Assembly: GCA_942159475.1 (NCBI GenBank)
Contig: OW804096.1
Coordinates: 38,811,744 to 38,875,743 of the forward strand
From: Sthenelais limicola
Lineage: Eukaryota > Annelida > Polychaeta > Phyllodocida > Sigalionidae
Direction: 5' to 3'
Length of the DNA: 64,000 bases
How positions within the stretch are numbered: position 1 is the first letter of the stretch; each line of letters begins with the position of its first letter. The translations under genes and the position numbers were made by a program. Positions 1 to 64,000 of this stretch are shown here, piece after piece. The notes beneath the pieces are model-generated. The model was not told the origin of the DNA, made no database searches, and saw only the letters and a list, made by a program, of their open reading frames with translations.

Positions 1-3000
1 CCTTGGTGGAAGGTTGATCTGGATGGAAATTATGCCATCCACAAAATTAGGATTCTCAATAGAGGAATCTGTGATTGCTGTATGTATCTGTATATTCTAA
101 TTATTTCATAGGCTTATATACTTATGCATGGTTAATTGAAAGATTCCAATTTAAATCTGCCCTGAATGAAATACGACTCTTCCAAGATAAAATTAACTTG
201 GCAATGAATCACTTAAGATACATCACTGTTAAAATAATAACTGCTTTTGTAGACACAAGACTGAGCAATTTCAATGTGTATGTTGGGTATGATAATCATA
301 CCTATGGGCATAACATCCTTTGTCATCACCAAGCAGCAGCTGTGGGCAGGGGTGCATGGTTAGATGTCACATGTCCTAACATTGCTGGTCGCTATGTCAT
401 CATTCAGATTGTCGGACCAAGTTTATTCAATGGAGAGCAACTACTCAGCATCTGTGAAGTACAAGTATTTGCAAAAGGTAGGGATTTACCTTGCTTACAC
501 TCAGTGGCAGAAATCTTTTATTTATGCAGATAACTTCTGCTCATTTAAAGAGTGACAGACCTACATAAGGCAAGCTAGGCAGTGGTATGGTGTTTGGCAT
601 TGTCTTACAACTGTCAAGCAAATTGACTTGCTGATATATTGACATACAATACAACTCTAAATCATAAAAATGTTTATTGCGATATTTCAATATTTGGCAG
701 AAGACAGGGTTACCCCTTAGCTATATAAAAACATACACTGACATATGCCATAAATTTCTTCTTCCGAATAAACAAATGTAACAAAAACCAAAGAAAAAAT
801 AGCTCCTGATCAGCTAAAGGATGGCCTTCTTTTGAAAGAGCAAAGCCATAGAATCTCTCTATGCACACAGTCCTGGTGTGCACAAGGGAAGTAGGCATTA
901 GCGGCAAAACATGACACAAGAGAGGCCAAGGAGCGTCCATAGCTTGCCAGCACGTTGGCCGCTGTCGGCCACTGTCGGCCACTGTTGCCTCACCTGCTGC
1001 CCTTATTACCCATTAAGAAATTAAGAAATTTAGTGAAGAATTTTAGTTTTGATGAATTATTAAACAAGATATCAATGACAATGCAGTATTTGGGCAAAAT
1101 AGCACACTTGAAAAACTGGCCCGATGTGTCTGGTTTTGGATGTTGGCTATGCAACAAGAATATAATATATCAATGTATTCCTGTTATAGATATACTATTG
1201 GTGGATATGGCTTATCTCAATATCTTAAATATGAAAACTGACAAGGCTATTAATTTCCAAAATACCATTATAACATTGTTCAATAAATACATCACCCAAT
1301 TTCAGTGGTTTCTATAACTAGATGAAACACCCTCAAGTTAAAACCAAGCTCATCCCGCCATGGTACTGACTGAAAACTAGGCGTCAGGCTACCAATGGGA
1401 TATATCTACTGCCTACACTGAATTAGGACCACTAATTTAATGTTAGGTTTAGGGTTATAATAAGCATTGTTATCAATCCATGTACTTCATTCCACCTCAA
1501 GGACGATATAAGAAACCGGTGCATAATAGTGATATAGCAGTATTGGTAGCCTGACAGCTAGTATATAGACGCTTCTACTTGCCACAGGCTTGGTTCGAGT
1601 TGTTTTCACCAGGTGGCGTCAAGATTGACTGGTTTGCATTTACAAATTCTTTAAATTTCAGCACCCCAAATTAACTATATGTGGCATTTATGCACAATAA
1701 ACATTCTGCATCATGCATTTAAAAAAACATTATAGTGATATAATACTGTACAGTTCAATTATGTATTGTGATGTTGCAACACTCAACATTGAAGTAACCC
1801 TATTGTTGGTCATGTGAAAGTGTGAGGTGGATTAGGTGGTGCTTGGCTGTCAATCCAAGGGACCCTTATACAAGCAGCAGTGGACATACAAGGCAAGAAT
1901 GAAATAAACTGATGAAATGCCTGCCTAATAGTAGGCTATTAAGAAGCTAATATTCTTGATAAGATATTGCCCAAAGAAGCCTACCATTCAAACTGTTAGG
2001 ACTGCAACTGAATCGTAAAAACATGCTTTAAAAGAACCATGACAATTCTAAAATTACCTTGCTCTGACTAGCCGCAATTGTGTGGCCTGTACACCCACTA
2101 CCATTTTGCAGTTCTATTTAGTAAAGCATAACAAGGCCCGCATTGGCAGAGCGGAAACGGGACACGCAAACGTTTCACTATAAAATATAATTTGCGTACA
2201 CCAGAGTGTTTGCTCCTTTACATCTGTAGTACATTGTGCCCAGGAAAAGCTGACACAGGTGTTGGTCACCAATGTGCCAGCCTGTAAAACTTAACCTTAA
2301 AGATCTTAAGTCTGCACATGTGATGTGTCACAGGAAAATAAGTCTGAAAATTTGAATATGTTGAGATCTCATTATATTCAAAACGATGAGATCAAGCAGA
2401 TTCTAATGATAGTGAAAAATAAGGATTTCTAAATACTGTTTTTATTTTTGATATATTTATGTTTGAAATATCTGGTTGGACAATTACCAGTAAATTAACT
2501 ATATATATGCTCAATAGGATCTTCTAAAGGCCAGAATATATCTAGTAATTTGGTACATGTAATGATATGACTTGCAGTGCTAGACCCTAAAAAAATCAAA
2601 ACATTCCAAGAAAGATATCTTGTGAAGCAATCACTTTGGAAAATAGTTTTTTTGTGACTTGAAATACATCACATGTAGTATGGAGCTTTAGGGCTTCTTG
2701 TTCAAAACATTCATCCCAGAATGAATGGCGTGAAGTCAGTTGTAGCTGTAGTCATGCTGTAGTAAAGTCCAAAATAGTGGTTTGGTTTGAATGATTGTAT
2801 TTGTATTGTTGTCATATTCAATTTTTATATTGTTGTCATATTGAATTTTGTGAGGTGAAGAAGGGAAATCATTACAAAATGCTTTTTCCTTGACCAGATT
2901 TACCAACCACCTTGAAAGGCAAAAGGGCTGTGCTTGCATCTGGGCAACGTTTAAAAGAGCACCTAGTTGGAACATCGTTTGAGGTGTCTCATCTTGGCAA

Positions 3001-3172
3001 GTGTGCACAGAGATGCTGGAGTGCAGAAAGTGAAAAGATAAAATCATGTGTAGCTTTTAGCTTCTGTAAGGAACATGGTGTTGGTACATGCATTTTAGGT
3101 GACTCTTACAGCCCAACCTTTGTGGAGAACTATAGTAGCTGCCGCACCTTTAATATAACAATAAATGTCTAA
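1..3172 (+). CDS. Fucolectin-domain plus PAN-domain secreted lectin, copy 1 (5'-truncated by window edge)
   Basis: Exons seen: 1-79 (partial), 253-477 and 2898-3172; stop TAA 3170-3172. Exon 1 gives PWWKVDLDGNYAIH...RILNRG, the WW-x-VDL and NRG signature of the eel-fucolectin/tachylectin-4 (FTP) fold. Exon 253-477 gives TRLSNFNVYVGYDN through SICEVQVFAKG, the rest of that beta-sandwich. The last exon is a PAN/apple-like module with a regular cysteine pattern (KCAQRCW, SCVAFSFCKE, GTCILGD, SSCRTF). Splice sites are clean: donor at 80 after T of a split codon, acceptor TTTTGTAG at 245-252, donor GGTAGG at 477/478, acceptor GACCAG at 2897. All junctions are phase 1, as in shuffled extracellular modules. 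The signal peptide and start lie off the left edge. FTP lectins bind terminal fucose and often serve innate recognition; that role here is inferred. It is closely similar to the copy at 16132-18490. Confidence 0.86.
890..2200. other. Extra ~1.3 kb in the last intron of lectin copy 1
   Basis: The flanks (825-890 and 2205-2300) align by eye with 17540-17660 of the second copy, but this stretch has no counterpart there. It is either an insertion in copy 1 or a deletion in copy 2. A 120-codon open frame starts near 955 beside a short tandem duplication (GTCGGCCACT). It has no recognisable domain and I do not call it a gene. Confidence 0.5.
2317..2675. mobile_element. Family-A MITE in the last intron of lectin copy 1
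   Basis: The ends are inverted: CATGTGATGTGTCACAGG at the left, and TGTGACTTG...ACATCACATG at the right. The inside carries family-A landmarks (AGATCTCATTATATTC-like block; GGACAATTACCAGTAAATTA; a GGTACATGT block; TCTTGTGAAGC). About 360 bp. It occupies the same site as the element at 17706-18048 in the paralogue. Confidence 0.8.
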
Positions 3173-3325
3173 CTTATTCCTGCATATTAAGTCACTATAC
3201 AGACAATTCATTATAAACATTTCTCATCTAGTACTATTTCCTTAACTTGCTACTTGGCAGAAAACCTTAGGGATGTTGACATGTCCTGAATGCCAATGGA
3301 CTGTTCTACAGTTTTTATTTATTTC

Positions 3326-3331
3326 AATAAA
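3326..3331 (+). terminator. Polyadenylation signal of lectin copy 1
   Basis: AATAAA 154 bases after the stop codon, followed by an AT- and T-rich stretch. The second gene copy has the same hexamer at the matching place. Confidence 0.7.
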
Positions 3332-4480
3332 GCATAATGTCATGAGAATAAAATTCTATTTCTTTCTGTTATTTTCCCATTTTTCCCCCTATCAGGATTT
3401 TCCTTCTTATTCAGGCTGAAGGTGCTCCTACTGGGAAAGATCTGCATGCCATCTATTTAAATGACAACACACTCTGCATCCTTCACCTGAATTTCAGAGC
3501 AACTCGCATACACATTCCTGGAATTTTATGCTCTCGCAAAGTAATAAAAACGCTATCTATACTCAAAATACTTTGACAAGATGTTGAACTTCAGAAAGAG
3601 CATCCTTTTCTACCCTGAACCCATTCACGGCAGGAAACACTTGGCTTGGCACATGATGTCATAGATGGGTACTGCTGCATGTCATTGCTTCAATAAAGGA
3701 TGGGAGCATAGGGACCCATTCAAGCATGGTGGAAATAAATTTCCTTCTGCGATGATGGCATGGACTATTATTCAGTATAAATCACCAAATTGCCACTGAA
3801 TGGAACATCGTCCGAGTTGAATCAGTTCATAAACTATTGTTTGTGATAATTTTTTATGTTGACATGGCTCATTATCATTGATTATTTATTATGTCAGCAA
3901 TCTACGGTAAATATGCATATTTTCTCTGTCATGGCTGCCTCCGCAGTTGACGTCGCAGATAGGATTATTTATTCACAGACTTTACCATTGGATTTGCCAT
4001 CAGGAAACAGTGAAAAGACTACAAATGAACAGGAAATAACATTTACCGAAGCCTAACATAAGTTTATAATATATGTAGGGTAGATATTTCCTACAAATGA
4101 TAACCCGGTATGTACATTTTGTCAGTGTTTTATTTCCCGACTAGTTTCGGTATAAGGTTGCCTTCTTCAGGGGGCTGTGCTGTAAGTTTATAATAACTGA
4201 CACCGATGTGTGGCAATGGCGTGTTTATTCCACCATAAGAACAGACATAAAGTTTAAAATATTTCAATGTCGATACAATAATGTATAGGTCTGCACGACC
4301 CAAGCGAGGAAGGAGGAGTGACGGTTACGGTAAAATGTTCTTCCAGCGCTTCCATTGGTTTAGACTTATCACATGGTTGGTGACCATCAACAAACCAAAG
4401 TGGGCGTGGCCTCGTTGCAGCTATATTTTGCAGCAAGGGATTGCCTTCACATAATTGTGATTAAATTCATCATACACTGT
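3332..4480. other. Intergenic stretch with one small open frame
   Basis: No recognisable gene. An ATG at 3931 opens a 41-codon frame (MAASAVDVADRIIYSQTL...), ending at 4056, with a TGACGTCG half-CRE inside it. It could be a short peptide or an exon, but there is no support beyond the open frame. 4130-4180 (ACTAGTTTCGGTATAAGG... CTTCTTCAGG) resembles dispersed repeat sequence. Confidence 0.3.
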
Positions 4481-4998
4481 TATAAATAAGTGTGTTTTCA
4501 TGCGAAAGACCGCGCTGTGCTACACGTCTGTTCGCGTACACCCACACGCCCCAGAAAGCTAGGCGTGGTGGTCACTCAAGGGTGACGAAGGGGGGGAGGG
4601 GGAGGGGGGGATTGGCGGCAGCAGTGGCGGCGGCGGCAGCTATATTCTATTTATATACCTACCAACCCTTTACCATACAACCTGAACCTGCTGCTTATAT
4701 ACACTCTCATTACTTTGCCGACCACTGGGTATCCCAGGTAAGTATGATTCATGCATCTCTTTTATTTCACTCTAATTCATGAACTATTTGACCCATTTCA
4801 TGACCCATTTCTCATCAATAATCCGCATTCAATTTCGTTTTAGTTTAAGAAGATTCTACAGGAAAGCTCCTTGCTTGATTGACAGGTCTGGGACATCTCT
4901 ATTATTTATCATCAATAATTCTTGTTCAATTCCATTTTAGTTTCATCTCATAGAACAAGAGCGAGAAACGGCTATGAGGAAGCCAGGGTTTGTGGGAT
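4481..4998 (+). promoter_or_regulatory. Possible TATA promoter with two 5' exons of an unidentified gene
   Basis: TATAAATA lies at 4481-4488. About 30 bases downstream begins a GC-rich tract that ends in a good donor (ATCCCAG/GTAAGT, exon end 4737). A second candidate exon, 4941-4998, has acceptor TCCATTTTAG and donor GGGAT/GTAAGT. Its first ATG (4974) opens MRKPGFVG and leaves phase 1. The frame through both exons is also open (AAVAAAAAIFYLYTYQPF ... HLIEQERETAM), but it has no ATG in the first exon. No downstream exon is recognised; the LINE at 5.8 kb may have disrupted the locus. Splice-site quality is the only evidence. Confidence 0.3.
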
Positions 4999-6106
4999 GT
5001 AAGTATATTTATAACTATTTGTGACACATGGGTGAGTGTGGGTGAATTTGCGCGACATGGACGATCATAATAGCATTGTCAGGTGCGCAAAAATTACCAG
5101 CATTTACACCTTCAACCTCCGTCAATCGGCGTGCAAAAATAGCGGGGGCAGTCATGGTCATGGTTTATGACCAGGGCTTTATTCATGTAGCGCTGGTCAT
5201 TGGAAACCCAGCCCAGCCACTATACTACCAGGTGGTACTAGTATACACTAAGGTAAAGCTAAGTCTAAGTCTATAGGTCATGGAGCTAAACATAGAACAA
5301 AAGCAGTCATGTATAGTCAGGTGTTCTAGTTGACTGTCCTGGCCTAGAGAGACGATGTTATGAAACAGTTTTCTATCTGAATTACCCAATGTATTGTTTC
5401 AATTTTGGAGCGTTGGCTGGTCTTCCCCTGTGATATGTACTCATGCTTGAAATATACCCCTTTGAAAGATAAAGTTAAATGAATTAAATGTTGATGTCTT
5501 GCATTTGTCAGATATGTACATGCTTATCATACCTCATAGCATTGAAATGCATGGAAGCAGCGCTCCTTTATGCTGGTTTTTCTCAGTGAAAGTAAAAGCT
5601 CTGGTGATAGTAATTATATTCGTAAATGATTAGTTAAAACTGTACCTCATCTCATTGAAATGACCAGCAAACAGTACTATGATCTTTAGTATCAGTTCTC
5701 ATGAATAATCCATGTTCAACTTTGTTTAAGTTTTGTGTCATTCATTATTGTTTTTATATTTAGATGAATAAAGGATCATTGCAAGTGAGTGAGTAAGTGA
5801 CGGCCGTGACAAAATGTGCAGAGCATTGAGCGTAATGGCGTCGATCACGTCCAGACGTGCCTAAAGTCAACGAGCCAAAACTAGCCAGTTTTTATCACCA
5901 CAAATCAGGATTTTACCAAAAAGAAAAAGCTTGGACCCTACCTTTCGGCTGTGCGGACACTTGTAAAACAATCAGCTGTGTGTGTAATCCTCATTTCGAC
6001 GATATTTGTTCTTTTTTCAACTCTCAATCGATCACAGTGGGCGATATTGGAGTGGTTGTGTCTGAACTTCGCGCCAAACACAACAAAGCCTCAGTCATGT
6101 ATAACA

Positions 6107-7934
6107 ATGAAGCGTAGAGCTAGTGCGGGTACAGGCTCCTCTCCCGATCAGAAGAAAGCTACCAAGCCCTCTGAGAATCCTGATCTCTGCAATTCCGATG
6201 ACATACTTGATAGTTCGAACACTGAAATTGTGAGTAATATTACCAGCGATCCCAAGATGAATCTTGAAAGTGTTTCCGCAGATTTGATTGCAGCCAAAGC
6301 TGATATTGACGATGTTGTTGAGGGCTATAATGACATGGCTGAATACGCTGAAAGCACCCTAACTTTTGTAAACGAATTAGCTGCCTCACATAAGGGGGAA
6401 ATTAAGGAAAGGCACGCTCTACAGGAGCTTACTAAATCACTTGCTAAGAAGGTCACTTCCTTGGAATCCATGGTGGGAAATCTCACCCTTGAGATGAAAG
6501 TGCAGAAACAAATCAATAACGACCTGGACACTAGGCTGCGACAGAAATCTGTGGTTTTCAGCGGTGTAAGGGAAATTAGAAATGAGAGTGATGAAACTAC
6601 ATGTGCTAAGATCGTGAGCCTCCTAATTAAGGACTTCAGAGAAAATCGCTTTGATGAAGTGTATAGGATTGTAAGCAAATTTTCTGGTTAAAGCAAACGT
6701 CCCGACCCCCTTGTGGTTGTTTTCAAGTCGATAAGCGACAAGAAAAGTTTCATGAGTCAAAAGGGAAAACTGTTTAACAAAAATCTATTCCCTCCAGCCA
6801 CATTTCCTTCCATCAAATACTGGAACTTCGAGGACGATGTTAATCCAGAAGTGCGAAGGGCTAGAGGAATGATGAGGCTAATTACTAAAAGGGCACAGGA
6901 GAAATCAATTGACGCTAATGCAAAAGCTAAGGGAGATAAGGTCCAAATCAAAGGTATAATGTATGGTATGGCTGATATGGACACGCTTCCCGAATGTCTT
7001 CATCCTGAATCACTCAAAGTTCAGAAAATCGGGGGATGCATAGCCTACCAGGGTCCTTACGCGTAACTTATTCCACTGCGATATTATGATAAAGAAACTG
7101 CCTTTCTCTTCAGTGGAACATGGTTTTGTATATATCAAAGCACTCAAGAATGGTCGTTTGAGCACTGCCAAAAGGGTCGCTGACATGAGAGATCCTTTTG
7201 CCATTAAGGAAACCAGCAGTAAGATTACAGTCGACGATGAATGGAGAGCTAAAGAGGAATCCTATCTCAAGTCGGTGATGAAAGCCAAGTTTGTTAAAAA
7301 CCGGAGCTTATGTATGTCTCTCATGGCGACTAAAGGTATAGAGCTAGTTGAGGCCACGGCTGACACCAAGTGGGGCTGTGGAGGCTTTCTTGGCTCCGTG
7401 GGCTTGAGATGCCATACTTGGAAGGGCGAAAATCGTCAAGGCAAACTTCTCATGGCAATAAGGGAAGAAATGCAAGAGCAGTTCAGCGACGACTACAAAT
7501 TATGTACGCCCACCTCTCCTCCTCCTCAACCATCGCTGCTTAAGGACTTATCACCAGGCACTGTAGAAAAGTCTCAGCCGAGATATTTCCACAGGTATCC
7601 GTCCAAGGAAGAGAAGTCACTGTCTAGAGAGACACAGGGGGTAGCTGACACATCCATAGATGAGGCTGACGTATCCGATGAATGCGATATGGAGCTTGAT
7701 AGCTCTGCCTCTTCGGCCAACTCAACTTTAAACGCATCGGCTGCTCCCTCGAAACCCACCCTTCGGCGAAGAGGGCTCAATATGACGGCCAGTACACCAT
7801 ATGATACACAGTCTACAAGTCGAATCCAGCGTTGTATAAACAGAATGGACATGTCGGCAGTAAACGACTCACTGAACGAATCTAGAATCGAACTCAAAGC
7901 TGCAAAATCTGGGCACACGCCCTCGTGGAAATGA
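6107..7934 (+). pseudogene. LINE ORF1: coiled coil, RRM-like region, NADAR (YbiA-like) domain, disordered tail; broken
   Basis: The start is ATG 6107 (MKRRASAGTG). Acidic residues precede a long heptad-rich coiled coil (about 6290-6540), then an RRM-like segment (KSVVFSGVREI...VYRIVSKFSG, then RPDPLVVVFKS), the usual nucleic-acid-binding plan of LINE ORF1. From about 7020 the protein matches the NADAR/YbiA fold: LFHCDI, SSVEHGFVYIKALKNG (Glu-His 7116-7121), MRDPFAIK, MKAKFVKNRSL, LVEATADTKWGCGG (Trp-Gly 7371), GENRQGKLLMAIREEM (Asn 7431). NADAR enzymes process ADP-ribose compounds; one branch removes ADP-ribose from guanine in DNA. The loop between WG and GEN is longer than in YbiA. A Ser/Pro/acidic tail ends in TAA/TGA-closed frame at 7934. 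Lesions: in-frame TAA 6689-6691 and a frameshift near 7061-7066. Role in the retrotransposon life cycle is inference. Confidence 0.85.
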
Positions 7935-8834
7935 TAGTCAGTCACATATTCCGCCATATTGCTGAGTTGCCTCTTGGTAATGTTTATCTGGTACGGTAAT
8001 CCTTGACCTGTCAAACTATAATGAGTGCAACTATTGGTATACTGGTATATCACTGTCCAAAGTAGAGATTATATTACTAGTTGTGAAAACATGTCAGATT
8101 TACTATCCTAATGTCCTCCTAGTAACAGCGCGCCTATAGCCGTTTCGATCAGCTGTTTGGGTTAACTGGGTCAGATGAGTGCAAATAGTTCACGGTATTT
8201 GTTATGTGAGGTAAACAGTACTCAACGCTGCGGCAGGAATGGCAAGTGTATAATTTATCTCACCTTCTCAAATGCGTTCTGCTATTAATCCCTAGCTTTA
8301 ATTAATTGATATCATCTCGTTAAAATTTTGTAAGCACTTGACTGTGCGTAATTGTAAAGGTTTGATTTAATTATGTATTGACAACCATTGATGATAGCGC
8401 GATTATTTAGTGCGGGCTTAAAATTCCAAGATGGAGTCGGCCGGACATTTCGCAAGCAGAATGTGATTCAGCAAAGAGGTTGGACGTTATTTACTGGTTG
8501 AACTGTTATTCCATGAACATCATTAGCGCCTATGGTAAGCACTTACTGTTTTCTGCAAACTATATGCGTAATTTTAAGGTGATTGTGGTGTTAGTTGTAA
8601 GATAGTTACCGCTAGTTGCGGACAAAAAGCGTGCTCGTATGTATGTCAACCTGACAATGCTATTGCTAACCCTAGCGAGGGAAATCATGACTCATATTTT
8701 ATATATGCCGATGTTGTGTACAGTTTTTACAATCCGCCCTATAGGAATGTTCATGAAAATGATATTTTGCGTACTAACGCTCCTTTCAAAAGCTAGCCGA
8801 GATTATGATTTGATGACAAAATGTATTCCAAAAA
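7935..8834 (+). other. Inter-ORF region of the LINE
   Basis: No long open frame. A 50-codon stop-free stretch in the ORF2-downstream frame starts at 8644 (CQPDNAIANPSEGNHDSYFIYADV...) and stops at TAG 8794. It has protein-like composition and may be a decayed N-terminal part of ORF2 or a third small ORF. The rest is AT-rich with no visible function. Confidence 0.4.
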
Positions 8835-11706
8835 ATGGAGTTGGATAGCCCTGAACATGTAAGCGCTTGTAAAGGTCTAACAGTGGCATCTCTAAACGTT
8901 AGATCATTGCGAAAAAAGGTGTTGGAGGTATATGACACTCTTCTTCAAGGGTATACTAAAATCCTGGCATTACAGGAAACCTGGTTAAATGTTGCTGATC
9001 TTAACTCTCATCTGATTATAAATAATAATTTTGATTTGTTTAGAGTTGATCGAGCCACTACTGTAAATGGGCAGGTGAAACTGGGAGGAGGGTTGTGTTG
9101 CTATGTAAGCTGTGATTATGAATCAGACCCGCATATTTTGGAAGGGAAAAACTCCCGATATTGAAATGCAAGTTATTTCGATTAAGCCTGGTAGGAGAAA
9201 AAACATTATCCTGGTCAATTTATATCGACCTCCTATGGGGGACAAGAAGGTATTTATAGATAGGTTACAAGAAACCGTCGATTATATCAAGGTGAACTTT
9301 AAAAATTATCCGATTCTGATTTGTGGGGATATCAACCTGAATCTCCTCGATAAAAATAATCAATCTGTTACTGAATTCTCTCACCTCATAGGAGAACTGT
9401 CCTTGACACAACTGATCAACTGTGCAACTAGGTATAGTCACTCAGGTTCAAGTCTTCTTGACGTTATGATTACCGACCACTGCTACATAAAAAAAGCAGG
9501 GGTTATAAACACAAACTTATCTGATCACTGTGCTGTATATCTGACCATAAAAAAGATGTATGTTCCTGTCACTAAATCTTCTACTCTGGGAAGAAGATAT
9601 GATCGTATTAACTGGCAAGAATTGGATAATTATATAAACAGAGTCTTTACCGTTGACAATTTCTTCTTGCAAGACACTGGTTCGCCTGAAATTATCTGGG
9701 CACGAATGAAGGATTATCTATTAAACTATCTTGAATTTGTTTGTCCGATTGTAGAAATGGTCACAATTACTAGAGGTAAAATGGTACTCGACGCCCAGAC
9801 TCATGCCTCCATTAAGGAGCGGGACCGTCTGTTCAAAAAGGCGAGAAGAACCAACCTTGAAGTTGACTGGGTAAATGCAAGACAATCTCGACGTATAACT
9901 GCGGGTTTAGTTAGGCGAGCACGTAAAACTCATGTGGACAACCTTTTTAGAAATGCAGGTCAGGATAGCAAAAAATTCTGGAGAGAAATTAATAACCTTG
10001 TAGGAAAAAACAACTCTCATAAAGTACCCGACAGCTATTTGCATGATGGTATTGCTTTGAAAGGTCAAGACGCGAGTAATGGTCTCAATATAGTTTTCCG
10101 AGATATGGGAAATGTAAAAGAAGCACCCTCTGGTGACTTCTCCGGGTTCTTGAATAAGAATGTTGTAATAAATGTAAGTACGAGGATTTCTATCACTGAA
10201 AAAGCTGTATTAGAACTAATTGATGATATAAATGTGTAAAAAAATAGTGGATTCAGCTGGGTCGATTCCAAGGTCCTGAAATTCTATTTACAGAGGTTAT
10301 CAAACCCCTTTACCAAGTTATTAAAGGCGTGTGTGCATTGTACGAGTATACCTAAGGAATGGAAAAGCTATAATGTTATCGCCTTACCAAAAGGAGGCAA
10401 CCCCCGGTTACTTGGGAATAAAAGACCTATTGCTCTTGTACCTATCCCCTCAAAAATTCTTGAAAACTTCATGTGTATATCTTTGAGAGACCATATGGAT
10501 TTGAACAATCTGTTTGTCCCACAACAAGGGGGCTTTAGGCCGGGCCACTCGACCAATCTATCTGTTCTGGAGTTTACCAAGCCTATAATCAGAGGAATTT
10601 ATAAAGGGGACCTCACTGTGGCAACATACTTTGACGTTTCAAAAGCGTTCAACTGCATAGACCACGTCATACTTGAAAAGAAATTGCAGCACTATAAAGT
10701 AAACCCTATTTTAATTTTGTTGATCATGGAGTATCTTGCAGACAGAAAGCAATCAACTTACTTGAACAATGTCCTTTCCACACCGATTGTTATCAAAAAT
10801 GGCGTACCTCAAGGAAGTGTAATTGGGCCTCTCCTTTTCTTGATCTACATCAATGATCTGCCTGGTTGTATTGAAAATATTGGTGTCGGTGACAACATCA
10901 AAATGACCATCTATGCAGATGATACCGCTGTTACAATCACGGGAGGGGACCTAGATAGATGTATGCTGGGTGCTCAAACGGTGGCTTCTAATATTGCTAA
11001 ATGGATGAACCATAATAAGCTATGCGTCAACTCCAAAAAGAGCATGGTCCAAATCTTAGGGTCAAAACACCGTTTGAAAAAAATCAATTTCAATACCCTA
11101 GGTAATATCTATATCAATGGGTCGGCCATAACTAAGGCAAAGTTAGTAAAATACCTGGGATATACAATCGACTCATCATTGAGCTTCAATGACCACTTTG
11201 TACGAATGAAGGGTCTGGTCCAGGCCAAGGTTAATCAATTTGCACGTATCCTTTATTACATAGATGTGAATATTGCCAGGGCCATTGTAAAATCCCATGT
11301 TATCTCTCTTACTGAGTATGGTTTGCTAATGTATAATATGGCTAATGCTAATATCATTGGTAAAGTCCAAACATCTATAAACAGGGCCCTAAGACTTGTT
11401 TTTGTAAATCAAAACTTATCGACCCTAGAAATAAAAAGGTTATTAAAAATTGATGACCTACAAAAGAGAGGAAACATGGTAATTCTGAGTCTAATGGCCA
11501 TAAGAGTGAAAAACCCTGAGTTAACTGAAATTATGCCTAGGCAAACTAGACTTGCCGCTGGGATTAATCTAAAAGTCTTCCAACCTACATCTGACAAATT
11601 TCTTAGATCTCCTCATGTCCAAGGGCCAATACTATGGAATAAACTACCTCCCTTGGAAAAGGTTAAACCTTGGAGTAAGTTAAAATTATATTTGAAGACA
11701 CAGTAA
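8835..11706 (+). pseudogene. LINE ORF2: APE endonuclease and reverse transcriptase; broken
   Basis: Endonuclease motifs in order: SLNVRSL (about 8890), LQETWLN (8970), LGGGLCCYV (9085), NLYRPP (9220), GDINLN (9325), LLDVMITD (9455), LSDHCAVY (9515). A linker follows, then the reverse transcriptase: IPKEWKSYNVIALPKGG (10345), KRPIALVP, QQGGFRPGHST, TYFDVSKAFNCIDH (motif A), GVPQGSVIGPLLF, and YADDT at 10912-10926 with both catalytic Asp. The C-terminus ends WNKLPPLEKVKPWSK...LKTQ, typical of Jockey/CR1-like elements. It nicks target DNA and reverse-transcribes the LINE RNA there. Lesions: a one-base gain in the A-run 9147-9151 switches frame, and an in-frame TAA at 10237-10239 lies between endonuclease and polymerase; the frame stays open on both sides. 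Otherwise the domains are well preserved, so the insertion is not ancient. Confidence 0.94.
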
Positions 11707-12178
11707 TTGCGGCAGACACGTGTGCATATTGTTCCTGTAAAATGTATGTTACGCAGACTTGATTATTATATCTGGAACTATCTCCGGATTTTGTGATTCT
11801 CACTGATAGAGGACTTGATAAGGCCAATGGTCTATTCAGACTAATTATATCATTGTTTTATAAATTCCGGATTGATCGATTGATTGTATTGTATTCATGT
11901 ATGTTGAACCATTGTATTTTAGTTGGCAACAAAACTAAAAAAAAAAAAAGAACTAGTATTAAATACGGTCTACTTCTTGTCTTGGAGGCACATTATATTA
12001 AAGGAGTTTCTTGTAAAATCATGTAAGTATAATATTGTCATATTAGATCTTTGCTAATGTACTGATGATTAAACTGTTATTGTAAATTGTATCTACAGCA
12101 GAAATACTTTCGGACATTGAAAGGTATCACACTTGTGAAATTTGTTTCGAAATAAAATCTTTTTAAAAAAAAAAAAAA
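11707..12178 (+). other. LINE 3' UTR and poly(A) tail
   Basis: AT-rich 3' UTR after the ORF2 stop, with an internal A-run at 11937-11949, AATAAA at 12151-12156 and a terminal A14 at 12165-12178 that marks the 3' insertion boundary. Confidence 0.8.
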
Positions 12179-14810
12179 TTGCCAAACACCCTGGAGTAAA
12201 CCCCTGAATAAGCCGTGTTAGTGTATCGCACATATGACATATTATACATCATTTGAAAGAGAACGTAATGCTGATTCTAGCCATGTATAATATATGCATG
12301 GTTTGATCGTTACAACAGCCTGAGCCTCGCGCTGACATTTCATAATTAGTGCGGCCAGAACGCTCTATACTTATGAGTATAGGTGTCAGATTGGTGAGTC
12401 TAAAGTGGCAGAGATATATAGTTGTTTATGTCGGGGTAAATGGGTGTTCATTATTGTCCAGTTTCTGGTTTGCATAATGGATATGTAACAATATTTGATA
12501 TATATCTGTGATTTTCCCTTTACAGAAGCTGGTACAAGGAAGAAATACATCAAAAGAAATGATGAATCAAAATGATGATTTTCAAGGGAATAATACATTA
12601 GCCCTTTACTTCCCAAAGTTGATGAATGAATAACCAAATTAATAGTTAAGCAGTGTTTTCATGGGCTAGTACACTCCCTCCCCCACCCTGCTCTGGGACT
12701 ACTGGTTGTAGTGAAAATAATCACCACAGCATGACGGGGCGGTGCGATCGCGTTGTGACGTCATTACCCAGTATGCGAAAAGCCAATATAGACAAGCGCT
12801 ATGAGCTTGCAACAAGTTGACCCGCCTTTCGCGTACTTTCACTAGGGAAATGCGTGAACTCTTACCACAGTGTATGAATGACGAATAATTATTGCCATGC
12901 TTCATTATGTATGTGTGTCTGACATATATGTTGTCAAATTCAAGGAGAAATTTAGAAAGTTTTTGAATACTTTATAAAGCTCCTAGCCTGAGGCATATGC
13001 GCAGTATAACACAGAAACATCAGTGCTAAACGTTTTAATTCAATTAAACAGCAGTTGATTTCTTTTATAATAGTGTATTATTCGATGGATAACGATTTTA
13101 GTATGACCTCTATAACTGATACAATTTTCGGTTAAATACAAGAACTAGACCGTCAGCAATCACTTTTTCCCCAGGAAAAATGTTATTTTCTATTTACCAT
13201 TGAGACCGTTGCATCTGCCATCTGGGTTGTACGCTTCGTATCTTAGTACTGCCTATAATTATTGGCTTGTTCTCAGCATTTTTCCCGGTAAAAAAAGTCT
13301 AATTACCTACAATACTCCATGTACCATTTCTGTACACTTTTGCTCAGGCAGATTTAGCAAATTGTTCTCACCCAATAAACAGTGTCTGTAAATTCATCGG
13401 CTAATTCATCGGCTAATTGAAATTCATTTTTACCTTGGCATTCGATTCCGCCATTGAGATCATCTTCCTTGAGCATAATAGTTCATATCCCTCACACCAG
13501 GACAACCTTAGTTCAGGCTAATAACACCAGGCACCACCACCCAATTTCTGGGCTGCCTCCCGCGCCAAATGTGCGAGGAGGTAGTCATATCGATAGCTGG
13601 GTGGGTAGTCATTAAATGAGAAAAAAGATCCATACGTTTATAAGTAAATAGCCAAAGACTTCGCCTCCATGAACCTCTACTCTAGCGACCACCTCTCTGG
13701 ATATTTATTTCCAGAGGGTTTTCTCTTTCATTGTAGGCATACAGACGGTATGCATATTCAGGCATATGCATGGGTTAGGTATCTTTGGTTAATTGAAGAT
13801 ATTATCCATCAAATTCATTTTTATATGGAACAAGCATAATTCTTCTCCTTTAAATATTCGGGTTTTGAATATTCATTGGTGATTTATTGTTTTATATTGC
13901 TTTATGATATAATGAGTGAGTGATGGCTTCATCAACATCGCCTAAAATTATTGAAAAACCTTGACTAAATTTAGAGCTGAACTACCCCTATATTTTGTTT
14001 AAAGCAATTTTATTGAGCTGGTTTTGGTGGTACAGTGATATTCTCACAGACTCAAATCAAAACAATACAAAATTTTCATTTCAGATTCAATATACAATAT
14101 AAGTATTCTTAGGCTCAATAATTCTAATATCTAATATTTAATAAGTCATGACACCGCTAGCCAGTTTCTTATTACTGACATTTGTTTTTAGTCAAAGCAA
14201 TCATAATTGTTATGCTATATCATCACATCTCGGCATCATATATAACATTCCCTCACAGTAACTGAGATTGCTGGGCCATATTAGTTTTTATCATTTTCTA
14301 CTCAGATTATCTAGTAGTTATTGAAGGTCTGACTGACTTAGCGTAGAGCGGCTAGGATGCCCTAGCATTTATTTCCCTATTTTATAAAAAATATGACGTA
14401 CAATTGTCTGATATTTCCTATTTCTCTGTTATTTGCATATGCATAGTATAGGCATACACATGGTATGTTTCTAATAATCTTAATAACCATTTCAAATGTG
14501 TTTTGGCTACATAAACGGGACCTTGTTTATTACCTTGAATAAGGATCCAACTTATGTACACATGTTCAAAGTTGAATATGTTAAATTGCTGAGATATGGA
14601 TATACATATGGCATACGTATAGTATGTAGAAAATTTGACTATAGGGTGTGTCTCTTTACTATTTTAATAATGAATAGAAAGCGGTGACAGATTTTTTTTA
14701 AAAATCTCTCCTCAAAATCTCAGAAATCATGTCTAAAGTCAATATTCCTGACGATATCATGCAAAAAGCTTATGGACGCAACAAAATTAGAATTGGGCAT
14801 GTATTCATAT
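12179..14810. other. Intergenic DNA, no gene recognised
   Basis: AT-rich and without coding signal. The only notable stretch is 12725-12860, which is GC-richer and holds a full TGACGTCA site (about 12757), a GCCAAT at 12780 and a TTTCGCG near 12830. It could be a decayed or cryptic promoter, but no exon is attached. Confidence 0.4.
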
Positions 14811-14814
14811 GGCT

Positions 14815-15280
14815 TTGGGCATTAGATACACCAAAACTGAGAACATTCCCACAAAGATTCAAAATCATTCAAACTCTGAACCCCCGATGTTGAGGCTGAG
14901 GCACAACCACCTGCACCATGGCCTCATCTTGCTGCTGAGAAGTCCTGCTGTTGTTTTGAACTGACCGTTTCATAACAATAGGAATGGGGTGATCTCTCAT
15001 TAGTCACTGGAGACAAGGACATGATAAGTAGCCAGGTAACTGCCCTGGCATACCAAATGGGCATTTATGCGTTGATTGTGTTTATTCAATAATTCCTATG
15101 TAGTCCCATACTAGAACTCTGTTTTTCCAAGCAACTAGAAAAAAAGTTGGTCACATACGTTTTTGTTTCATTTAGTTGTTATGTAGCAAGTATATTTTTA
15201 TGTTTGCCATGAGTTGATTATGTCTCAAAATTTTTTTTTTGTGACTTGTGACTCATTTTTCTGTAACAGATCACATATCA
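14815..15280. repeat. Fragments of family-A MITE and tRNA-derived SINE
   Basis: 14835-14870 carries the family-A block (ACTGAGAACATTCCCACAAAG). 14880-14930 read on the minus strand matches the SINE head at 19515-19612 (GGTGCAGGTGGTTG...GCCTCAG). 15236-15278 carries the family-A right end (GTGACTTGTGACTCATTTTTCTGTAACAG split across the block). The order suggests nested insertions now eroded. Confidence 0.55.
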
Positions 15281-16131
15281 AAACAGGGACATCTTCTCTT
15301 CCTCATTTTCATTAATGATCTAGGTATCTGTCCTAAATTCCGTCCTGGTTATGTAAAACAGGATTTCTACCGGTTAACTAATGTTTACTGAGAGAGCAGT
15401 TTAAAAAAGCTAAGAAAATAAATGTATTCAGACAAAGGCCTTATGTTCAATGAGTGGCTCTTATCTATTTGAGATGTCCTTCTTCTCCCATATTTTATTC
15501 TGAGAAGAAATCCTCTAGAATGTTGTAATGCCTCCTTGACATGACTTCATTTTCTGCAGTAGTAAAAAATGAAACCAAATTACTTTTTCTCTTGTTTAGA
15601 GAAGCATAAAAGGCCCACGATATTTCTGCAATGAACACATGACACTAACCATAGTAGTTTACTTAAAACCTTTAAGCCAAACGCCAATTTGGTGTATTTA
15701 AGCAGTAATCAATATATATATACCTATACGTAAATGTGAGACCTACATCAACCACTCCCTTACATGAAACTCTTGCATAGGGAGTGCGTGTTTTACTGAA
15801 TTATTCATTTACTGGCTCGTGGGCTTGTCAAATATGTGTGATAAAAGTCATAGACAACTTTGATGTCCACATATGAATCAATTCTATTGACCAAGAACAT
15901 ATAGATCTAATACTAGATCTCAAACTTCTCTGCCCAATGTTCATACAGACCAATGGAGAGGCAACAGTAAGTAAACCACTTACAGAAATTGTGGATTCTC
16001 TGGTATTTTCAACTGTGGCTAGGGTACAAAGTTCCTTCTTCAGATTCAGTGTTTTTGAACACATCCATGTAATCTAAGATATTTACTTATAATTTCATCA
16101 TAGTATTTGATTTTTTAGATTTGCATGGAAT

Positions 16132-18490
16132 ATGCTATCACTGGTACTCTTCCAGTTTGTTTTCATGTGGACATCAGGCAAGATAATATCTTTATTAATA
16201 TCAGAAATTAAAAGCTATACTGCATGCAAATATTCCTAGTAGCTGCTAACATTCCTAGTGTTCTTGGTTGGACCTTTTAAAGTAAGTAAGATGGTAATTT
16301 CCCAACTAGGAGTTTTCCTGAGGTTAGCTTTTAAATGGTATTTATCCTGGCAAACAGTTCTAACATATATATATATATATATATGTCATTATTAGATGAC
16401 AGACAGGATTCAATTAAAAAACTTTTAGAAGTGTGACCTAAACAAAAGCCAGAGCTCAATGAGAGAAAAATAGACATATTTCAACCCTGTGTAATTTGCA
16501 TTTCTGAAATTCAATATGAATTCATCTTTACTTTTAAACATTTAAAAAAGCTAAATGGGTTTCTTCAAACAAGGTAGTGACTCCGAATCATAGAATCAAA
16601 ATAAACCTGGATTGAAAGGTATTACAGTTTAAAAAGATTTTCTTTATCATCCAAAGACATTTGTCATTCTTGCCATTACCCATCGTAGATGAAATAAATG
16701 GAACCTTATTATTCTTTTGACATAAATAGGAGTGGATGCATCCAACATAGCTTTGGGAAAGAAGACATATCACTATCCTCTTGGCAATGCAGGGCCACAG
16801 GTAGTTGTGGATGACAATCTCAACACTAACCATTATGGTGGCTCATGCATACACACTGGTTCAGCAAATGTGAATCATAACCCTTGGTGGAAGGTTGATC
16901 TGGATGGAAATTATGCCATCCACACAATTAGGATTCTCAATAGAGGAATCTGTGATTGCTGTATGTATCTTTATATTTTGATTAATTCATAGTCTTGTAT
17001 GAATGGTTAATTTCAAGATCCCAAATTTAATCTGCTCTGAATAAGATAAGGTTGTTCCAAGAAGAAAGAACTTGCGTTGGCAATAAATCACTTAAGATAC
17101 ATCACTGAGCAGAAAATATCTGCTTTTGTAGACACACGACTCAGCAATTTCGATGTGTACGTGGGGTATGATAATCATACCTATGGGCATAACATCCTTT
17201 GTCATCACCAAGCAGCAGCAGTGGGCAAGGGTGCATGGTTAGATGTAACATGTCCTTACATTGCTGGTCGCTATGTCATCATTCAGATTGTCGGACCAAG
17301 TTTATTCAATGGCCAGCAAATACTCAGCATCTGTGAAGTACAAGTATTTGCAAAAGGTAGGGATTTACTAACTGATTTATTTTGTTTACACTAATTGGCA
17401 GAAAGTTGTGATTTGTGCTGATCACCTCTGCTCATTTTAAGAGTAACAGATCTGCATGAAGTGAGCTAGACAGTGGTATGGTGTTTGGCATTGTGTTACT
17501 ACTGTCAAGTTCCTGACCAGCTTGATTACAGTATTCTTGTGAAAGAACAAAGCTGTAGAATCACTCTTTAAACACAGTGTAGTTTAAACAAGGAGTGCTT
17601 TGTTCTTTCTATCTGTAGTACATTGTGCCCAGGAAAAGCTGACACACTAGGGGGTTACCAATGTGCCGACTAGGAAAACTTAACCTTAAAGATCTTAAGT
17701 CAGCACATGTGATGTGTTACAGGAAAATGAGTCTGAAAATTTGAATATGTTGAGATCTCATTATATTCAAAACGATGAGATCATGCAGATTCTACTGATA
17801 GCAAACAAAGGACATCTAAATAGTGTTTTATGTTTGGTATATAAATGTTTAAAAACAAGTTCGAAATTTCTGGTAGGACAATTACCACTAAAGTAACTAC
17901 ATATGCACCATAGGATCATCTTCTAAACACAGGAATATATTGTGTAATTTGGTACATGTGCTAGACCCTCCAAAAATCAAAATACTCCAAGAAAGAGATC
18001 TTGTGAAACAATCACTTTGGAAAATATTATTTTTGCAACTTCATCACAGAAGGAATGGCAACCTGATTTTAGTTGTAGCTGTAGTCATACTGTAGTAAAA
18101 TCCAAAATAGTGGTTTGTTTGGTTTGTTTATTGTATTTGTATTTTTGTCATATTCAATTTTGAATTTTGAAGGTGAAGAAGGAAAATCATTACAAAATCC
18201 TTTTTCCTTGACCAGATTTACCAACCACCTTGAAAGGCAAAAGGACTGTGCTTGCATCTGGGCAACGTTTAAAAGAACACCTAGTTGGAACATCGTTTGA
18301 GGTGTCACATCTTGGCAAGTGTGCACAGACATGCTGGAATGCAGAAAGTGAAAAGATAAAATCATGTGTAGCCTTTAGCTTCTGTAAGGAACATGGTGTT
18401 GGTACATGCATTTTAGGAGACTCTTACAGCCCAACCTTTGTGGAGAATTATAATGGTTGCCGCACCTTTAATATAACAATAAATGTCTAA
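16132..18490 (+). CDS. Fucolectin-domain plus PAN-domain secreted lectin, copy 2 (complete model)
   Basis: Proposed coding exons: 16132-16177, 16730-16960, 17132-17356, 18216-18490; 777 nt, 258 residues. Exon 1 starts at ATG 16132 and encodes a hydrophobic signal peptide, MLSLVLFQFVFMWTS. It ends at CAG/GCAAGA, a GC-type donor, in phase 1, which fits the phase-1 acceptor AATAG/GAGTGGATG at 16729. Next come the lectin residues VDASNIALGK, DDNLNTNHYGGSCIHT, PWWKVDL, NRGICDC, TRLSNFDVYVGY. Eel fucolectin binds fucose with one His and two Arg; the matching candidates here are the His of CIHT and the Arg of NRG and TRL, though spacing differs by a few residues and the usual DCC pair reads ICDC. 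The PAN module is in the last exon. The product is likely secreted. Exon 1 is the least certain part; the other exons match copy 1 closely. Confidence 0.84.
16178..16179 (+). other. Non-canonical GC splice donor
   Basis: The first intron of lectin copy 2 would start CAG/GCAAGA, the accepted consensus for GC-AG introns, and end at AG 16728-16729. The choice is supported by phase and by the signal peptide it joins, not by transcripts. Confidence 0.55.
17706..18048. mobile_element. Family-A MITE in the last intron of lectin copy 2
   Basis: Left end CATGTGATGTGTTACAGG, right end TTGCAACTTCATCACAG, with the same internal blocks as 2317-2675. It is at the matching position of the matching intron in the paralogue. 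Confidence 0.78.
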
Positions 18491-18609
18491 ATTATTCCTA
18501 CATATTAAGTCACTATATACACAATTCATTATAAGGATTTCTCACCTTGTACTACATTCTTAACTTGCTACTTTGTGGAAAATCTGAGGGAGTTGACATG
18601 TCTCATATC

Positions 18610-18615
18610 AATAAA
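18610..18615 (+). terminator. Polyadenylation signal of lectin copy 2
   Basis: AATAAA 120 bases after the stop codon; a second AATAAA lies at about 18625. Position and context match copy 1. Confidence 0.7.
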
Positions 18616-18639
18616 GCATTACACAATAAAAGTCATTAT

Positions 18640-19254
18640 TTTATTCTTTTTCCCCCATCAGGATTCCCGTGTTTATCCAGGATTCCCTATTTTTATTCTT
18701 TATGTATCTACTAACTAGCATGTCTGGACTAAGTCCATTTTTCGGTCAGGGATATGTATTGCATTTTTATTCAGAACAGACAATAACATTCCGAAATTGG
18801 ATACATGTATACTCTCTGCCTAAGCTGGTCTTCCACTTGATAGGGCCAAGTTTCATGCTCATTTTCACTTGGCAGTGGGTCAGCTGGGGTCTCCTCCTAC
18901 CAACCAAACTTAGACATATCCTGACGTAAATCCCCAAAGGCCTATTGTTAAAATAACAGTCAGAAAATGAAGAGTGAAGACAGAAGTAGTTTGAAGTTCT
19001 TGTACTCGCATATATTCACAATGTGTCAGCAAGTTCTCAGTTTGACCGTAACTGACCAAGTACTTTTCACTCTATGTTGACTCTGCTCTGACTGTTGAGA
19101 ATTTTGCCGCAAATATTTGTGGCCAAGCAGTCCCCAGGATGCTGTCAGTTCTCATGAATGAGCATCAAATGACTACCTTTCAGTTTTAGAAAAGAATTGG
19201 TCAGCATTTCATTGAATATGGTTTGATGGTATTCCATCAAATGCACCTAACGAA
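18640..19254. other. Downstream flank of lectin copy 2
   Basis: No gene recognised. The first 30 bases still resemble the copy-1 flank (near 3390: ATCAGGATT), so the duplication extends a little past the poly(A) signal. Confidence 0.35.
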
Positions 19255-19430
19255 GATGTAAGGGGGTAGGGAGAGAGGGCTGAAAGAGGGGGGAAAGGGG
19301 GAAGGGTCGAAATGACAAAGCGGAGCGGGTTAGAAAGAAGAGAAGGGGAGGGGTGAGGAGGGGAGGCAAAAGGGCAAATGGGGAGGAGGAGGGAGGGGGA
19401 AGGAGGGAGGGAGGGAGGAAAAGAGGAGTT
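19255..19430. repeat. Polypurine tract (G/A-rich)
   Basis: About 175 bases almost wholly G and A on the plus strand, in GGGAGG/GGGGAGG units. The Pro/Leu-rich minus-strand open frame across it is a composition artefact. Confidence 0.85.
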
Positions 19431-19514
19431 GAACTTATATTCATATGCATATTTCTATACACCAGCAGAATATTGATGGAAACAGTCCTATAAATTATAC
19501 GTGAGTAAATTTGG

Positions 19515-19612
19515 TAATTGGTAACACACCACGCATTTGGAACTCACAACCTCCCGATCATCTTAAGTCTGAGGCGCAACCACCTGCACCACAGACACCG
19601 GTTTCATCATTT
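19515..19612 (-). repeat. tRNA-derived SINE head
   Basis: Read on the minus strand it starts GTGGTGCAGGTGGTTGCGCC (box-A like) and continues to GGGAGGTTGTGAGTTCCAA (box-B like) with tRNA-like spacing. It lacks a tRNA cloverleaf and is a decayed pol III head. A second copy lies at 14880-14930. Confidence 0.65.
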
Positions 19613-19629
19613 CCCTCTTGCTTAAACTT

Positions 19630-19866
19630 AAAAAAAACACTGCTGAATTCATAAATTTGGTGTACATGTATACCTCAAAAGAAATATATTTAATACACTG
19701 TCTTAAAATTTGGTACATGTATTCGTGCGAACCAGAGCCCAAACCCTCTAAATATGAGAACATTCAAACAAAGAGATCCAGTTGATAAAACACTTTAGCA
19801 ATTTTAATTTTGTTAATAGCAGTTTTGCGACTTGTGACTCATTTTCTTCAAAAACGTGACATTTTG
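19630..19866. mobile_element. Family-A MITE, half copy
   Basis: It carries the block ATATTTAATACACTGTC, then GGTACATGTATTCG, then GAGATCCAGTTGATAAAACAC, and ends TTTTGCGACTTGTGACTCATT near 19850. Confidence 0.75.
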
Positions 19867-20551
19867 AACCAATACTGTCAATTTGTGAACGAAAGAGGTA
19901 TACCTATTGGAAGATGAACCCTGTTATTGTTTACAACACCATCACGGCATTCTCCACATACCCAATACATGCCTTGTTCACCCATAAAGCTTGAATGAGG
20001 CCCTAATTGCCGGACTGGAGGGCTTCCCGGATGTGGCTTTAATTATCACCACGTGGCTTTCCGTATGGCTTCCCTCCCGCATCAGCCTTGCCATCTCCGG
20101 CAGGTGGATGACTAACATTTCTGGAAGTTTTAGAGATTTTCTTTGACTTTACTAATCATTTATGTGAGACAGGCCATTAAGATACACTCAATTAGGTTTG
20201 ATATACAGTTTCAGTGAAAATCATACGTATAGAACTGCACATAAATTTGCAGTTTTCCTGCCAAATATTCAGACGGCTTAAAAACCAAACATTTTTTAAA
20301 AGCGACTTTATTAAATGGAGTACAAAATGTGTTCTGTTGACACAGGCATACATTTATATGGGAATCATAAAGGACATATGGAAAGCCTGCTCAATTATAT
20401 AATATGAATCCTATAGAATATTAGGGATTATGAAATAATCGATTGGACACAATGCAAGCAAGATTGATAGATTATAAATGTATTTTCTTGTAATCACACC
20501 CTGTAATTAGGATGTGCTAATAAGTCATACATGGACAAAATGAATTTTGAT

Positions 20552-20607
20552 ATACCAGGATATCTGAAAAGATGGGAATTATACCAGGATATTTGAAAAG
20601 ATGGGAA
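20552..20607. repeat. 27-bp direct duplication
   Basis: ATACCAGGATATCTGAAAAG with its GATGGGAATT tail is followed at once by a near-identical copy. No function suggested. Confidence 0.7.
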
Positions 20608-20811
20608 TAAGTGGACATGATTATTAATACATTTCTGTAGAAACCTATTTATATTGTCATGGCAACGCACAAAATAAAACCGCATCTTGTCAGTGATGCG
20701 TCTTTCCTTATATCAACAACAATTGTTAAACTGTTTCAGCCAATAAAATAATTAAAAAAAAATGTATAGTGAATCTGAAAAGTGTTTCTATATCTTAATA
20801 GTATTTCTATA

Positions 20812-21062
20812 TGTTTGACTTTTGGGAAAAAAAGTTTGCATTTTTTCTGGGTGGTTAATTACTAAGTAACCAAATACATTACCTAGAATGACCTTAGAAA
20901 TGCAAAGATATATGTAATACACTGTCCTGACATTTAGCACATGCATTTATACGCATGATACCTAAAAAATGAAAACATGCTTACACAGAGATCTTGTGAA
21001 TAAAACACTGAAAAATATCAATTCTGCGACTTGTGACTCTTTTTTCTGTAACACATCGCAAT
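20812..21062. mobile_element. Family-A MITE, half copy
   Basis: It carries CTGGGTGGTTAATTACTA, CCTTAGAAATGCAAAG, GAGATCTTGTGAATAAAACAC and the end block TCTGCGACTTGTGACTC then GTAACACATCGCA. Confidence 0.78.
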
Positions 21063-21728
21063 TTAAATTACATGCTTTCAGGAACCAGCGTTTGGCGACC
21101 ACAGGTGAGAAATTTAGGCAAATTCTGTCATTATAAAAGAGGTTTGAATTTTGTTAAAGTATTTTATTTGCAAATTTGTGAGAAAAAATATAATAATATG
21201 ATAAACAAGCTTTCTTTGTAGAGTGATTGACATACATGAAATTGACATTAGTCCAGAGTTCTTGGTGAAAATAAATATTTCATAGAAGAGAATAGACCCT
21301 ATAGGTCTTTAAAAATAGAGGTTTTTGGTAATTTTATAAAAATTGGGGATGGTCGGGTGTGAACAGCTTCTAAGTCGGGCTCGGGCTCATTAAAATGTTA
21401 CTAAAGACTGCAATGATTTACACAAGACCTCCCAGGTCAACATAAATAAACAAAGTTTTGCAAAGTATTCAAAACGTGCACCCCATGACCTCCATGTTTA
21501 GTGGCCAATGTTTCATGTTTTTGTTTTAGTGCTTGGTCAAGCACACATCGCTGGCATAACTCACTTTTATTGGGGATAAGTTTAATGTTGGATTCCATGA
21601 ACCACCCACGGAGGGTGCTTTATTTCGACTGCACTGACCCTTGCTTTAGTGTCCGATGAGCGTTTGAGTTGATGCGAGGTGTAGTGAGAGGTGGGAAGCG
21701 GTGGTACGTACGTGGTATTGTTCAAATG

Positions 21729-22042
21729 CGATGTGTTAAAGGAAAATGAGTCACAAGTCGCAAAATTGCTATTTTTCAAAGTGTTGTATTCACAAGATGT
21801 ATTTGTGGGAGTGTTTTCATTTTTGGGGTGCTTAGCGCTGCTAGAAGCATGAACACATGTACCAAATTTCAAAACAGTGTACTAAATATATCCATGTATT
21901 TCTAATGTCATCTCATAGAGTATATTTCAGCTACTTAACTAAAAAAAGGTCTAAAAAAATCGGCTTGATATCATCTTTTCAAATATGATATCTTAATATC
22001 CATTTTTTTGCGACGTGTGACCGATTTTTATGAAACAAATCG
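21729..22042. mobile_element. Family-A MITE, both ends present
   Basis: Left end CGATGTGTTAAAGGAAAATG then GAGTCACAAGTCGCAAAATT; right end TTTTTGCGACGTGTGACCG then GAAACAAATCG. These are inverted copies of the family terminus. The interior has a central deletion. Confidence 0.82.
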
Positions 22043-22044
22043 AA

Positions 22045-22207
22045 AATAAGAATGGTATGTTAGTGATTGGACGCCTACTGCGCTTGTGTTTCTCTCGACC
22101 CTCGAGTAGGCGTCTTAATGGAAATCTAATGTCATTATTAGGTTTGGTGCCAGGAGCTTTCCCTCATTTTGAAGTGTCCCAAACCGGAGCTTAGACTTTA
22201 ATTTTTG
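22045..22207. repeat. Dispersed LINE-related fragment
   Basis: It begins AGAATGGTATGTTAGTGATT then GGACGCCTACTGCGC and contains a GGAGCTTTCCCTCATTTT block. Two relatives lie at 49,560-49,790 (plus) and 51,540-51,710 (minus). Those grade into LINE ORF2 C-terminal coding sequence. Confidence 0.55.
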
Positions 22208-22670
22208 TTTAACGCTGCATTTATAGCCAACATCGGTCAAAAAGTAAATATTTCCTACCTTTTGTTTCATTCTTTTTTCTAACCATCTAAAGGTTATTTG
22301 TCCAACGCCCTTCAACAAAGTCCACACTAATTTGTATTGTGTAAAGATGAGTTTTTTTAATGGGAATTGTAAGACCTACTCGGCCTAATTAGTATTTAAT
22401 GTTCACAATGCGTATGGATGCATGATCGGAATTAATAACCTGATTAATAAGGTTTAGATTGAATGGTACACATATATATATATGTACTCTTCTCAAATAT
22501 TTTATATCTAAGACTTTTAAGGAAACAAAATCTGGAGTCGCCAATTGAAATGCAATGAAATCCTGTGCTGAAGTGACCTCACTTGTCATCGCCCACCGGC
22601 AGCCATTTTGTTTTGGCCGATTCAACTTCTTGTATTTTGATTGATATTAATTGAGAAATCAGCTTTAAAT
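22208..22670. mobile_element. Family-B inverted-repeat element
   Basis: It starts with the GCTGCA...AACATCGGTCAAAAAG block and ends CCACCGGCAGCCATTTTGTT ... AATCAGCTTTAAA. The same start and end blocks recur at 28636, 45570-45812 (minus) and 52755-53315. The outer ends form a short TIR, TTAAAGCTGCA / TGCAGCTTTAA. Confidence 0.65.
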
Positions 22671-23285
22671 ATAATTGGTATGCCTTGATAAATATAGTGG
22701 ACTTTCCCTATATATTTTGACTCCCCATTCTCGGAGGATAGTGCTTGAGGTACAATGATCCAGCCAAATAATAAAGTTCTGAATCTAATAACTGAAACAT
22801 AAAACACTCCGCCATTACATAGAATGAGCAATACGGTTGGGAAGCTCTATACATCATCCCAATACATCCATCATCCTTTTTAAAATCTCCTGAATGATTT
22901 CAAATAATCTCAGCAGCGGCCAAAAAAATTCACATTCTGTGAGACATATTAGACCGGAAACAGCTGGCCCTGAGAGGGGCAGCTATACCACAATACAATG
23001 CAGCTGATAGATATATACCATGATGCATTGTTCCTGATTATGATATCGGTCCCCAGGGGGCCCAATCGTTATGTTATATATTACAGTCTGGTGTCAGAAT
23101 TAGTGTAAGTGATTGGCTCCTGCTTTGTAGAATCTACTCTCCTGGGGTTGGGTAGAAGGGGCTGGATTACAAGTGGATTCTTGAGGGTGGGCAAAAGGGG
23201 AATTAAGGGCAGGGAAGGGGGAAGAGAGGACCAATGCAGAAGGAACGGACAGAAGAGTAAGAGAGGGCATATATATATATATATA
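22671..23285. other. Intergenic DNA ending in an (AT)n tract
   Basis: No gene recognised. A purine-rich stretch (23150-23265) runs into (AT)n at 23267-23285, the insertion site of the next element. Confidence 0.4.
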
Positions 23286-23829
23286 TGACCCATTCTCACG
23301 AAAATGGTGCAGCCCATCCAAAAAGTGTCAAAATTATATTTTGCTTGTTTGATCTGAGAGTTGGTAGGTTTGAAGGTAATATATAGGCGGTACTATATCT
23401 GAATTTGCCATTAAATTTGACCATTATTTTTTGTATAGGAGGTAATCAAAGTTTGGTGTAGAAAAGTTGGTGTAAAAACGTCGCCCACCCCTATATTTCT
23501 TAGTAATGAACATTTCTCTTATTTCATTTGTATATCATCAATTACTTATACCTCCAGTCTCTAACTAACTGTTTTTTTTATGTAATAGCCAAGAAAAGTT
23601 TTTCTTTCCTGAATAAAAACTTTACAAATCAGGGACAACAAAAACAAACAGAAACTGGATTCCCATATCAATCAGATGAAACATCCTATCATTGACTGTG
23701 TCTTTATTTATTATTTTCAAATTGTTCTATTTTTTATGTTATAATATAATCAAATATAAGCTTTTACCCCTGAGTACGATTAGTTACCCAAATTCTTGGT
23801 AATCATCCACATTTTAGGACTTTAAATTT

Positions 23830-23864
23830 GGGCGACGTTTTTTCACTCAGAAAAAACGTCGCCC
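23830..23864. repeat. Perfect hairpin of the CGACGTTTTT motif
   Basis: GGGCGACGTTTTTT, a 7-base loop CACTCAG, then its exact reverse complement: 14-bp arms. Confidence 0.9.
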
Positions 23865-24028
23865 AATCTATCTCTAATTTAGTCAATTATATAAAGTCTA
23901 ATTGTTATTTTTTATGTTTTTAATACATGATTGGCACCATTTTAGACCATTTTAGCATTATGTTTTGAAAATTTGTCATTCATGTCATTATCCACTCAAG
24001 GATGGGAACGTTTTCATACAGTAGAGTC

Positions 24029-24240
24029 CTATATGATGTGTCTCAGGAAAATGAGTCACAAGTTACAAAAGTGATGTTATTCAAAGTGATTAAATCATCA
24101 GATTTCTTTGTTGGAATATTCTCATTTTTGGAGTGCCTTGCGCTAATGATCATAGCAATATCTGTACCAAATTTCAGGACAGTGTTTTAAATATATCTTT
24201 GATGTATCCTTGCATTCTTGTCAAAGAATAGTTACAAGAA
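24029..24240. mobile_element. Family-A MITE half copy nested in the 1.93-kb element
   Basis: It starts TATGATGTGTCTCAGGAAAA then TGAGTCACAAGTTACAAAAG and runs through TTCTCATTTTTGGAGTGCC and GTACCAAATTTCAGGACAG. Confidence 0.75.
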
Positions 24241-24425
24241 TTATGTTGTATCCTGTGATGTCCATACCTCTTCCATGCAATGTATCATAATCACTCATCA
24301 CATAAAATGTATGGATCAATTTTTTGAATTTTGTTATTGAAGGCTACCTGAGGACCTGTTTCTTAAAACTAAGCAGGATATAAACATCAGAAACAAATTA
24401 TTTCTTGAGTACAAGGATTCAAATA

Positions 24426-24486
24426 GGGGCGACGTTTTTACACTGCCAAGTCATATATTGAGTGAAAACTGTAAAAACGTCGCCCT
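24426..24486. repeat. Inverted pair of the CGACGTTTTT motif
   Basis: GGGCGACGTTTTTAC ending near 24441 and GTAAAAACGTCGCCC starting 24471: 15-bp arms around a ~29-base spacer. Confidence 0.9.
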
Positions 24487-24640
24487 ACCTAAAGTCTAAA
24501 TAACTCACTTTTTGGAATCTTAACAGTTTCTGGAGATCGTTTCCCACTAAGTCTAAGATGATATAATGGTAAATAAGTGGAAAAAGATTTAATTTGGTCA
24601 ATATTTAGCTCATATTCTTATGTAAAAACGTCCTCATACT

Positions 24641-24678
24641 GTGGAAAAAACGTCGCCCAGTGGCGACGTTTTTTCCAC
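24641..24678. repeat. Perfect 17-bp hairpin of the CGACGTTTTT motif
   Basis: GTGGAAAAAACGTCGCC, loop CAGT, then the exact reverse complement. Confidence 0.92.
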
Positions 24679-25210
24679 TGATTATTATGATCAGAGTCAC
24701 CTAAGGTCTGAGAATATTCCAATGGTGGTATACATGTGTCTGCCAACCTATGCTTATGAAATCACACTTCTTAGACAAAATTAATTTAATTATTTTAGAA
24801 AGCACAGCTATTTCATCTGGCGACGTTTTTACACCTCAATTTAGCCATTTTCACATTAACTGACTTCGGAGCAAAAATTCTGCAGTTATATTCAAACTTA
24901 ATACATCATTTTATTCGGTTTACAGCCCTCCATTCTATGGCACAAATTGTATTTATGCATATTGATTCAGCTATATTTTTTCCCAACATAACTGTGAGTT
25001 TGGTAGTGATTATTGGGGTCTTTTCCTTGATTTGATAGTACATAATTAAAAAAATATACATCACAGATACACAAAAGTATATATTTTCATAATGCTTATA
25101 CCAAGACGGATTTAGCTAATCAATTCCTATGTATTTAAGATCAATATCGACCAAGATATTGACCAATATATGGAAAAAATGGGGGGTTGCACTACTTTCG
25201 TGAGAATGGG

Positions 25211-25244
<34 letters not shown>

Positions 25245-25245
<1 letters not shown>

Positions 25246-25530
25246 TATGAGATGTGTTCCAGGAAAATGAGTCACAAGTCGCACAATTGATATTTTTCAA
25301 AGTGTTTTACCCACAAGATCTCTGTTTACGATCGTTCTGATTTTGTTGGTATTTATTGCGTTAGGTCATATAAATACAGGTACACAATATCATGACAGTG
25401 TATTTACTATTTTCCTGCATTCCTAAGATCATCCTACAGAGTATATTTGGCTACTTTACTCGTGATTGTCCACCCAGAAATACTGCAAACTTTATTTTCA
25501 AAAATAAAATAAAAACCATAAAATATACGA
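25245..25530. mobile_element. Family-A MITE, half copy
   Basis: Left end GAGATGTGTTCCAGGAAAAT then GAGTCACAAGTCGCACAATT; interior blocks TTTTACCCACAAGATCTCTG and ATTGTCCACCCAGAAATACT. It adjoins the (AT)n next to the 1.93-kb element. Confidence 0.78.
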
Positions 25531-27165
25531 ATATTTATGAGATTATCTCGCTTTTTTCTGTTTTCTGATGTATCCGAATCAGTTTGCTATTGCTTAGGCT
25601 GGTCTATGGCCCAGGAACAAGAGCGAGGTCTCTGCCTAAGCTGTTGTTTCGGGGCCGATAGACCAGCTGAAGCAACGCAACCTCATGATCTAATGCCTTT
25701 AGTCGTCATTTGTTGGGATGTTACTGTCATTTGCAACACGTTATAAAGGATTTCGAAGCAAAATGAACCAATGGAAAGTCATGAACTTGCATTTTTGAGC
25801 CGTAAATATTTTTGTATACTTCCGTTGATGTAAGCTGTCAGCCCGGAAGCTGATGTCCAATACTAGTAGGACTGGTCTGTAGGCTTACAACTAACCTTGC
25901 AATCCCAACAAATGGCGACTAACATCATCCAATAGGGGAGTTGCATGTGCCACTGCGCATGTCTGTCCCAGTGCATCCTGGGATAGATTCTGTCCAGAAA
26001 GTGTAGACCGCTTGAAAGGATTGTTATTTTAATTACATTTCTCAAGATCTGTACGCCTATTATTGTTTTTATAGATACAAATGAAGCATCGTCACGAAAA
26101 CGGCCCTCGCAAACCAACCGGGAATCCCGATTACTAAACTATTTCTAGCTGCTTGCTGGCATGGCTTTGACCGTTCTCGCCTCCAGACGTTTTGTTTTGA
26201 GTTTGTCTGCTCAGGTTGTATGGGTTCAACCAACCCAACGACCAGCAGACACTAAGATTTTAGCAGAAAAATCTATATTTCATTACCTTTTTAATGGAAT
26301 AATCGTGGAGTTTCTACCTTGAATATGACAGCCAAATTCCGTCATTGTTTTTCTCCTGGACATGCAAGGGGGTTTTCTCGCTATGACGTCATAGCCATAG
26401 ATCATGTGATAGCTCTTGGCTGTTCGATACTCCTTCCCTATCGCTGTCCCATCAACCTTATACCTTCCCCTGTAGTTGTTTTCTTATTTTGTTATGGTTG
26501 ACTGCACTCGCTTTGAATCTACGGTAAGTGATAACCAGTTATCGATAAGCGATAACTTTGTATTTTATCAGTAAATGACACATGTTCCCATTTGGACCTT
26601 GCTACCCTTGACTCATTCTAGCTTCTGGGATCGGTTAGAAAGTTCCGTAAAAAAAAAATGCCTGAGAAAAGCTCTTCGGAAGACAGTCTTGGTACAAAGG
26701 CGTTCCGGTCTTCGGTCACGTGTTTCGATAAGCATAGCAAAAGCTATCCTTACGGATAGCGGTTGGGCATACACATCTGACATACACATATTTGGCAACC
26801 TTTTTATCGAAAATTGCAAGAATGTTTTCACCAATATCATAGCTTTTATAAATGATCTATGAAAACCAAATGCATGATGGGAAATAGCATATGTAACATG
26901 AAACATGTATGACACATGGATAATAACATTGGATCAATGATGAATATTCCATGCTGAACATGGCATGTTTTCTATATATTTTACACTGTACCATTAGTCC
27001 CATAATTCCATGCGACTCAATATCCAAAATGGCGGCTTTGCAAATGCCCAATTCGCTATAACTATGCAGCTGAGAAATCTATGTAGATGAGAGGCAATAT
27101 TTTCATCTACCCAAATGGAGGCACAGTCTGTATAGTACACTAATAGTTGCTCCCGCAGGAAAACC
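25531..27165. other. Intergenic DNA, no firm gene
   Basis: 25598-25675 is an imperfect hairpin (GCTGGTCTAT / ATAGACCAGC arms). 26380-26395 is a perfect 16-bp palindrome around a full TGACGTCA. An ATG near 26658 opens 34 codons (MPEKSSSEDSLGTKAF...) with protein-like composition but no splice site or homology. 27005-27025 has a CAAAATGGCGGC (YY1-like) motif. None of this suffices to call a gene. Confidence 0.35.
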
Positions 27166-27680
27166 ATTGTAAGGTTATATGAAACAAACACTTGTTGCCC
27201 CTGTTGCATAACAATCTGTGAGTAGCTCTTTCAGCGTTAATATTGAGATTATTATGCAACGGGGGCATTGTATTGCTGACGGTCAATGGGCTGGTAGGTC
27301 ACTAAGCGAAATATACTATGCAACATAATGGTTGTGCATACTGTCCAGGATGATTGTATTGTATTGGTCCTATCATCCTTCATCATTTTTTCTAAATATT
27401 AAATACTTGGTTCAAATTGTAAAATAGAATATCTTGCTGCTCTGAAATAATTGTTAACTAGGTCAGGGCATAACGAAAACCACAAATGTAATTAATTTTT
27501 TTGTGAGAGTGTAACTGTCTGATTAATCCAGAATAAAATTGTGTCCCCCCAAAAATTGATATTGTAAGGTTATATGAAACAAACAAGCATTGTACTGCCT
27601 AAGGTCAATGCACTGCTAGGATAGACACTAAGCGAAATATATTATGCAACATAATAGTTGTCCATACTTTACAGGTTGAT
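27166..27680. repeat. Direct duplication (~120 bp) 27166-27355 / 27563-27680
   Basis: AAGGTTATATGAAACAAACA and CACTAAGCGAAATATA(C/T)TATG then CAACATAAT(G/A)GTTGT occur in both, in the same order and orientation. The first copy is interrupted by the mini-MITE at 27196-27267. Confidence 0.85.
27196..27267. mobile_element. 72-bp mini-MITE with TTGT target-site duplication
   Basis: Ends TGCCCCTGTTGCATAACAA and TTATTATGCAACGGGGGCA are inverted (20 of 22 outer positions match). TTGT flanks it on both sides (27192-27195, 27268-27271). The paralogue at 27563-27680 lacks it, so it shows an empty site. Confidence 0.85.
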
Positions 27681-28635
27681 TGAAGCCACAGTAACACAGA
27701 GAGGACGAATTGTCACAATTTACTTCCTACTGAGCCTAATGTTTTTCATGGTTTCTCAAAATTATTCAAGCCTCTACAACCCGGTGAGATTGAATTATCA
27801 CAATTTACATCATCATACTGAGCATGAATTTGTGCAGTTTGAGTGAATCGAAATGATGTTTTTATATATATCGTGCAGTATAAAATTGCAGGATAAATAT
27901 GAAAGGTAAGGTTCGTGTTTGTTCTGCTAAGCAGAGTGTTAAGCCATTTCTCATGTAATGTATGTTACTGGAATAAGAACTACTATAATTTATGCATAAT
28001 ATGTAGAGAAAGGTACCAGGTTTCCACACAAAAACAAAGACAGGGATTCCAGAGAAAACAATTCAATATTTCAATCCCCATGCAGTCCATTATACGCTTT
28101 CTGATATGAAAAGAAACAAATGCTTTAAGCCACACTGAGCCGATTATTCTGACAGCGGAGAGTCGGAGGAGAAACATAGGGCAGTCAGGCCAGCCAGCGG
28201 AATGCCTTCCATCATGATTGAATCAAATTGGCTCAAGATTACAGAAGGTGAGTTTCCAAAAATATAATCGGAATGCCTTAAAATATAAAAAAGAACGTAA
28301 AAAAAAGTAATAAAAAAGTACAATGAAAATCGTGTGAAATGGAAAAGATGAAGGAGGAATAAATTGAAGAAGCGTCCAAAAGTAAAATGATTGATAACGA
28401 AATAGCTTGCCATGGTCGGTATTCCCATAGAGAATAATGTTATAAATAATGATGATATATCTCCTGAAAACCGTGCTTACATACTCATAATCTTTCCCTT
28501 GAGATATGTACTGTGTCGTTAGACATCAGCATCATTATTATTATTCATTTATTTAAAATATGTATTGTTTTTTGGATCAGGAAAGTTTACTGCACATGCA
28601 ACGCACAGGTAGGGGCCCTTTGCAGAATAACTCCT
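27681..28635. other. Intergenic DNA
   Basis: No gene, RNA or repeat recognised. Confidence 0.4.
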
Positions 28636-28800
28636 TGCTTAAAGCTGCACTCTCAGTTAACGTCGGCAAAAAATCTAAATAATTTTCTACTTTCTCTTTC
28701 ATTCTTTTCCAACCCATCTAAAAGTCAGTTGAACGAAATTTTGGAGGAATCTGTCAAGTTGTTTATTGCTACAGGGCTTCCTTATTTATATAATAACTAG
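28636..28800. mobile_element. Family-B element, left portion
   Basis: It starts TTAAAGCTGCACTCTCAGTT then AACGTCGGCAAAAAATC and contains TTTTCCAACCCATCTAAAAG and GCTACAGGGCTTCCTT. The right part is missing. Confidence 0.7.
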
Positions 28801-28915
28801 ATGCCCCTCGTTTTAAAACGTAGTTATTCTGTTTAAATATAGTTTCTATCCTTTCCCCAGGCACCCCTTTCCGTCTCCACCCCTCTTCCAACACCCCTCC
28901 CCTTCCCCCACACCA

Positions 28916-29182
28916 CGGTCCCGGGTATGACCATGAAGTGCCTTTCTGTCTCTTTTTCTGTCTCTCTCGCCCTTCTTCTCTATCTCCGTTTCCTGGGCAT
29001 GATCATAAACTGCCTCCCTCTCAGCTCTCCCGCCCTTGATATAACCATATTAAATGTGTTGATAAGGGCGTAAAGCAACCAATCCCACTCACTCACTCCC
29101 TCTCAGCTCTCCCGCCCTTGATATAACCATATTAAATGTGTTGATAAGGGCGTAAACCAACCAATCTCACTCACTCACTTCC
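28916..29182 (+). repeat. Short retroposon with duplicated CACT-repeat tail
   Basis: CCCGGGTATGACCATGAAGT, a TCTCTC-rich middle, then CCTTGATATAACCATATTAA and GTGTTGATAAGGGCGTAAA before (CACT)n. The last ~78 bases are repeated in tandem. A full relative with a clear target-site duplication lies at 52947-53134. The tail resembles 3' ends of invertebrate SINE/LINE retroposons. Confidence 0.7.
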
Positions 29183-31933
29183 CCCACACCAACCCAAGAG
29201 AGAGAAACACTGCGCACGGGCACACTCTGTGACTGGACGCATCGGCGCTTGTGGCATAGCACAGCTATGCCTGCATGTTACATAATCATTCAGAAAAATC
29301 ACCCTGCGCACCTGGGGGGCTATTTTACAGTCTAGAAAAACCATCACAATCACCCAATTACCTATATTTTCCCATTCCACGGGAGAAAAGAACTACGGAT
29401 TTGTCATCCTTATCATGTTAGCTAGCCAAAATATCTGGGTCAATCGGGTCTTTACTGAACTTTAAATGCACATACCCTCACTTTCCAAGGCATATCTCTC
29501 TAAAGTTACGTAGCCCTGCTCTTGCAAAGTTATCCCTCTTGCACGCTCGGCTTGCCTCCCGCACTGTGAGCCAATCACAATACGTCAAACATAGCTCTCT
29601 GACTCTGGAGTGCCACGCCATTGCCGTATTATCGGCAATGGTGTGCACATGGATTTAAAGCTAAAAACCAAAGTGATTTTGATGCGTCGGGAGATGCGAT
29701 GGGGGAGAGGGAAGCAGGTAAGGTGTTGACAGTGGTAATCTAACAGTGGGTCGAAGCATGTGTGATGTTCTGAATGGAATAGCATTGGAATAGCTTAAGA
29801 ATTACTTCCTTTAACAATTATTTTCGGGAAGACAATATCCAGGTAACCTCACTTGAGATCTATATATAAGCCATCCCGATATTTAGAGCCCTGTACATAC
29901 ATACAGTAAGTAAAAAGCCTTTCATAACTTTGTGCAGAGCCTTGAATGTTGTAAATCCACAATCAATATAGTGTGGATAATAATGGTAATAGATTTCTAT
30001 TTCCATATCATAATTACAAATCTACTTCAGCTAGAAGGAATATATAATAATTATATTCCTACCTAAGCCAGGAAAAATAACTTAGCAAGTAACATTTTAC
30101 AAATGGATCTCTTATGCAACCAGCCTTTGATTTCCAAGTAGTGAAATTCTTCTTTTTATTTGTGAGAGACCGAAATACAGGGCTCTTGTTTACAGTTGGA
30201 CATCTTTTATCTGTTTTATCCCTATATTACTTGCATTGATGACAATGTTTAGTAATTTTGAAACTGGATCTGAAAATCATACTGTAATTGTTAAGAACAT
30301 TTAATAAAAGGAGTTGTTGGGGCTCCACTGAAACTGAAAACCTAAAAAAAAATAAGTTCACCATTGATTTTGAAAACATTTACTTATTTCGAAGCTGTCT
30401 GGTATTGTCCCATTTTATTTCTCAACTTTCTAAACTACAACGTAACTTGAGAGCGAAAAAAGACTAACTTTTTAATAAACGGGGAATTCTCAGAATTCTC
30501 GATACTTATCCAGCATCTGCATATATATTTCTTTTAATTCAATATATTTATACAGCCAATACTTATGTTAGAAGGATTTTATGTTAAAAGGCTCACAGGA
30601 ACTAACATGTAGTAGTATCCATGATCTTACGCCAGGGGCTGTTGTTAGTGCAGTGTTAATAATTACATAGAAAGGTAGAAAGGAGGGGTTACATGAGTGA
30701 CAGATACTGGTTAGAGAAGAAAGTTAATAAATGTTCCAAAAAATGATAAGTTATGGTGAAAACAATAAGATAATTTGTCCAAGTCAGTCTAGTTATTGTA
30801 GTAGGTCAATTTATGTGAGCCAGGGATATTTCCATCAATCACAGTGTGCTGAAGTTTGTCTGGACATCCACCCCCTTCGTTGTAGTTAGGTGTGCTTTGG
30901 TTTTCTGCCTGAATTCTTTATAAGATTAAAGTTTTGAGGTTGTCAGGGAGTTCGATTCATGTCGGGTAGTTTAATATCGATAGCACTACACGCTAAGTTA
31001 ATTCTGCTAAATTGAGCGTAAATATGACAAGATAGTAAGTATTTCTTAATATAATATTCACAGTGTTAATTCAAAAGATCTCTTGGGGTATAGTGAAATG
31101 TATTTTGAAATTCATTTTTGCCTTAAATGTGGGTTATTGAGGGGATTATTAGAGACAAATTTCACATTTTCTAAAGACCTAACCCCCAACACTATTTGCG
31201 TTAACTCCATTTCCTTCACAGCCATTATACACAAACTCATGTCCCCTCAAAAGTATCAGAGTCTCAATTTCCTGAATCACAAAATATTAAAAAAACCAAC
31301 GAGATTACTTGCCTTGTAAAATGTAAAACATTTATTTCCCTGTGCAAATGTTCAACAAATACATTCTGCCCTGGCAAATGACAAGTTAACAGATGACACA
31401 ATCAATTATCTTACTAAATGAGTTATAGCGTCATGATGAGAATCCATTTCCCTTTCATCACCTAAACCAGCCATGTGTTATAAAGTCTTTCTGCAGTAAT
31501 TTGACTCAATTAACTGATGGACGCGATTACAATTGCTACAAGGCCTCTATGGCATGGATTTCCAACTTCTTCCTCTTTATTTTCTCGCCCTTGCATCCAC
31601 CTATTACTACTGCATCTTCAGTTAAGCTGCATTGTCAGCCATTGCGAGAAACACAACATTTCCAAAATTAATGTACATGTACTCATTCAAATTCAGATGA
31701 GTAATTACATTGAAGGACATAATGTGGTTATTATACAGTTACAATACCAACTGACATATCAGATACACAATAATTAATCAAAGATCATCATTCAAACATT
31801 GGAGCCGAAACATATTCGGTGAAGAACGTGGCTAGAAATACTTAATGTCATAAGCACTTTTTGGCGCAGCAGTAGGCTAATTTATTTATCATAATATTTT
31901 GTCTAAATATACCATAATAAATTTCCGGGTGTT
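29183..31933. other. Intergenic DNA
   Basis: No gene recognised; the short open frames here look random. Confidence 0.4.
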
Positions 31934-32285
31934 TCAAAATGGTGCAAGAAGTTGTTGAGTGTACTTTCTAAATGTTATTTTGTCCTCGATCCTGTGAGCG
32001 ACAGGTTTCAGCAAATTACATCTAGTCTGACATTTGTAAATGACAGAATTGATGACCTTGCTAGTTTTAGATGCTAAGACGATCAAATTTCTCTTACCAC
32101 CAGCGTGGCGGCGTGTAGGTAGTTTTCTATTGTCTAAATTCAAATGATTCTCAGCTAAATGATAGGCCATGTCAAGGATGTGTTTATCCCTTCTCAGTTG
32201 CAATGGACAGATATTCAGGGTCTTATGCTCATAATCGACATTATCATACTTAGATTTATTAAAAATTATTCTTAGTGCTAAATAT
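31934..32285 (-). pseudogene. LINE ORF2 C-terminal fragment
   Basis: On the minus strand the frame reads LALRIIFNKSKYDNVDY, then ...TLNICPLQLRRDKHILDMAY, then ...KRNLIVLASKTSKVINSVIY to a stop at 31934. This is the post-polymerase C-terminal region of CR1/Jockey-like ORF2 (RALRIIF...; LNILPLxxRR; R...SxxY). It is 5'-truncated and without catalytic motifs. Confidence 0.75.
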
Positions 32286-32830
32286 CAAGAATCAATCAAT
32301 TATGCCGCTGTTATTATATTTATATGAATATAACAATTTGGAAAAAAAAGGCCACCAGTAATCACAAAATGGTGAAGCCACCACAGTAAAAGGACCTCTG
32401 CGGGTCTCCTAAATTTAAATATATATATATATTGTATTTTTATTCTGAATTAAAATTACATCATTCCAGAATGGGATGCCTGCCTCTCAATTGAGGTCTT
32501 CCACGCGGATCCCTTGCTTATTTACCAGTTGTTAAACATGATATGGCGATGCAAAATGAGTTACAGATGAAATACCTTAATACATGAATTAATATCCCGG
32601 CTCATGTCAAAATTTCATTAATTAATATTGACGATTGTTCATTTCAATTACCGACTTTATAGTTCGTATAGAATGTCAATGTCTTGTCGGGTTTACTAAT
32701 ATTACTGACGAGCAGTTTAGTATTAATATACTGAGCCTATCCCCCCCATCTAAATATAACAACAACAGTATAACAGTATACAATGTTCAGTGCACAGCTT
32801 GCACAACTTGATATTCAATCAAATAAATAT
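32286..32830. other. Intergenic DNA with AT microsatellite
   Basis: An (AT)n tract lies near 32420-32433. No gene recognised. Confidence 0.4.
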
Positions 32831-33955
32831 TAATAATAAATCATAATTATAATTATAATTATAATTATAACTTGTCAATTATAAATTATAAATTATCGAT
32901 GTATCGATCTTAATATAAGGTCTTGCATGCCTTTCATAACAATGTTAGTTTACCTGTCTGGTAATCCTACATTCTCTACTATCTATCTCAATTATTAATT
33001 ACAATTTCATCTTCTACCGTGGATAGATACTCATCATTCTCAACTATATATGTTGTTTTTAGATATTGCTTAAATTTACTTATAGTATCCATATTTTGTA
33101 CTTCCGTCGAGACACTGTTCCAAAGATTTGTTAATACATACACATACAATCTTTTGAATAGTTCATTTTTTGGCAAAGGCACAATTAATTTTTTACCACC
33201 TGATAAACTTCTAAGGTTAATTTTCCTTCTATCTAAGTTTTCATCAACCCTTGTTCTTGTGAAGGCAAGTTCCAACAGATGGCTATTCCTCCTCGTCGAC
33301 AAGGATGGGAGGTTTAGCGTTTTATGGATTTCCTTCGTGTTAGACAATTTCGGGAGCTTTAAGATGATTTTAAGAGCCGAATTTTGTATGGTTTGTAGTT
33401 TTTGTAATTGTGCTTGCGATGAAGAACTGTAGAACAAGTCTCCATAGTCAAGAATAGGGAGGATCATTGTTTTATACAATAACAGGAGTGTGTGCCTGTC
33501 ACACACATTAAACAGTTTAGATAAAGCATGTATCTTTGACTTTACCGTGTACAATTTCTTACGTAGGAACACCTTAAAATCAACTCGCTCATCAATTTCC
33601 ATCCCAAGGAACTTATACTCAGCTACATTCTCTAGATTTTGACCCTCTATTTGATAGTTAACTGTATTCTTTATATCTTTCTTCGATCTTATGGTTAAAC
33701 TCTTACATTTTTTTATATTCAACGAAATCTTATTTATGGCACACCATTGAACAATATTGTTTAAATCAGTTTGCAAATCATCATTTTTACCACTCCCTAG
33801 CATTCTTTCTTTATACAAAACAGTGTCATCTGCAAACAACTGTATATAACTCTTCTGTACCACTTTATATAGATCGTTGATATAGACAATAAACAACACC
33901 GGCCCCAGACTAGTGCCTTGAGGTACTCCACATATTACTGGCTTTAGGGAGGACA
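32831..33955 (-). mobile_element. 5'-truncated LINE, second family, with intact 3' half of ORF2
   Basis: An uninterrupted minus-strand frame ends at 32988. It encodes LKPVICGVPQGTSLGPVLF (motif B), QLFADDTVLYK (catalytic Asp pair, near 33825-33842), KISLNIKKCKSL, EYKFLGMEID and a C-terminus with LYKTMILPILDYGDLFY and NLWNSVSTEVQNMDTISKFK. Motif A and the endonuclease are missing, so the insertion is 5'-truncated at about 33955; residues beyond that are host flank read in frame. A (TTATAA)-type repeat at 32840-32896 is the likely 3' tail. The open frame of over 300 codons suggests a young insertion. Confidence 0.88.
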
Positions 33956-34632
33956 AATTATGTGGACAATGGAGCAAATCCTCCAAGACTCCAAAATAAA
34001 TGCATATATATTCCATTTTTATATTTCGTTCGTTTCCCCCTGAACTCCTCCTGCTTCAGTGATTTCACTTATTATTGCTTCAAACTCTGAACTGGTCTAA
34101 ACATATGTATTAAGAGCAAGAAAATATTGATAATTTCAGTCCTATGAAAAATGTCAAGTAAGAGAGGTGCCTTAAGAAAGGCTCATAGGAGAGAAAAATG
34201 TCAAATCTGCTCTGTTAATGAAATTTCAAATTTCAATTGAAACAATGCGTCAATTTGATGAGAATGTACCTTTAACTCTCACTAAAAACATTTTGTGTAG
34301 ATTATATCCCGAATGAAATACTTTTCGTTTTCAGTGAAATCGATGAACTCCCTTTAATTCTTCATCAACAGAATAATATCCAACTATTGCATAATATACA
34401 ACTATTATGTATTCTGTTTCATCAGTATCTCCATTCGTCACCAACTTTTTTCAGAGAGTGAGAGGTTTTATGTAAAAGGGAAATGAAAATGTAAAAAGAG
34501 TAAAACATAAGATATAGTAAATAGGAGAAGATGAGTAAATAAAGATTATTGAGTGTGAGTTTACATAAATACCTCCAAACAGTAAACAAAATTAAAAAGA
34601 TGGAGCACTTCTTAGATAAGTGGAACTACAAT

Positions 34633-35227
34633 TTTAAAGTGTCAGTAAACCCCCAAATATTATGAGCAAATCCATTTACTTGCTATTATTGAAATGTAAC
34701 CACCCCGGTTTTACTTAATCCAAGTTATTATTTAGTGAGTTTTACCCATTTAAATGAGTGAAAACGTAGTTCCACATTTTAACACTCCATTCAAGGCACC
34801 ACTGTTTGCCTACGTCATAAAGGTGCACCAATCTAGAAATGTACATGCAATGAACATAATAAACAACTCTCATAATTGCTGCTAGAAAGAAGGAGGGTGT
34901 ACCAACCCAATTATTGACCTCTCATGACTGGTTCTTGAATAGGTATTAGCTGTATTGCATAACTGCTTCAATTGCTGTGAGATTGGGGGTGGAGGTAGGG
35001 ATATTATGTACATTTCTGGCGCGCCTCTATGACGTCACACAGCACTCTCAGTGCCCTCTTGTGCTAAACAGACCTTTTCAAGTAAGCTTTCTCAATTCGG
35101 GCCTGTAAGTGACTATAAGTTAGACATAAATGGAGGTAAAAAAATTGATACTTGGATGTTGTATTTATGGCGGCATGAAGTTTGTTGTCCTAAAAGTGAC
35201 TATGAACCCGTTTACTGACCCTTTAAA
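34633..35227. mobile_element. 595-bp TIR element (family E)
   Basis: Left end TTTAAAGTGTCAGTAAAC, right end GTTTACTGACCCTTTAAA: inverted with two mismatches. The interior has GCGCGCCTCTATGACGTCAC (a CRE) and no ORF. Confidence 0.65.
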
Positions 35228-35407
35228 CAAATCTGCTCTGTTGATGAAATACTTTTCAATTCAAATGAATAAAAGTCACTTACTATCGCTCACCAACTGG
35301 TAAATAAGTGATTTGGTAACCAAGTAAGTTGGAAACCGAGCGAGATGGGTCTTCCTCATCCCAGTCATCATCGTACAGAATTTGAATCTAAAGTTCATTT
35401 ATCATTT

Positions 35408-35803
35408 GTAATGTGTGACAGGAAAATGAGTCACAAGTCGCAAAGTAATGTATTTTGAGATACCATCTTACTTGAAAATATGAGATCAAGGGCATTTCAA
35501 TGATGGTAAACAGTATGACATCTAGTACATATTCATATATTCTAAGTTTGATATTTTTAATTTTGAAAACAAAGTTTGCAATATTTCTGGGTGGACAATT
35601 GCTAGTAAATTACTAGTTATACTCTATAAGATGACCTTATAAAGGCAGGAATATTACAGTCTTTAAATCTGGTAAATATATTCATGCTACAAACAGCGTT
35701 AAGCAACCCCAAAATTAAAATATTCCCACAAAGACATCTTCCGAACAAGGCACTTCGAAAAATATCAATTTTTGTGACTCATTTTCCTCAAACACATCAC
35801 ATT
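35408..35803. mobile_element. Family-A MITE, best full-length copy
   Basis: Left end GTAATGTGTGACAGGAAAAT then GAGTCACAAGTCGCAAAG; right end TTTTTGTGACTCATTTTCCT then CAAACACATCAC. About 395 bp, with all family landmarks (ATATGAGATCAAGG; GGTGGACAATTGCTAGTAAA; AGATGACCTTATAAAGGCAG; CATGCTACAAACAGCGTTAA; CAAAGACATCTT). Confidence 0.88.
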
Positions 35804-36215
35804 TAAAGCCAGGATGGAGGAATGAGAACTGACAGTTCCATTACACTCAGGAGAACAATGCTTCACAACTTGTGACAGATCTTGTCAAAAACTTTCCTCA
35901 TTGCCCAAATAAATCCCTTTCTTTCTTTGTTTTCCCCTCTCTCCATCTCATCACTTTGGTATCAAAGAATATGATATTTGGTATTTGGTGGGGACGGGTG
36001 GTATTTTTTATTTGTTTGGTTTATGTTACATGGGAAGTGACATCAGGTAATATGTATTATTTAAATTTACAATCCCAAAATGAAACGAATCAATGTTACA
36101 AATATATTCTTTTTATATCAAATGTATCAATAAGGTCTCTACCCTATGGGCACTGAGTGCAATGGAGTGCAATGGCGACTGCAATGGGAGTGCAATGGAG
36201 TGCAATGGAGTGCAA

Positions 36216-36307
36216 TGCAATGCCAGTGCAATAGAATTACACTCCTATTGCAGTCAAGTCTCTAGTTGAGTGCAATAGGAGTGTAATTCTATTGCACTGG
36301 CATTGCA
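36216..36307. repeat. Perfect 37-bp hairpin of GCAAT motifs
   Basis: Arms 36216-36252 and 36271-36307 are exact reverse complements, around an 18-base loop. Each arm holds several TGCAAT units. Confidence 0.92.
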
Positions 36308-39300
36308 GTATCTTATTCATTTGGTATATTACATTCTACAACAATCATCAAGTTACATTTATTATTTAGATCACTAAAGGATCTTTTCCCATTAAATTAT
36401 TGCTGATTTTTTTTATACAAGAATTCCGACTGCAATGCCAGTGTATTTTTATTGCGCTACCATTGCGCAATGGCCATTGCATATCTATTGCAGTAATGTA
36501 GTGACCTATATGGTCTAAATCGTTGGAATTTGTGATTTTTTTGATGCAGTGATTATATTATCTTGGAAATGGTCAATGAATTTATATCTAGATATCTAAA
36601 TATATACTGTGAATCTCAGGTGCAGCAGAACTGGGGGGGGGGGGCAGGCAAAGGGAGGCCCCCAATAATTATATTTGGGGCCTCCCCTCGCAAATAATTT
36701 GGTTAAAATGTGAAAAATTATTTGCCAAAGAATGAACTGTATACAGTGGTAACAGTAATTAAATCATAAATAATAAGTTCAGAAAGTTCAGACATCCTTC
36801 ATATAAAAACTAATAGAATCGGTAAAAAATTATTGTTCTCGCTGATGCAGAACTTCAATTGTGTATAGCAATCTTCTTACTCAATGCCTATCTGTTCCTT
36901 CCTCCCCTCCTCGTCATCTCCGTTCCTTCTCTGTGCCCTCCTCCACCTCCTCCTCCAGGGGAAGGAGGAGAGAGGGGAGGAGGACCAGGAGGGGAGGTAA
37001 GAAGCTTTATTTTTCTTTATCTAATCTCAGTACAATTTTACATAAACTCTATAACTAGTATTCACTATGATAAAAATAAATCATAGTAAGGCATACTAGC
37101 CGCACATACTGTCCTCATAGCTCCTCATCACCAATCATGGACCCAATTAACCAATAAATTATACCTTCCTTCTAAATACCATTCACCCCTCCTTAACCAT
37201 TATTACTTTATTATTGCTTATTTACAAATTTTATAAATAATTCACCTTGTATCAATCGTGACGATTTCTGAACACACTATAACCTCTGTTAAAGCTTGAC
37301 CTAACTTCAGGACCTAAGCCTTCTAATGTGCGAAAATGAGGCCACATCCATGGCATGAATATGGGTGAGCGAACTGGGTCATTGACAAGTGTTAAAACTC
37401 AAATGTGTGACATTGCTGCTCTACTAGGATAGTATATTCGCGGAAGTCATCATTGGTCATAATTATAATTTATCATTCATAATTAATAACTATCGCATCA
37501 TGTTGCATAATCTTGTATAACCACTAAAGGCTGAACCTGAATATACTGCCCCCTCCCAAAAAAGATTGAGAAATTGGCTTATTTTACCAAAAATCAAGAG
37601 TTGACCCACCAAATGTTCGCCAGAATTTACATTTCTTATTTGCAAAAAATGAGCAGGAATTTTTACAAAAATGTGTGTGTCTGTGTGTTGGGGGGGGGGG
37701 GGTCGGAGATTTCATCATATTTCCCCAAATACCCAGGACATTCCCCCATACACAGGGGGGAGGGGGACTTACAATTGACAAGTGTAGTAGGCTATTTTAT
37801 GACCAGTGGGTCAGATTTGTAATTAAAATATGTTATTCACCCATGCCGCACCTTTGATAATATTAAACTCAATCAACTGATTACACTACTTTAAAGAATG
37901 ATTGATATGAAACCAAGACATTGATTTTACCCTCAATACTTAGGACCGAAACAAATCCGTATCCTTAGCAATATGACTAAAGACTGATCAAATATCAAAC
38001 AGCACTTTAGCACTTAACTTTAGCACTTTAGTTAAAAATAACTGTCAATACTATTCATCACGATTTTGCAAATCCATACTTATATTATATGAATAGAACC
38101 ACAAATCTAATGGAATACAGGTCTTTTGGGACCCAGGTGCAAACGCTATAGTGTTAGCGACGACGGGGGGAGGAGGATTAAGGGGAAGCTAGCTGACACC
38201 TCCATTCCTCCTATAATATGGTCAATGGTAACCTTGTATCGTCAACGTTATTCCCGTTTTGATAAAGAGAAATAAACAAGCACATTGACATTTTCCTTCA
38301 TTTATCACCATCCTATTGTTTAAGTAATATTAAGAAATGTTCCCCCGTCCAAGAATTATTACCTTTAAATATAAGAGAGGAGGGAGGGAGAGAGAAGCCG
38401 CCTATAATTAATTGATTTTGGACTTAAATGATTGCATTTGATTCAATGCTAATATGCTAATAATGATCTGCTAATATGCATCCTACAATGAATACTTCTT
38501 GATGTGTACTGACTGGTAGTTCTGACTACCTATAAATTATATGTATACCTATACATTAATATGCTAATATGCTAATATGCTTTCCTTCCTTTCCCATTAC
38601 GTTCCTACATATCCTGGGAAGTCTAAGCATAGCTAAGCATTCTTCACCTGACATGGGGGTCCCAAGTAATGTTTGGCGGACACAACTGCCGTTATTCCCG
38701 GCAGAGGTGTGACAAGCTTGTTAGGTGACCGAGCTTGCCACAGTGTGAGCGGCAGAGAGGTATCAGCGCGACAGAGGTGTAAATACCACTGAATGTATAG
38801 TGGGCCTAGCTTAATATAGTTATAAAAGAAGGCTAGCTACTGATGATGAAATCGTAAACAACAGTAGAAATACCTGGTCAAAAGAAATAAAAATGTTGTC
38901 AAATCAAATCAATATCTGAAAGTTTACTATCCAAAGTAGGAGTTTGGGGAAATGAGCATGGGGCAATCTACAGCCCAGTCATGCTACTCGCTCAGGCACC
39001 TGTTATAATAACCATTGGTTAGGTGGCGGGGCTTTTGGCTTGTTCAATCGCACAATCATTTTTTTTTTGAAGATTTTATTTCCACTGGGTTGGCATTATC
39101 CCATACGAAAATATTAGGATGCTCCGACCATATTTATTGCCGTTCAAACGTGGAAGAAGTAAACATCCTTTTCTAACAAAGAGCGCTAAATGTCGCGCAA
39201 AGCGTATGGGCGCCCACTCCCTTGTTTGGGGGTCAGCTTTCTCACGCCTGTGGTAATGCTGCCATGGATCAGTTGTTCTAATGCGCATGCGTAGAATCAC
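36308..39300. other. Non-coding interior of the 9-kb interval
   Basis: GCAAT units continue to about 36500. G-runs at 36630-36645 and 37688-37702. A GGGAGGCCCC / GGGGCCTCCC hairpin at 36653-36688. Repeated CTAATATG units near 38450-38580. No gene recognised; the short Pro/Gly open frames follow base composition. Confidence 0.4.
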
Positions 39301-39304
39301 AAGA

Positions 39305-39315
39305 CAAAATGGCGG
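39305..39315 (+). promoter_or_regulatory. YY1-like motif upstream of the two-exon gene
   Basis: CAAAATGGCGG, 80 bases before the proposed start codon, in a locally GC-richer stretch (39160-39430). This is a common arrangement at TATA-less housekeeping promoters. Confidence 0.4.
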
Positions 39316-39394
39316 ATGGTTCAAACTCAAAGTGTTAGGTTGCAAAGTCTATATTTCCACCCGGTTTCCATGTTTCGACCTCTACAAAAGTGCA

Positions 39395-41434
39395 ATGGAG
39401 CTGTCCACCATGTTACAGAGAATGTCAGGTAAGTTAAATCTTCCTATGCATTAGAACTGAATCAATATTTAGCGTGTTCTATTAGTAGCTAGGCTAGGCC
39501 GAATCGGCGTATAGGCCCAGGCCAGTGTTTACAAAACATTTTTAGGTGATAATTAAGGCTGTACGGGAGACTGTAGGGCCTGCTCGGCGCTGTACCGGGG
39601 CTGTAGCCTACCAGGGGCAGTACACCATAGTCGTCAAGGCTATTATAGTGTTCGAAATAAGAGCTTCCCCGGGCCATTTGGCAAGAAAAAATCGTGGTGG
39701 GCAAGTTGTTTTATCCATAAGCTTGCCTGCCCGGGCAAGCTATAATTACAGCAAGATTATTGTGATTATATTTTCCCAGTTTGATTCCCATTGTTTTCAA
39801 AACATCATTGACGATATGAGAACTATATTACTGACAGCCTGCTATCTTTCATTTCTTCCACATTATTTTTTCATATAAATAATTATTGTGATATCAACTT
39901 AAATTGAAAATAATTTATACATTTTATCGTATAAGTTTTGATCCTATGTATTGGTATTATATATAGCACCATACCTTAGTAGCATTCCTTAACTTAATTA
40001 GCATCACACAATAAATTAACATACCAGTATAGGATCAGATATATTTTTCGAAATAATAAGGAATATTAGTAATTAGTGTTCTAACCAGACTTTTTTTTGC
40101 CAGATCGTGGGATGTTGACATCCAAACGCAATCCTGCTAATATTTTTTGTGTAAAGAGTTAGAGGTTGAACATTCAATTACCAATGTAAATTGTAGTCAT
40201 GACAAAATTCGAAGAGTTTCTGGACTGAGATACAGTTTTTCAAGTTCCTAACAATCCCAAAACAGACTGTACAATAATTGTTTTGATATCTTTAATACTC
40301 CACCAATTTTCTGTTGGAAAGGCTCCTATAATCGGCCATTTCTAAGTCTAAATAAACATTAGATATACCTTCTAAGGCCTTGACAAATCAAATTAGAATA
40401 CAGGAACTGATATCCATATGTTATCAAACTTCCAACAATTTTCAGATATCTACGAATTCTACCATTTATAGGACCAAATTTCGCCAAATTAACAAGATTC
40501 TCTTTCCGATTCTATTTGTTAATCAAATTGACCTTAGATGAGTTTTTTAGAACATTATAGGTGGTACAAGCCCTAAAAATAACACTCTTCAAAATTTCGG
40601 GGGGGGGGGGGGGGCGGGAGGGGCAGGGGGGGGCAACTAAAAATTCTGGTGGGCACTGAATTTGTCAGTAGCTTGCCTGGGCGGGCAACCTGTTTGTATT
40701 CCTTATTTCGACCACTGTATTAGATGTAGGCCTACGTTTAAATTACATCCAGATTCTAAAGGATTCATAGGGTGGGTGCATTTATAAATCCCGTCTCGTA
40801 ACCATGATATCAGGCAATTCATCCTCAAACTATTACTGCACTGATTGCGTATGATTATGTATAATAATAGTATATAATGCATTTTTTTAAAATCAAGCTT
40901 ATTGAGCAAAATTTCACATTGAATTTGTGATACGTTTCATTCACCTTTGTCAACCCTATGTAATAAAGTATTCTATACTGTTATATCAAGATATTATAAA
41001 AAAGTGACAATATCATTTAGAATATTTTAAAAAGTAGCTCTTAGATATTAGTTTTAGTCATGTTTTATATTTAATGTAATTTCTAATGTTATTGGTGCAC
41101 TGAATAGTCACTCCGGCATTGAATATATTTCGTATGTACTTACAATGTAGAGGTGAATTGTCCTTTTCTGTACAAGATTTAACAGAATAAAAAGTCAATA
41201 AAGAATATAGTATGACATAACTAAGTTCATTTCCTTATCATTTCAGGAACTTTGGCGCTAAAGAACAATATGATTCATGATGTCAGAGGATGGTGTCATG
41301 CTAAAGCAAAACGTTATATCAATCCACAGCGCACCTTCCATGCTGTCGGCTCTGCATTTAATCTAAACTCTACATACAATTCCTACTTCACATCCACCAT
41401 GGAGATCTCAATCGACACCAAAATGGTCCAGTGA
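39395..41434 (+). CDS. Two-exon gene for a 73-residue protein of unknown function
   Basis: Exons 39395-39428 and 41247-41434; 222 nt, phase-1 intron. Exon 1 reads MELSTMLQRMS and ends at a consensus donor (TCAG/GTAAGT). Exon 2 follows a consensus acceptor (CATTTCAG) and reads GTLALKNNMIHDVRGWCHAK, AKRYINPQRTFHAVG, SAFNLNSTYN, SYFTSTMEISIDTKMVQ, then TGA. A YY1-like promoter motif lies upstream. The intron carries a 1.07-kb DNA transposon. I do not recognise the protein. It is basic in the middle, with no signal peptide or membrane segment. Alternative: the exons belong to a longer transcript and this is a short isoform. Confidence 0.5.
39646..40718. mobile_element. 1.07-kb TIR element in the intron (family D)
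   Basis: Left end TAGTGTTCGAAATAAGAG and right end CCTTATTTCGACCACTGTA are inverted. Just inside each end are GGGCAAG/CTTGCC(T/C)G(C/G)GC motifs. The AGTGTTCGAAATAAG terminus resembles ISL2EU/IS4EU-type ends from memory; this is tentative. A G16 run lies at 40599-40614. No ORF. Confidence 0.7.
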
Positions 41435-41989
41435 AGTAGAATAGCACAGAATGACATTGGCTCATAGATGGTACCTTATATCACTAGACCAGATCTTGAT
41501 CTCTGCACCTCACCTCACTCCGGCGCCTAATTTATATTATATACTATATTACTTGCAAGGTTATTGATATAAATATAAGATTTTCAAGTCTATGGTATTG
41601 ATTTTAAGATATAATATAGGTAAGTTCTTTATGGGGATAATTACAGTTCAAGAATGAGTGAGATCAATGTTACTACGACCGTGACGGTGTGTATGCCATT
41701 CAAAGTAACTACTTAGAGTGTCAATTATTAAGTAATACATTTATGTTCAGGTTCGGCAATGTTACATAACACTATGTGTGTGTATATGTATGAATGCATG
41801 TATAATTGTTTTGATAATGTTTAGATTTAAAGTAAGACATTTTCACTTTTAAGGCAGTTTTATAGCCTTTAATAGCCAGATACATTAGATGTATTATGTA
41901 TCTATGTGTGTACAAAAACAACAAAGGAAATATATAGAGTAAGTGAAATATAATTCCTATCATTGCTATCCATCAACACATATCCCCTC

Positions 41990-43415
41990 CTCCACTAGCC
42001 CCCTTTCATACCCTTACCCCATCTCGCCCCTCCCCTCAACCACTCACCCCCTCTCATACTCCAACCCCATTTCGCCCCTCCTCTCCTCCACATCCTCTCC
42101 CTCCATCTAGCTCCATCTCGCCCATCCCCGCTTACCCCCTTTGAAACCCTCAACTCATCTTGCCCGTCCCCACTCACTCCCTCTCATACTCTCACCCCAT
42201 CTCACCCTTCAATCTCTCCTTTACTCCCCCCTCCCCCAGCTTACCCCTGCCCTCCTCCACTCGCCCCCTCTTAGCCCCACACCCCTCACCCCTGTACTCC
42301 TCTACTCACCCCTCTCATACTCTCGCCCCATCTTGCCCTTCCATTCTCCATTCTCATACCCTCAACTAACCCCCTCTCATAACTTCACCCCATCTCACCC
42401 ATCTCCTCCTCCTGTGTGTATTCCTTATTTACCCCTGCCCTCCCCATCTCACCCCTTCCCTCCTCCACTCAGCCCCTCCCATACCCACACCCTATATCAC
42501 CCCTACACTCACCCCCTCCCATACCCACACCCCATCTCACTGCTCCCCTCCTCCACTCAGCCCCTCCCTCCCACCCCTTCCCTTATCAACTCTCCCTCTC
42601 CCATACCCTCACCATATATCACCCCTCCCCTCATACCCTCCCATACCCACACCATATATCTCCCCTCCCCTCATACCCTCCCATACCCACACCCTATATC
42701 ACCCCTCCACTCATACCCTCACCCCATCTCACCCCTCCCCTCATCCACTCATACCCTCCCATACCCACACCCTATATCACCCCTCCCCTCCTCCACTCAG
42801 CCCTTCCCATACCCACACCCTATATCACCCCTCCACCCACCCCCTCCCATACCCCCACCTAATCTCACCCTCCACTCATACCCTCACCCCCTCCCATACT
42901 CACATCCCATCTCACCCCTTCTTTTATCCACTCATCCCCTCTTGCATACCCTCACCCTATATCACCCCTCCACTCATACCCTCCCATACCCACACCCATC
43001 TCACCGCTCCCCTCCTCCACTCATCCCCTCCCATACCCACACCCCATCTCACCCCTTCCCTTATCAACTCACCCCCTCCCATACCCTCACCCTATATCAC
43101 CCTTCCACTCATACCCTTACCCCATCTCATAAATTATTGTCTCTATGGAGATTTTGCATTGACATTGACTGTCAAACCTATGATGCAGTGGATTTCTGCT
43201 AGCAACGACTGGAATATTTTAAACGCATTTCAACAGCCTCCACTCAGCCCCTCCCATACCCACACCCTATACCACCCCTACACTCACCGCTCCCCTCCTC
43301 CACTCACCCCCTCCCATACCCACACCCCATCTCACCCCTCCCATACCCACACCCCATCTCACCCCTCCCATACCCACACCCCATCTCACCCCTCCCATAC
43401 CCACACCCCATCTAT
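41990..43415. repeat. C-rich minisatellite, ~27-bp unit
   Basis: The plus strand is almost free of G for ~1.3 kb. Units vary around CCCATACCCACACCCCATCT then CACCCCT; 43312-43412 holds nearly perfect 27-bp copies. A non-repeat island splits it at 43127-43240. The long proline-rich open frames in all three plus frames are a by-product of the repeat. Confidence 0.92.
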
Positions 43416-44280
43416 GAATAAGGGACAAATTGCATTTTAGCATCAATATTATAGGAAAGTACATCAGGGACATATCTGATTCGAATATGCTGTTAGCTAT
43501 TATTCTTTTGTTGGAAAAAAGATATAATCGTCATGATGCGTCATCCTGTGTCACATTGATTATATTTATGCGTAATTTGTACATACACTGGTGCAAAGAA
43601 TGATGGTTTTATCTTTGATTATACCACATTTCTGTCAATTATGATTGTATAAACCTACAAATGGTATGTATATTCCTAAGAGGACGCTCCTTATCTCTAG
43701 ATACATTTAGAGATTCTATGAATAATATTTCTTCTGATTTTCTTAATCGTTGCTAGTACACTATTGTCATCTATACTTGATGAGGCTGTAATAATTCACC
43801 TTTCAGTGAAATAATATTATTGTACATGAATGAAGTGAATAATTATATCCATGCTTATACCTCGGCAGCTATTTGAATTATTTTTTTTACAAAATTTCAA
43901 AAACATTAAGCATCTTGACATGTCTATCTTACTTTCCTGTTGTATGCTTATACAACTATTCTATTGATAGAAATATGAGGCTTGAACTTGAATATTTTGT
44001 TTCCACATGTTAATAGGGCCCTTGTCGACGTTTCATGAGAAATGCCCTTATATGCCCTCATATAACGATTGCGCATAAAATATTATTAGACAAAGCAATG
44101 ATAAAAGCAATAAGCAGGAATGCAAGTTGTCTTTTAGCGGACGGATTTCCTCCAATCTCCTAATTACCAAAGTGTTAATTTCCCATATGTCTTTCAAATT
44201 ACCTAAAGAAAACCTTGAAATGGTTGATCCTTATACTAGACTGACTGAATAGTGTGTCCATCTACCCCAGAGTAGACCCA
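43416..44280. other. Non-coding AT-rich DNA
   Basis: No gene, RNA or repeat recognised. Confidence 0.4.
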
Positions 44281-44329
44281 AACCTTACATTGGAATATAT
44301 GGGAGAGGTATGTACCAGTGGCCGCCTGC

Positions 44330-44484
44330 GTCACTCCCTTGTCAGCCAAAGTTCAACTAGCAACTCGGTGGAGTGGAGCAGAGGGCAGTGTGTGCGATGC
44401 AACTAGGGCTCTCACAACACACCACTCCCGGGAGCAGGGGCTCACAGCCCCGCAGACGGGCCGCCAAGATGGCCGCCGTTTCAA
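44330..44484 (+). promoter_or_regulatory. Candidate promoter and first coding exon (MAAVS...)
   Basis: This is a GC-rich island in AT-rich DNA. GCCGCCAAGATGGCCGCC at 44460-44477 is both a strong Kozak context and a YY1 site, with ATG at 44469. The reading MAAVS stops at a good donor (TTTCAA/GTGAGG, exon end 44484) in phase 1. No downstream exon was recognised before the TIR at 45.2 kb, so the rest of the gene is unidentified. Confidence 0.35.
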
Positions 44485-45095
44485 GTGAGGTTTATAAATG
44501 AAATAGAAATAAAATCAGATCTTCCCGTGTTAATGTATAGGCGACGTATTCTGTATTTAAATATCATTTTTGAGTGAAAATAAGAATTTTGAAAATGGTT
44601 GTATTTTGTTTTTCATATCTGTGTATTGGTTCAACAGATTAAAAGGAAACAAATGGAAGTGTTATATCACTGCATGTTAACCCACTGAAAGACTTGGAAC
44701 CCACTTTCAGATGCGGATCTCTTTTTGTACACTTTAATGTATAAATAACAAATGCTTTGAATTGAATTGAGTATGTGTGACTGGACTTTGAAATGAATAA
44801 TAAAGAGGTAAACTGTATACTATGTAACTATTGTCTTGTCTTCTCTTACTTCAATTACACCAACAATAACTCATCATTTTTCATACAGCAAATTACAGTA
44901 AATGCAATATAATATCGGATATAAACAAAGCTAATATTTTCCTTTTTCACCCCGCCGCCCCCCAGGCGAAATTCACCGCCCCCCCCCCCCCCCCGAAGCC
45001 TGGCCCACGACGCTCCCGCTGCGCTAAAAATAGATTTCTGAGTGCAAAAAAAGCCCGTTCTATTGCAGTCACATTGCGCTACCATTGCGCTATGG

Positions 45096-45177
45096 CTATT
45101 GCGTTCACATAGCGCAATAAGTGGTTACACCCATTGCGGTCACATTGCACAATCATTGCGCTATGTGAACGCAATAG
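45096..45177. repeat. Perfect 23-bp hairpin of GCAAT motifs
   Basis: Arms 45096-45118 and 45155-45177 are exact reverse complements, around a 36-base loop. It is the right-hand counterpart of the hairpin at 36216-36307. Confidence 0.9.
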
Positions 45178-45569
45178 TGAGTGCAATGATTGCACTCAAA
45201 TGCCCATAGGGTAGATTACTTAGATATGATAAGAAACCCTTAATATGAATCTATGTATTGGCGCATATAGTGCTTGAATCATCATACTCATCAAAAACAT
45301 TATCTCACTATTTTGTCAAATGGAGTTCTTATGTATATGTTAGAAAACCCTAGAAATCTTGTTTTATGTTAGAAAGTTGTATTTGTATTGGTACTGCCAG
45401 GAAGTATTGGTATTTTATTGATTCTAAATATCTGTTTGGTTGTTTTGAACTGTATTTTGCACCTGATTTTACTTGAGTTTAGGTCATTTAATGATGCATT
45501 CTCAGCAGAATCTTTCCGAATGTACTCCTGTTATGACTAGTTCTGAATTTATCAATATTGTGCTTCCGT

Positions 45570-45812
45570 TATATATTAATATACAATAATTTGAAGTTGA
45601 ATCGGCCAGAATAACGGCCTCAGGAGAGCGATATTAAGTGAAGTCATCAAAGGAAGGGATTGCGGTGGGTCCATCAAATATGAAATGTGGATGCATTAGA
45701 AACCCTGTAGCAAAAACAAACAAAATTCTTCAAAATGTTGGTCCAATGATTCTTAGATGATTGGGAAAAGAAAGGTAGAAAAAGTACCGACGTTAGCTTT
45801 AAAAGGATTAGT
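45570..45812 (-). mobile_element. Family-B element, minus strand
   Basis: Read on the minus strand: TTTTAAAGCTAACGTCGG, then CCAATCATCTAAGAATC, GCTACAGGGTTTCTAATG, GATGACTTCACTTAATATCG and GGCCGATTCAACTTC. This is the same block order as 52755-53315. It abuts the family-A left end at 45813. Confidence 0.7.
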
Positions 45813-46055
45813 GAAGTGATGTGTCACAAGAGAATGAGCCACAAGTCGCAAAGAAATTGATTTTGAGATATCAATCATATTTGAAAAGATGAGATCAAGC
45901 CGGTTCCAATGATACTACGATTTATAGTAGTTTAGTCCTCAGTTCTATCGCCGGCTGACTTCACGATGACTGAAAATAAAGATTTGATTGAATAAATTCC
46001 CAAGGAATGTAAGGCATACTTTCTTTTGCTGGTTCTGGGGTGGTTCACCTGCTCG

Positions 46056-46060
46056 AAAAA
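46056..46060 (-). terminator. Pol III T5 terminator of the tRNA
   Basis: AAAAA on the plus strand, four bases beyond the tRNA 3' end. Confidence 0.85.
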
Positions 46061-46064
46061 TGCT

Positions 46065-46136
46065 GGGCTCGTCCGGGATTTGAACCCGGGACCTCTCGCA
46101 CCCTAAGCGAGAATCATGCCCCTAGACCAACGAACC
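46065..46136 (-). tRNA. tRNA-Pro (AGG)
   Basis: 72 nt on the minus strand. The 7-bp acceptor stem GGTTCGT / ACGAGCC has one G-U pair at position 3:70. Box A is TGGTCTAGGGGCATGA. The anticodon arm CTCGC-TTAGGGT-GCGAG carries anticodon AGG (plus-strand 46102-46104), and the T arm is GTCCCGGGTTCAAATCCCGG with box B intact. It closely matches animal tRNA-Pro(AGG), and a T5 pol III terminator follows (46056-46060). It reads CCU/CCC proline codons. It lies inside a family-A MITE, so it may have arrived by insertion, but it looks functional. Confidence 0.96.
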
Positions 46137-46381
46137 GCGGCTGGTGGTTTGTTGTCAACAGCAGAATAGAACCGCCAAGTGAGCTAGGGCTATGGAAAAA
46201 GAAATGGGTGTTTTGGTTTGAATTTACTATTTAGTCACAAAATGGATTGCATCTACATCCTTGGATGAATAATGTCCCATTTGCCAACAAATGACAGTAT
46301 ATAAGTACCTCTATATTTTTGTATAGATGAACAAAAGGATTGCGATATAGATTTCATGGTCAATTACTAGTAGTGAAATAT

Positions 46382-46693
46382 ACATAGATTTCACATGACG
46401 TCACCCAGTAGGCTAGGGTATCACAGTGGCCGCCATCTCTCGGGTCAAGGCTACCATTGCCGTCTATGGCGCGGTTATCAAAACAAAGTTGATAAACCTC
46501 ACAAGAGTAGATACTTGGGTAATACTACACTAAAGGCAGATTATCTAACCTATTATGAAGGTATTGTTGAGGCAGATTAAAACTGGTAAAGGTTAAAACA
46601 GCCAGAAAACGGTATTTTCAAGTATCGCAGCATACATAGGCATCTAACTGGACCCCAGACATGGCGAGGGCCGTGACGTCAGTGAAATCTATG
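46382..46693. mobile_element. MITE C, ~310 bp, with a CRE site in each end
   Basis: Left end CATAGATTTCACATGACGTC and right end GACGTCAGTGAAATCTATG are inverted. TATA flanks both sides (46378-46381 and 46694-46697), giving a likely TATA/TA target duplication. Both termini contain TGACGTCA. The interior has GTGGCCGCCATCT (YY1-like) and no real ORF. Confidence 0.75.
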
Positions 46694-46893
46694 TATACTC
46701 GCTAGCCTAACTTCAGGTATGCATAAATATATCCAATTCACTGTCTTCTGATTGGATAGATCTATTCATGCTACACCCAGCGCTAAACCCATAAAAAATG
46801 AAAACATTCCCAATAAGAGATCTAGTGAATAAATCACTGAAAAATATCAATTTTGTGACTTGTGACTCATTTTCGTTTAACACAGCACATTTG

Positions 46894-47440
46894 TAAATTT
46901 CTAGCGACTTCAACTCCATAGAAATAGAGACACTTTAATTTGAAGTTCCTCAGTTTCAAGCAAACCAAGCTTAATAAACAGTGCATACATTCAATTCCTC
47001 CTTTATGGATACACTGACAGCTTGCCTATGGTAACCCATCAATACACAGTCTGTCAGGTTCAATGTCCTAAGCCTTGCATAACCAATCCCTCTATCCTGC
47101 CGCTACAATCAGGAGCCTGTTTATGGATCTGTTCCTCTTTATTGCTACCAGGAAGGGGGAAACTTTCACTTTTTCGACGTAATATCAATATTGGGAGCCT
47201 GGGAGCTTATACGGAGGATTCACCAATGAATGGCGGACGGTATCGATTTAAATGGAGCAATGGGACACTGAATCTGCTAATGTAGATTCATCAAATCAAG
47301 GGATTTAATATTAGAATTGTTTTTTGTAGTTTTGTGATACATATTTGGGTCTGGTTGATTAAGTTGATTAAGTTATATTGGTTGTATATGAGTCGATTTT
47401 ACCATGCACCTACATTGAACTGCCCCTGCTCTGTCCCTCC
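46894..47440. other. Intergenic DNA
   Basis: No gene recognised. Confidence 0.35.
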
Positions 47441-47760
47441 CCACTCCTCGCTCCTCACCTCCTCCTCCCCTTCTTCTCCCTCCTCCCTCTCTTTCCCTCC
47501 AACACTTTTACCCCTCTTCCCCTTGTCCCCTCCACCCTCTCCGCCCCTGCTCCACCCCTCACCCTGCTCCCGCTCCTTCCCCTCTTCCCTGTCTTCCCCC
47601 TCCTCCCCCTCCTCCCCCTCCTCCCCCTCCTCCCCCTCCTCCCCCTCCTCCCCCTCCTCCCCCTCCTCCCCCTCCTCCTCCTCCCAATCCCCATCCTCCC
47701 ACTCCTTCCACTCCTCCCACTCCTCCCACTCCTCCCCATCCCCATCCTACCCCACCTCCC
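47440..47760. repeat. Polypyrimidine tract, (CTCCTCCCC)n
   Basis: Near-pure C/T on the plus strand, with TCCCCC-type 9-mers between 47590 and 47690. All open frames across it are low-complexity artefacts. Confidence 0.9.
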
Positions 47761-48285
47761 TATATAGTCATTCAATACCAGAGAACGACTGATTTAAAAG
47801 ATGATATCGAGTATGAAATAATGAAATGCTTCAAATCGTGTTCCCACTTGATTTTCTCTCAAATTATAAGGAAACGCTGGCGGTTTTCAAATCAATTTCT
47901 CGTGCGCTTATATGCACATCTTTGGGGGACGCTGGCGTCTCATTGATCTTGCAGGAGGGAGGTGCTTGCTTGCCTAGTGTTGAGCCGACGGTCCAATTTA
48001 TATTTCCCTATAATTATTTCCACGCATCGAGGACTCCTTCTCCTTACTCCCTCCAAGCTTAAAGCCGTATTTCAACATGGTACTACTGTAAAAGTCCATT
48101 CCCATTACCACGACCAGCCGGCCAATACTTGCCGGCTGTAATACTTTAACATTGTGTTTTTTTATGTGCGGCGGTCGTACACCAATCGGCCGTTGTAATG
48201 TAAATGGGCATTTAGAAGTGTTTCTGTGTACACTTTATTTCCATCAGTGTTTCTATGACCTGTATTCCTCTTAAAAGATTCCGAT

Positions 48286-49170
48286 CAACAATTGTGGAAA
48301 AATGAGTCACAAGAAAAATGGATATTTGTTAAAGTGTTTCCTTCACAAGATCTCTTTTTGGGAATATTTTTATTTTTTGCCTGTAGCATGAATACATTTA
48401 CCCAATTTTAAGTCAACGTATTAAATAACGCCCTGCACAATGTATTAAATACTTTCATGCATTCCTAAGGTCATCCTTATATAGTATTTAGCTACTTCAC
48501 TAGTAATTCCTAGGCTATGAAACCAATAGGTATTATACTTCTTATATGTTCCAAACGACGGGGTACTCGGAAGAGCTGTGAATAGCACAGACAATATTCC
48601 AATTCCATTATTATCTTTTGACTTAAATCATATGTAACTGTGAGATGTAAATAAAATCTATTATTATTATTATTTAATTGTCCACCCAAAAATATTGTAC
48701 ACTTTCTTTCCAAAAATTCAAATTTCAAACTTAAAATATAGACATACTTATTAGATGTCTTAGTCTTTACCATTGATGGAATCCATTAGTCTAGGCACTC
48801 TAAGCCCTTACACACACACCAAAATAATTAAAAACCCCATGTGCAGTTTAGCTTCTAGAGCCCTGTTCTTTGAAACCTTAGCAATTTGTGGTGAAGCGAA
48901 ATTTATATACAGGGAGAATGGAGATCGGTATCACTGCTGTGGGGCTGAAGCCAGGATTGTATAGATTATATTTAGCTACTGCACTTGTTATTGTCCACCA
49001 ACAATGGAGCAAACAGTTAGTTTTCAAATAAAAATATGAAATTAAAAATATAGAAATACGTATTATATGGACTAATGTTTGAATCGGTTTAATATTATCT
49101 TTTCAAATATGGTGGTATCTCAAAATTCATGACTCATGTGACTCATTTTCTGGAACCCATCCCACATAGG
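48286..49170. mobile_element. Two family-A halves, one carrying a LINE 3'-tail insertion
   Basis: Left half 48286-48770 has TGGAAAAATGAGTCACAAG, TTCACAAGATCTCTTTTTGG and AATTGTCCACCCAAAAATAT. Right half 48960-49170 has TTATTGTCCACCAACAATGG and ends CATGTGACTCATTTTCTGG then AACCCATCCCACA. Inserted at about 48518-48676 is a retroposon tail (AGAGCTGTGAATAGCACAGA ... GTAAATAAAATCTATTATT with (ATT)n). A related tail lies at 53630-53770. Confidence 0.65.
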
Positions 49171-49330
49171 ATTTAATATAAAATGCTAATATATTATTAG
49201 TAGTATGTAGTAGGGGAAGACCAGTGTATATGCTGATCTAACTCTTCATATCAATGTTTACAAATAAGTACAAGTTTTACTGGGCAGTTTCTAACTCGTT
49301 CTGTCCTATATCTACCTTCTGCCTCGCAGG

Positions 49331-49380
49331 CCATCCCAGACCATCCCAGACCATCCCAGACCATCCCAGACCATCCCAGA
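49331..49380. repeat. Five perfect 10-bp tandem repeats
   Basis: CCATCCCAGA x5 with no mismatch. Confidence 0.97.
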
Positions 49381-49554
49381 CAAATAACCAAATAAATAGC
49401 CTCTACATCACTCCCCCATCCAACTCTGCACCTAAAGGATTCGAGAACGAATTAATAAACCAGTGGTATTTGGATGAGCAACTGAGTTTTACGGGACCAT
49501 AGGAATTATACGTACACGTTAACGGGAGCATCGGTATCCACTTACCAGTCTAGA

Positions 49555-49790
49555 ATGGTATATCAGTGATTGGACGCCTACTGCGCTAATAGGTTTTATA
49601 GCCTAGGACTAGGGGTTCTAATGGGATTATAATAACAGTTTGCGGTATTAATGGAACTATAATGGCACTTTGCGGTTGGGGTGAGAGGCGTTCCCTCCGT
49701 TTGAAGGGAGTCTATATACCATCTTTGGGCCTAGACTGTTACAAGTAAACGGGAGGAGAGAGCCTCTTGTTTATGTTAACCATGAATTTA
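49555..49790 (+). pseudogene. LINE ORF2 fragment, plus strand, strongly decayed
   Basis: It shares AATGGGATTATAAT, TTTGCGGT, GAGAGGC(G/C)TTCCCT and CTTTGGGCCTAGACTG with the reverse complement of 51540-51710. FGPRLL and LVYVN survive in one frame. Confidence 0.5.
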
Positions 49791-51080
49791 CTTGAGCCAT
49801 TTACTTGCAAGTGGATGTCGGCCTTTAAGCAACAAACAATGACAACATACAATAAAGTTTAAAAACTGATTGCAACTTGAAGTGTCCATACATCGCCAGA
49901 AAAAGTACAATTCGCCTTCACCAATCCTCTCAAATAATCCACAATTAGGACGAAAATGAGGTTCAAAACTCAGTTCAACATAACCAAACAGCTTGTTTGA
50001 ATCAAGGCAATATTGAATATAATCAGACATACCTGGTATCTATCATTTTTCACTCTAATTTAGCAGTCCTGATTTGATCTATGTGTAGAACTGTAGATTG
50101 GGCATTTTCTGAAAGTCTGACCTCAATGCTCCTGAACGTTCTTGTAACCATTGTGAAGCCTGATTTTACAACTTTTGATGCCTTACAGCCCCTAGAGCAA
50201 TAATCCTAACACTAATTAATATGCTACTATGGCATCTGTTTCTTCTAATGTACAAAAACAAGAAATATATTTTCTCAAAATATAATACATAAATTTATAC
50301 TGCAGTTTTCTTGGCTTTTGGATTCCGATTCTTCCAATGTTATTCTCGAATTAGGTAGCACAACATGCGCAACTGAGTTACATCCAGTATTTGGATTTCA
50401 TTTTAAGGCTTTAAGGCGGATTACAAATAATGAGCAACTGGATAAAATAATTCTTTCTTCTTCTTGAGGAGGAGGTGCAACTGTCTATATAGGACAAAAT
50501 GAGCTGATGAGATTTAGGCCGGTGTGTCTAACGTTATTTGACGGATTAATGGAGCTGGTCTTTCAGCCATGTTCCATTTGATTATTGACTACATGAAAAT
50601 AGCAATAAATAACAATTAAAACGTGGCGAGGAAGGTTCTATTTGATTCCAGGAGATAGTAGCTGTAATTCCTTTGGACATTTAAGTAACATTCCTGAATA
50701 TTCCTATCCTCTTGTTTGATTCTGTTTTCTGGGTCTGTTGGTAATGTTATAGCCCTCTCCTACTGTAATTATTGTAGTATATTTCAATCTATCACTTTAT
50801 TTGCTTTATTTTTATTCTTAAACATTTTATTAGGCAGATTTTCACAATGTGATATGTCTCATGTCCTATAAAGGTATATATACAGTTTTAACGATTAACT
50901 AAATTACGTACATGACGAATATAGTAAGAGTTTTGTTCTCAGCTGTAAGAATTTGATCAAAGATCAAGTTACATATATAAGTACATTACATCAACGACTT
51001 TTTTGGATTTGGGCCTCTATTCTAAAAAGAAAACACATATACACTTCATAAGAATACATGATAAAAAACAACTGGTATAT
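49791..51080. other. Interior between the two opposed LINE fragments
   Basis: An 80-codon minus frame (49788-50030) has many Cys but no recognised domain. No gene called. Confidence 0.35.
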
Positions 51081-51710
51081 CAATTAACACCGATTTCATT
51101 TATAACAATAGCAATCCTTTCTCGTTATTTCAAAGTACTAACTGCAAATCTTAATGCCAATTTATTTCAATCAAAACAATATAACATTAATTCATCCAGT
51201 TTTCAGACAATTTTATATGAGTCTTCAACATTTGCCATGTCATTTTCTTGGCATTTACTGGAAGCTTATTCCAAACTCTTGGGCCCTGGAAGGGAGGCGA
51301 CCTTGATAACTTTTCACTTCATGGATTTTCAAAACAAGATTAACACCCTCAGCTTGTCCAGTTGCTCGAGGCATGTACTGAATCATATTAGAATCTTCTT
51401 TAAATGTGAACATTAGATTCTGAATCGCTATGTCACACTTTGTTTTTAATTTTATAATTTTAAGGTTTGCACACATTTCTTCAAGGCTGAGAAGTTCCCC
51501 ATTTACATATACCAATCTGACAGCTCTATTTAACAGCCTAGGCCCAAAGTTGAGAGAGTCCCTTCCAACGAAGGGAAGGCCTCTCGCCTCAGACCGCAAA
51601 GAGTCATTATAATCCCATTAAGACTGGAAAATGTCATTATATTCCCATTAAAACGCCGAGTTCTAGGCCAGGAAACCGATTAGTGAAGTAAGCTGACATA
51701 CCATTCTTAT
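51080..51710 (-). pseudogene. LINE ORF2 C-terminal fragment, minus strand
   Basis: The minus frame reads NFGPRLLNRAVRLVYVNGEL, LKTKCDIAIQNLMF, YMPRATGQAEGVNLVLKIHE. It aligns in order with the intact LINE's SINRALRLVFVNQNL, KRGNMVILSLMAI and IMPRQTRLAAGINLKVFQP. It is a related family, 5'-truncated and decayed. Confidence 0.72.
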
Positions 51711-51966
51711 CTGATCTGATGGTTTGGACCTAGAGTGTTAAAGCACTTTGTATTTTATTTATGCAACTCACACTCTAAGCCATATTATAAAAAATATAAA
51801 TGTTCATTAAAACATAAAAAGGGATCAATCAGATATCCTTGATATCTTACATTCCTGGTTAATTTGATTTCTTTACCATCAATAAAGTTTTTCCCAAGAG
51901 TATCAAACCTTATTACAGAATTTGAGGCAAGTTGGGCAACAGTAATACAGACATTAATATCTGGTC

Positions 51967-52047
51967 ATTTGCTTTATTTGCTTTATTTGCTTTATTTGCT
52001 TTATTTGCTTTATTTGCTTTATTTGCTTTATTTGCTTTATTTGCTTC
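51967..52047. repeat. 9-bp tandem repeat (TTTGCTTTA)n, about nine copies
   Basis: Near-perfect; it gives an LLY repeat in one frame. No coding meaning. Confidence 0.95.
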
Positions 52048-52754
52048 TGTTTAAACTCTATTAGTTGATCTTCTACATATTAACCTTAGTTGGGGTAGAT
52101 CTTCACCTATTTCTAAACGATGTTTTCAATATTATTTAGCTATTACAGGTCCAGGGGTAGTATACTACCATATACTATTCTCTTATTATTTTCAAGTCAG
52201 TTACGGTACACCAATGTACCAACTACATAATTGAAATAGTCCCTTTAATCACTTACATTGCAAAGCAAGACCTTGGAAGTTAAAGAAATACTCTGAGAAA
52301 GAGAAAATTAATTATTTCAGGACAATCCAAGCTTCGGGATCTGGCCCTCAAATAGAAATTTCATCAGGAGATTAAGAACATTACTTTGATAAGATTTGAT
52401 AAAGAAAGAAGACGATGGGAATGCCTCTTATTCTTATTTATTATACTCGTAATAGGTAACGCTTTTTAACGCACTGCTCGTGATCCCCTAATGCATTATG
52501 ACAAGTAGTTCTTATTAAAAGGATGGAATAACCGTGTTTTCTCGGTCATTCACTCGCCCACCCAGACCTTGCTATAGATCAAGTCATCAGAGTGTCGCCT
52601 TGTACCTTAAAACTGCAATCTCTCTTCGCAGTCTCTTATGGTAAAGCTTTTCAGCAAGATGATGTTTCTGAAGGTATTTTTATTCTAGATGTACCTTGCT
52701 TAAATCTGTATGTGTAAGGAATAAAACGATGTCGCAAAAACAAAAACAAAAAAA
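52048..52754. other. Intergenic DNA
   Basis: No gene recognised. Confidence 0.35.
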
Positions 52755-53315
52755 AACTGCAATCTCAGTTAACGTCGGTCAAACTAAACATTTTCTACTT
52801 TTTGTTAAGCTTTTTTCCGAACCATCTATAAGACATTTGACCAACATTGTGTTGTGTTTGGTTGTTTTTGCTACAGGATTTCTAAACTTTATACACTCCT
52901 TATACATGTGCATTTGGAGTACCCACCCGAATCTCTTCCTATGATGTTGGTCCTGGGTAAGACCTTAAAGTGACTTTCTGTCTCTTTTACTCTGTCTCTC
53001 TCTCCCTTCTTCTCTATCTCTATTTCCTGGGTATGATCATAAATTGCCTTCCTCTCCTCTCAGCTCTCCCGCCCTTGATATAACCATATTAAATGTGTTG
53101 ATAAGGGCGTAAAGCAACCAATCTCACTCACTCACTCTTCCTATGATGACTTCACCTATCATCGCTCATTGGCGGCTGTTTTGCTCGATCAAACCTACTT
53201 CTAATTCGTGTATAAACATATAACAGCAACACAATGTTTAAATAAATTCAGTCGTATAGGTTATGATATGTGTACATTTGGTAAGATTGTTGTGATAGCT
53301 GAAAATGCAGCTTTA
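52755..53315. mobile_element. Family-B element, most complete copy, carrying a nested retroposon
   Basis: Start CTGCAATCTCAGTTAACGTC, then TTTTTTCCGAACCATCTATA and GCTACAGGATTTCTAAAC. After the nested insertion it continues ATGATGACTTCACCTATCAT, CATTGGCGGCTGTTTTGC, AAATTCAGTCGTATAGG and ends TGCAGCTTTAA (53307-53317). The outer ends are inverted. About 375 bp without the insertion. Confidence 0.75.
52947..53134 (+). mobile_element. ~188-bp retroposon with 14-bp target-site duplication
   Basis: CTCTTCCTATGATG occurs at 52933-52946 and again at 53135-53148, bracketing the insert. Its 3' end is ATAACCATATTAAATGTGTT then GATAAGGGCGTAAAGC and (CTCA)n. This is LINE-driven retroposition of a SINE-like sequence or truncated LINE tail. 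A relative is at 28916. Confidence 0.85.
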
Positions 53316-53457
53316 ATTCTTGCCAATAGTGAATTTATGAGTCTCAACTAGAGATCGTGTTATTGGAATGTGAGCCTGAATCTTTTTATTATTTCAAGAT
53401 GGGGATTCTATATTCACTGACACTGTTCGGTGACAGCAAACTGTACAGATGAAATGT

Positions 53458-53552
53458 TAAAGGATTAATGGACGACATTGAGGGGCTGCTGGTGCACTGT
53501 TATGCACAGACATTGCACCAGCAGGGCCGAATGCAGTTTATTAATCCTTTTA
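53458..53552. mobile_element. ~95-bp fold-back element
   Basis: Outer arms TTAAAGGATTAAT / ATTAATCCTTTTA and inner arms CTGCTGGTGCA / TGCACCAGCAG form one nested hairpin. Confidence 0.65.
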
Positions 53553-53837
53553 GGCTCTGCCTATCGTAGCTATAGTCCCTGGACTGTTCGAGGCAGTGAC
53601 TAATATTCCTATATCACATTATGTGATTGCCTACAACTTGAGGTGTGCTCTGAAGAGCTCTGTGCCTCAGAGACCATTCCTCTTTCCATTATTCATTCTA
53701 ATTTAACATAACACTGTACAACACTTACTGTAAATGTGACTTGGAAATAAAAATCTGCTATTATTCATTAACTAGTCACGTTGACTATACAGAGTTTTAT
53801 TTTAAAAAGGCAATCCAAGGCAACACAAATGTGATAT

Positions 53838-54075
53838 GGTGTGTTAAGGATAAATGAGTCACAAGTCACAGAAAAAGGATTTTGAGATATAATCATATTT
53901 GACAAGATGAGATCAAACCGGTTCCAATGATGGTAAACATTAATAACATCTAATTAGAAATATATCAGCAGCACTAAACACATCAGAAATGAAATCATTT
54001 TGAGCGAGGGTTCTTGTAAAAAAAAGTTTGTGAAATAACATTTATATGCGACTTGTGACTTAAATATCGCTGATG
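53838..54075. mobile_element. Family-A MITE, internally deleted
   Basis: Left: GTGTTAAGGATAAATGAGTC, ATGAGATCAAACCGGTTCC. Right: TATGCGACTTGTGACTTAAA. Confidence 0.72.
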
Positions 54076-55387
54076 TACTTCTATTTCATCAAGAAACAAA
54101 AAATATCTGTCAATGAAAATGGGCTATAGTTGAATATAAACCCCTCTTGAGGTGAGATTTAATAGTAGGCATCTGTAAAACACATTGTTGCAGCCACCAT
54201 TTGTATTTGGTTCATCTGTTTTGTCAATCAATGAAGTTGCTGAGAAGTAGGTCACAAGAGCATAGAAGCCAATCAGGTCGGAGATAATGGGTCACTCCAT
54301 TCTCACTAAATTTGGTGAGAACTAGACAGTGTTATTATGTCTACATGTCACTCAACACACAAAGACTGACCAAAATCCAATCCAACAGTATGCAGTATCT
54401 TCACGCTACACACTCCACACTGATCCAAGGGCATGCTGTAGCATCAAGCTGTCCAAACCAATCACAACAAACCCACCCAAACTAATCATACTTATTCTTG
54501 TCCTTAATCTTATATTCTTTAACTTTGACTTGACAAACGGCACCTACCGCTATTTCGATAGAAATAGCTATGCTATGCTATTAGAACTCGGGACCGGTGC
54601 ACTTGCCAGAGTGTGAAACGGTATAGTAGTAGGAGCCACATGATCAACCTGTTTCGCTCATGTCCAAAATTTCAAACAAATCCCAGAAGCAAGGTTTACA
54701 TAAAATCATTCAAAAAAGGTTTTGATTTGAGCAATAATTAAAAAGGTATCGCAAACCACGCATTTGAAGCGAGAGGAGTTTAAAATGGCCGCCAAAACAA
54801 AAACTGAATGGAACAGCAGAACAGTGCCACTCTCAGGCAATCAGATGCCATCACATGACCATGGGTGTGCCCTTCAGGGAAGCCAGTAATCTTTGATCAG
54901 AATAACAAAGAACTGTCACTCTCATAGGCCCATTGAAGGTAGAAACTCTGAGATTATGAATTATTCCATTAAAAGCAAGCAAAAACTTAATACAAAAACA
55001 ATATTATGCATACAGACCGCTGAAATATAACCAATTCACTTCTCTCCAAATAGATATCTCTTGCAGCAGTAACTTTCTGGATTTAGGGTAGTTTTGATAT
55101 GTAGAGCCTTGTGTAGTTAGAAACAGCAGTGGGTGGAAGACCATGGTTATTCTGAACTGAATTATCGGCCTACTATCGAGCCCATTATCCTCATATATGC
55201 ATGACATCCATTGATCATAACATTCTGTCTACACTGTGCATGCCTGTCTATCTTTAACCGTTATTGGAAGAAACGGCTGTATACACATTCTAAATACAAA
55301 TTTGTAAAAATCCAATTACAAAGCCTGTAGAAACTCGGTATAACAGATGATATGAATAAGTGAGGCCTGCATTCCTCTATTAACATG
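54076..55387. other. Intergenic DNA
   Basis: No firm gene. A 95-codon open frame at 54329-54616 has a hydrophobic segment (LIILILVLNLIFF) but lacks other support. 54780-54800 has AAAATGGCCGCCA (YY1-like) without an exon. Confidence 0.35.
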
Positions 55388-55492
55388 CACTGGAAAAAAA
55401 ACCGCGTTTACACCATGAGTATCTGCACTAGTGAGTATCCCTGTGTATCTGCAGTAGTGAGTATCCCCGTGTATCTGCGGTGGGAGTATCCC

Positions 55493-55525
55493 CGTGTATC
55501 TGCAGTCTCCCACTGCAGATACACG
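55493..55525. repeat. 14-bp perfect hairpin of the GTATCTGC motif
   Basis: CGTGTATCTGCAGT, loop CTCCC, exact reverse complement. Confidence 0.9.
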
Positions 55526-56574
55526 TGTTCAGTGAACCGTGACTAAGGCTAAAAGTATATGGTACAGATGCTGGGGTAAGTCAGCGAACCCCAGTGCAGT
55601 AATTGGGTCAGAGCTAATCCCATTATTACTGAATAAACACAAGCTGCCTGAGCTGGATTTGGATGTATGAAGTAGGTTTGCCTTTCTAGAAAAATTGGTT
55701 GTCCCCGTTCTATACTATGCATGTCCAGCATTAGATAATCCTAGCTGTACATTCAAGTGACTGGTCTGCCTATTCAAGAGTACATTGTAGTAAGTAAGGT
55801 AAAGGGTTGTTGGTCGTCTATAGATCGTCCTACCCATATAATGCGTGAAGAAACCAATTCTTTCTGCAGAAGTATTAATTATTTTCTAAATGCGCCTGTG
55901 TATTACATTAAATCTCTGTGATATTACATGTTTTCTACCCTGAAAAACACCTTTAATCACAATAGCGGTGAAGATTATGACATAGGAACTTTGAAAGTAG
56001 GGTTCCCACCACCTAATTTACTTTTTTATACAGTATTGTAGACGACTGGACTGATGGAGGTACTCGTCCACATCCAGTCAGCACTCGTCCACATCCTATC
56101 CATAATTGATACAATTGTAGAAGTGAAAACAAGCTTTTACCTTAATGCATAACTGAGAATCGAGTTCCGTAAATATAACATATATATATATATGACAAGA
56201 AAAGAGCAATGACTAAACAAACAACATTTGGTTGATTGTATAACTTGACTGGTATTTAGTAAATAACTTGAAACTGTAAAGGATTTTATAAGTATACATT
56301 GTATCACCAGTAATGAATAAAGGGGAGAGGCAGGGTATTAGTGGGAGGGATGGGACAGGGAGAGGTTGGTAAGAAGAGTTTTCGAAAATATTTAGGCGGC
56401 CTCCCTCTCTCTCTCCCTCCCACTCTCCTCTCTTAATTTGTCCTGTGTTGGTAGTACTCATAAGTGTGGACGGTATATATATACAAGTACAAAGCCCTTA
56501 CTACGATCCCTGTTAACTAGCGGGACTATTAGCATTAATAATGGAAGCGTATGTTGTGACTGAGCAAGGGTGAA

Positions 56575-56718
56575 TAAATCACTTCCAAAAATATTAATTT
56601 TGCACTCCACCAAAAAGAGAACTTGAATAAATAAAGTGAATACAAAAAAAAAAATACCTTTGCAAAAATATTTTTTGATCAACTTGTAACTCATTGTCCG
56701 GTGACACATCACATATAT
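56575..56718. mobile_element. Family-A MITE right-end fragment
   Basis: Blocks GGGTGAATAAATCACTTCC, TGATCAACTTGTAACTCATT and GGTGACACATCACAT. Confidence 0.65.
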
Positions 56719-56886
56719 ACTTTTTCCGCCAAAGGAAGGAAGGATTCTTTTGCAGTCCTTTACAACTACAATATTGCACTTGGAACAATGAGAAAAAAAA
56801 TAGAATTATAAGCTGTTTATAAGGCTGGAATTGTGCCTAGTTTTTGTTTTTAACTTGAATGAAAATGACTTGCTTTATTACTGAAA

Positions 56887-56960
56887 TGATAAAGATAAGA
56901 TAAGAACTACTTTATTTGTCGGATTGAACAGTACATGTATGATAAACAGGTATACAGACT
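56887..56960 (-). repeat. Retroposon 3' tail with TTATC repeats
   Basis: On the minus strand: TGTACTGTTCAATCCGACA, AATAAAGTAGTTC, then TTATCTTATCTTTATC. It matches the plus-strand tail at 63040-63137. Confidence 0.65.
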
Positions 56961-57281
56961 TCTAGATTACATCCAGTTCTCCCTGCCTTTACCTTGGCCG
57001 AAAGGGTAATAATATTAACTTTGCATTTAAGAAGAAGTAACAAATGTAGTGAAATTAAGACTAATTAAAAAAAGTAAGCCCTTTGGACTTCCTAAGCATA
57101 AAACCTTGCTTATTAACAGAGAGAAACAGCTATATATACTCCTGGGTGCGAAATCTCTGAATATGATAATAAGGGTAATAAATGTAAAGACGAAACCCTA
57201 GTATTCATCGCATACAGCCGACGACCGGAAGAGCCGGAAGCGCCCGGAGTTCGAGTATCCAGGGCGACGTTGTCACCTTCG

Positions 57282-57350
57282 TATAAAAGTGGGAGCCTCG
57301 TCGATGGAACATCACTCATCCGCGAGCCGCCGAGCAGTGCACATCGTCAG
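57282..57350 (+). promoter_or_regulatory. TATA box and likely transcription start inside the 3-kb element
   Basis: TATAAAAG at 57282-57289 in a locally CpG-rich stretch (57215-57350). ~30 bases downstream is CATCACTCATCC, an initiator-like sequence. ATG at 57304 opens a short frame only (MEHHSSASRRAVHIVSRF, then stop). It could be a captured gene promoter or the element's own. Confidence 0.4.
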
Positions 57351-57689
57351 CAGATTTTGAATTTTGAGAAAATGTATATTTATTATGGAGGATTAAACTA
57401 TAATATTCCTGCCAGCCCGTCGTTATCGTTATTGCTTGGAGGGGTCGGGATGTTGAGTAGATAATTATGACATAGGTATAAAGAGAGGGAATTAGGTGTA
57501 TTCAGAGTATTAGTTTTCCCTCTATGAGATAATATATTTAATATAATCGAGTAAAGAGTTGTAACATAGGTAGACTCGGGGTGTTAATACATAACAGACC
57601 AGCACCATGATTGTTGACTATACTCTTACATAATACTAGAATAGTTCTGATTTTACAGGGTCGATAAGTTTTACATGGTTAAATCAAAA

Positions 57690-58010
57690 TTATATTTTTT
57701 CAAGAAGCGCATTCCAGGGAGTTTTAGCCTTATAAATAAAGCTATTTTTGTATGTTGCTGACTTTGGAATATTAATTGTGATATTTTTTCTCTTTTTAGC
57801 GAGGCTTCTGGTTGACAAAGTTCTTTGGTTCAGATTATTCACTCTTTGGGAGAGATAAAATGCTCTTTCCACAATGTGATTTCAGCCCTTTTTTCATTTT
57901 TCAGAACATTTAATTCTTGATAATTTTGGTCAACATTTGTTCTCTTGTTAACACCTATTATGTATCGTATACAGGCATTTAATCCAAATTCTATCCAATA
58001 CAGTACTGTT
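57690..58010 (-). pseudogene. LINE ORF2 C-terminal fragment
   Basis: The minus frame reads EFGLNACIRYIIGVNKRTNV, YQELNVLKNEKRAEI, SQRVNNLNQRTLSTRSLAK, ATYKNSFIYKAKTPWNALLE. This is the ORF2 C-terminal pattern NACIRYIxGV...R...SFxYxAxxxWNxL. No catalytic part. Confidence 0.75.
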
Positions 58011-58425
58011 GTAAAGTTGTCATGGTTGCTTCTGGTTAGGAAAGGAGAGGAGAGAGCGGGAGGAGAGTAATGTTAAGTGGGTCTCAGAATAACGTACATG
58101 GACATTCAGAATAATAGTTTTGACACTAGTATGGATGGTTACCTCCATGCATCCCAAATGTAATATAAGCCCAGCCCAGTCACTGGATGTGTATGTAGTA
58201 ATTAATCCACTGCATTGTGGATAGACGCAGGCACACCACTCGTTTGAGGATACATGAGGATACTTGTAAGCGCAGATACATGCAGATACACCACTGCATT
58301 TTGTATACACGCAGATACACAAACCCAATTGGGGATACACGCAGATACTCACACAGTGAGGAGTGCAGATACACTGGATTTCCAACACAGATACTCATAG
58401 TGTAAACGCGATTTTTTTTCCAGTG

Positions 58426-59705
58426 ATATATGTATCAGGGAAATTGATAACATGTGATAACGTTTTCAACATAGAAACATTGACTATTTTATAATAATAA
58501 ATTCAAATTAAATTTTTTGCATCACCAATTTAGAGCGAAGTCAATGGTAAGTCCTTTCCTATAGTTCTCCTTTTTTGTTGTGTCTTAAAAATAAGTCTGA
58601 TCAGACAGTTTAGATTATATTATAGTATATTTTATTATGTAGTATTGTACACACTTTGCAATGTACTGTACATGCCAGGCTTTTTTCCACATTTATATTG
58701 TTATATTTTTCATTTTTTTAGTGTTCGAACTAGCACACCCCCTTTCCTAAAGGCTGGAAGAGCTGTGTTTATCCCAGAAGCCCGTTGACCCCTTTGTCAA
58801 CCCTCATACTTATATATCTATGGCAAATAAACAATCTTTCAATTCAACTACAATTCCGTTACTGTGAGTGGTCTGGATTGAAGAGTTGTCTGCAAATAAA
58901 GATTTTACAGTTGAGGATTTACAGTATCTTTCCATTTACAAATCACCAATTTCCAGTGATCCCATTTTGGTGGCAGAGTCTGTAGTTGGTAGAAAGGAAT
59001 TAGAGATAATCTAGTTGATTAATTCGGGGAGACACAAGTCTTTTGTTTCTTTCTTTGCCGACAGAAGCAATGTGTGTTTAATTGAGTCAGTCCATTCTGG
59101 GTGTACGATTGTCAATTAGGACAAGGAGGGCTTGTCTTCCATCCAACTGTATTTGCCTTCTAGTGACTACTTGATTGTGTAAGGAGGGGCGATTGGATAA
59201 AGAGTCTGGCCTTGGACGATAGGTAGTTTCAGAGCTATAGTATTAGACAGTGTTTTGTGTTAGGAAATTAAGATGTTCTTTGTAGAAGTTTACTTGCAGT
59301 ATTGAATAATGTTTTGTATTAGGGAATTAAGACAATCTTTTAGGATACATGCAGTATTAGATAGTGTTCTGTATTATGAAATTAAGACAATCATTGCAGG
59401 AGAGTATGCAGTATTAGATAGTGTTTTCTATTAGGGAAATAATACAAGTGTACACAGTATCATATAGTGCTTTGTACTAGGAAATTAAAACAGTCTTTGT
59501 AGAAGTGTATGCAGTATTAGCAGTGTTTTGAATTCATGAAACTGTTGACAATCTTTGTAGGAGTGTATTCAGTATTAGATAGAGATTTGTATATATTAGG
59601 AACATGTTGACAATCTTTATAGGAGTGTATGATATTTCCAGTATGTTGTAGTGATCTCAAAAATTGTTATTCAGGACTAATATATGAATAACAAATGAAC
59701 AGATC
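58426..59705. other. Intergenic DNA with a decayed retroposon tail
   Basis: 58735-58855 reads like a LINE 3' UTR ending GGCAAATAAACAATCTTTCA. 59230-59640 contains loose ~60-bp repeats around GCAGTATTAGATAGTGTTTT (at least six, degenerate). No gene. Confidence 0.45.
59230..59640. repeat. Degenerate tandem repeat, ~60-bp unit
   Basis: CAGTATTAGATAGTGTTTTG and (G)AAATTAAGACAATCTTTGTA recur at irregular 55-65-base spacing about six times. Confidence 0.7.
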
Positions 59706-60088
59706 ATAATTGTGATATGTTACAGGAAATTGAGTCACAAGTCGCAAAATTCATATCATTCAAAGGGATTTTTTCACAAGATTTCTTTTGGGGAATTTTC
59801 TCATTTTCTGGAGAGTATAGTGCATCAGTTAGCATGAATATATGTATGCACCAATTTTTAAGACTGTATTAAATATATTCAGGTGTCTCAAAGGTCATCA
59901 TACGGAGTACATTTAATTACTTTACGAGTAATTGTCCCAGAAATATTTCAATTTTTTTTTTAAACATAAATATAGCAAACAAGAAATATAGAACACTTTT
60001 GAGATGTCCTTAATGTTTACTAACATTGGAACTAGCTTGATCTCATCTTTCCAAATATAAAGATATCTCAAAACAACTTGCACATTCT
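59706..60088. mobile_element. Family-A MITE, near full length without right terminus
   Basis: Left GTGATATGTTACAGGAAATT then GAGTCACAAGTCGCAAAATT; interior GGTCATCATACGGAGTACAT and GCTTGATCTCATCTTTCC. It stops before the final TIR. A family-B remnant (GATAAATTCAGTCGTATA) follows at 60190-60280. Confidence 0.75.
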
Positions 60089-60299
60089 TTATATTTACTG
60101 AACCAAGTCATCATTTCCTTTGGAAACAGGAACACCGTTAATACTATGAGGATTACACTCTTGCAATCTAACTGTGACCGTTCAATGTACCTGATTCTAG
60201 TTGGTCAGCAAAACCAACTTCGATCCTTGTATAAATATATAACAGCAGCAGACTGATAAATTCAGTCGTATATACATCAAGTTTGAGTAAACTAATGTA

Positions 60300-61480
60300 A
60301 CTAATGAGTTGTATGTTAATTTTATAAATGAGGATGAAAGGTAATCTTGCAATTTGGGACATTTATTTTCGGCAGAAGGACAAAATATTATAAATATGTG
60401 TAAAGTATGATTTCATTATAAACCAAGTAAATAGTTTATGTATGCCAACCTGGTATTTGTCCATAGATGTTAACGGTTTAGTGGTTTATTTCTTCGAGTA
60501 GCAAGTACATAAAGACTCAATCAGTGACAAGCAGTAGACCATATAGTGGTCAAGGCCGTGCAGCTTTACTACTGACCATCTCGCAATTACTGCCCTGTCA
60601 AATTGTCGTCTGCCTAAATACCTACGTCACCAGTGTGTTGGCGGGAGATATCCCGCATGAGGGGCAAGCTCAATGATCACTTTCCGAGGGTAACTGATAC
60701 AAGTTATACAAATCCTTGATAGCAAACCCACGAAACCATTGTGGTAACATCACATGGTAACTATAAATTGACATCGAACACGAGTATTTGATTCTGAGAA
60801 ATTGTTTCCTTTGGAAACGCAGGTATATACATTAAATTGACACTAATTGTAAAGTTAAATAGATAAATAGTTGATTATATCATTACTTAACTTAATACTT
60901 ACCTAACTTAATACTTGTTATCGTATGCAACCAATAAACATATTTTTATTGCATCCCACTTATTGGACCTCTCAATACAAATGCACATATAATAATATTA
61001 ATGATTGTACAATTATGTTTGTCATACCCAGAGCACAACGATTCTACAGTAAGAATCCTCTATATCTCATACCGTCCATAACAAAAGATATAACACAAAC
61101 ATAAGACACATTACACAGACATGAAAACCCCATACCCAGTCAGAACCAAGCCAATAAATATCCCAGTTATTGTTATCTAAATGAAGAATTATAGTGCTTA
61201 GGACGATGCTACTTCTGATATATGTCTGGGTTTATGATGATTGCGGTGATTTATGAAGGATGCATTAGTTACAATGGATCATTAACTATGCTACTGTAGT
61301 GTTTGCCACTTTGTGTCATGAGTATTTTTATTGTTATGTATCGTGATGTAAAGCAGGCATCGCTCAAGGTGTTTTGTATGGGTCATTGTTCTGGTAATGT
61401 GTATGTATATTACAAGGTCTTTCACCTTATCTCGTCCATCTCTACTTTCACCTTGTCTTCTGCATCAACTTACTTCTCCT
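60300..61480. other. Intergenic DNA
   Basis: No gene, RNA or repeat recognised. Confidence 0.35.
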
Positions 61481-62070
61481 CCTCCTCCCCCTCCTTTCTT
61501 TTCCTCGTCCTTCTCATTCTCCTCTTACTTCTCGTCTTCCTCTTACTTCTCATTATCCTCCCCGACCTCCTCCTTGTCCTCTTCCTACTCTAGCTTCCTC
61601 CTTCCTTCTTCAATTCATTCTCGTCATCCTCCTCTTCTTCTTCTTCTTCTTCTTCTTCTTCTTTCCCCTCTATACTTTCTTCTTCTCTCATATTCCTCTC
61701 CCCACCTCCCCTTTCTCTTCCGCCCCCTCCCCCTACACCTTTGTATCCCCAAATCGTCCTCGACGTCTCCATACCCCACCTCTTCATTATTCTATATACT
61801 CCTCTTCTCCCCTTCCTCAACCTCCTCTTCCATTATCTCCTTACCGTCTGTATTTCTCCCTCTCACTCCTCTCTGCAATTCCCTCCTTCTCCAGTCCTCA
61901 TCTCCTTTGCTCTGCCCCCTGCCCTGCCCCCCCCCCCCTCCTCCATTGTTTCCACCCTTCCATTTCCACTCTTTCCTTTTCTTCCCTTCTCATAGCTCAG
62001 GATCTACCCCATGCTACTCCTTCTTGTCTGACTGACTACCCTCCTCTCTGTCTGCCCCCTCTCCACCCCA
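61480..62070. repeat. Long polypyrimidine tract with (TTC)n
   Basis: About 600 bases dominated by C and T on the plus strand, with (CTT)n at 61629-61662 and a C-run at 61926-61938. The Ser/Leu/Pro-rich open frames (up to 212 codons) follow from composition. Confidence 0.9.
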
Positions 62071-62099
62071 GACTAGATGATGGGTCATTGTATGAGAAA

Positions 62100-63039
62100 A
62101 TGTACCAATCACTTTCACCAATTTGAACCCAGGCAAAGAAACCATTCAACCAAACATTATACTCATAGCATTTATCAATTCCAAGTCCAATTTTGAAGAA
62201 CTGATTAAATGTTTAGAGCTGGCAATTGTACATTCTCTGACGGCCGGACCCACATGTAATTACAGCCTGTCTGGCCCTTACTTCATCAGTGCTCTCTACT
62301 ATATCAATAACTGGAGTGGCGGGAGGGAGGGGTGGGGGTACCTTCCCACTCCTCCATCCCACTGTCTACTACCCAATAACAGCCCCTCTACCCATGGGTG
62401 GGTGGCCCTGTCACATATCTGGTTTGACATGTAATCTACATAGCGGTGCAGAACTTTATTTTTGAATTTAAAGAAAAGATAAACTATTGAACAAAAAACA
62501 TGAATGTGATATTAAATTGGGATGTCTTGTCAAAATTAAATTATTTAAAATAAAATGTTCTATTTCTTTGTAAGTCTAATTAATGACTTTTTCTGGCCCG
62601 CTGGGGCACTCATCCCGCGGCAAATCCATGGAGGATTATGGACCATTTGAACAAGAGGTCTTGTCTAATCTAATTGTTCTACTTATTATAAACCTATTTC
62701 GTCTGCATAGTAGCACATAGAACTCATGATAGATTCGCTTTCATTGCATATGTCAAAAGAGAGCTTGGATAGATATGAATGACGATTGAGAAGACACATT
62801 CTATTTTAATCTATTTCATTTTTACATTACTTAAGATATAAAGTACTTAGTACTCCTAAGTCAGATAGTACATATGTCTTGAGTTGAGGGGGCGTGGAAA
62901 ACAGTGGCGGTCGTGGGAGACACTATTGTTTAATTCATAGTGTATAACAGTCTTCTAGTTTCTAAAATTCCTCAATATTTTGTCTATGCATACTGTGTAA
63001 CTTACAGACACAGAACGTAACTAAAAGAAGACAAACAAG
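62100..63039. other. Intergenic DNA
   Basis: No gene recognised; the 103-codon open frame at 62123 has no domain. Confidence 0.35.
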
Positions 63040-63137
63040 AAAGGCATGGTCTGGTGGACCTCTTATGAGATGACTTTAACCTTTTTGTCCACAACATCTT
63101 ATGACGAATAAAGAATTATCTTATCTTATCTTATAGC
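63040..63137 (+). repeat. Retroposon 3' tail with TTATC repeats
   Basis: CCTCTTATGAGATGACTTTA ... TATGACGAATAAAGAATTA then (TCTTA)n. Same tail family as 56887-56960. Confidence 0.65.
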
Positions 63138-63524
63138 TGACTACATCTAAAAACAAAAAACAATCCCACCTAGTGAGCCATTCTATATATCCATCATAGG
63201 AACATTCTTACAATTTCTAAACTAGTTCCTATTATCTTACATAGGTCTTTTTATTCGAGTTTTTGTCAGGGGCTTGTGTCATGAGACCTGCATTGCATGG
63301 CATTGCTGGCATTGCATGCTAGGCTATGTTTTCTTACTTAGGTAGGACATTCCTACTGTAGTAAGAACAGCATCGACTGTATAGCAACTTCCTTTCCTAA
63401 AATATCCTTACCAGCTGCTTATCAAGGAAAAGTAGCTAACAAATAGTACCACACAGGAACAGTTCATATTTGGTAATATTGACACACATTGGACAAACAA
63501 AAGACACATATGTCTCCTTCTCAA

Positions 63525-63560
63525 CCTTCTTCTTCTTCTTCTTCTACTTCTTCTTCTTCA
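63525..63560. repeat. (CTT)n microsatellite
   Basis: About 11 CTT units with one substitution. Confidence 0.9.
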
Positions 63561-63936
63561 CATTATTAATGATTATATAATTGATTCATTCCTATTTAAA
63601 ACCCATAATGAATAGGTGTTACACTTCTGATTGTCAATCATAACTAAATTATTATAAAAAAGTGTTGCGGAAAAGATTATGCAGAAATTGCAGAAGTGCA
63701 GAAAATATACAAATCAAGGAACAACCCACTGACAGTACCCATCTCACTGTCCAGACTCATCTAAGTTATAAGAGTGGCTCACCAGTCACTCAGCTCCTCC
63801 TATACAAGGCAGCGATATAGGGGTGACAGGAGTGGGTGTGACAGACGCGGCCGTGACCCGGCCTCAATCAGAGCCCGGGATCCAACATCAAAGCTGTCGT
63901 CACAGACAGCCCCCGAGTACAGCTATGGCCTCTTAC

Positions 63937-64000
63937 CTTGTGTCAAATATTGACCAGGAGAACCTAACCAGTAGCCACCGGTCTTTCATCTTCTCCTCTT
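63937..64000 (-). CDS. Possible coding exon at right edge (partial)
   Basis: On the minus strand an open frame EEKMKDRWLLVRFSWSIFDT ends at a consensus donor (ACAAG/GTAAGAG; intron starts 63936). The Met may be a start codon. It is cut by the window edge, so neither gene nor function can be named. A chance donor is possible. Confidence 0.25.

Follow-up and report, generated by a model that had tools for sequence, protein, structure and literature searches.

A NADAR domain within ORF1 of APE-type LINEs of the annelid Sthenelais limicola, with a tentatively proposed role in removing ADP-ribose from element nucleic acid

The closest described systems are two groups of retrotransposons that receive a passage in one paper: Tx1 LINE families of Crassostrea gigas in Repbase, the ORF1 proteins of which appear to contain a NADAR of the YbiA family, and one Gypsy lineage of Ectocarpus with a NADAR in Pol (PMC12477816). 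Processing of RNA intermediates is suggested there as the role of retrotransposon NADARs (PMC12477816), and in the published literature searched (preprints being outside its scope) this was the only paper found that joins NADAR with retrotransposons. Among LINEs of the Jockey superfamily, mosaic evolution of ORF1 has been found across 448 elements, with PHD, esterase and Tnp22 domains in ORF1 (PMC4120745); the words NADAR, YbiA and DUF1768 are absent from the text of that study. As for activity, the relevant passages of the literature report that an oomycete NADAR of the YbiA subfamily takes ADP-ribose off guanine in DNA, that CARP-1 is a guanine ADP-ribosyltransferase of a clam, and that riboflavin intermediates are the substrates of some NADARs, activity on DNA being poor in some. 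The function of animal NADARs is described, in the passage that concerns it, as unclear (PMC11125620).

Here, we describe NADAR domains encoded in ORF1 of APE-type LINEs of Sthenelais limicola. The fusion is not wholly new, being preceded by the oyster Tx1 LINEs (PMC12477816), with which the Sthenelais elements share a YbiA-family NADAR in LINE ORF1 of a lophotrochozoan; what they add to that passage is copy numbers, residues, selection and recent activity, which are absent from that account. The Ectocarpus lineage, as the same passage presents it, is similar in that a retrotransposon carries a NADAR, but differs in that the domain lies in Pol rather than in ORF1. The Jockey-superfamily elements with a mosaic ORF1, as far as their description goes, represent the same type of ORF1 domain gain, together with an APE-RT ORF2 (PMC4120745). 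The NADAR of P. nicotianae (PDB 8bau) and E. coli YbiA (2b3w) are related to the LINE NADARs by profile homology and share E43, K50 and E125 with them (P. nicotianae numbering); however, both have basic residues at R79 and R93, which are mostly lost in LINE copies, and both are outside any retrotransposon as far as seen, whereas the LINE NADARs are inside ORF1. The DarT1-associated NADAR antitoxin (BC4488 subfamily) belongs to the same superfamily, but has Asp at the E125 position, which is Glu in the LINE copies.

The stretch of DNA analyzed (64,000 nucleotides; contig C3, positions 38811744-38875743; hereafter the window) belongs to a genome searched as 161 contigs with 1,130,627,326 bases. 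It contains a LINE copy of ~6.34 kb on the plus strand, the limits of which were set by homology to copies with unrelated flanks, and its features are as follows.

5832..12172 (+), whole LINE copy; 96-97% identical block common to L051/L079 and L052/L081, with unrelated flanks
6107..6691 (+), first piece of ORF1; open frame ended by an in-frame stop at 6689-6691, the same frame being open in L051 and L052
6692..7066 (+), second piece of ORF1; RRM/CTD-like by eye, without profile support
7083..7472 (+), NADAR domain (PF08719), 130 codons; E=8.6e-20, its first strand lying upstream in another frame
7116..7118 (+), Glu aligned to catalytic E43 of the P. nicotianae NADAR; by alignment, role according to PMC11543638
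7137..7139 (+), Lys aligned to K50; by alignment (PMC11543638)
7350..7352 (+), Glu aligned to E125, the YbiA-subfamily residue; by alignment (PMC11543638)
7473..7934 (+), C-terminal tail of ORF1 and stop, in frame 7044-7934; in other families, constraint within ORF1 is lowest here
8817..9164 (+), N-terminal endonuclease piece of ORF2; start of the open frame in L050 (964 aa), L051 and L052 (965 aa each)
9109..10239 (+), endonuclease and linker of ORF2 after the frameshift, terminated by a stop; PF14529, E=1.6e-7
10240..11706 (+), reverse transcriptase (RT) of ORF2; PF00078, E=4.6e-30, motif GVPQGSVIGPLLFLIYINDLP
12165..12178 (+), A tract 3' of AATAAA, at the 3' end; short A tracts also end L050, L051 and L052

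The window copy is a dead, decayed member of a mobile family. According to the open-frame list, ORF1 is broken twice (stop at 6689-6691, frameshift at ~7044-7066), as is ORF2 (frameshift at ~9109-9164, stop at 10237-10239). Because L051 and L052 share the block (which starts at 5832-5839, ends at 12172-12174 and is 96-97% identical) and have unrelated flanks, the window element is one mobile unit of ~6.3 kb. This sharing of the whole block between differently flanked copies rules out that NADAR and LINE are two unrelated neighbors, a reading also countered by the APE-RT ORF2 found 3' of all seven NADAR ORF1s from other families. The shared block with unrelated flanks, 5' truncation (L050/L080, at window position 6966) and A tracts are features of an APE-type LINE. 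The spacer between ORF1 and ORF2 (7935-8816, ~880 bases) is unusually long, and is part of the element since it lies inside the block aligned with L050, L051 and L052. Visual inspection of the termini of three copies (the window's, L051 and L052) showed no clear target-site duplication; a 9-bp duplication at 6073/12181 was rejected because homology to other copies begins at ~5832.

Elsewhere in the window there are two diverged duplicates (1-618 vs. 16882-17509, 86%; 2204-3285 vs. 17593-18602, 81%), C-rich tandem arrays of several periods (41980-43413), and an open reading frame (75-533) that is fucolectin-like by eye only and matched nothing in Pfam at E up to 0.01. A second RT remnant on the minus strand (32991-34055; PF00078, E=1.5e-13) belongs to another LINE, with the motif GVPQGTSLGPVLF.

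An earlier note on this DNA had claimed a NADAR domain in ORF1, and set a PF08719 profile search as the check. The match is significant: the frame at 7044-7931 (+) scored 72.1 bits (cut-off 35.1; E=8.6e-20) over profile positions 30-162 of 163, corresponding to window positions 7083-7472, and the first ~30 profile positions fall 5' of the ORF1 frameshift at ~7044-7066. The whole series of motifs that had been claimed is present in the frame (SSVEH, KA, DPFAIK, W, AKFVKNRSL, LVEATADTKWG, and GENRQGKLLMAIREE). TIGR02464, the YbiA-type NCBIfam model of riboflavin-intermediate N-glycosidase, matched the same frame with E=8.5e-16 and 58.6 bits, under its own cut-off of 73.7. Searched against the PDB as a single sequence, the window NADAR alone matched YbiA (2b3w, E=5.1e-5); a family profile of 15 LINE NADARs matched 8bau (E=5.5e-23) and 2b3w (E=3.2e-18); both are NADARs, and no other distinct PDB sequence was matched with E of 0.1 or lower. 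Chance similarity to NADAR is ruled out by the Pfam score, and then by these profile matches. This profile homology to 8bau and 2b3w is strong, while the AlphaFold2 model of the domain is poor (pLDDT 50.6, two sequences).

Among phages and plasmids, tblastn with the window NADAR found NADARs in 122 and 29 records, respectively. No relative emerged when contigs of viral and bacterial genomes were scanned by pattern with the window domain, the window RT or A1, and the protein database had none for the full window frame. For the domain alone, the protein database yielded one short relative (P0001), a public 76-aa protein with NADAR that is 39-41% identical along its length and shares the long loop and contains GENRQGKLLM; it is perhaps another LINE ORF1 from elsewhere.

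The assignment to an APE-type LINE holds, with PF14529 and PF00078 both matched downstream of NADAR. The coiled-coil and RRM labels that the earlier note gave to the front of ORF1 are tentative. There was no match of the ORF1 front to RRM or L1 ORF1p (PF02994, 2yko) in Pfam or PDB profile searches. As for a coiled coil, one of the five ORF1s scanned matched families of coiled-coil type, weakly and under the cut-off, and a crude heptad proxy points to the N-terminal part in three of five. Judged by eye, the front of ORF1 may be of L1-like layout. The RT motif GV[PA]QGS..[GA]P is present in the window and in all seven other families, and we take it to be of the Jockey/CR1 type; at the same motif the aligned human L1 chain reads GTRQGCPLSPLLF (L1 type QGCPLSP). 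From this motif, ORF2 looks Jockey/CR1-like. The oyster elements are reported as Tx1, a clade that belongs with the L1 group, so that the Sthenelais elements would differ in class from them as named, the comparison being with the reported name rather than with Tx1 sequence.

Outside the window, L050 and L051 (96% identical) and L052 (94%) match 7044-7931 best. ORF1 is a single open frame through NADAR in L051 (721 aa; 611 aa from the chosen Met) and L052 (701 aa), and the APE-RT ORF2 is open in L050, L051 and L052 at the lengths given above. ORF1 had been described as running on into NADAR; this fails for the window copy, where a stop and then a frameshift intervene, but stands for L051 and L052, which as intact copies carry NADAR inside ORF1. 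A search of the genome with PF08719 gave 5561 candidates; scoring of the best 150 put every one above the cut-off, 148 of them having no stop. With the window protein, 132 of 4670 candidates were scored (both totals are unvalidated counts, and the two lists may overlap). PF08719 also exceeded its cut-off in all five open ORF1 frames scanned.

The 30 best-scoring copies sort by eye into seven families beyond the window's own, for a total of eight diverged families. In a survey of 4 kb downstream of one copy from each of the seven other families, ORF2 with endonuclease and RT motifs was recognized by eye 3' of NADAR in every case. It is open in five of them (854, 1002, 904, 839, and 862 aa, four stretches starting inside ORF2) and broken in two (L041 and L043), and across all eight families is open in the stretch read in six. 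Pfam analysis of three NADAR copies beyond the window placed RT above cut-off in all three and APE in two, the third scoring 27.3 against 27.4 bits. One family (F1) includes three copies on three chromosomes that are 99.2-99.3% identical over ~6.1 kb (two overlapping pieces compared), and another (F4) two copies that are 99.5-99.7% identical over ~6.3 kb; five copies from two families are therefore >99% identical across chromosomes. In both families the likeness stops at both sides of the element, and NADAR-bearing elements very likely moved recently.

The association of NADAR with ORF1 was also examined from the other side. With the part of ORF1 upstream of NADAR as query, the best 150 of 1729 candidates were scored, and 82 of these are directly adjoined downstream by a NADAR match. 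Among the other 68 are 32 with long open frames, of which 20 were read, and an in-frame NADAR was present in all 20. Intact relatives in which ORF1 ends before NADAR had been named as refuting the fusion; no ORF1 relative that stops before NADAR or is without it was found among the 102 examined of the 150, NADAR following the upstream part in 102 of 102.

Values of dN/dS were calculated by the Nei-Gojobori method for 37 within-family pairs, involving 24 of the 30 best-scoring copies. Between lineages, NADAR dN/dS was 0.03-0.04 for L009, L011, L012 and L017 vs. L021 (dS 1.2-1.4), and 0.07-0.08 for L018 and L019 vs. L024 and L028 (dS 0.45-0.49); for the same pairs, the ORF1 part before NADAR gave 0.04-0.09 and the tail 0.25-0.54. 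The dN/dS check that the earlier note asked for thus places NADAR under purifying selection (0.03-0.08 between lineages). L009 vs. L011, L012 and L017 gave NADAR values of 0.06-0.07 (dS ~0.2). Three young pairs gave 0.26-0.39 from few changes, and in young pairs the upstream part of ORF1 reached 1.07 (L024/L028) and 0.80 (L013/L014); in many far pairs dS is saturated and dN/dS is without value. For the window copy vs. L050-L052, NADAR dN/dS was 0.45-0.68, which fits expectation because its function is lost.

Across the eight families, pairwise identity is 28-58% for NADAR, 15-59% for the part before NADAR and 25-49% for ORF2 (ORF2 of F5 and F7 being compared as pieces only, and the pre-NADAR part of F7 over 82 aa only). 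NADAR distances track ORF2 distances with r=0.75, a value reached in 23 of 5000 permutations, and the most conserved 40-aa block of five fully aligned ORF1s is inside NADAR (54%). A single origin of LINE NADARs needs one change on the NADAR tree (support 50/0, 54% of bootstraps), and on an RT tree of seven NADAR-LINE RTs and 45 public relatives the NADAR label needs two changes. We regard it as virtually certain that NADAR genuinely belongs to ORF1 and is under selection there.

For the active site, residues were numbered as in the P. nicotianae NADAR (PMC11543638) and mapped by alignment onto the 30 best-scoring copies, a set biased to well-kept copies because it was picked by best score, as well as onto two control sets chosen without the Pfam score (29 copies similar to the window, and 20 found with the upstream part of ORF1). 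E43, K75, W89, E125, and W133 are retained in 30 of 30 best-scoring copies, K50 is Lys in 23, Arg in six and Ile in one (K/R in 29 of 30), and D130 is Asp in 24 and Asn in six; the window copy retains all seven residues. Among the 29 window-like copies, E43 is retained in 26, K50 in 29, K75 in 28, W89 in 29, E125 in 29, D130 in 28, and W133 in 28; among the 20 upstream-part copies, E43 is retained in 20, K50 in 19 (Arg in one), K75 in 20, W89 in 20, E125 in 18, D130 in 19, and W133 in 19. With both control sets pooled, E43 is retained in 46/49, K50 is Lys in 48/49 and Arg in 1/49, and E125 is retained in 47/49. The Glu/Trp/Asn set, the loss of which had been named as refuting a NADAR, is therefore retained across copies. 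Glu at the E125 position (30 of 30 and the window) is the mark of the YbiA subfamily, and the BC4488/DarT1-linked mark, Asp at this position, is absent from the same 30. One family (F5: L010, L015, L016, L022, L023, and L034) has Arg in place of the catalytic Lys and WA in place of the usual WG, with NADAR frames that are free of stops, and its NADARs possibly have a different substrate. A K50R variant of the E. coli C7 NADAR was, as far as its description goes, active in vitro, yet gave no rescue from the toxin (PMC11543638).

Several other positions have diverged. R79, Y84 and R93 are described as contacting ADP-ribose in the P. nicotianae structure (PMC11543638). R79, Y84 and D86 are each found in none of the 30 best-scoring copies, and R93 in two; neither R79 nor R93 is Arg in any copy of the control sets, where Y84 is a gap and D86 is Asp in 19 of 29 and 5 of 20 copies (24/49). 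These four ADP-ribose contact positions do not define NADARs, YbiA itself differing at three of them: it keeps R79 and differs at Y84, D86, and R93 (Lys), and at K75 besides. In seven phage and plasmid NADARs, however, the R79 position is R/K in six and the R93 position in all seven. Because R79, Y84 and R93 are mostly lost in LINE copies and R79 and R93 stay basic in phage and plasmid NADARs, the substrate of the LINE NADARs, or the way in which it is bound, may differ from the P. nicotianae case. Loss of R79 and R93, the two arginines that bind pyrophosphate, is the chief reason for caution about a simple ADP-ribose interpretation.

The Sthenelais domain is a NADAR with a YbiA-type Glu that, in intact copies of these APE-type LINEs, shares a single reading frame with the remainder of ORF1. 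We propose that it travels on the ORF1 particle and acts there as a hydrolase, removing ADP-ribose from RNA or cDNA of the element (probability roughly 0.45). Within this proposal, it is probable that the LINE NADAR is an active hydrolase; its assignment to ADP-ribose on the element's nucleic acid is tentative and falls a little short of even odds. ORF1 protein presumably coats the element's RNA, as L1 ORF1p does; NADAR would therefore sit on the RNA in many copies, and near first-strand cDNA. The chemistry would be hydrolysis of the base-distal ribose bond, as other NADARs perform on guanine-ADP-ribose, and the benefit would be that RNA or cDNA is shielded from a putative host ADP-ribosyltransferase.

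The retained catalytic residues would also suit an enzyme that strips ADP-ribose from host or element proteins and so blunts PARP/ART-based restriction of the ribonucleoprotein, in parallel with the role suggested for the macrodomains and NADARs that animal RNA viruses encode; since NADAR activities, in the passages that report them, concern bonds to bases or riboflavin intermediates, we consider a protein substrate unlikely. A role in RNA repair or cap processing, with NAD- or ADP-ribose-type ends of element transcripts as substrates, would accord with the suggestion of RNA-intermediate processing (PMC12477816) and with a passage that ties NADAR to RNA repair (PMC9503650), but no RNA ligase, KptA or 2H domain was found in the 14 stretches scanned by Pfam, and this role appears improbable. 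Action at the integration site, on ADP-ribose put by PARP1/PARP2 at or near the nick during target-primed reverse transcription, seems decidedly improbable: PARP1 and PARP2 are described in a review as gathering at the L1 nick, where loss of both PARPs, or of RPA, cuts L1 retrotransposition by 80% (PMC8535693), but these data come from L1, another element, and as the PARPs help L1 at the nick an eraser would have to act late. Retention of the NADAR fold as a non-enzymatic binding or assembly module of ORF1p, for which the loss of several ligand-contact positions speaks, is the least probable of these readings, as all 30 best-scoring copies, although from families only 28-58% identical in NADAR, have both catalytic glutamates, for which a scaffold alone would have no use.

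Under the proposed removal of ADP-ribose from element RNA or cDNA, such removal is predicted to aid survival of the element in its host. In these LINEs, the carrier of an animal NADAR is defined, natural variants are numerous, recent copies are open and selection is strong; the role of the domain is therefore directly testable by a retrotransposition assay. The domains that LINEs took into ORF1 are few, and an enzyme of ADP-ribose metabolism would now join them. A caution also follows: a NADAR match in the genome of an annelid or a mollusc may belong to ORF1 of a transposon. A broader version, in which NADAR is an ancient, essential core of ORF1 and a transposon counter-defense that erases host-written ADP-ribose from guanines of element RNA or cDNA, is doubtful at present; if true, many "animal NADAR genes" would be retrotransposon ORF1s, and nucleic-acid ADP-ribosylation would be an animal defense against transposons.
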